Of a DNA stretch of 21,299 bases, positions 1 to 21,299 are shown in pieces. The notes below the pieces were generated by a model. The model saw nothing but the letters and a program-made list of their open reading frames with translations, was not told where the DNA came from and ran no database searches. Numbering within the stretch: the first letter of the stretch is position 1; each line of letters begins with the position of its first letter. The DNA comes from a virus. Location: IMG/VR virus record IMGVR_UViG_3300025316_000079, positions 1 through 21,299 of that record. One strand, 5' to 3'. A program made the translations under genes and the position numbers.

Positions 1-2
1 CC

Positions 3-119
3 ACGGATGAGCTCCGCGCCGAGACATTGCGGCTGGCCGGGATGAATACCCCCGACGAGATTCCCCGTGCCGAGGTGCAGCGCCTGATGCTATCCGCTGT
101 GCAGATTCTGGAGGCCTAG
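3..119 (+). CDS. 3' end of an unidentified phage gene (partial)
   Basis: An open frame enters from the left edge and ends at the TAG at 117-119, leaving 38 residues. The tail is charged and looks helical, with the sequence DEIPRAEVQRLMLSAVQILEA at its end. It stops 2 bp before the next start codon, as expected for the upstream member of the same operon. Too little is present to identify the family. Its place ahead of a resolvase operon would fit a replication or recombination gene, but that is only inference. Confidence 0.6.
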   Translation, partial: TDELRAETLRLAGMNTPDEIPRAEVQRLMLSAVQILEA

Positions 120-121
120 CC

Positions 122-607
122 ATGACGACCGGAGTAGTTGAGAGCGCCAATTTTGTCAACACCATCCTGAAAGAGTACCGGGGTCAGCGTCTCTGCGACA
201 TCCCGGAGTCAGCGCTGCGCTGGCTAGCGAACAAATGCAACGCCGCTGATCACGCCGAAGCCGCGACGGCGTATCTCGTTGAAATTGACGAGGCGCGAGC
301 GGAAAAGCAGGCGCAGAAGCACCCTAACTTCGTGCTGCATGTGAGCGGCGAAACGGGGCGGGTCTGGTATGCGCCGGATCAGTCCCGGACGCGGCTGGAG
401 ACGAAAGAGGGTTGGGAACGTTACCGGGTGTGGAAGGCGGGCCTGAACGCGGAGGCATACCACGAGCATCTCAACATCGTGCGGCTGGCGAAGAACCCGA
501 ACGTGAAGGCGCCGGCAAAACTGACCGCGCCGATTGAGTCGGTCGCGGTGCGTGAAGCACTGCCGGAGATTCCCGAACTCGACTTTCCCGAGGAGACCGC
601 AGCATGA
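122..607 (+). CDS. Hypothetical phage protein, 161 aa
   Basis: I do not recognise this protein with confidence. Residues about 16-55 contain YRGQRLCDIPESALRWLA, which loosely recalls the short 'G-x-G-x-x-L-x-x-I/V-P-x-x-Y-L-x-W' segment of DUF3820-like or exonuclease-associated modules; this is a weak resemblance, not an assignment. The middle is rich in charged and aromatic residues (GRVWYAPDQSRTRLETKEGWERY), and the C-terminus is an acidic Pro/Glu tail. There is no signal peptide or membrane segment. The start lies 2 bp after the previous stop, and the last codons overlap the ATG of the RuvC-like gene by 4 bp, so it belongs to the same translationally coupled operon. A role in early DNA metabolism would fit the neighbours. 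Confidence 0.75.
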   Translation: MTTGVVESANFVNTILKEYRGQRLCDIPESALRWLANKCNAADHAEAATAYLVEIDEARAEKQAQKHPNFVLHVSGETGRVWYAPDQSRTRLETKEGWERYRVWKAGLNAEAYHEHLNIVRLAKNPNVKAPAKLTAPIESVAVREALPEIPELDFPEETAA

Positions 608-1176
608 AAACCAGCACCATACTTTTCTTTGACACGAGCCAGGTCGGAGCCGGCGTGCTCCTTTCCCGCGAAGGCAGCAAGTATACCCTGCACGCCTACC
701 AGACGATCAAGTTTGGGACGACCGAGGGCGACGCGGCACTCGAAGCGCTCTTCACGGCGGCGGCGGCGATCAAACATGGCCACAACGAGAAAACCGGCGT
801 ATCTGCTGAACAACCCTGCGGCTACGATCGGCGCGGATTGTCCATCCGAGCGAAGGCCAACGGGGTCATCGGTGTGTTGCAGAGCTACGCCCGGCGCTTC
901 GAACTGCCCTGGCGTGGTGAGATCGCACCCGGAACCGCGAAAAAAGCGCTGACCGGGGATGGTCGAGCACAGAAGCCGGCGATGGTGTGGTATGCCAATA
1001 TCATTTTTGGACTCACGCTCAAACTGCCGGCAGATGAGCACGCCGCCGATGCTTGCGGCGGGGCCATGGCGGCGTTGAGTGGGCAATACATCGTGCGGAA
1101 TTGCGGCGGGAGAACCACCAAGGCGTTCAAGGAAAAGCAGCGAGAGCCGAAGGGTCCGCAGGGGAGATTGTTATGA
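604..1176 (+). CDS. RuvC-like Holliday junction resolvase
   Basis: This is a predicted RNase H-fold endonuclease that cleaves four-way DNA junctions, probably to debranch replication or recombination intermediates before packaging. The RuvC motifs occur in order: ILFFDTSQVGAG with Asp10 (RuvC 'IGIDPG' position), SAEQP with Glu69, the basic GTAKKALTGDGRA segment around residues 110-122 (RuvC 'VKxAVTGxGRA'), and DEHAADA with His146 and Asp149 matching the C-terminal HxxD acidic site. At 190 aa it is slightly longer than bacterial RuvC (about 170), with a basic tail after residue 165. It overlaps the genes on both sides by 4 bp. The phage also encodes an unrelated RusA-type resolvase at 5253. 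The family assignment is strong; activity is inferred. Confidence 0.85.
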   Translation: MKTSTILFFDTSQVGAGVLLSREGSKYTLHAYQTIKFGTTEGDAALEALFTAAAAIKHGHNEKTGVSAEQPCGYDRRGLSIRAKANGVIGVLQSYARRFELPWRGEIAPGTAKKALTGDGRAQKPAMVWYANIIFGLTLKLPADEHAADACGGAMAALSGQYIVRNCGGRTTKAFKEKQREPKGPQGRLL

Positions 1177-1445
1177 GTGAGCGGCACAGCCCGCAGACAC
1201 TCTGTGACGAGTGGTTTCAGACGCATCCGCCGGTGAAGCCACCGCACAAAATGATTCAGCGGCATGGGCGCGGACCTACCGGTAAACGCTGCAAGGACTG
1301 CCAGCATCTCTATGTGAAGCAATTGGCCGGCCGGTATTACAAATGCGCGTTGTTCGGGGATACGAACGGACCGGGAACGGACTGGCGCTGTGGGCGGGAC
1401 GCCTGCGGGCAATTTGCGGAGAAGGGGACGGGAAATGATGAGTAA
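1173..1445 (+). CDS. Small cysteine-rich phage protein, 90 aa
   Basis: The ATG at 1173 forms an ATGA overlap with the upstream stop and is preceded by GGGGAG, so I prefer it to the in-frame upstream codon at 1053, which would overlap the RuvC-like gene by 124 bp. The C-terminal half carries CKDC at about residues 36-39, then YYKC, WRCG and ACGQF, a spacing that suggests one structural zinc site. Small phage proteins with the pattern 'GKRCKDCxHL...YYKCxLxGDTNGPGTD...ACGxF' are widespread, and their function is not known to me. Its position in a recombination/methylation operon suggests a nucleic-acid accessory or host-takeover role, but this is only inference. Confidence 0.75.
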   Translation: MSERHSPQTLCDEWFQTHPPVKPPHKMIQRHGRGPTGKRCKDCQHLYVKQLAGRYYKCALFGDTNGPGTDWRCGRDACGQFAEKGTGNDE

Positions 1446-2121
1446 CGAAAAACCGAACACCGAGCAAGCGACGGTCGCGCCGATGAGTGCGGAGCGGCTA
1501 GCGGAAATTAAAGCGCGGGAACAGGCGGCAACGCCGGGGGAATGGTACTGGAACGTCAACACTTCATGCCATACCGTGGTACTGGAAACATATTCCAACT
1601 ATCGCACTATCGTGATGGATTGCGTCAGGTGGGGAATGGGTGGCGCTGCTCCTAGATTCCGCGACATGGCAATAGATTTGATGCATCGCTGTGAAACACT
1701 ACTCAAGGCACACCATAATCGCGAGCATCATTTTAGCTGGTGTGCAAACATAGACCACCCTGACGCTGCCTTCATCGCCCATGCGCGCGCCGACGTGCCT
1801 GCGTTGCTGGCGGAAGTAGAGCGACTCCGAGCGGAGAACGCACGACTGACTGCTGAAATAGACAGTATGGCGAGTACGCTGTACCACCAATTTGCATTAT
1901 GTGAAGCAGCCAAAGACGACGAGTTTACTGCTTCCGTACAACGATTAGAACTGCGGGAGCAGGTGGATGAGATGTCAGACGACGCCAACCTTGGCATATT
2001 CGTCCGTGAAGTGATGAGCGAGTCAACCAGCCGTGAGGGATTTTACGCCGCGGTCACGGAGTATATGGAGAAGGAAGGTGAGGTGAAACGTGATGATGAC
2101 CCCTTACGCACTGCACGATAA
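1435..2121 (+). CDS. Ead/Ea22-like phage protein, 228 aa
   Basis: The N-terminal half has the hallmarks of Ead/Ea22-type accessory proteins of temperate phages: LAEIKAREQAATPGEWYW at about residues 22-39 and the segment DHPDAAFIAHARADVPALL at about 107-125. A short coiled coil follows (LAEVERLRAENARLTAEI), then an acidic helical C-terminus. There are no enzyme motifs. ATG at 1435 is followed directly by a second ATG at 1438; AAGGGGAC lies just upstream, and the start overlaps the preceding stop by 11 bp. The middle (about 1555-1760) is visibly richer in A/T and in unusual codons than the flanking genes, suggesting a recently exchanged accessory gene. The molecular role of the family is unclear. 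Confidence 0.7.
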   Translation: MMSNEKPNTEQATVAPMSAERLAEIKAREQAATPGEWYWNVNTSCHTVVLETYSNYRTIVMDCVRWGMGGAAPRFRDMAIDLMHRCETLLKAHHNREHHFSWCANIDHPDAAFIAHARADVPALLAEVERLRAENARLTAEIDSMASTLYHQFALCEAAKDDEFTASVQRLELREQVDEMSDDANLGIFVREVMSESTSREGFYAAVTEYMEKEGEVKRDDDPLRTAR

Positions 2122-2290
2122 CGCTATGGCGGCGCTCCATCTCGCTGAAATCTATGCTGCTCGTATTGTGGATATGCCTGACGCGCGGTATACCGATGTG
2201 CGACTTGATACCCCGCAACAGGCATGGTATCGCGAGTGTCTTTACTGGATGGCGGATGCGAATAAATACGTGGGAGTGAAATTACCATGA
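2093..2290 (+). CDS. Small hypothetical protein, 65 aa
   Basis: Not recognised. It is a soluble, mildly acidic helical protein (AMAALHLAEIYAARIVDMP near the N-terminus; WYRECLYWMADANKY near the C-terminus). Three start codons run in tandem: GTG 2090, ATG 2093 and ATG 2096. The GAGGTG at 2080-2085 is best spaced for 2093. The start overlaps the end of the Ead-like gene by about 30 bp, and the stop forms an ATGA overlap with the next gene, so it is a coupled member of the operon. No function can be read from the sequence. Confidence 0.6.
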   Translation: MMTPYALHDNAMAALHLAEIYAARIVDMPDARYTDVRLDTPQQAWYRECLYWMADANKYVGVKLP

Positions 2291-2490
2291 CTGAATCACC
2301 CCCCACCTACACATTAGTGCCACCCCCGGCAAAAAGCTCCGACCCGCCGACGTGCCCGAAGTGTCACCGCCGGGCGCGCTGGCAGATTCGCCGGGGAACG
2401 GAGACGCAGCACTCCTGCGGGAGTTGCTTGCACTGGAACATGATGCGAATGAACGAGCCGGGGATGTACCGGATTGAGGAGATTGGATGA
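2287..2490 (+). CDS. Small zinc-ribbon-like protein, 67 aa
   Basis: Two CxxC knuckles, CPKC at about residues 23-26 and CGSC at about 44-47, are separated by a basic stretch (HRRARWQIRRGTE). This is the layout of a compact zinc ribbon, likely to bind nucleic acid or a protein partner. The N-terminus is proline-rich and probably disordered. Four-base overlaps with both neighbours place it in the coupled operon just before the ASCH and methyltransferase genes. The zinc-ribbon reading comes from the cysteine pattern only; no specific family is recognised. Confidence 0.7.
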   Translation: MTESPPTYTLVPPPAKSSDPPTCPKCHRRARWQIRRGTETQHSCGSCLHWNMMRMNEPGMYRIEEIG

Positions 2491-2927
2491 AAGCTTTGTC
2501 AGTTAAACAGCCGTGGGCCACGGAATTGCTCGGGCCAAAAGACATTGAGAATCGTTCCTGGCGGCTTCCGACGCAATATCTCGGTGTCCCCATTGCCCTT
2601 CACGCGTCAAAGCAAAAATCCTTTGACGAATTTTGGAACTTTCGCCATTTGGTAGTGACGAAGAATATTCTCGACGCCAGCGATCCCGATAGCGGCCTCT
2701 GCGTCTATGGCGCGATCATCGGGACGATCATCTTTTCCCGCGTCCTCACGCTCGATGAGGAGAAGCGCGAGATAAACAGCCCGTGGGCGTTCGGCCCCTT
2801 CTGCTGGGTGAAAGCCGCGGTGACTACATGCGAAACTCCCATCCCCTGTCGAGGGTCGTTGGGGGTATGGAAGATGCCGGATAATGTGGAGCTCGAGGTT
2901 TGGCGGCAGTTACGAGGAAAATCATGA
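2487..2927 (+). CDS. ASCH (PUA-like) domain protein
   Basis: The N-terminus MKALSVKQPWA, followed by IENRSWRLPTQYLG and IALHAS, is the signature of the ASCH superfamily, a PUA-like beta-barrel that binds RNA or modified nucleobases. The GAIIGTIIFSRVL strand and the SPWAFGPFCWV segment fit the family's later strands. Length (146 aa) is normal for a stand-alone ASCH protein. The stop overlaps the methyltransferase start by 4 bp, so the two are almost certainly made together. A link to base modification or its recognition is attractive but inferred. Family identity is well supported; the substrate is unknown. Confidence 0.8.
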   Translation: MKALSVKQPWATELLGPKDIENRSWRLPTQYLGVPIALHASKQKSFDEFWNFRHLVVTKNILDASDPDSGLCVYGAIIGTIIFSRVLTLDEEKREINSPWAFGPFCWVKAAVTTCETPIPCRGSLGVWKMPDNVELEVWRQLRGKS

Positions 2928-4468
2928 CCACCACTTTTCAGGCCGCCGATCTCTTCTGCGGCGCCGGAGGCACGAGCACCGGATTATTACTTGCCGCGCG
3001 CGAACTGGGGATGGACGTGCGGTTGTTCGCTGTCAATCACTGGCAGACGGCCATTGTGACGCATCAGTTGAACCACCCAGGGGTGCAGCATCTGTGGGCA
3101 GACATCGAAGCGCTGAATCCGCGCGAGGTCGTGCCGGGTGGCAAGTTGAGACTATTGGTTGCTTCACCGGAGTGCATCTTCTTCAGTTCCGCGCGCGGTG
3201 GTAAGCCGATCAACGATCAGCGCAGAAGCTCGGCTTCTTACGTGTTGGATTGGGCACGGCAATTGGATATTGAGGAATTGCTGATTGAGAATGTGAAAGA
3301 GTTCGAGCGCTGGGGACCGATTTACCCTGACGATTATCCGGTGAAGAAACTGCGTCTGCGGCCTATCCCGGAACGCGCCGGCGAACACTTTCAGCAGTTC
3401 GTCGCCGATCTGCGCGCGCTGGGCTATACCGTGCACTGGCGCGTGCTGTGCGCAGCGGATTATGGGGATGCGACCAGTCGGCAACGGCTGTTCATTCGCG
3501 CCAGTAAGCGCGGTTTCGTTCGCTGGCCACTCCCGACGCACAGCCGCTCGCAGTGGCGGCCGGCGCGGGAGATCATCGATTGGAATATGCCGGGAAAAAG
3601 CATCTACGGACGCTCGAAGCCGCTTTGTCCAGCGACGATGAAGCGCATTATGGCGGGATTGGAGAAATTCAGCGGCCTTGCGCCATACCTGGTGGAATAT
3701 CACGGCGATCATTCCGGCACATCGAGCGGCGACCGGCGCACGCGATCGATTGACGAACCGTTAGCGACGGCAGACACCTCCAATCGATTCGCGTTGGCAC
3801 AGCCGGCGCTGGTGGTCTTTCGCAACCATGCCGACGCGCTGCCGGTCGATAAACCACTGCCGGCTATTTGCGCGGAAGGTCAGCATCTCGGCCTGATGCA
3901 GCCGTACCTTTCGAAGCTCTACGGCGGGCATGATGCCTGTTCGGTTGATGAGCCATTACCTACGGTCACCGCGAACTTTCAGCATTACGGTCTGGTACAG
4001 CCCTTTCTGATCAACCAGAAAGGGAAATCGACGGCGGCAACAATCTCGCTGCCATTGCCGACCCAGACCGCGCATGCTCTTCACCTGGCGGTTCCTTCTC
4101 CTTTTCTGACGAAATATTACGCGACCGGCACCGCGCAATCCATCGATGCGCCGCTGGATACAATCACGACCGTTGATCGCTTCGGGCTGGTACATCCACA
4201 AGTCGGCATGGGCGAGCATTTGCTACGCGCACTGAACGATCCGGACGAACTTTACCGTCCACGAATGGTCGAGCTCGAAGGCGTCACGTATCTGATCGAT
4301 ATTCTCTATCGGATGCTATATCCCGGTGAGTTAGGCGCCGCGATGTCGTTTCCAAAGAATTACGCCTTCACCGGCACGCAGGCTGATCAGGTGAAGCAGG
4401 TCGGCAATTCCGTGCCGGTGGAACTGGCGAAACAACTCTGCTTGTCCATTCTGGCAGGAGCGCGGTAA
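2924..4468 (+). CDS. DNA (cytosine-5-)-methyltransferase with repeat-rich variable region
   Basis: This enzyme transfers a methyl group from S-adenosylmethionine to C5 of cytosine in a specific DNA sequence, probably protecting phage DNA from restriction. Motif I is AADLFCGAGG (about residues 7-16). Motif IV is SPEC with the catalytic Cys84, in the SPEC form common in phage enzymes instead of PPCQ. Motif VI is ENV at 122-124, motif VIII is SRQRLF around 185-190, and motif X is QVGNSVPVELA near the C-terminus. Between motifs VIII and X (about residues 250-425) lie about five diverged tandem repeats of 31-39 residues, each with an aromatic 'P-[YF]-L-x-x-Y-x-G' part and a '[SI]-[VI]-D-x-P-L-x-T' part. 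ATG 2924 forms an ATGA overlap with the ASCH gene and is preferred to the TTG at 2900. No cognate restriction enzyme is visible. Confidence 0.92.
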   Translation: MTTTFQAADLFCGAGGTSTGLLLAARELGMDVRLFAVNHWQTAIVTHQLNHPGVQHLWADIEALNPREVVPGGKLRLLVASPECIFFSSARGGKPINDQRRSSASYVLDWARQLDIEELLIENVKEFERWGPIYPDDYPVKKLRLRPIPERAGEHFQQFVADLRALGYTVHWRVLCAADYGDATSRQRLFIRASKRGFVRWPLPTHSRSQWRPAREIIDWNMPGKSIYGRSKPLCPATMKRIMAGLEKFSGLAPYLVEYHGDHSGTSSGDRRTRSIDEPLATADTSNRFALAQPALVVFRNHADALPVDKPLPAICAEGQHLGLMQPYLSKLYGGHDACSVDEPLPTVTANFQHYGLVQPFLINQKGKSTAATISLPLPTQTAHALHLAVPSPFLTKYYATGTAQSIDAPLDTITTVDRFGLVHPQVGMGEHLLRALNDPDELYRPRMVELEGVTYLIDILYRMLYPGELGAAMSFPKNYAFTGTQADQVKQVGNSVPVELAKQLCLSILAGAR

Positions 4469-4737
4469 TGCACTACCATGTCATCGTCTACAACAAGCGC
4501 CGGGAGCCGACCTGGCTGTACGACAACTTCCTCGACGGCCTGATCCCATCGGAGACGCTGGAACTGATGCGCTGCCACGGAGCGCTGTGCAGCCCGACCA
4601 TCCACGATCGCGGTCTCTGCGAGCACTGCACGATGGACACCCACTGCCACATTATCGATCCGAGCGGACGAAAATACTGCCCAGTGTTGTTTCACGACGC
4701 GGTGAAGCCGCCGTGGCGTTTAGAGGATTTAGTATGA
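4468..4737 (+). CDS. Small Cys/His-rich phage protein, 89 aa
   Basis: Not recognised as a named family. The N-terminal third reads as a beta strand plus an amphipathic helix (HYHVIVYNKRREPTWLYDNF). The C-terminal half has many cysteines and histidines (RCHGALC, LCEHC, THCHII, KYCPVLFHD), suggesting one or two bound metal ions. Its ATG shares one base with the TAA of the methyltransferase gene, so translation is coupled. It could be a small partner of the methyltransferase or an independent host-interaction protein; the sequence does not say which. Confidence 0.65.
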   Translation: MHYHVIVYNKRREPTWLYDNFLDGLIPSETLELMRCHGALCSPTIHDRGLCEHCTMDTHCHIIDPSGRKYCPVLFHDAVKPPWRLEDLV

Positions 4738-4772
4738 ACCGGAGCGCGACCGCGCAAGGACATCTGTTTTGA
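4734..4772 (+). CDS. 12-codon ORF ending in a clamp-binding-like QGHLF
   Basis: The ORF encodes MNRSATAQGHLF. It starts with an ATGA overlap on the upstream stop and has AGAGGA at 4722-4727, six bases before the ATG, which is a good ribosome binding site. Its last five residues, QGHLF, fit the loose bacterial sliding-clamp-binding pattern Q-x-x-L-F. It could be a real micropeptide, a leader peptide, or the stub of a gene whose remainder was replaced by the non-coding control region that begins immediately afterwards. The evidence for translation is positional only. Confidence 0.35.
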   Translation: MNRSATAQGHLF

Positions 4773-4775
4773 CCG

Positions 4776-4951
4776 CTTATCGTATCGATAAGCCATTTGG
4801 TCTGTGTCTTATAGAGGTGATAAGCCGCAAAAAATCGGCTTATCACCTCTATAAGCCGATGGGATTCTCCCTTATCGATACGATAAGGCATGAAGCATGC
4901 TCCTTATCACCTCTATAAAGCACACGCAAACATCCTTATAGAGGTGATAAG
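4776..4951. promoter_or_regulatory. Array of six phased 17-bp inverted-repeat sites (CTTAT-N7-ATAAG)
   Basis: Six sites begin at 4776, 4808, 4839, 4871, 4903 and 4935, so centre-to-centre steps are 32, 31, 32, 32 and 32 bp, about three helical turns. Two spacer classes occur. Class A is CTTATCGTATCGATAAG (4776 forward, 4871 reverse). Class B is CTTATAGAGGTGATAAG (4808 and 4935 forward; 4839 and 4903 reverse; the 4903 copy ends in A instead of G). The 14-15 bp between sites are not conserved. This is what a cooperative dimeric DNA-binding protein would need: a repressor operator cluster, a partition centromere, or an initiator-binding array. No candidate binding protein is encoded in the window. 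Confidence 0.85.
4808..4855. repeat. 20-bp perfect inverted repeat with 8-nt loop
   Basis: Bases 4808-4827 and 4836-4855 are exact reverse complements, separated by CAAAAAAT. The repeat is formed by sites 2 and 3 of the phased array plus the conserved CCG/CGG next to them. As RNA it would make a very stable hairpin. On the minus strand the loop gives a U-rich stretch, but there is no T tract after the stem on the + strand, so it is not a typical terminator. Opposed binding sites explain it at least as well. Confidence 0.75.
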
Positions 4952-5004
4952 CGGATGAAAAAACGCGTAACATGACGAAAAAGAGACATTACCATTTTAC
5001 TCAT

Positions 5005-5240
5005 GTGCTGGATGTGCTGAAAATCAGCACTTGCGAAACCTGGTAATTGTTTTTGTTATCTTTGACATTTTGAGCGTAAATTTACGGTCTTTGGTGTACC
5101 AAAAGCAGATACAGCAGATACAGCACATCGTTATAAAAGATTTCCGTCAGTATAAGAGACACCAAAAGCAGAAGACCAAAAGACCAGAAGTAGCTACTAA
5201 GAGAATTATCTGCTGTACGTGCTGTACGTGCTGAAAATCA
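5005..5240. repeat. Iteron-like short repeats in AT-rich non-coding DNA
   Basis: The rest of the 4773-5252 gap has no convincing gene. It holds 9-bp units: TGCTGTACG twice in tandem at 5211-5228, then TGCTGAAAATCA at 5229-5240. The block TGCTGGATG plus TGCTGAAAATCA occurs at 5006-5026. Inverted copies GCAGATACA are tandem at 5105-5122. A second family, ACCAAAAGCAGA, is at 5098-5109 and 5161-5172, with ACCAAAAGACC at 5175. The 5014-5030 copy also forms a 7-bp hairpin with an AAA loop. A weak promoter-like pair (TTGCGA 5031, TGTTAT 5054, 17-bp spacing) is present. Short repeats in AT-rich DNA between operons suggest a replication origin or operator region; this is inference. Confidence 0.6.
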
Positions 5241-5252
5241 AAGGAGACATCG

Positions 5253-5675
5253 ATGCTAACCTTCACGATTCCCGGACATCCCGCAGGCAAAGGACGCCCC
5301 AGAGCCGCCATCGGCTCCGGGGGACATGCGACGGTCTATACCGATGCGCGCACGGTGACCGAGGAGTGGAATTTTCTGGCGCTGGCTCGACCGTATCTGC
5401 CGAAGGTGCCCTTCTCGGGTATCCTGCGGCTGGAGATTATCGCGGTATTGCTGATGCCGAAGTCCAGCGCGGTCAAACGCGCGGCGATGCTGGCCGGTGC
5501 CATTCGACCGACGCGCAAGCCGGACACGGACAATCTGGCGAAGCTGGTGATGGACGCAATGAACGGACGGTTTTACCTGGACGACAGCCAGGTCGTGGAA
5601 TTGCTGGTCAGCAAGGTTTATGGGGAAGCTCCGAGCGTCACCGTCAGTCTCTTCCCGCTCGATGGTATACTATAA
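5253..5675 (+). CDS. rusA: RusA family Holliday junction resolvase
   Basis: RusA proteins are small dimeric endonucleases that resolve Holliday junctions and are typical of lambdoid and other phages. The N-terminus TIPGHPAGKGRPRA matches the family's 'P-x-x-K-x-R-P-R' opening. The active-site block KPDTDNLAK places Asp91 and Asp93 with Lys97, and the LDDSQV segment supplies Asp110/Asp111; the pattern KPDxDNLxK...DA-x-x-G...DDxQV is diagnostic. Length (140 aa) is normal. An AAAGGAG lies 8 bases before the ATG. The gene stands alone after the AT-rich control region, so it may be the first gene of the downstream transcript. It would act with, or instead of, the RuvC-like enzyme encoded at 604. 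Confidence 0.92.
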   Translation: MLTFTIPGHPAGKGRPRAAIGSGGHATVYTDARTVTEEWNFLALARPYLPKVPFSGILRLEIIAVLLMPKSSAVKRAAMLAGAIRPTRKPDTDNLAKLVMDAMNGRFYLDDSQVVELLVSKVYGEAPSVTVSLFPLDGIL

Positions 5676-5777
5676 ATCAGCCGGCATAAATGCGCCATAA
5701 GGGTGAGCCATTTTTCAAGTTAGGCTCATGCAGACGCAACATGGAAAACGCAGCACTGGACAGAGGAGGATCATACG

Positions 5778-6374
5778 ATGAATTACGGACACGTCGAAGC
5801 GCTATTAACGCTCTACTTTCACGATATACCGCATCTTCGGAAGTTGGCGGAGATCGACCTGACGGCCTGCCGCCGGCGGCTGGAGCGGATTCGCGGGGAA
5901 GGCGTCTATCCGTCCTCCGGCGTGATGCGTTATGATGCGCCCTCCGCGCGTGGGAAAAGCGGCAGCATCCCCGACCCGGTGGAACGGACCGCCGCGCGAT
6001 CGGAGCGGACGGAGTATCTGGCCGTGCTCCAGGCGGAAGAGCGTAACGAAGCATTCTACGCCGGCATCATTGAGGAGTATTCCTATATCGAGGAACGGCT
6101 ACAGATCGTGTTGGGGCTGCTGCCGGCTGATCATCAGGAGGCCATTCGGCGGCGGTTCGCGCAGCGCTGTTCCTATAACGACGTGGGCGCGAATGTCGTC
6201 GCCTCTTCGCTGCGCAAGGCGCTGCAGCAGGACTACGCGCTGATCGCCGATAACCTGTTCTGTCAAATCAGTGCCGAATTGTTGCCGTATTGCGCCCAAA
6301 AACATGCCGGTATTTTCCCGGTTCGTTGCCGGAAGCGCACCTATTTCCGGCGCTCGGAACTGGTAACCTGTTAA
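5778..6374 (+). CDS. Putative late-gene transcription regulator (sigma region 4/ArpU-RinA-like)
   Basis: The 198-aa product has a coiled, charged N-terminal half. Residues about 105-160 (YIEERLQIVLGLLPADHQEA, then IRRRFAQRCSYNDVGANVVA and SSLRKALQQDYALI) read like a sigma-70 region 4 type helix-turn-helix: 'L-x-x-L-P-x-x-x-R-x-x-I...R-F...S-Y-x-x-V/I-A...S...R-K-A'. ArpU, RinA and related phage late activators have this form and sit just upstream of the small terminase gene, as here. The last 25 residues are Cys/Arg-rich and unusual. GAGGAGG lies upstream of the ATG. The regulatory role is inferred from the fold pattern and position; a structural role cannot be excluded. Confidence 0.5.
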   Translation: MNYGHVEALLTLYFHDIPHLRKLAEIDLTACRRRLERIRGEGVYPSSGVMRYDAPSARGKSGSIPDPVERTAARSERTEYLAVLQAEERNEAFYAGIIEEYSYIEERLQIVLGLLPADHQEAIRRRFAQRCSYNDVGANVVASSLRKALQQDYALIADNLFCQISAELLPYCAQKHAGIFPVRCRKRTYFRRSELVTC

Positions 6375-6382
6375 TGTGAGCG

Positions 6383-6424
6383 CGGGTGCAGACAGGCGGA
6401 CGATCCTCCAACCTGCTGCACCCG
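6383..6424 (+). other. Strong stem-loop after the regulator gene
   Basis: CGGGTGCAG (6383-6391) pairs with CTGCACCCG (6416-6424), and the stem continues inward with CAGG (6393-6396) against CCTG (6412-6415) around a single bulged A. That gives 13 base pairs closing a 15-nt loop. It begins 8 bp after the regulator stop codon. There is no T run, so it may be a factor-independent pause, an mRNA-stabilising hairpin, or part of a packaging or control site. Confidence 0.55.
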
Positions 6425-6433
6425 TGTGAAACA

Positions 6434-6515
6434 TCCCGCGCGGCGCCGGTGATTCTCCTTTGGCAGCAGCGTTCTCGGCTTATACGGCAGTCCCGGTGTC
6501 CGGCGCCGCGCGGGA
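6434..6515. repeat. 16-bp perfect GC-rich inverted repeat upstream of the terminase genes
   Basis: TCCCGCGCGGCGCCGG at 6434-6449 is the exact reverse complement of 6500-6515. The arms are 50 bp apart, and the arm itself contains the palindrome GGCGCC. With the preceding stem-loop it fills the gene-free stretch 6375-6540, upstream of the small terminase gene where cos or pac sites are often found. It could be a binding site for the small terminase, a site for a dimeric regulator, or a structured leader RNA. Confidence 0.6.
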
Positions 6516-6540
6516 AATTCCGCTACAGGATCGACTCTCC

Positions 6541-6675
6541 ATGCTCTCCATCTTCCTGTTCTACTGTCTGCTCGCGCCGCCGCGTCATACCATCCAGTTC
6601 GACGCGCGCCTGCCCTGGCGACGTGCTCTCGGGGTATTGGAAATGCTGTCCTATCCGAGGGACCGCCATGTGTAG
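6541..6675 (+). CDS. Possible small ORF, 44 aa, with hydrophobic N-terminus
   Basis: This ORF starts MLSIFLFYCLLAPP and continues with a basic/aliphatic stretch. A short hydrophobic N-terminus could mark a membrane-associated peptide, but the ribosome binding site is weak (AGGA about 11 bases upstream). It overlaps the next small ORF by 8 bp. It is one of two short frames filling the gap between the regulator and the small terminase, and it may not be translated. Confidence 0.22.
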   Translation: MLSIFLFYCLLAPPRHTIQFDARLPWRRALGVLEMLSYPRDRHV

Positions 6676-6859
6676 GAGAGACCCGACCGCGAATGAAGCC
6701 ATCAGACGCGTGCTGCGGGAGCAGCGGGACTTCGAATACTTTCTGGTAGCCGCTTATGACCGCCAAACTCACCGAGAAACAACAACGATTCGTCGACGCG
6801 TACCTGGTAGATCTGAACGCAACGCACGCCTACCAGGATGCGTATCAACAACAGGATAA
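6668..6859 (+). CDS. Possible small ORF overlapping the small terminase gene, 63 aa
   Basis: GAGGGA stands six to seven bases before the ATG, a better ribosome binding site than that of the small terminase gene itself. The first 35 residues (NEAIRRVLREQRDFEYFLVA near the start) look like a genuine amphipathic helix. The rest, which overlaps the terminase gene by 104 bp, is Arg/Thr-rich and looks like out-of-frame sequence. It may serve to deliver ribosomes to the terminase start at 6756 by translational coupling, or it may be the remnant of a small gene. No family is recognised. Confidence 0.33.
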   Translation: MCRRDPTANEAIRRVLREQRDFEYFLVAAYDRQTHRETTTIRRRVPGRSERNARLPGCVSTTG

Positions 6860-7358
6860 ACTACCGATCAGCGAGACGGTTGCCGCGGCTGGCGGCGCGC
6901 GCCTGTTAAGAATTGTTAAGGTTCAGCAGGCGATTCAATCCGCCCAGGATGAGCGCTCCAAACGTACTGAAATAACAGTTGATAATGTTCTTCGTGAGCT
7001 TGCCCTACTCGGATTCTCCGATCTTCGCAACTATGTAATCACTGACGACGGTTCACTCACACTTGTTCCCGGTGCGCCCGACGCGGCGATGCGCGCGGTC
7101 TCCTCGGTCAAGCGCAAGCGGCGCACGATCCCCCGCAAGGACGACGAGCCGATTGTCGAGGTCGAAGTCGAATTCCGCCTGTGGAGTAAGCCCGACGCCT
7201 TGACGTTGCTAGCCAAGCATCTGGGGATGATTACCGAGAAGCGCGAATTATCCGGGAAGCTGGAGGTGCAGTCGTTCGCGGACTTGATGAGGCAGGCGAT
7301 GGCGCATGACGACACTGATACCGATCGAGCTGGAGGGGATACGACGCAGCCGGCGTGA
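6756..7358 (+). CDS. terS: Terminase small subunit
   Basis: The small terminase binds the packaging site on concatemeric phage DNA and recruits the large subunit. The N-terminus LTEKQQRFVDAYLVDLNATH is the classic opening of the terminase_2/XtmA family helix-turn-helix domain. The following helix ends in RLLRIVKVQQAI, where many members have 'LLxNPKVxxxI'. Then come TEITVDNVLRELALLGFSDL and a C-terminal region with WSKPDALTLLAKHLGM, also typical. Length (200 aa) is slightly above the family norm. The start has only a weak ribosome binding site, and the 3' end overlaps the large subunit gene by 53 bp. Confidence 0.93.
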   Translation: MTAKLTEKQQRFVDAYLVDLNATHAYQDAYQQQDKLPISETVAAAGGARLLRIVKVQQAIQSAQDERSKRTEITVDNVLRELALLGFSDLRNYVITDDGSLTLVPGAPDAAMRAVSSVKRKRRTIPRKDDEPIVEVEVEFRLWSKPDALTLLAKHLGMITEKRELSGKLEVQSFADLMRQAMAHDDTDTDRAGGDTTQPA

Positions 7359-8697
7359 TCCGGTCTGGTTCGTGCGCCACGTGCTGACGGTCGATCCGTG
7401 GGCGAAGCAGGAAGCGGTGCTGCGGGCGGTGCGCGACTATCGCCGCACGGCGGTGCGCTCCTGTCACGGGATAGGCAAGACGCGCGTGGCGGCCTGGGTG
7501 GCGCTGTGGTTTTTGCTGACGCACCCGGATAGCCTGGTGGTGACCACCGCGCCGACGTGGCACCAGGTGGAACACTTGCTCTGGCGCGAGATTCGCGCGG
7601 CACACGTGTTATCCGCCTATCCGCTGGGCAGCAAGCCGCTAAAGACGGAATACACGCTCTCCGAGCAGTGGTACGCGCTGGGGCTATCCACCAATGAACC
7701 GGAGCGCTTTCAAGGGTTCCATGCCGCGAGCGGCGATATTCTGCTGATCTGCGACGAAGCCAGCGGCATCGAGCAAACGATCTTCGACGCGGCGGAAGGC
7801 TTTCTCACTTCGGACGGCGCGCGGTTGCTGCTGATCGGCAACCCGACGCAGTTGTCCGGTGAGTTCTACACCGCCTTTCGCTCCCCGCTCTATCACAAAA
7901 TTCATATCAGTGCCTTCGACTCGCCCAACCTGCGGGCCGGCGCGGTGGTGCGCCCCTATCTGATCACGCCGGCGTGGGTGGAGGAGAAACGCATCAAGTG
8001 GGGCGAGGATTCCCCGCTTTGGTCGGCGCGCGTACTCGGTGAATTTCCGACACAAGGCGACGACACGCTGATTTCATTGGCATGGGTCGAGGCGGCGCAG
8101 GCGCGCTATGCGGAGACGTTGCCCGGCGCGCCGGTGGAGTTAGGCGTTGACGTGGCGCGCTTCGGCAGCGACAAGTCGGTGTTGATCCTGCGGCGCGGTC
8201 CACGGGTGACCATCTATCAGGTGATTGCGAAGAGCGACTTGATGGCGCTGTGCGGGGCAGTGATTCACGCGCTGGGCGAGACCGGCGCCACCATGGTGAA
8301 GGTGGATGTGATCGGCGTCGGCGCCGGCGTCTACGACCGCTGTCGCGAACAGGGAAAGCCGGTGGCGCCGATCAATGTGGCGGAAGCACCGCGGGACACC
8401 GAGCGCTTTGCCAATCTCCGCGCGGAGCTGTATTGGAACCTGCGCGAGCTGCTGCGCGACGGGCAGATGGCGCTGCCCCCCGATGACGACCTGGCCGGGC
8501 AACTGGCCAGCATCAAATACAAGTTCGACAGCCGCGGGCGCATTCTGATCGAGTCCAAGGAGGATATGCGCAAGCGCGGGCTGTCCAGTCCGGACCACGC
8601 CGACGCGCTGGCGCTGGCCTTTGCGCCGGAACCGGCCTCCTCCGCGGTGATGGTCGGCGGGGCGCGCACCGAGGTACAGACGTATCGCGCACGATAG
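7306..8697 (+). CDS. terL: Terminase large subunit (ATPase/nuclease)
   Basis: This is the motor that cuts concatemers and pumps DNA into the prohead. The N-terminal ATPase has a Walker A-like SCHGIGKT (residues 52-59, with Lys58) and a Walker B ILLICDE ending in Asp150-Glu151, followed by the IGNPTQLSGEFY coupling motif at about 178-189. The C-terminal RNase H-fold nuclease shows VDVARFGSDKS (Asp282), KVDVIGVGAGVYD (Asp334) and SSPDHADALALAFA (Asp430/Asp433). Length (463 aa) is normal. Translation starts inside the small subunit gene, and the gene ends with two consecutive TAG codons. The portal gene follows 11 bp later. Confidence 0.96.
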   Translation: MTTLIPIELEGIRRSRRDPVWFVRHVLTVDPWAKQEAVLRAVRDYRRTAVRSCHGIGKTRVAAWVALWFLLTHPDSLVVTTAPTWHQVEHLLWREIRAAHVLSAYPLGSKPLKTEYTLSEQWYALGLSTNEPERFQGFHAASGDILLICDEASGIEQTIFDAAEGFLTSDGARLLLIGNPTQLSGEFYTAFRSPLYHKIHISAFDSPNLRAGAVVRPYLITPAWVEEKRIKWGEDSPLWSARVLGEFPTQGDDTLISLAWVEAAQARYAETLPGAPVELGVDVARFGSDKSVLILRRGPRVTIYQVIAKSDLMALCGAVIHALGETGATMVKVDVIGVGAGVYDRCREQGKPVAPINVAEAPRDTERFANLRAELYWNLRELLRDGQMALPPDDDLAGQLASIKYKFDSRGRILIESKEDMRKRGLSSPDHADALALAFAPEPASSAVMVGGARTEVQTYRAR

Positions 8698-8708
8698 TAG
8701 GTTTCTTC

Positions 8709-10274
8709 ATGGCGCCACGCAACGCTTCAACCGAACAGCCGCGTATCTCCGATCTGCCGGAGCGCATCCAACAGGACCCGTATGAGGTCGCGTCGGCGGC
8801 TACGCGGGAGATGGACGCGGCAGTCGCGGCCAAGCCGATCGGCTGGGGATTGGAATTCATTCCCGGCCAAATCGCCACCAATAGCTACTACGGTCCACTG
8901 CTGCAGAATTACCTGCGCAGCCTGCCGCGGCCCTCGGACGATGTTGAGCGCGACCTGGGATTGGACATCTATGAAAAGATGCTCAACGACCCTACTGTTT
9001 CCTCCGCGATCCGCTCGCTGAAGATTCAGGCGCTATCGTCCGGGGTGCGTTTTGTCGGCAAGGTGCCAAAGCCGAGCGCCTGGAACACCGACCAGAACGC
9101 GCAGGCCGAATATGCGCACAGTGAAGAGATTCGCGCCGGCGTCGAAGCGATGATGGATGAATTACAGCAGCCGCTATCGGCGATCGTCAGTGACATGCTG
9201 GACTGTCTGGCGTTCGGGCACAGCCTGGCCGAGCTGGTCTTTCAGCCGGACGGCAATCGCCTGGTGCTGCAAGCGCTGCGGGTGAAGAACCGCTATCGCT
9301 ACAGCTACGTCACGGACCGTTTTTTGCAGTGCGTGGGCATCGTGCCGACCGAGAAGGCATCCGGTATCATTCCCGTTGAGTGGGTGATCCCGCGGGCCAA
9401 GTTCTGGCATCTGACCACGGAGACGCATCAGGCCGACCCGCGCGGGCGCTCGCTGCTGCGGGCCGCGTATAACGCCTGGTGGCTCAAGCAGCAGGCATGG
9501 CAGGATTACTTTAAATACCTCAAGCAATACGCAACACCGAGCCTGGCGGCGCTGCTGGACAACGACGCGCCGAACGTGACGGCGGTGGATGCGAGCGGCA
9601 ATGTTCAAAAGGACCGCGCCGGCGTGCCGATCAGCCTGCCGGCGGAATCGGCGGTCACGACGAAGCTGGCCGAGTTCTCCAACAGCACGGCGATCGCGCT
9701 GCGCTACATTAAAGAATTCAAGGTGCTGCAAGCGCAAGGCGCCGGGGAAGCCTATACGACCGCGATTACGCTGTATGACCAGCAGATGGCGCGTGCGGTC
9801 GTGATGGCGACGCGGGCGCTGTTGGAAGCCGAACACAGCAGCAAGGCGGACAGCGAGACGGGGCGCGATGTGGCCAGCACGTTTGTGTCCTACATTCAGC
9901 GCCAGGTCGAAGTTGCGTTTTACCGCGATGTCATTCTCACGGTCGTCAAACTGAACTGGGGCGAGGACGCGACGGCCTATGCGCCGTTGATGATGCTCGC
10001 CGCGGATACCAGCCGCGACACTGAGAAGTTCGGCACGATGATCGCCGCGCTCACTAGCGCCGGCTACCTGCATGAGTCGCAATATCCGGGCATCGATGCG
10101 CAGATTGGTCTGCCGGAGCGCGACCTGGACGCGCAAGTGGAGGAAAAGGCTGATAAACAGGAGGCGCGCGACGCGCAGCAACGCGAAATGGCTCGCCTCT
10201 ACGCCGGTCCGCGCGGCGCGGGGAAATTGGATGACGGCGAACAGGATGACGGCGAGGGAGACGACGGTGCATGA
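8709..10274 (+). CDS. Portal protein, DUF935 (Mu gp29-like) family
   Basis: The portal forms the twelve-subunit ring at the capsid vertex through which DNA enters and leaves and to which the neck attaches. Features of the DUF935 group include the IYEKMLNDPTVSSAIRSLK segment (about residues 88-106), ALRVKNRYRYSY, the DPRGRSLLRAAYNAWWLKQQ segment with the following WQDYFKYLKQYATPSLAALL (crown/clip side), and EAEHSSKADSETGRDV before the C-terminal helix. Length (521 aa) is typical. The last 20 residues are a highly acidic Gly/Asp tail (DDGEQDDGEGDDGA). The stop overlaps the MuF gene by 4 bp, the usual portal-MuF pairing. Confidence 0.93.
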   Translation: MAPRNASTEQPRISDLPERIQQDPYEVASAATREMDAAVAAKPIGWGLEFIPGQIATNSYYGPLLQNYLRSLPRPSDDVERDLGLDIYEKMLNDPTVSSAIRSLKIQALSSGVRFVGKVPKPSAWNTDQNAQAEYAHSEEIRAGVEAMMDELQQPLSAIVSDMLDCLAFGHSLAELVFQPDGNRLVLQALRVKNRYRYSYVTDRFLQCVGIVPTEKASGIIPVEWVIPRAKFWHLTTETHQADPRGRSLLRAAYNAWWLKQQAWQDYFKYLKQYATPSLAALLDNDAPNVTAVDASGNVQKDRAGVPISLPAESAVTTKLAEFSNSTAIALRYIKEFKVLQAQGAGEAYTTAITLYDQQMARAVVMATRALLEAEHSSKADSETGRDVASTFVSYIQRQVEVAFYRDVILTVVKLNWGEDATAYAPLMMLAADTSRDTEKFGTMIAALTSAGYLHESQYPGIDAQIGLPERDLDAQVEEKADKQEARDAQQREMARLYAGPRGAGKLDDGEQDDGEGDDGA

Positions 10275-11929
10275 ACGACGATCCGCTGCGCGCGCTGGGC
10301 GGCCTCCAACGTGACGCGCTACTGGACCGCGAAGCGACGCTGACCCGCGATCTGCTGCGGCTGTACCATCCGCTGGAGCTGTCGCTGCAGGAGCAGATCA
10401 AACAGCTCAAACGCGAGATTCCCACCGTCGAAATTCTCACCGCGGAAGAGAAAGAGTGGAAACTCAAGCGCACGCGGGCGTTGCTGGATCACCTGCGTGA
10501 GGAGATGGCGGTCATCGAGCGGCGCGCGGTGCGGCTGATCGCGCGCTCGCAATGGGAAAATGTCGCCGCGGGGATCGCGGATTCCCACGCCATGGCGCGG
10601 GAGATCGGGCTGGGATCCAGTTTTGACAATCTCCCGGTCGATGCGCTCCACCAACTCGTCGGCATCATGGCCGACGGCAGTCCGTTAGCCGACACCTTGC
10701 GGTCCGTCAGCGCGGAGAACCTGGGTGCGTTGAAGCAGACGCTCTTCTCCGGGGTCGCGCAGGGACTGGCGCCGGCGACGATCGCGCGGAATCTACAGGA
10801 CACGCAGCAGGACCTGACGCGCCGCCGCGCGGTGCTGATCGCCCGGCAAGAGAGCGTGCGGGCCTACCGGGAAGCCGGGCGCGCGAACTACGCCAACAAC
10901 GATGAGATGATCAGCGGGTGGCGCTGGCTGGCAACGCGCTCCAAGCGCTCCTGCCCGACGTGCCTGGCGCTGGACGGCTCGGTGCATCCGCTGTCGGAAC
11001 AATTCGGCGGACATCCGGCGTGCCGTTGCACGACAACACCAGTTATAGAAGGAATGTCATCTTCGCGCGAAACCGGCGAGGAGTGGTTTGCCCAGCAGCC
11101 GCCGCACGTGCAGGAGCAAATACTGGGCAAGGCGACGTTTAAACTGTACCAGTCGGGCGCGATTACGTTGCAAGACCTGGTGGAGCGCAAAGCCTCGAAG
11201 TGGGGGCCGACGGCGAATGTGAAGTCGGTCAGTGCACTGATGGCGAGCGGGAAGATTTCCCAGGAGGATGGGCACCACGCGTTGACAAAAAGTCTGGAGA
11301 CCTTCCCGGTGGTTGAGATCAAAAAGCAATCACCATTGGGAAAAGCCATCAGCGACGCACTGGTGTTACCCGGGCCTGGCGCGAAGAACCGGAAGGCGAT
11401 CAAGCACGCAGTTCAAGTCATTGATAGCGTGCATGGCGACGGGAAACCGGCAAAGACGGTCATTAAATCGGTGCGTCTTCCCGAGGGCGTTCACGGTCAA
11501 CATACCAACGCGTCACATTTGGTTGAAATCAACAATGTCGGTAAACACCCCGCACCGGTCATGGCAACCTTGCATGAGTTAGGACATTTTCTCGACTATC
11601 AGGCGCTCCCTGGTGAAGGCGCGACAACCATTGGTCATCCCGAAAAGGTTGACGCCTGGAAAAAAGCGGTAGATAATAGTCAAAGGTTCAAGGAGATTAC
11701 TGCAGCTGATATCGATGAAAAATACCGCAAGTATCTCTTGAGTCCCAAAGAATTATGGGCACGCAGTTACGCGCAATATGTGGCCACGAAATCTGATGAT
11801 CCTGTTGCTAGTCAGGAGTTATCGTGGATGCGTGGGAATATGACCCGATTTGTCTGGAGTCAGGAAGACTTTCAGCCGATCTATAATGCGATCGACTCCT
11901 TGTTTCGAGGCTTACAGTGGCTAAAATGA
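10271..11929 (+). CDS. MuF minor head protein fused to a C-terminal zincin-like domain
   Basis: Residues about 1-265 form a MuF (Mu gpF/SPP1 gp7-like) head protein, a minor capsid component bound to the portal. They end in the hallmark CPTCLALDG...HPACRC motif (first Cys about residue 227). Beyond it lie about 285 extra residues with a different character. These include HELGH (His435-Glu436-His439) followed by SPKELWARSYAQYVA (Glu494), the layout of a gluzincin-type metallopeptidase as found in polymorphic-toxin and large polyvalent phage proteins. GC content falls and codon choice shifts over this second half (about 11270-11929), consistent with separate acquisition. MuF proteins carrying C-terminal toxin domains are a known temperate-phage class. 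It is probably packaged in the virion and may be delivered into the cell, but that is inferred. Confidence 0.88.
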   Translation: MNDDPLRALGGLQRDALLDREATLTRDLLRLYHPLELSLQEQIKQLKREIPTVEILTAEEKEWKLKRTRALLDHLREEMAVIERRAVRLIARSQWENVAAGIADSHAMAREIGLGSSFDNLPVDALHQLVGIMADGSPLADTLRSVSAENLGALKQTLFSGVAQGLAPATIARNLQDTQQDLTRRRAVLIARQESVRAYREAGRANYANNDEMISGWRWLATRSKRSCPTCLALDGSVHPLSEQFGGHPACRCTTTPVIEGMSSSRETGEEWFAQQPPHVQEQILGKATFKLYQSGAITLQDLVERKASKWGPTANVKSVSALMASGKISQEDGHHALTKSLETFPVVEIKKQSPLGKAISDALVLPGPGAKNRKAIKHAVQVIDSVHGDGKPAKTVIKSVRLPEGVHGQHTNASHLVEINNVGKHPAPVMATLHELGHFLDYQALPGEGATTIGHPEKVDAWKKAVDNSQRFKEITAADIDEKYRKYLLSPKELWARSYAQYVATKSDDPVASQELSWMRGNMTRFVWSQEDFQPIYNAIDSLFRGLQWLK

Positions 11930-12093
11930 CGCACAAAGAGTTCCGGGAGCAGTGCGACCGGGAGCATAAGGAAAACTCGATTGCTTCGTATATGAAGCAG
12001 TACGGCATGTCGCGTCGTCAGGCCGAGATCAACTACGAGAACGAGGTGAAGATGCTGCTCGAAGCCGCGCATGAAGCTGGCGACATCGACTAA
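11926..12093 (+). CDS. Small acidic protein coupled to the MuF-zincin gene (candidate immunity/accessory protein)
   Basis: This 55-aa ORF starts with an ATGA overlap on the MuF stop codon and ends at TAA 12091-12093, just before a terminator, so it is the last gene of that transcript. It begins MTHKEFREQCDREHKENS and ends LLEAAHEAGDID. It is acidic overall and predicted to be fully helical. I know no family for it. Because it directly follows a MuF protein with a toxin-like C-terminal domain, an immunity or chaperone role is a reasonable hypothesis; an unrelated small head-region protein is the alternative. Confidence 0.65.
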   Translation: MTHKEFREQCDREHKENSIASYMKQYGMSRRQAEINYENEVKMLLEAAHEAGDID

Positions 12094-12132
12094 CCCTCCC
12101 GATTCCATCCCAACACCATACCGACTCCCACA

Positions 12133-12162
12133 CGCCTGCAGGCCCCGCCTGCGGGCGTTTTT
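12133..12162 (+). terminator. Rho-independent terminator after the MuF operon
   Basis: CGCCTGCAGGC (12133-12143) pairs with GCCTGCGGGCG (12147-12157) around a CCC loop, giving ten Watson-Crick pairs and one G-U wobble. Five T residues follow at 12158-12162. It lies 40 bp after the stop of the 55-aa ORF and upstream of the protease/scaffold gene. It probably lowers transcription between packaging genes and abundant capsid genes, or ends the transcript unless antiterminated. Confidence 0.85.
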
Positions 12163-12188
12163 ATCGCGCTCCCTTCCGAGGTGATTGT

Positions 12189-13430
12189 ATGACCGACTCC
12201 ATGAGCCACAATGATCGTAAAAGCGCCGTGTGCGCCGCGCTGGGCTGCCAGGACTGGCACGTGCAGGACATGTTTGACGACAAGGTGGTCCATCGGATGC
12301 CGAAGCCGGGCGGGAAGGATTATGAGGACGACGGCAAGCTCTACCAGACGCCGTATACCGTCGGCGATGACGGCAAGGTGTCATTGGGGCAACGCGAGGA
12401 AGTGCAGCGCCGCACCGTCTATGACCCGGTGAAGCAGTTCAGCGTGGACTTTTCCGTCGGCACGCCCCAGGGCGACCTGGTGCCGTATGTCGGCAAGGCG
12501 TTCGAAGTGGGTGATTATCCCGACAAGGGCTTCTCCATCACCGAGGCCGAAGTCGACGCGGCAATTATCGCCTTTACCCCGGTGCCGAACGATCTGGAGC
12601 ATCACGCCACCATGTTCGACGGCAAGCTGGGGGAACTGACGCGGCTGTGGCGCGACGGCAAAGATGTCTACGCGGAAACGCTGATTCCCGCCTGGGCGCG
12701 CGGCGTGCTGGGCGATACCCTGAAAACCTCCCTGGCGTGGGCGCGCGACACCAAGCGGGTGATCGGCAACGCGCTCACCACCCATCCGCGCGTATTGGAC
12801 GCGCAATTGCAAGCCGCTTTCACCGCGGCGAATTCGACAGCGAAAGGAGACCAACCCATGACACTCAAAGACCGTGTCCTGGCCCTGTTCGCCGGCGGAA
12901 AGAAGCCCGAAGACATCCTGGAGGATGAACTGAAGGCGGCGTTTGCCGACGACACGAAAGACTGCCCGAAATGCAAAGGCACCGGAAAAGTGCCGGCAGA
13001 GATGTCCGACACGCCCCAGCCGCCGGCCCCCGACCCGGCAACGGTGCACCTGTCCGCGACCAATGCCGCGCTCACCGAACGGATGCTGACGCAGGAAGCG
13101 GAAGCCTGGTTCACCACGCAGTTGCGCGCCGGCAAAGTGTTACCCGCGCAACATGACGCGCTGACGGCGCTGTTCTGCCAGGCAGCGAAAGCCGACAACA
13201 ACGGCGCGGTGACCTTCACCGCCGCCGGCGCCTTGCAGACCGGCGCGCAGATGAAAGCGCTCACCGACGCGATTGCCGCCGCGCCCGATCTGACCCCGTT
13301 CTTCAGCGAGGCGATCAGCAATGTGGCCGGCGATCAGATTGTCACGTTATCCAGCACCGGCGGCAATCAGCCGAGTGACGCGCGCATGAAGTCGCTCCGC
13401 GCGATGGCCGGGCTGAAGAGCGCGAACTAA
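12189..13430 (+). CDS. Mu gpI-like prohead protease/scaffold precursor
   Basis: The N-terminal 210 residues resemble the Mu gpI family of head maturation proteases: SAVCAALGCQDWHVQDMFDD at the start, then LYQTPYTVGDDGKVSLG, IAFTPVPNDLEHH, FDGKLGELTRLW and YAETLIPAWARGVL. The C-terminal part is the alanine-rich scaffold region that shapes the prohead and is then degraded. A single CPKCKGTGK zinc-knuckle-like motif (about residues 258-266) sits at the junction and is unusual. GAGGTGA lies five bases before the ATG. An internal in-frame start at 12858 probably yields a separate scaffold protein. Position before the decoration and capsid genes is canonical. Confidence 0.85.
   Translation: MTDSMSHNDRKSAVCAALGCQDWHVQDMFDDKVVHRMPKPGGKDYEDDGKLYQTPYTVGDDGKVSLGQREEVQRRTVYDPVKQFSVDFSVGTPQGDLVPYVGKAFEVGDYPDKGFSITEAEVDAAIIAFTPVPNDLEHHATMFDGKLGELTRLWRDGKDVYAETLIPAWARGVLGDTLKTSLAWARDTKRVIGNALTTHPRVLDAQLQAAFTAANSTAKGDQPMTLKDRVLALFAGGKKPEDILEDELKAAFADDTKDCPKCKGTGKVPAEMSDTPQPPAPDPATVHLSATNAALTERMLTQEAEAWFTTQLRAGKVLPAQHDALTALFCQAAKADNNGAVTFTAAGALQTGAQMKALTDAIAAAPDLTPFFSEAISNVAGDQIVTLSSTGGNQPSDARMKSLRAMAGLKSAN
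12858..13430 (+). CDS. Internal in-frame start: predicted scaffold protein, 190 aa
   Basis: Codon 224 of the protease gene is an ATG preceded by a strong AAAGGAG with eight bases between GGAG and ATG, far better than chance inside a coding region. The product would begin MTLKDRVLALFAGGKKPEDI and contain the alanine/glutamine-rich helical scaffold part. Mu (I/Z) and lambda (C/Nu3) make their scaffolds in exactly this nested way, so the prediction follows an established pattern. The ratio of the two products would be set by the two ribosome binding sites. Confidence 0.7.
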   Translation: MTLKDRVLALFAGGKKPEDILEDELKAAFADDTKDCPKCKGTGKVPAEMSDTPQPPAPDPATVHLSATNAALTERMLTQEAEAWFTTQLRAGKVLPAQHDALTALFCQAAKADNNGAVTFTAAGALQTGAQMKALTDAIAAAPDLTPFFSEAISNVAGDQIVTLSSTGGNQPSDARMKSLRAMAGLKSAN

Positions 13431-13473
13431 TCCGCCGGCAACGGCATGTCTCTCATGAAAGGGGAGAACGCAC

Positions 13474-14130
13474 ATGGGCATTAACCTGTTGAATTATACC
13501 GGCAAGCAGCTCATCCCGGCGTATAACGCCGAGGACGCCATTCCGGTATCGGTAAACTTCGCCCCCGGACTAACGATCCAGCAGGGGCAAATCGTCGCGC
13601 AGTTATCCGGCGCGGCGGCCAATGACGTGCAGACGCTCGATTTCGGCGGCTCGGTCACCGGCGGCACCTTCACGCTGTCGCTCACCGGCGTCGACGGACA
13701 GACGCATAGCACGGCGGCGCTGGCCTATAATATCAGCAACGCCAACTTGAAGATCGCCATCGAGGGGCTGCTGGAAGCGGCCGGCTATCATCTGGCGACG
13801 GTTACCATCACTGGCGGCGCATGTCCCACGGATACCGTCCTCACCTTCGGCGGATCGCTGGCAGCGTATCCGGCTCCGCTGCTGGTGGTCACCTCGGCGC
13901 TCACCGGCACGTATCCCACCATCGCGGTGGTACACACTACCACCGGCAACCCGCTCGGGCTGTACGTGGGCTACGATGGCACGAAAGTGGCCGATCCCAC
14001 CGAAGCACCGACGCTCACCGCGGTGGCCGGCAGCACGCCCAGCTTCGTGGCCGGCAGTCACGCCGTGGCCTATACCTTCCTCACCGCCGGCGGCGAAACG
14101 CGGCCCAGTCCGGCGGTGCGGAAGGTATAG
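13474..14130 (+). CDS. Head decoration-type protein, N-terminal part (ends at in-frame amber)
   Basis: The frame has a good start (AAAGGGGAG upstream) and begins MGINLLNYTGKQLIPAYNAE. Residues about 51-157 are an Ig-like beta domain of the kind inserted in many phage surface proteins (GGTFTLSLTGVDGQT, AYNISNANLKIAIEGLLEAA, VLTFGGSLAAYPAPLLVV). A second beta domain starts near residue 176 (VAYTFLTAGGETRPSPAV) and is cut by TAG at 14128-14130. The reading frame stays open after the TAG, and the same domain continues (LLGIQVDAIVLPTGATGVNY), so this is one protein of about 362 residues interrupted by an amber codon. Position between scaffold and major capsid genes fits a capsid decoration protein. 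Confidence 0.7.
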   Translation: MGINLLNYTGKQLIPAYNAEDAIPVSVNFAPGLTIQQGQIVAQLSGAAANDVQTLDFGGSVTGGTFTLSLTGVDGQTHSTAALAYNISNANLKIAIEGLLEAAGYHLATVTITGGACPTDTVLTFGGSLAAYPAPLLVVTSALTGTYPTIAVVHTTTGNPLGLYVGYDGTKVADPTEAPTLTAVAGSTPSFVAGSHAVAYTFLTAGGETRPSPAVRKV

Positions 14131-14163
14131 GCCGACGGCAGTACGCCGCTGCTGGGTATTCAG

Positions 14164-14562
14164 GTGGATGCGATCGTGCTGCCCACCGGCGCCACCGGCG
14201 TGAATTACTACGTCAACGGCATGTTGGCGGGCACTTCCGATGGTTCGCAGACGACGCTGAACGGCTTCACCGGCGCCGCGGTGCCCGCTCCGACGGTCAA
14301 CGCCGCATTCGTCTATGCTGACGGTCGGCAGGTCGCGGTGGGCGTCGCGCCCGCCAGCTTCCGCACCGATCCGCTGGGACGCGTGATCTATGGCAACGTG
14401 CCGATGTTGCCGCCGTTCCTCTCCAACGACCTGTCCGTGCCATGCTACGTCACCGGTTTCTTTTTCACGAAGGATCTGTCCGGATTGGACGCGGCGGCAG
14501 CGGCCACGTTGGGACGCCTGGTCAGCGGCACGCTGGCCGACGGGGTAATCTTCGTCCGGTAA
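14164..14562 (+). CDS. Head decoration-type protein, C-terminal part (same frame, after the amber)
   Basis: This part is in the same frame as the preceding ORF. The first start-like codon is GTG 14164, but it lacks a convincing ribosome binding site, so independent translation is doubtful; readthrough of the TAG or a broken gene is more likely. The end of the protein (YVTGFFFTKDLSGLDAAAAA, LGRLVSGTLADGVIFV) matches the usual C-terminus of lambda gpD/HDPD-type decoration proteins ('F...D-L-x-G-L-D...L-G-x-L-x-x-G'). These trimeric proteins cement the expanded capsid. If it is not translated, the virion lacks this domain. Confidence 0.55.
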   Translation: MDAIVLPTGATGVNYYVNGMLAGTSDGSQTTLNGFTGAAVPAPTVNAAFVYADGRQVAVGVAPASFRTDPLGRVIYGNVPMLPPFLSNDLSVPCYVTGFFFTKDLSGLDAAAAATLGRLVSGTLADGVIFVR

Positions 14563-14601
14563 CTCCGGTTCAGCAACATCTCTTTGAAAGGAGATTCTTC
14601 C

Positions 14602-15651
14602 ATGCCTTACCAGGTACAGTATCCAACCAACTATGAGCTGAAGCTGCTGGAGCCGGATCTGATCCAGGATGCCATGCTCACCGCCGATCCGATCTTTCAG
14701 CAGTTCCCCATCACCTCCAAACCGGTATCGATGGTGGAGTGGATAATTCGCGAGAACATCAAGGGCCTGCAGGCTGCCCGCGGCTACGACGGGCAGCTCC
14801 CGCGCATCCAGAACCTGGGCGCCAACCTGCTTTCCATGATCCCTGGCGTCTACGGGGAACAGAGCGTGATCGGTGAGCGCGAGTTGACCACCCGCGCGCC
14901 CTACAACGCGCCGGGAGCGGTAATCAACGTCGACGACATTGTGGTCGAACGGCAGAAAATCCTCATCACGCGTGAAGTGAGTCGTATTCGGGTGAACATC
15001 TGGACATTGCTCACGATGGGCATTTTCTCGGTCTATGCGCCGGGTACCAATGCGCTGCAGCACGCCGGTCAATATGACATCCGTAGTGCCAACACGTCCA
15101 CCGATACCAGTATCGGGATGTCCGGCGCCTACTGGAGCGACGCCAGCAACGCCAATCCCATCGTGGACCTGCTGGCCATGAAGGTCAACTTCGAGAAGGG
15201 CACCAGTTGCCGCTTCGGGTCCGGGTCTTCGATCTTCATGAACCAGAAGACCTACAACTATATCCTGAACAGCAGCAAGATCGGCACGCGCATCTTCGCC
15301 GGCAAGAACCTGCTGCCCAGCGCCGCGGACGTCGCCAACCTGTTTGCCAACTACGAATTAGGCAAACCGGTAGTGGTGAACGATGGCTATCTGGACGACA
15401 ACAACGTCTGGCACTATTACGTGCCCGACGGCTACGCGGTGGCGGTCGGGACGCGCCCGAACAACGACATGATCGGGGAATATATCCAGACGCGCAACGC
15501 CAACGACCCGAACATGGCGCCCGGTCCGTTCATTAAGGTCATCGATGACCCGGACAAGACCCCGCGCAACATCGAAATCCACCGCGGCCACAACGGTGGT
15601 CCCGCGATCTACTACCCCAATGGTGTCGTCACCATGAAAATCGCGGCCTAA
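14602..15651 (+). CDS. Major capsid protein
   Basis: This 349-aa protein follows scaffold and decoration genes and precedes the neck genes, the standard place of the HK97-fold major capsid protein. It resembles the gpE-type capsid group: short N-terminus with YELKLLEPDLIQDAMLTADP, a long middle including RVNIWTLLTMGIFSVYAPG, FGSGSSIFMNQKTYNYILNS (a P-domain-like helix) and GYLDDNNVWHYYVPDGYAVA, and a C-terminus in NGGPAIYYPNGVVTMKIAA. AAAGGAG is 11 bases before ATG 14602, and I prefer this ATG to the upstream in-frame TTG at 14584. Family identity is inferred from order and local sequence rather than one diagnostic motif. Confidence 0.85.
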   Translation: MPYQVQYPTNYELKLLEPDLIQDAMLTADPIFQQFPITSKPVSMVEWIIRENIKGLQAARGYDGQLPRIQNLGANLLSMIPGVYGEQSVIGERELTTRAPYNAPGAVINVDDIVVERQKILITREVSRIRVNIWTLLTMGIFSVYAPGTNALQHAGQYDIRSANTSTDTSIGMSGAYWSDASNANPIVDLLAMKVNFEKGTSCRFGSGSSIFMNQKTYNYILNSSKIGTRIFAGKNLLPSAADVANLFANYELGKPVVVNDGYLDDNNVWHYYVPDGYAVAVGTRPNNDMIGEYIQTRNANDPNMAPGPFIKVIDDPDKTPRNIEIHRGHNGGPAIYYPNGVVTMKIAA

Positions 15652-15663
15652 ATCGCGGCCTAA
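15640..15663 (+). repeat. 12-bp tandem duplication including the capsid stop codon
   Basis: ATCGCGGCCTAA occurs twice back to back (15640-15651 and 15652-15663). Each copy encodes Ile-Ala-Ala-stop, so the second copy is untranslated and lies just before the AAGGAG of the next gene. It is an exact, probably recent slippage duplication. Confidence 0.9.
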
Positions 15664-15674
15664 AAGGAGTTAGC

Positions 15675-16091
15675 ATGGCGGCAACGTTTGATCCGGCACT
15701 CCCGACTCGGAAAGATTACCTGCGGCTGGCGCTGGGAGACATGGACGTCTCCACCGCGCTGGTGGCGGATGAGACGATTGCCGCCCTGCTGACTGCATTG
15801 GGCTTTGCCGGCGCGCTGGCGCACCTGGCGGAGTCGTTGGCGCTGCAATATGCCCAGCGGCCCAGCCAGGTGGGCGAGCGCGACGGACTCACCCAGCAAT
15901 GGGCGGACCGCGTCAGCGCCTGGCGCGAGCTGGCCGACAAGGCGCGCGCCGGCCTGATCGCCGACCCGTTGTCGTCACCCGCTGGGCGCGGGATCGACAT
16001 TCGCCAAACCGATGTCCAGCAGGCGACGCCCGGTCGCCCGCTGCCCACCTACCTCCCGCCCGGCGTAATGGGCGGTTTCCGCTCGGAGTAA
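15675..16091 (+). CDS. Head-tail connector (adaptor) protein, putative
   Basis: The 138-aa product begins with FDPALPTRKDYLRLALGDMD and has a helical core (LVADETIAALLTALGFAGAL), resembling the short helical adaptor proteins that bind under the portal in siphoviruses (HK97 gp6/SPP1 gp15 class). The C-terminal 40 residues are Pro/Gly-rich (RPLPTYLPPGVMGGF) and probably extended. AAGGAG lies 8 bases upstream of the ATG. It comes directly after the capsid gene and before two other neck-type genes, the conserved Ad1-Hc1-Ne1 order. The assignment rests mostly on this order. Confidence 0.6.
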   Translation: MAATFDPALPTRKDYLRLALGDMDVSTALVADETIAALLTALGFAGALAHLAESLALQYAQRPSQVGERDGLTQQWADRVSAWRELADKARAGLIADPLSSPAGRGIDIRQTDVQQATPGRPLPTYLPPGVMGGFRSE

Positions 16092-16095
16092 GCAC

Positions 16096-16470
16096 ATGAA
16101 CGCTGTAGACGCGCGCGCGCTGGCCGTCAGCCGGCAACAACTGCTGGAGAGCTACCGGCAATCCTGCACGCTCACGTCCGCGGCGACGCCGGACCCCACC
16201 AATCACTATCGCGCAACCGGCGGCGGTCTGGTTATTTCCGTGTGTCGCGTCAGCGATCATCAGGTGACCCGACAGACGGCGGCGGGCGTGCTGGTGCTGG
16301 CGGACGCCATGCTCTTTTTACCCTCTCTCACCACCCCGCCGCGCATTGGCACGGTGACCATCGCCGGTGATGACCGGACTTTTCGCATTAACGACGCGCG
16401 ACCCAGTCGGGATCCGTCCGGCAACATATTGGAGTGGCGCGTCTATCTCGGCACGCAAGGTGCGGCATGA
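16096..16470 (+). CDS. Head-closure/stopper protein, putative
   Basis: This 124-aa protein has a helical start (ALAVSRQQLLESYRQSCTLT) and then beta strands (GGGLVISVCRVSDHQ; LFLPSLTTPPRIGTVTIAGD; RTFRINDARPSRDPSGNILEW). The small beta barrel with 'G-x-x-Y/F-x-I-x-D-x-x-P' near the end is typical of head-closure (stopper) proteins of the SPP1 gp16/lambda FII type. The gene starts 4 bp after the adaptor gene, and its stop overlaps an unused ATGA. The function is inferred from fold impression and gene order. Confidence 0.55.
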   Translation: MNAVDARALAVSRQQLLESYRQSCTLTSAATPDPTNHYRATGGGLVISVCRVSDHQVTRQTAAGVLVLADAMLFLPSLTTPPRIGTVTIAGDDRTFRINDARPSRDPSGNILEWRVYLGTQGAA

Positions 16471-16486
16471 GACGGCAGGAACACCA

Positions 16487-16876
16487 ATGGCCTCCATCGA
16501 GCATGACATGAGCGCGGCGAAAAACCGACTGAATACGGTCATGCAGCGGTTTTATGGCAATACCCGGCATGCGCTCACCGTGGTCGCCGCCGGCGCGGAG
16601 ACGGCCTGCAAGGAGCGCTTTGTGCCGGTCGATACCGGGCTGCTGCGTAACAGCGTGACCGGACGCGTGCTGCCCGACAATCAAACCGTGGAACTGCGCA
16701 CCAACGGCGTGATCTACGCCGCGAAACAGAATTTTGACGAGATGAATCACGACACCGACGAGAACGACACCGGCGAGCGCGGCGATCATTTCATCGAACG
16801 CGGGCTGCAGCAGGGCATCGATGACGCGTTGCCGGTGATCAAAGCGATCGGAAAACAATCCTGGGGGGGATCCTGA
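16487..16876 (+). CDS. HK97 gp10-like neck/tail-completion protein
   Basis: The segment CKERFVPVDTGLLRNSV (about residues 41-57) is the recognisable core of the HK97 gp10-like family, whose members join head and tail or complete the tail. A short NGVIYAAKQNFDEMNH and a GDHFIERGLQQGIDDALPVI helix follow, as in the family. I chose ATG 16487, which has AGGA seven bases upstream; the longer frame from 16367 would overlap the stopper gene by 104 bp. Length is 129 aa, close to the usual size. The stop shares one base with the next start. Confidence 0.8.
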   Translation: MASIEHDMSAAKNRLNTVMQRFYGNTRHALTVVAAGAETACKERFVPVDTGLLRNSVTGRVLPDNQTVELRTNGVIYAAKQNFDEMNHDTDENDTGERGDHFIERGLQQGIDDALPVIKAIGKQSWGGS

Positions 16877-17784
16877 TGCATATCCATGTCACTACCGTGG
16901 TGAAGAACCGCGCCTGGGTGCTGCCGTATTTTCTCGGCTGCCTGGGGCAACTGGACTGGCCGGCGGAGGACCTGTCGTTTTACTTCCTGGATGATATGAG
17001 CACCGACGGCACCGGCGCGCTGCTGCGCGGCTTCCAGACGGCCTACGCGGAGCGTTTCCGCGCGATTGTGGTGGAAGAGTCCGGTGAGCAGCTCGATGAC
17101 GCCACCAGCGCGCGCGACACCACCGACCGCCCCCGCGGCTACCCGCACCTGGCGGCGCTGCGCAACCGCGCGCTGCAATCGGCGCGCGACAGCGACGCGG
17201 ATTACTGGCTCACCATCGATTCGGATATCCTGGTGGTACCGAGCATCCTGCGCGGGTTGGTCGACGGCCATAAGAACTATCTCGGTTCCTTCATCTTCAA
17301 CGACTCCATGGGCGCGATCGGCATCCCGATCAAAGGGCGTATTCCCAATACCGGCTTTATCGATCAAACCGGCAATCTCCGCCCGTTCAAAACGTATGAG
17401 TTCGGGAACATCTATCCGTGCGGCTACACCGGCGCGGTGGCGCTGGCCAATCGCGAGGCAATCCACAGCGGCGCGGAATTTGCCCAGCACAAATTCGGCG
17501 AGGACATGCCCTTCTGCCTGCAGTTGCAGGAGCGTGGTTTTCCGTGTCACTGGGACTCCACGCTGCGCGCGGTCCATGTCATGGAATCGCGGCTGCTGCC
17601 GGAATGCCTGGGCGTCTATCTCGCCTGGTTCGGGCGGGTCCCGCCGCGTTTCGAAATTCCGCCGGTAATTCCTATTCCGCCGGCCATCCCGGCGGTGGAC
17701 ATCCCCGCTGATGGGCCGGAGATGGCCGCGCAACCTACCCCGTCGGTAAAGGACGTATCCGATGACCAACACGACGCCGCTTGA
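16876..17784 (+). CDS. GT-A fold glycosyltransferase in the neck module
   Basis: The 302-aa protein is a nucleotide-sugar-dependent glycosyltransferase. It starts with a beta strand and the motif TTVVKNRAWVLPYFLGCL, followed by SFYFLDDMSTDGTGALL (nucleotide-binding Asp39/Asp40 and Asp44). The metal-binding DxD is TIDSDIL with Asp115 and Asp117. Later the FGEDMPFCLQLQERGF segment supplies acidic residues, and AVHVM could supply a metal-binding His. The last 60 residues are a proline-rich linker (VIPIPPAIPAVDIPADGP) and look disordered. It is tightly embedded between neck and tail genes, sharing one base with the upstream stop and overlapping the next gene by 23 bp. It probably glycosylates a virion protein or a host surface polymer; the acceptor is unknown. 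Confidence 0.85.
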   Translation: MHIHVTTVVKNRAWVLPYFLGCLGQLDWPAEDLSFYFLDDMSTDGTGALLRGFQTAYAERFRAIVVEESGEQLDDATSARDTTDRPRGYPHLAALRNRALQSARDSDADYWLTIDSDILVVPSILRGLVDGHKNYLGSFIFNDSMGAIGIPIKGRIPNTGFIDQTGNLRPFKTYEFGNIYPCGYTGAVALANREAIHSGAEFAQHKFGEDMPFCLQLQERGFPCHWDSTLRAVHVMESRLLPECLGVYLAWFGRVPPRFEIPPVIPIPPAIPAVDIPADGPEMAAQPTPSVKDVSDDQHDAA

Positions 17785-18478
17785 TGCGCTGATCGCCACG
17801 GTAGTGCTGCCGGCCGGCCTGGTCGGACTCACGGTGACCGGCGCCGTTGACGCCGCGTGGCTGGGCGGCTGGTGGTATGACGCGCTATATGCCGGCGCCG
17901 GCGCGATGCCGGGCCAGTACCACGGCAAGCCCTGCTATACCAATCCGGATGGTTCGGTGCTGTCCTGGAACGCCCATAACACGCGATGGGAGATGGCTGC
18001 CACGCTCGGTGGCACGCCGCGGTATATTCGCGACGACCCGTCCCTCGCCGGCGTCTACCGCGCCGCGGACGGGCCGCTGACGCTGTCGGTCGCTATCGAG
18101 CCGACCTATGAGCGCATGCGCTATCTGGACGTCTCCCAGCGCGTGATCTCGACTGCCACCACCGTGCGCGATCGGAACGCGCCGCGCTGGAAATCGTATG
18201 CATTCCAATTCAGCAATTTTGTCGCCTGTCCCGATAGCGAGAATCGCCTCCGCAGCGAGTTGATTGCCGAGCAACGGATGCTGGCGGATGTCGGCTACTT
18301 CGGCGCGTTGTGGGGTTCCACGGCAGCGGCGCCGGGGCTCACCTTTGGCGCGTGGCACGCGCAATTTGTCGCCAGTGAGAGCGTGGGCACTGTCGAGACC
18401 GTGTCCATCGCCGGCGGCGTGCTGATCAAAACGGTCTCGACCCTCACCCTGATCAATCTGGAACACACGACCACGTAA
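17762..18478 (+). CDS. Unidentified neck/tail protein, 238 aa
   Basis: I do not recognise the family. The first 35 residues are hydrophobic (ALIATVVLPAGLVGLTVTGA) but contain charged breaks and probably belong to a folded domain. Residues about 45-105 show a beta-rich module with GQYHGKPCYTNPDGSVLSWN, WEMAATLGG, PRYIRDDPSLAGVYRA, similar in spacing to small 'GxYxGxxxY...W...W...Y...GxY' sugar-contact-like modules of phage structural proteins; this resemblance is weak. The second half reads as an ordinary beta/alpha tail-terminator-like domain. It starts inside the glycosyltransferase gene (AAGGA upstream) and lies immediately before the tail-tube gene, where tail-terminator proteins sit, so a terminator role is possible. 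Confidence 0.55.
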   Translation: MTNTTPLDALIATVVLPAGLVGLTVTGAVDAAWLGGWWYDALYAGAGAMPGQYHGKPCYTNPDGSVLSWNAHNTRWEMAATLGGTPRYIRDDPSLAGVYRAADGPLTLSVAIEPTYERMRYLDVSQRVISTATTVRDRNAPRWKSYAFQFSNFVACPDSENRLRSELIAEQRMLADVGYFGALWGSTAAAPGLTFGAWHAQFVASESVGTVETVSIAGGVLIKTVSTLTLINLEHTTT

Positions 18479-18489
18479 GGAGGTCCATC

Positions 18490-18978
18490 ATGTCCGAATT
18501 AACCTTGCCCGCCAGCGTCCTCAACGCGAAGGACAAAATCTGGCTGGAAGTCGCCGCCGGCACGCCGACGTATCTGCCGCTGCACCAATCCGATTTGAGC
18601 TTCAAGCCGGTGCAGGAGAAAAAAGGCCGTACCACGGCGGCGGCACTCGACAGCGACGGCAATCTGCATCGCGCCCAGGTCGTCACCCAGGTGGGCGAAG
18701 AAGTCACCTGGAAGAGCATTCCGCTCACCGACGGCAACGTCACGCCCGGCCTGGCCAGCGCCATTGTCGCCTTAAAGGCGACTGTCGATCAGTGCGGCGA
18801 CAATGCCGTGGTCACGCTGCTGATCGCGAAAGCCTACGAGACACCCTACACGGCGCCGTTCATCGTCACCTTCAACACCGAAGGCGGCGCCATCGATGAC
18901 GTGCGCCAGCTCGAAGTCCAGTTCGACCGCCAGCCGGGCAAGGCCGACTTCAACGGTACGCTGCCGTCCTGGCCGTAA
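18490..18978 (+). CDS. Major tail tube protein
   Basis: This is a 162-aa, beta-rich protein with AKDKIWLEVAAGTPTYLPLH, SDLSFKPVQEKKGRTTAAAL, a GEEVTWKSIPLTDGN loop and a C-terminal strand QLEVQFDRQPGKADFNGTLP. This layout is common in short siphoviral tail-tube subunits, and the gene stands just before the tail chaperone pair and tape measure, the expected place. AAGGAGG lies upstream. A strong terminator follows, typical for this very highly expressed gene. No sheath gene is found nearby, supporting a non-contractile tail. The assignment depends mainly on order and size. Confidence 0.78.
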   Translation: MSELTLPASVLNAKDKIWLEVAAGTPTYLPLHQSDLSFKPVQEKKGRTTAAALDSDGNLHRAQVVTQVGEEVTWKSIPLTDGNVTPGLASAIVALKATVDQCGDNAVVTLLIAKAYETPYTAPFIVTFNTEGGAIDDVRQLEVQFDRQPGKADFNGTLPSWP

Positions 18979-19006
18979 TTCGTCGCGGCTGGTGTTGAGT
19001 CCCGAT

Positions 19007-19045
19007 AGCCCGCGTCATCTCGCGTGAGAGACGCGGGCTTTTTTT
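19007..19045 (+). terminator. Rho-independent terminator after the tail tube gene
   Basis: AGCCCGCGTC (19007-19016) pairs with GACGCGGGCT (19030-19039). The stem continues past one bulged A with TCTC/GAGA around a GCGT loop. Six more T residues follow the last paired T (19040-19045). It sits between the tail-tube stop and the tail chaperone start, so it can reduce transcription into the low-abundance chaperone and tape-measure genes. Confidence 0.9.
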
Positions 19046-19059
19046 GCAGGAGTATTTTT

Positions 19060-19566
19060 ATGGTTCGTAAAGCACCGTCCCCCGCGCAGGATGCCGGCGA
19101 TGATCGCCCGGTGTTGCGCATTGGCACCGTCATGTGCCAACCGACCATCACCTTCCGCGTTGAGCGGATGATTGAACAGGAAGCACGCCGGCGCGGCTAT
19201 GTCGCCATCCAGCAAGTGCCCATCGCCTGGGAGGGTGAGGGTGACGCGCGCGTGCCGACCGCGTTTCGCGAAGAAGAGACGCGGAACGTGATGTTCCCGG
19301 ATATCCTCTACGACGCGCGCCTGGGCCGCTTCGAAGCGGTGTCGCTCTTTGCGTGGGCGTTGACGTTGCCGGAGTGGCCGCTCGGGACCACCGTCGAGGA
19401 CGTGGAAGAGCAAATTGCGCCGCGGCAGGTGCGGGCAATCGCCGATGTGATCCATCAGATCATCGTCCTCGATGTGCTGATCGTGCCGCCACCGGACGCG
19501 ACGCCGACCACCGGCACGCAAAAAAACGCCGGCACGCCAGCCCCGACGAGCGCTGGCGAGAACTGA
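19060..19566 (+). CDS. Tail assembly chaperone, zero-frame product (lambda gpG analogue)
   Basis: The 168-aa product is made by ribosomes that do not shift frame at 19521-19527. It lies between tail tube and tape measure, the position of lambda gpG, and probably coats the tape measure during tail assembly. A folded region (PTITFRVERMIEQEARRRGY, SLFAWALTLPEWPLGTTVED, RAIADVIHQIIVLDVL) is followed by a Pro/Thr/Gly tail that includes the slippery site. GCAGGAG lies before ATG 19060. Sequence similarity to known gpG families is not obvious to me; the frameshift architecture and location are the main evidence. Confidence 0.78.
   Translation: MVRKAPSPAQDAGDDRPVLRIGTVMCQPTITFRVERMIEQEARRRGYVAIQQVPIAWEGEGDARVPTAFREEETRNVMFPDILYDARLGRFEAVSLFAWALTLPEWPLGTTVEDVEEQIAPRQVRAIADVIHQIIVLDVLIVPPPDATPTTGTQKNAGTPAPTSAGEN
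19521..19558 (+). promoter_or_regulatory. Programmed -1 frameshift signal
   Basis: The heptamer A AAA AAC at 19521-19527 is in the correct phase for the zero frame (CAA AAA AAC). A 7-base spacer follows, then a 7-bp stem CGCCAGC (19535-19541) with GCTGGCG (19552-19558) and a 10-nt loop. The zero-frame stop is at 19564-19566. Slipping back one base continues into the open frame that ends at 19790. All elements of a canonical bacterial/phage -1 signal are present. Confidence 0.88.
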
Positions 19567-19790
19567 AACGACTGGCCTACGGCTATCTCGGCATCCGGGA
19601 CGAGGCGCTGTTCTGGGCCATGCGCCCGGTCACGCTGGATGACATGGTGGAGGCCGAGAACTGGGAATGGGAACGCCGGCAGCCGAAGCAGGCGACGCCG
19701 ATTGATTGGGGCAGCCTGATTGACGACTGCCTGCGCTGGGGCGCGGATCCCGCGCTGTTGAAACGAGGCTCGCATGGGCGCGCAAATTGA
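19527..19790 (+). CDS. Tail assembly chaperone, -1 frame extension (lambda gpT part of gpG-T)
   Basis: This frame has no independent start with a ribosome binding site at the right place. It is entered from the upstream chaperone frame after the slippery heptamer, giving a fusion of 156 plus 87 residues. The extension contains DERWRELKRLAYGYLGIRDE, a strongly helical segment, then MRPVTLDDMVEAENWEWERR and a short C-terminal helix, similar in size and character to the T domains that contact tail-tube subunits. It overlaps the tape-measure start by 17 bp, as in many siphoviruses. The fusion would be the minor product. Confidence 0.78.
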   Translation, partial: RRHASPDERWRELKRLAYGYLGIRDEALFWAMRPVTLDDMVEAENWEWERRQPKQATPIDWGSLIDDCLRWGADPALLKRGSHGRAN

Positions 19791-21299
19791 AGGCGTCGAC
19801 GTAATCGACCGTTATAGACTGGATATTGCCCCCTACGAAGCCTCCGCGCGCCAGTGGCACACGCTGACCGACGGCATGGGGGCGGCGCTCAATCCGTTGC
19901 TGGGGAAACTGCAACTGGTCGAGCTGTCCGCCGCCGGCGTCGGCGCGGCGGCCATCAGCATGGCGGGAGAAGTCGGCGGCGCGTTCCAGGACCTGGAGCA
20001 GCGCACCGGCGCGGCCAGCGACGCGCTGCGCGGCATGGAGCAGCAGGTGACCGAGCTGGCGGCCAAATCGCCGGAGTCGTTCGGCGAGATTGCCGACGCG
20101 GTGGGGATGATCAGTCAGCGGCTGGGTGAGTCCGGCGCCGACGCCGAGCACACCGGCGAGCAATACCTGAACCTGGCGCGCATCTGGCATGAGTCGGTGG
20201 GCGCCACCGCCGGCGCCGGCGTGCGCATGCAGCAGACCTGGAGCGTCGGCGCGGACGCGGTCAACCAGGTGGGCGCGGCGGCGCAACAGGCGTACCTGCC
20301 GGCCAGCCAGCTCATGCAGGCGATGGACGCCTACGGGCCATCGCTGAAGCGCATGGGCTACGGGTTTCAGGACAGCCTGGCGCTCATTGGCAACATGGAG
20401 CAGAAAGGCATTGGCTTCGCGCGTGTCTTCAACGCCACGCGGATTGCGCTGCCGGCGGTCGGCTTTGACGACGCGAAGCTCCAGCAGCAACTCCAGCATT
20501 TGCGCGAGCTCGATAAAGCCGGCGACATGGCCGGGCTGGAGTCCAGCGCGAAGAAACTTTTCGGCGGCAAGGCGTGGCTGGACGTGGTGGAAGCCATCCA
20601 TCGCGGCGGCTTCGAAACGCAGGCGTTCGCGCAGTCGCTGCGCGGCGCGGGCGACGTGGCCGAGCAGAATTCGCATTTGTTCGGCGACCAGCTCAAAGAA
20701 GCGCTGAACCAGGTCAGCGCGGCGGCGAAACCGTTGGGTGACGGGCTGATTGCCGTGCTGCGCGATGCGCTGCCGGTGGTCGAGCACGTCACCACCGCGG
20801 CGCTCCAGTTGGCCGGCGCCTTCACCGGCAATCCCGCCGGCAAAATGCTGTTGGAATTGGGGCTGGGCCTCACCGCGCTGTCCGCCGGCGTGGGGGTACT
20901 GGACAAGCTGGCGAAGTTCAGCGTCGCCGGCGTCGGCAAATTGGCCGGTGGCGCGCTGAATCCGCGCGCGGGGCAGACGAACATCGTCCAGACCATCACC
21001 CGGCGCTACGTCGATGTCTTCCAGGACGCGCGCGCCGGCGCAATGGGTGGTGAAGCAACGCTGGCACAGGCGCGCGCGCAGGCCACGCTGAACGCGGAGA
21101 AGTTGCGCGGGGTGTTGGCCACCACGAATTACACCAGTGCCACGTTACGCGACGCGCTGGCGACGAAAGCCGCCGCGGACGCCACACTGATCGACGCGCG
21201 CGCCAAGGCGGAATCGTCCGCGCTCAACTTGAAGTTGGCCACCGCGCAGGAAGCGAAGACGCGCACGACGCTGGAAGCCGCGATCGATGACACAACTCT
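19774..21299 (+). CDS. Tape measure protein, N-terminal part (runs off the window)
   Basis: The frame opens at ATG 19774, inside the chaperone extension, and stays open to the right edge (508 codons). It sets tail length and is later ejected with the DNA. The sequence is alanine/glycine-rich and helical, with tape-measure features of the TP901 type: AFQDLEQRTGAASDALRGME, LAAKSPESFGEIADAVGMIS (the regularly spaced early helices), GFQDSLALIGNMEQKGI, SSAKKLFGGKAWLDVVEA and GDVAEQNSHLFGDQLKEALN. A hydrophobic segment follows (LLELGLGLTALSAGVGVL), then a long coiled-coil-like stretch rich in Ala, Arg and Thr. The 3' end is missing. Confidence 0.93.
   Translation, partial: MGAQIEGVDVIDRYRLDIAPYEASARQWHTLTDGMGAALNPLLGKLQLVELSAAGVGAAAISMAGEVGGAFQDLEQRTGAASDALRGMEQQVTELAAKSPESFGEIADAVGMISQRLGESGADAEHTGEQYLNLARIWHESVGATAGAGVRMQQTWSVGADAVNQVGAAAQQAYLPASQLMQAMDAYGPSLKRMGYGFQDSLALIGNMEQKGIGFARVFNATRIALPAVGFDDAKLQQQLQHLRELDKAGDMAGLESSAKKLFGGKAWLDVVEAIHRGGFETQAFAQSLRGAGDVAEQNSHLFGDQLKEALNQVSAAAKPLGDGLIAVLRDALPVVEHVTTAALQLAGAFTGNPAGKMLLELGLGLTALSAGVGVLDKLAKFSVAGVGKLAGGALNPRAGQTNIVQTITRRYVDVFQDARAGAMGGEATLAQARAQATLNAEKLRGVLATTNYTSATLRDALATKAAADATLIDARAKAESSALNLKLATAQEAKTRTTLEAAIDDTT

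Follow-up and report, generated by a model that had tools for sequence, protein, structure and literature searches.

Six phased inverted-repeat sites in an AT-rich gap upstream of rusA in a phage genome fragment: a possible origin or operator array

The gap and its neighbouring genes

The window, by which we mean the whole stretch of DNA that was analysed (21.3 kb), is a fragment of a virus of bacteria in which all assigned genes are co-directional. Upstream of the gap considered here lie a RuvC-like resolvase, an Ead/Ea22-like protein, a cytosine methylase and an orphan ORF, and downstream of it RusA, a weak sigma-like ORF, TerS, TerL, a Mu-type portal, head proteins, a glycosyltransferase and a tape-measure protein (Table 1). 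The predicted folds of two orphan proteins were unusable. Among the tested proteins of the 21.3-kb fragment we recognised no initiator-like gene, no parA/parB-type gene and no recombinase gene, and among the co-directional ORFs flanking the array no regulator gene. The fragment encodes two distinct Holliday-junction resolvases, a RuvC-like one at 604-1176 and the RusA-like one of Table 1. A 16-bp perfect inverted repeat, TCCCGCGCGGCGCCGG, stands 5' of terS at 6434-6449 and 6500-6515, its two copies 50 bp apart.

Table 1. Coordinates of the array, of the gap that holds it and of nearby or related features
Feature	Coordinates	Strand	Remarks
Orphan 89-aa ORF, upstream of gap	4468..4737	+	matches no family; fold predicted from single sequence is unreliable (pLDDT 43)
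Gap without credible gene	4738..5252		515 bp; apart from chance frames, only a pair of tiny ORFs (4955-5048)
Site 1, class A (7-3-7 palindrome)	4776..4792	+	CTTATCGTATCGATAAG
Site 2, class B forward	4808..4824	+	CTTATAGAGGTGATAAG
Site 3, class B reversed	4839..4855	-	CTTATCACCTCTATAAG on + strand
Site 4, class A reversed	4871..4887	-	CTTATCGATACGATAAG on + strand
Site 5, class B reversed, one mismatch	4903..4919	-	CTTATCACCTCTATAAA on + strand
Site 6, class B forward	4935..4951	+	CTTATAGAGGTGATAAG
AT-rich stretch adjoining array	4955..5252		38.6% GC; candidate unwinding region
Second repeat family, TGCTG/CAGCA words in GTGCTG-N3 runs	5005..5240		at 5005-5030, 5104-5128 and 5208-5240
RusA-like Holliday junction resolvase	5253..5675	+	Pfam PF05866, E 2.4e-25; first recognisable gene 3' of array
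ORF in position of sigma-like late regulator	5778..6374	+	sigma70-ECF sub-threshold, E 0.09; synteny with L178
Terminase small subunit (Terminase_2)	6756..7358	+	
Terminase large subunit	7306..8697	+	phrog_2, E 7e-45
Palindromic-repeat triplets before terS, in related loci	L033 9396-9440; L035 9396-9440; L178 18151-18195; L031 5111-5158; L034 3867-3916

The gap has a GC content of 41.9%, compared with 61.2% for the window and 58-63% for the other intergenic gaps longer than 200 bp. The thermally least stable stretches of 50, 100 and 150 bp in the window all start at 5035-5044, inside the AT-rich flank of the array, where the window-wide stability minimum spans 5035-5190, and the least stable 300 bp (4912-5211) likewise lie next to the array. 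The AT-rich part also carries a second repeat family that is independent of the six sites and counts eight TGCTG/CAGCA words, where shuffles average 0.78 and reach at most 6. Cumulative GC skew displays only a shallow local dip, with no clear switch.

Six sites in two classes on one face of the helix

The preliminary description reported six copies of the dyad CTTAT-N7-ATAAG; all six start positions are correct (Table 1), but only five of the copies are exact, the site at 4903 ending in ATAAA and thus departing from the pattern by one mismatch. Successive sites lie 32, 31, 32, 32 and 32 bp apart, at the near-constant period that had been claimed, which equals three helical turns, and their six centres do keep to one face of the helix, with a phase coherence R of 0.95 at 10.5 bp per turn and of 0.99 at 10.6. 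Under an ad hoc null in which steps are free between 22 and 47 bp, which is no formal test, the chance that all five steps measure 31-32 bp is about 3e-6. Five same-arm dyads are observed in the 515-bp gap, with two or fewer in every one of 2000 dinucleotide-preserving shuffles. When up to two mismatches are allowed across the whole 21.3-kb window, the sole extra match to CTTAT-N7-ATAAG is a 2-mismatch site at 5685, and the shuffles yield a mean of 2.2 matches and never seven. Isolated copies with fewer than two mismatches are absent from the rest of the fragment, so that the sites are confined to the gap and not scattered. The spacers of 14-15 bp are conserved not clearly above chance, in agreement with the earlier statement that the DNA between the sites is not conserved. 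The array is real, highly non-random and phased, an unusual version of a generally known type.

The 7-bp centres fall into the two classes first noticed, A (CGTATCG/CGATACG), found twice, and B (AGAGGTG/CACCTCT), found four times. Their order, A+ B+ B- A- B- B+, also stands; the class A site is a 7-3-7 palindrome, so that a single base, the central one, sets its sign. Read by class, the order is ABB-ABB with a superperiod of 95-96 bp, and the sign of every site is flipped in the second triad. One and the same B centre occurs four times, twice in reverse, so it is either constrained or the product of recent copying. A protein that reads the whole 17-bp site would explain the class-specific centres, and the two specificities suggested earlier are one possible reading of the two classes among others. 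It is rather improbable that one protein reads the constant 5-bp arms while the 7-bp centre serves as an address (A or B), with the two mirror-oriented triads building a higher-order complex.

Promoter scans of either strand detected no good or consensus promoter overlapping the sites and yielded weak candidates only. TTGACA at 5062 is paired with a weak -10 only, and a moderate leftward promoter-like site is present at 5023-4994. On the minus strand, positions 4834-4860 form a terminator-like hairpin followed by a T-run, which could end a short leftward transcript from 5023-4994. A sigma-54 enhancer, considered on account of the three-turn spacing, was rejected, there being no convincing -24/-12 site, and an Rfam search gave no match. 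The B+ centre contains GAGGTGAT, an 8-nt match to the Shine-Dalgarno sequence, of which B- carries the complement. At 4941-4948 this word stands 6 nt before ATG 4955, a placement that may be due to chance; the 6-codon ORF starting there (MKKRVT) overlaps a 24-codon ORF (4974-5048) by ATGA. The same word recurs just before the ORF at 12189.

Relatives of the phage and comparable arrays

No similar array turned up when 2.9 million viral contigs and some 85,000 species genomes were scanned. The site-pair pattern matched 24 times in the viral contigs, never at 31-32 bp and mostly in other repeats, and the exact B site matched nine times, as single copies outside arrays, most apparently within genes. 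The 28 matches to the GTGCTG motif were apparently coincidental and mostly coding. In the species genomes the 13 matches to the site pair were mostly genes, low-complexity repeats and single pairs, and included the Parabacteroides recombinase-type sites described below. A blastn search against annotated phages gave no match, and a homology-free dyad-array scan of 1.88 Mb of fetched DNA revealed nothing comparable except tandem repeats in marine phages.

Relatives were also sought by way of RusA, the upstream ORF, TerL, the methylase and TerS. TerL relatives at 67-71% came from viral contigs and from one genome belonging to the phylum of a Clostridiales MAG, which may point to a Bacillota host. 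In the viral TerL relatives no window protein other than TerL was matched, and in prophage loci with a related terL further similarity was weak and limited to TerS and portal. The L178 prophage, whose terL is the most similar, has in common with the window the order RusA, sigma-like ORF, TerS and TerL, and carries no array before rusA. Its immunity operators, TACCA-N3-TGGTA, are found 12 kb upstream of terL, flanked by divergent cI- and cro-like genes, while its DnaD-like, initiator-type gene contains short repeats. Several terL relatives have three palindromic repeats with a period of about 15 bp just 5' of terS, the sequence of which varies by phage (Table 1); these triplets are a candidate packaging or late-promoter element.

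What the array may bind

The strict phasing of the sites, combined with the freedom of the spacers, points to a DNA-binding protein rather than to an RNA or a duplicated block. We tentatively take the array to be a platform on which one dimeric phage protein binds cooperatively, and the likeliest role of such a platform is to assemble the initiator at a replication origin; protein binding, its cooperativity and a role in replication are all inferred from the arrangement of the DNA. A dimeric phage protein would load side by side on the six 17-bp dyads, along one helix face at three turns per step, and the loaded dimers would form a nucleoprotein complex on the array. By analogy with lambda O at its inverted-repeat iterons, the assembled protein could then strain the DNA and open the adjoining AT-rich stretch at 4955-5252 for helicase loading. 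The absence of scattered copies, the common helical face and the free spacers all fit a phased, cooperative array confined to the gap; the filament or wrapping that the preliminary description proposed is conjectural.

An origin is preferred over a role in transcription because a stability minimum adjoins the array, a second repeat family accompanies it and no promoter was found to overlap it. Multiple binding-site-like repeats, six in number, and an adjacent AT-rich, easily melted stretch with its stability minimum at 5035-5190 are both present, as would be looked for in an origin, and the two Holliday-junction resolvases among the neighbouring genes count on the same side. Against an origin count the GC skew and the unusual spacing, the repeats of L178 inside its DnaD-like gene, where an origin would be expected, and the lack of a recognised initiator gene in the 21.3-kb fragment. 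The origin suggested at the outset is helped by the low-stability DNA. Iterons described in other systems are mostly direct repeats at a distance of about 20-22 bp and not mixed-orientation dyads at 32 bp, which likewise speaks against an origin, and since AT-rich DNA is common around promoters too, that part of the argument loses force. Lambdoid origins contain four to six copies of a 19-bp inverted-repeat iteron beside an AT-rich tract (PMC7466680). The array resembles them in its multiple inverted repeats next to AT-rich DNA, yet the lambda iterons lie inside the initiator gene, whereas the six sites occupy a gap with no credible gene, are 32 bp apart and have two classes of centre. The origin of the PLE satellite, with RepA_N iterons, is noncoding and combines several families of repeats with iterons that are semi-palindromic (PMC7145576). 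All three traits are shared by the array, which differs from it in sequence, in its mixed orientation and in having no RepA_N-like gene in the window.

Nearly as likely as an origin is an operator cluster, a possible reading in which a dimeric repressor or activator, cooperative on the six sites, would control the rusA, sigma-like ORF and terminase unit or a short leftward transcript. Seventeen-bp dyads on a single helix face suit a dimeric regulator, as do the clustered 17-bp dyads of the CI/Cro-type operators lambda OR/OL, likely bound by cooperative dimers. The gap precedes a co-directional gene unit, the TTGACA with its weak -10 is what an activator-dependent promoter might have, and the leftward promoter-like site together with the terminator-like hairpin (4860-4834) could delimit a transcript to be regulated. 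On the other hand, no consensus promoter overlaps the sites, the neighbouring genes all run in the same direction, and the immunity operators of L178 are elsewhere. Unlike lambda OR/OL, moreover, the array is not placed between divergent regulators, and it comprises six sites at three-turn spacing. Its position and the orientation of the genes speak against the repressor-cluster switch of the classical immunity type that was at first considered. As an origin, the array would be one that lies outside its initiator gene and consists of three-turn-phased palindromes in two classes; as an operator array, it would be a cooperative cluster of unusual regularity where the phage late genes begin. Either way it would offer a compact, testable model of how site spacing sets protein assembly.

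That the array is the centromere, or partition site, of a plasmid-like prophage and binds a ParB- or ParR-like protein is unlikely. Arrays of inverted-repeat sites are typical of such loci, for example parS of the F plasmid (sopC), where a 43-bp repeat containing 16-bp inverted motifs occurs twelve times in tandem (PMC6238139). F parS, however, repeats the whole 43-bp unit, whereas here only the 17-bp sites are kept; the window, a fragment, shows no parA or parB gene among its tested proteins, and its order of terS, terL, portal and capsid genes is ordinary for a temperate phage.

Slightly less credible still is a pac or cos array recognised by the small terminase in packaging. The array lies 2 kb upstream of terS, and in the terL relatives the palindromic triplets stand just before that gene. 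In six marine phage contigs (L005, L006, L011, L013, L014 and L018), moreover, GTCTTATATAAGAC dyad arrays precede a TerS-like gene (GRP...GRP) and terL by 0.5-0.9 kb. These belong to a separate phage group and turned up in a search with the same arm word, their spacing being variable (23, 30 or 46 bp), and in the window rusA and another ORF intervene between array and terS; the SF6 small terminase, furthermore, is little specific for pac repeats (PMC4737164).

Very improbable is an RNA device, in which B+ and B- transcripts would fold into hairpins that hide or free the ribosome site of the tiny ORFs at 4955-5048. The Shine-Dalgarno match before ATG 4955 and before the ORF at 12189 speaks for it, as does a fold z-score of -8, but the latter is low because inverted copies of the site are present, and the device would account neither for the dyad symmetry of the individual sites nor for the 31-32 bp step or class A.

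Least probable of all are tyrosine-recombinase sites, with the arms as half-sites and the 7-bp centre as an overlap required to match, giving two compatibility classes: this would likewise account for constant arms, class-specific centres and orientation flips, and the palindromic repeats of invertible promoters in Bacteroidales, GTTAC-GTAAC (PMC12118408), have 5-bp arms and a 7-bp centre as here, but those are inverted around a segment beside a recombinase-like gene, while the 14-15 bp between our sites leave no cargo to invert, no recombinase gene was recognised among the tested window proteins, and recombination does not need strict helical phasing. Also on the side of recombinase sites, in Parabacteroides (L112, L114 and L119), pairs of CTTATTTATG[A/G]AATAAG, with the same arm word and the CTTAT-N7-ATAAG layout, lie 30-31 bp apart beside a tyrosine-recombinase-like gene. 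Some of the pairs are in inverted orientation about 0.4-0.5 kb apart, two of them in L114 at a distance of about 0.5 kb, and these paired sites are candidate phase-variation switches.
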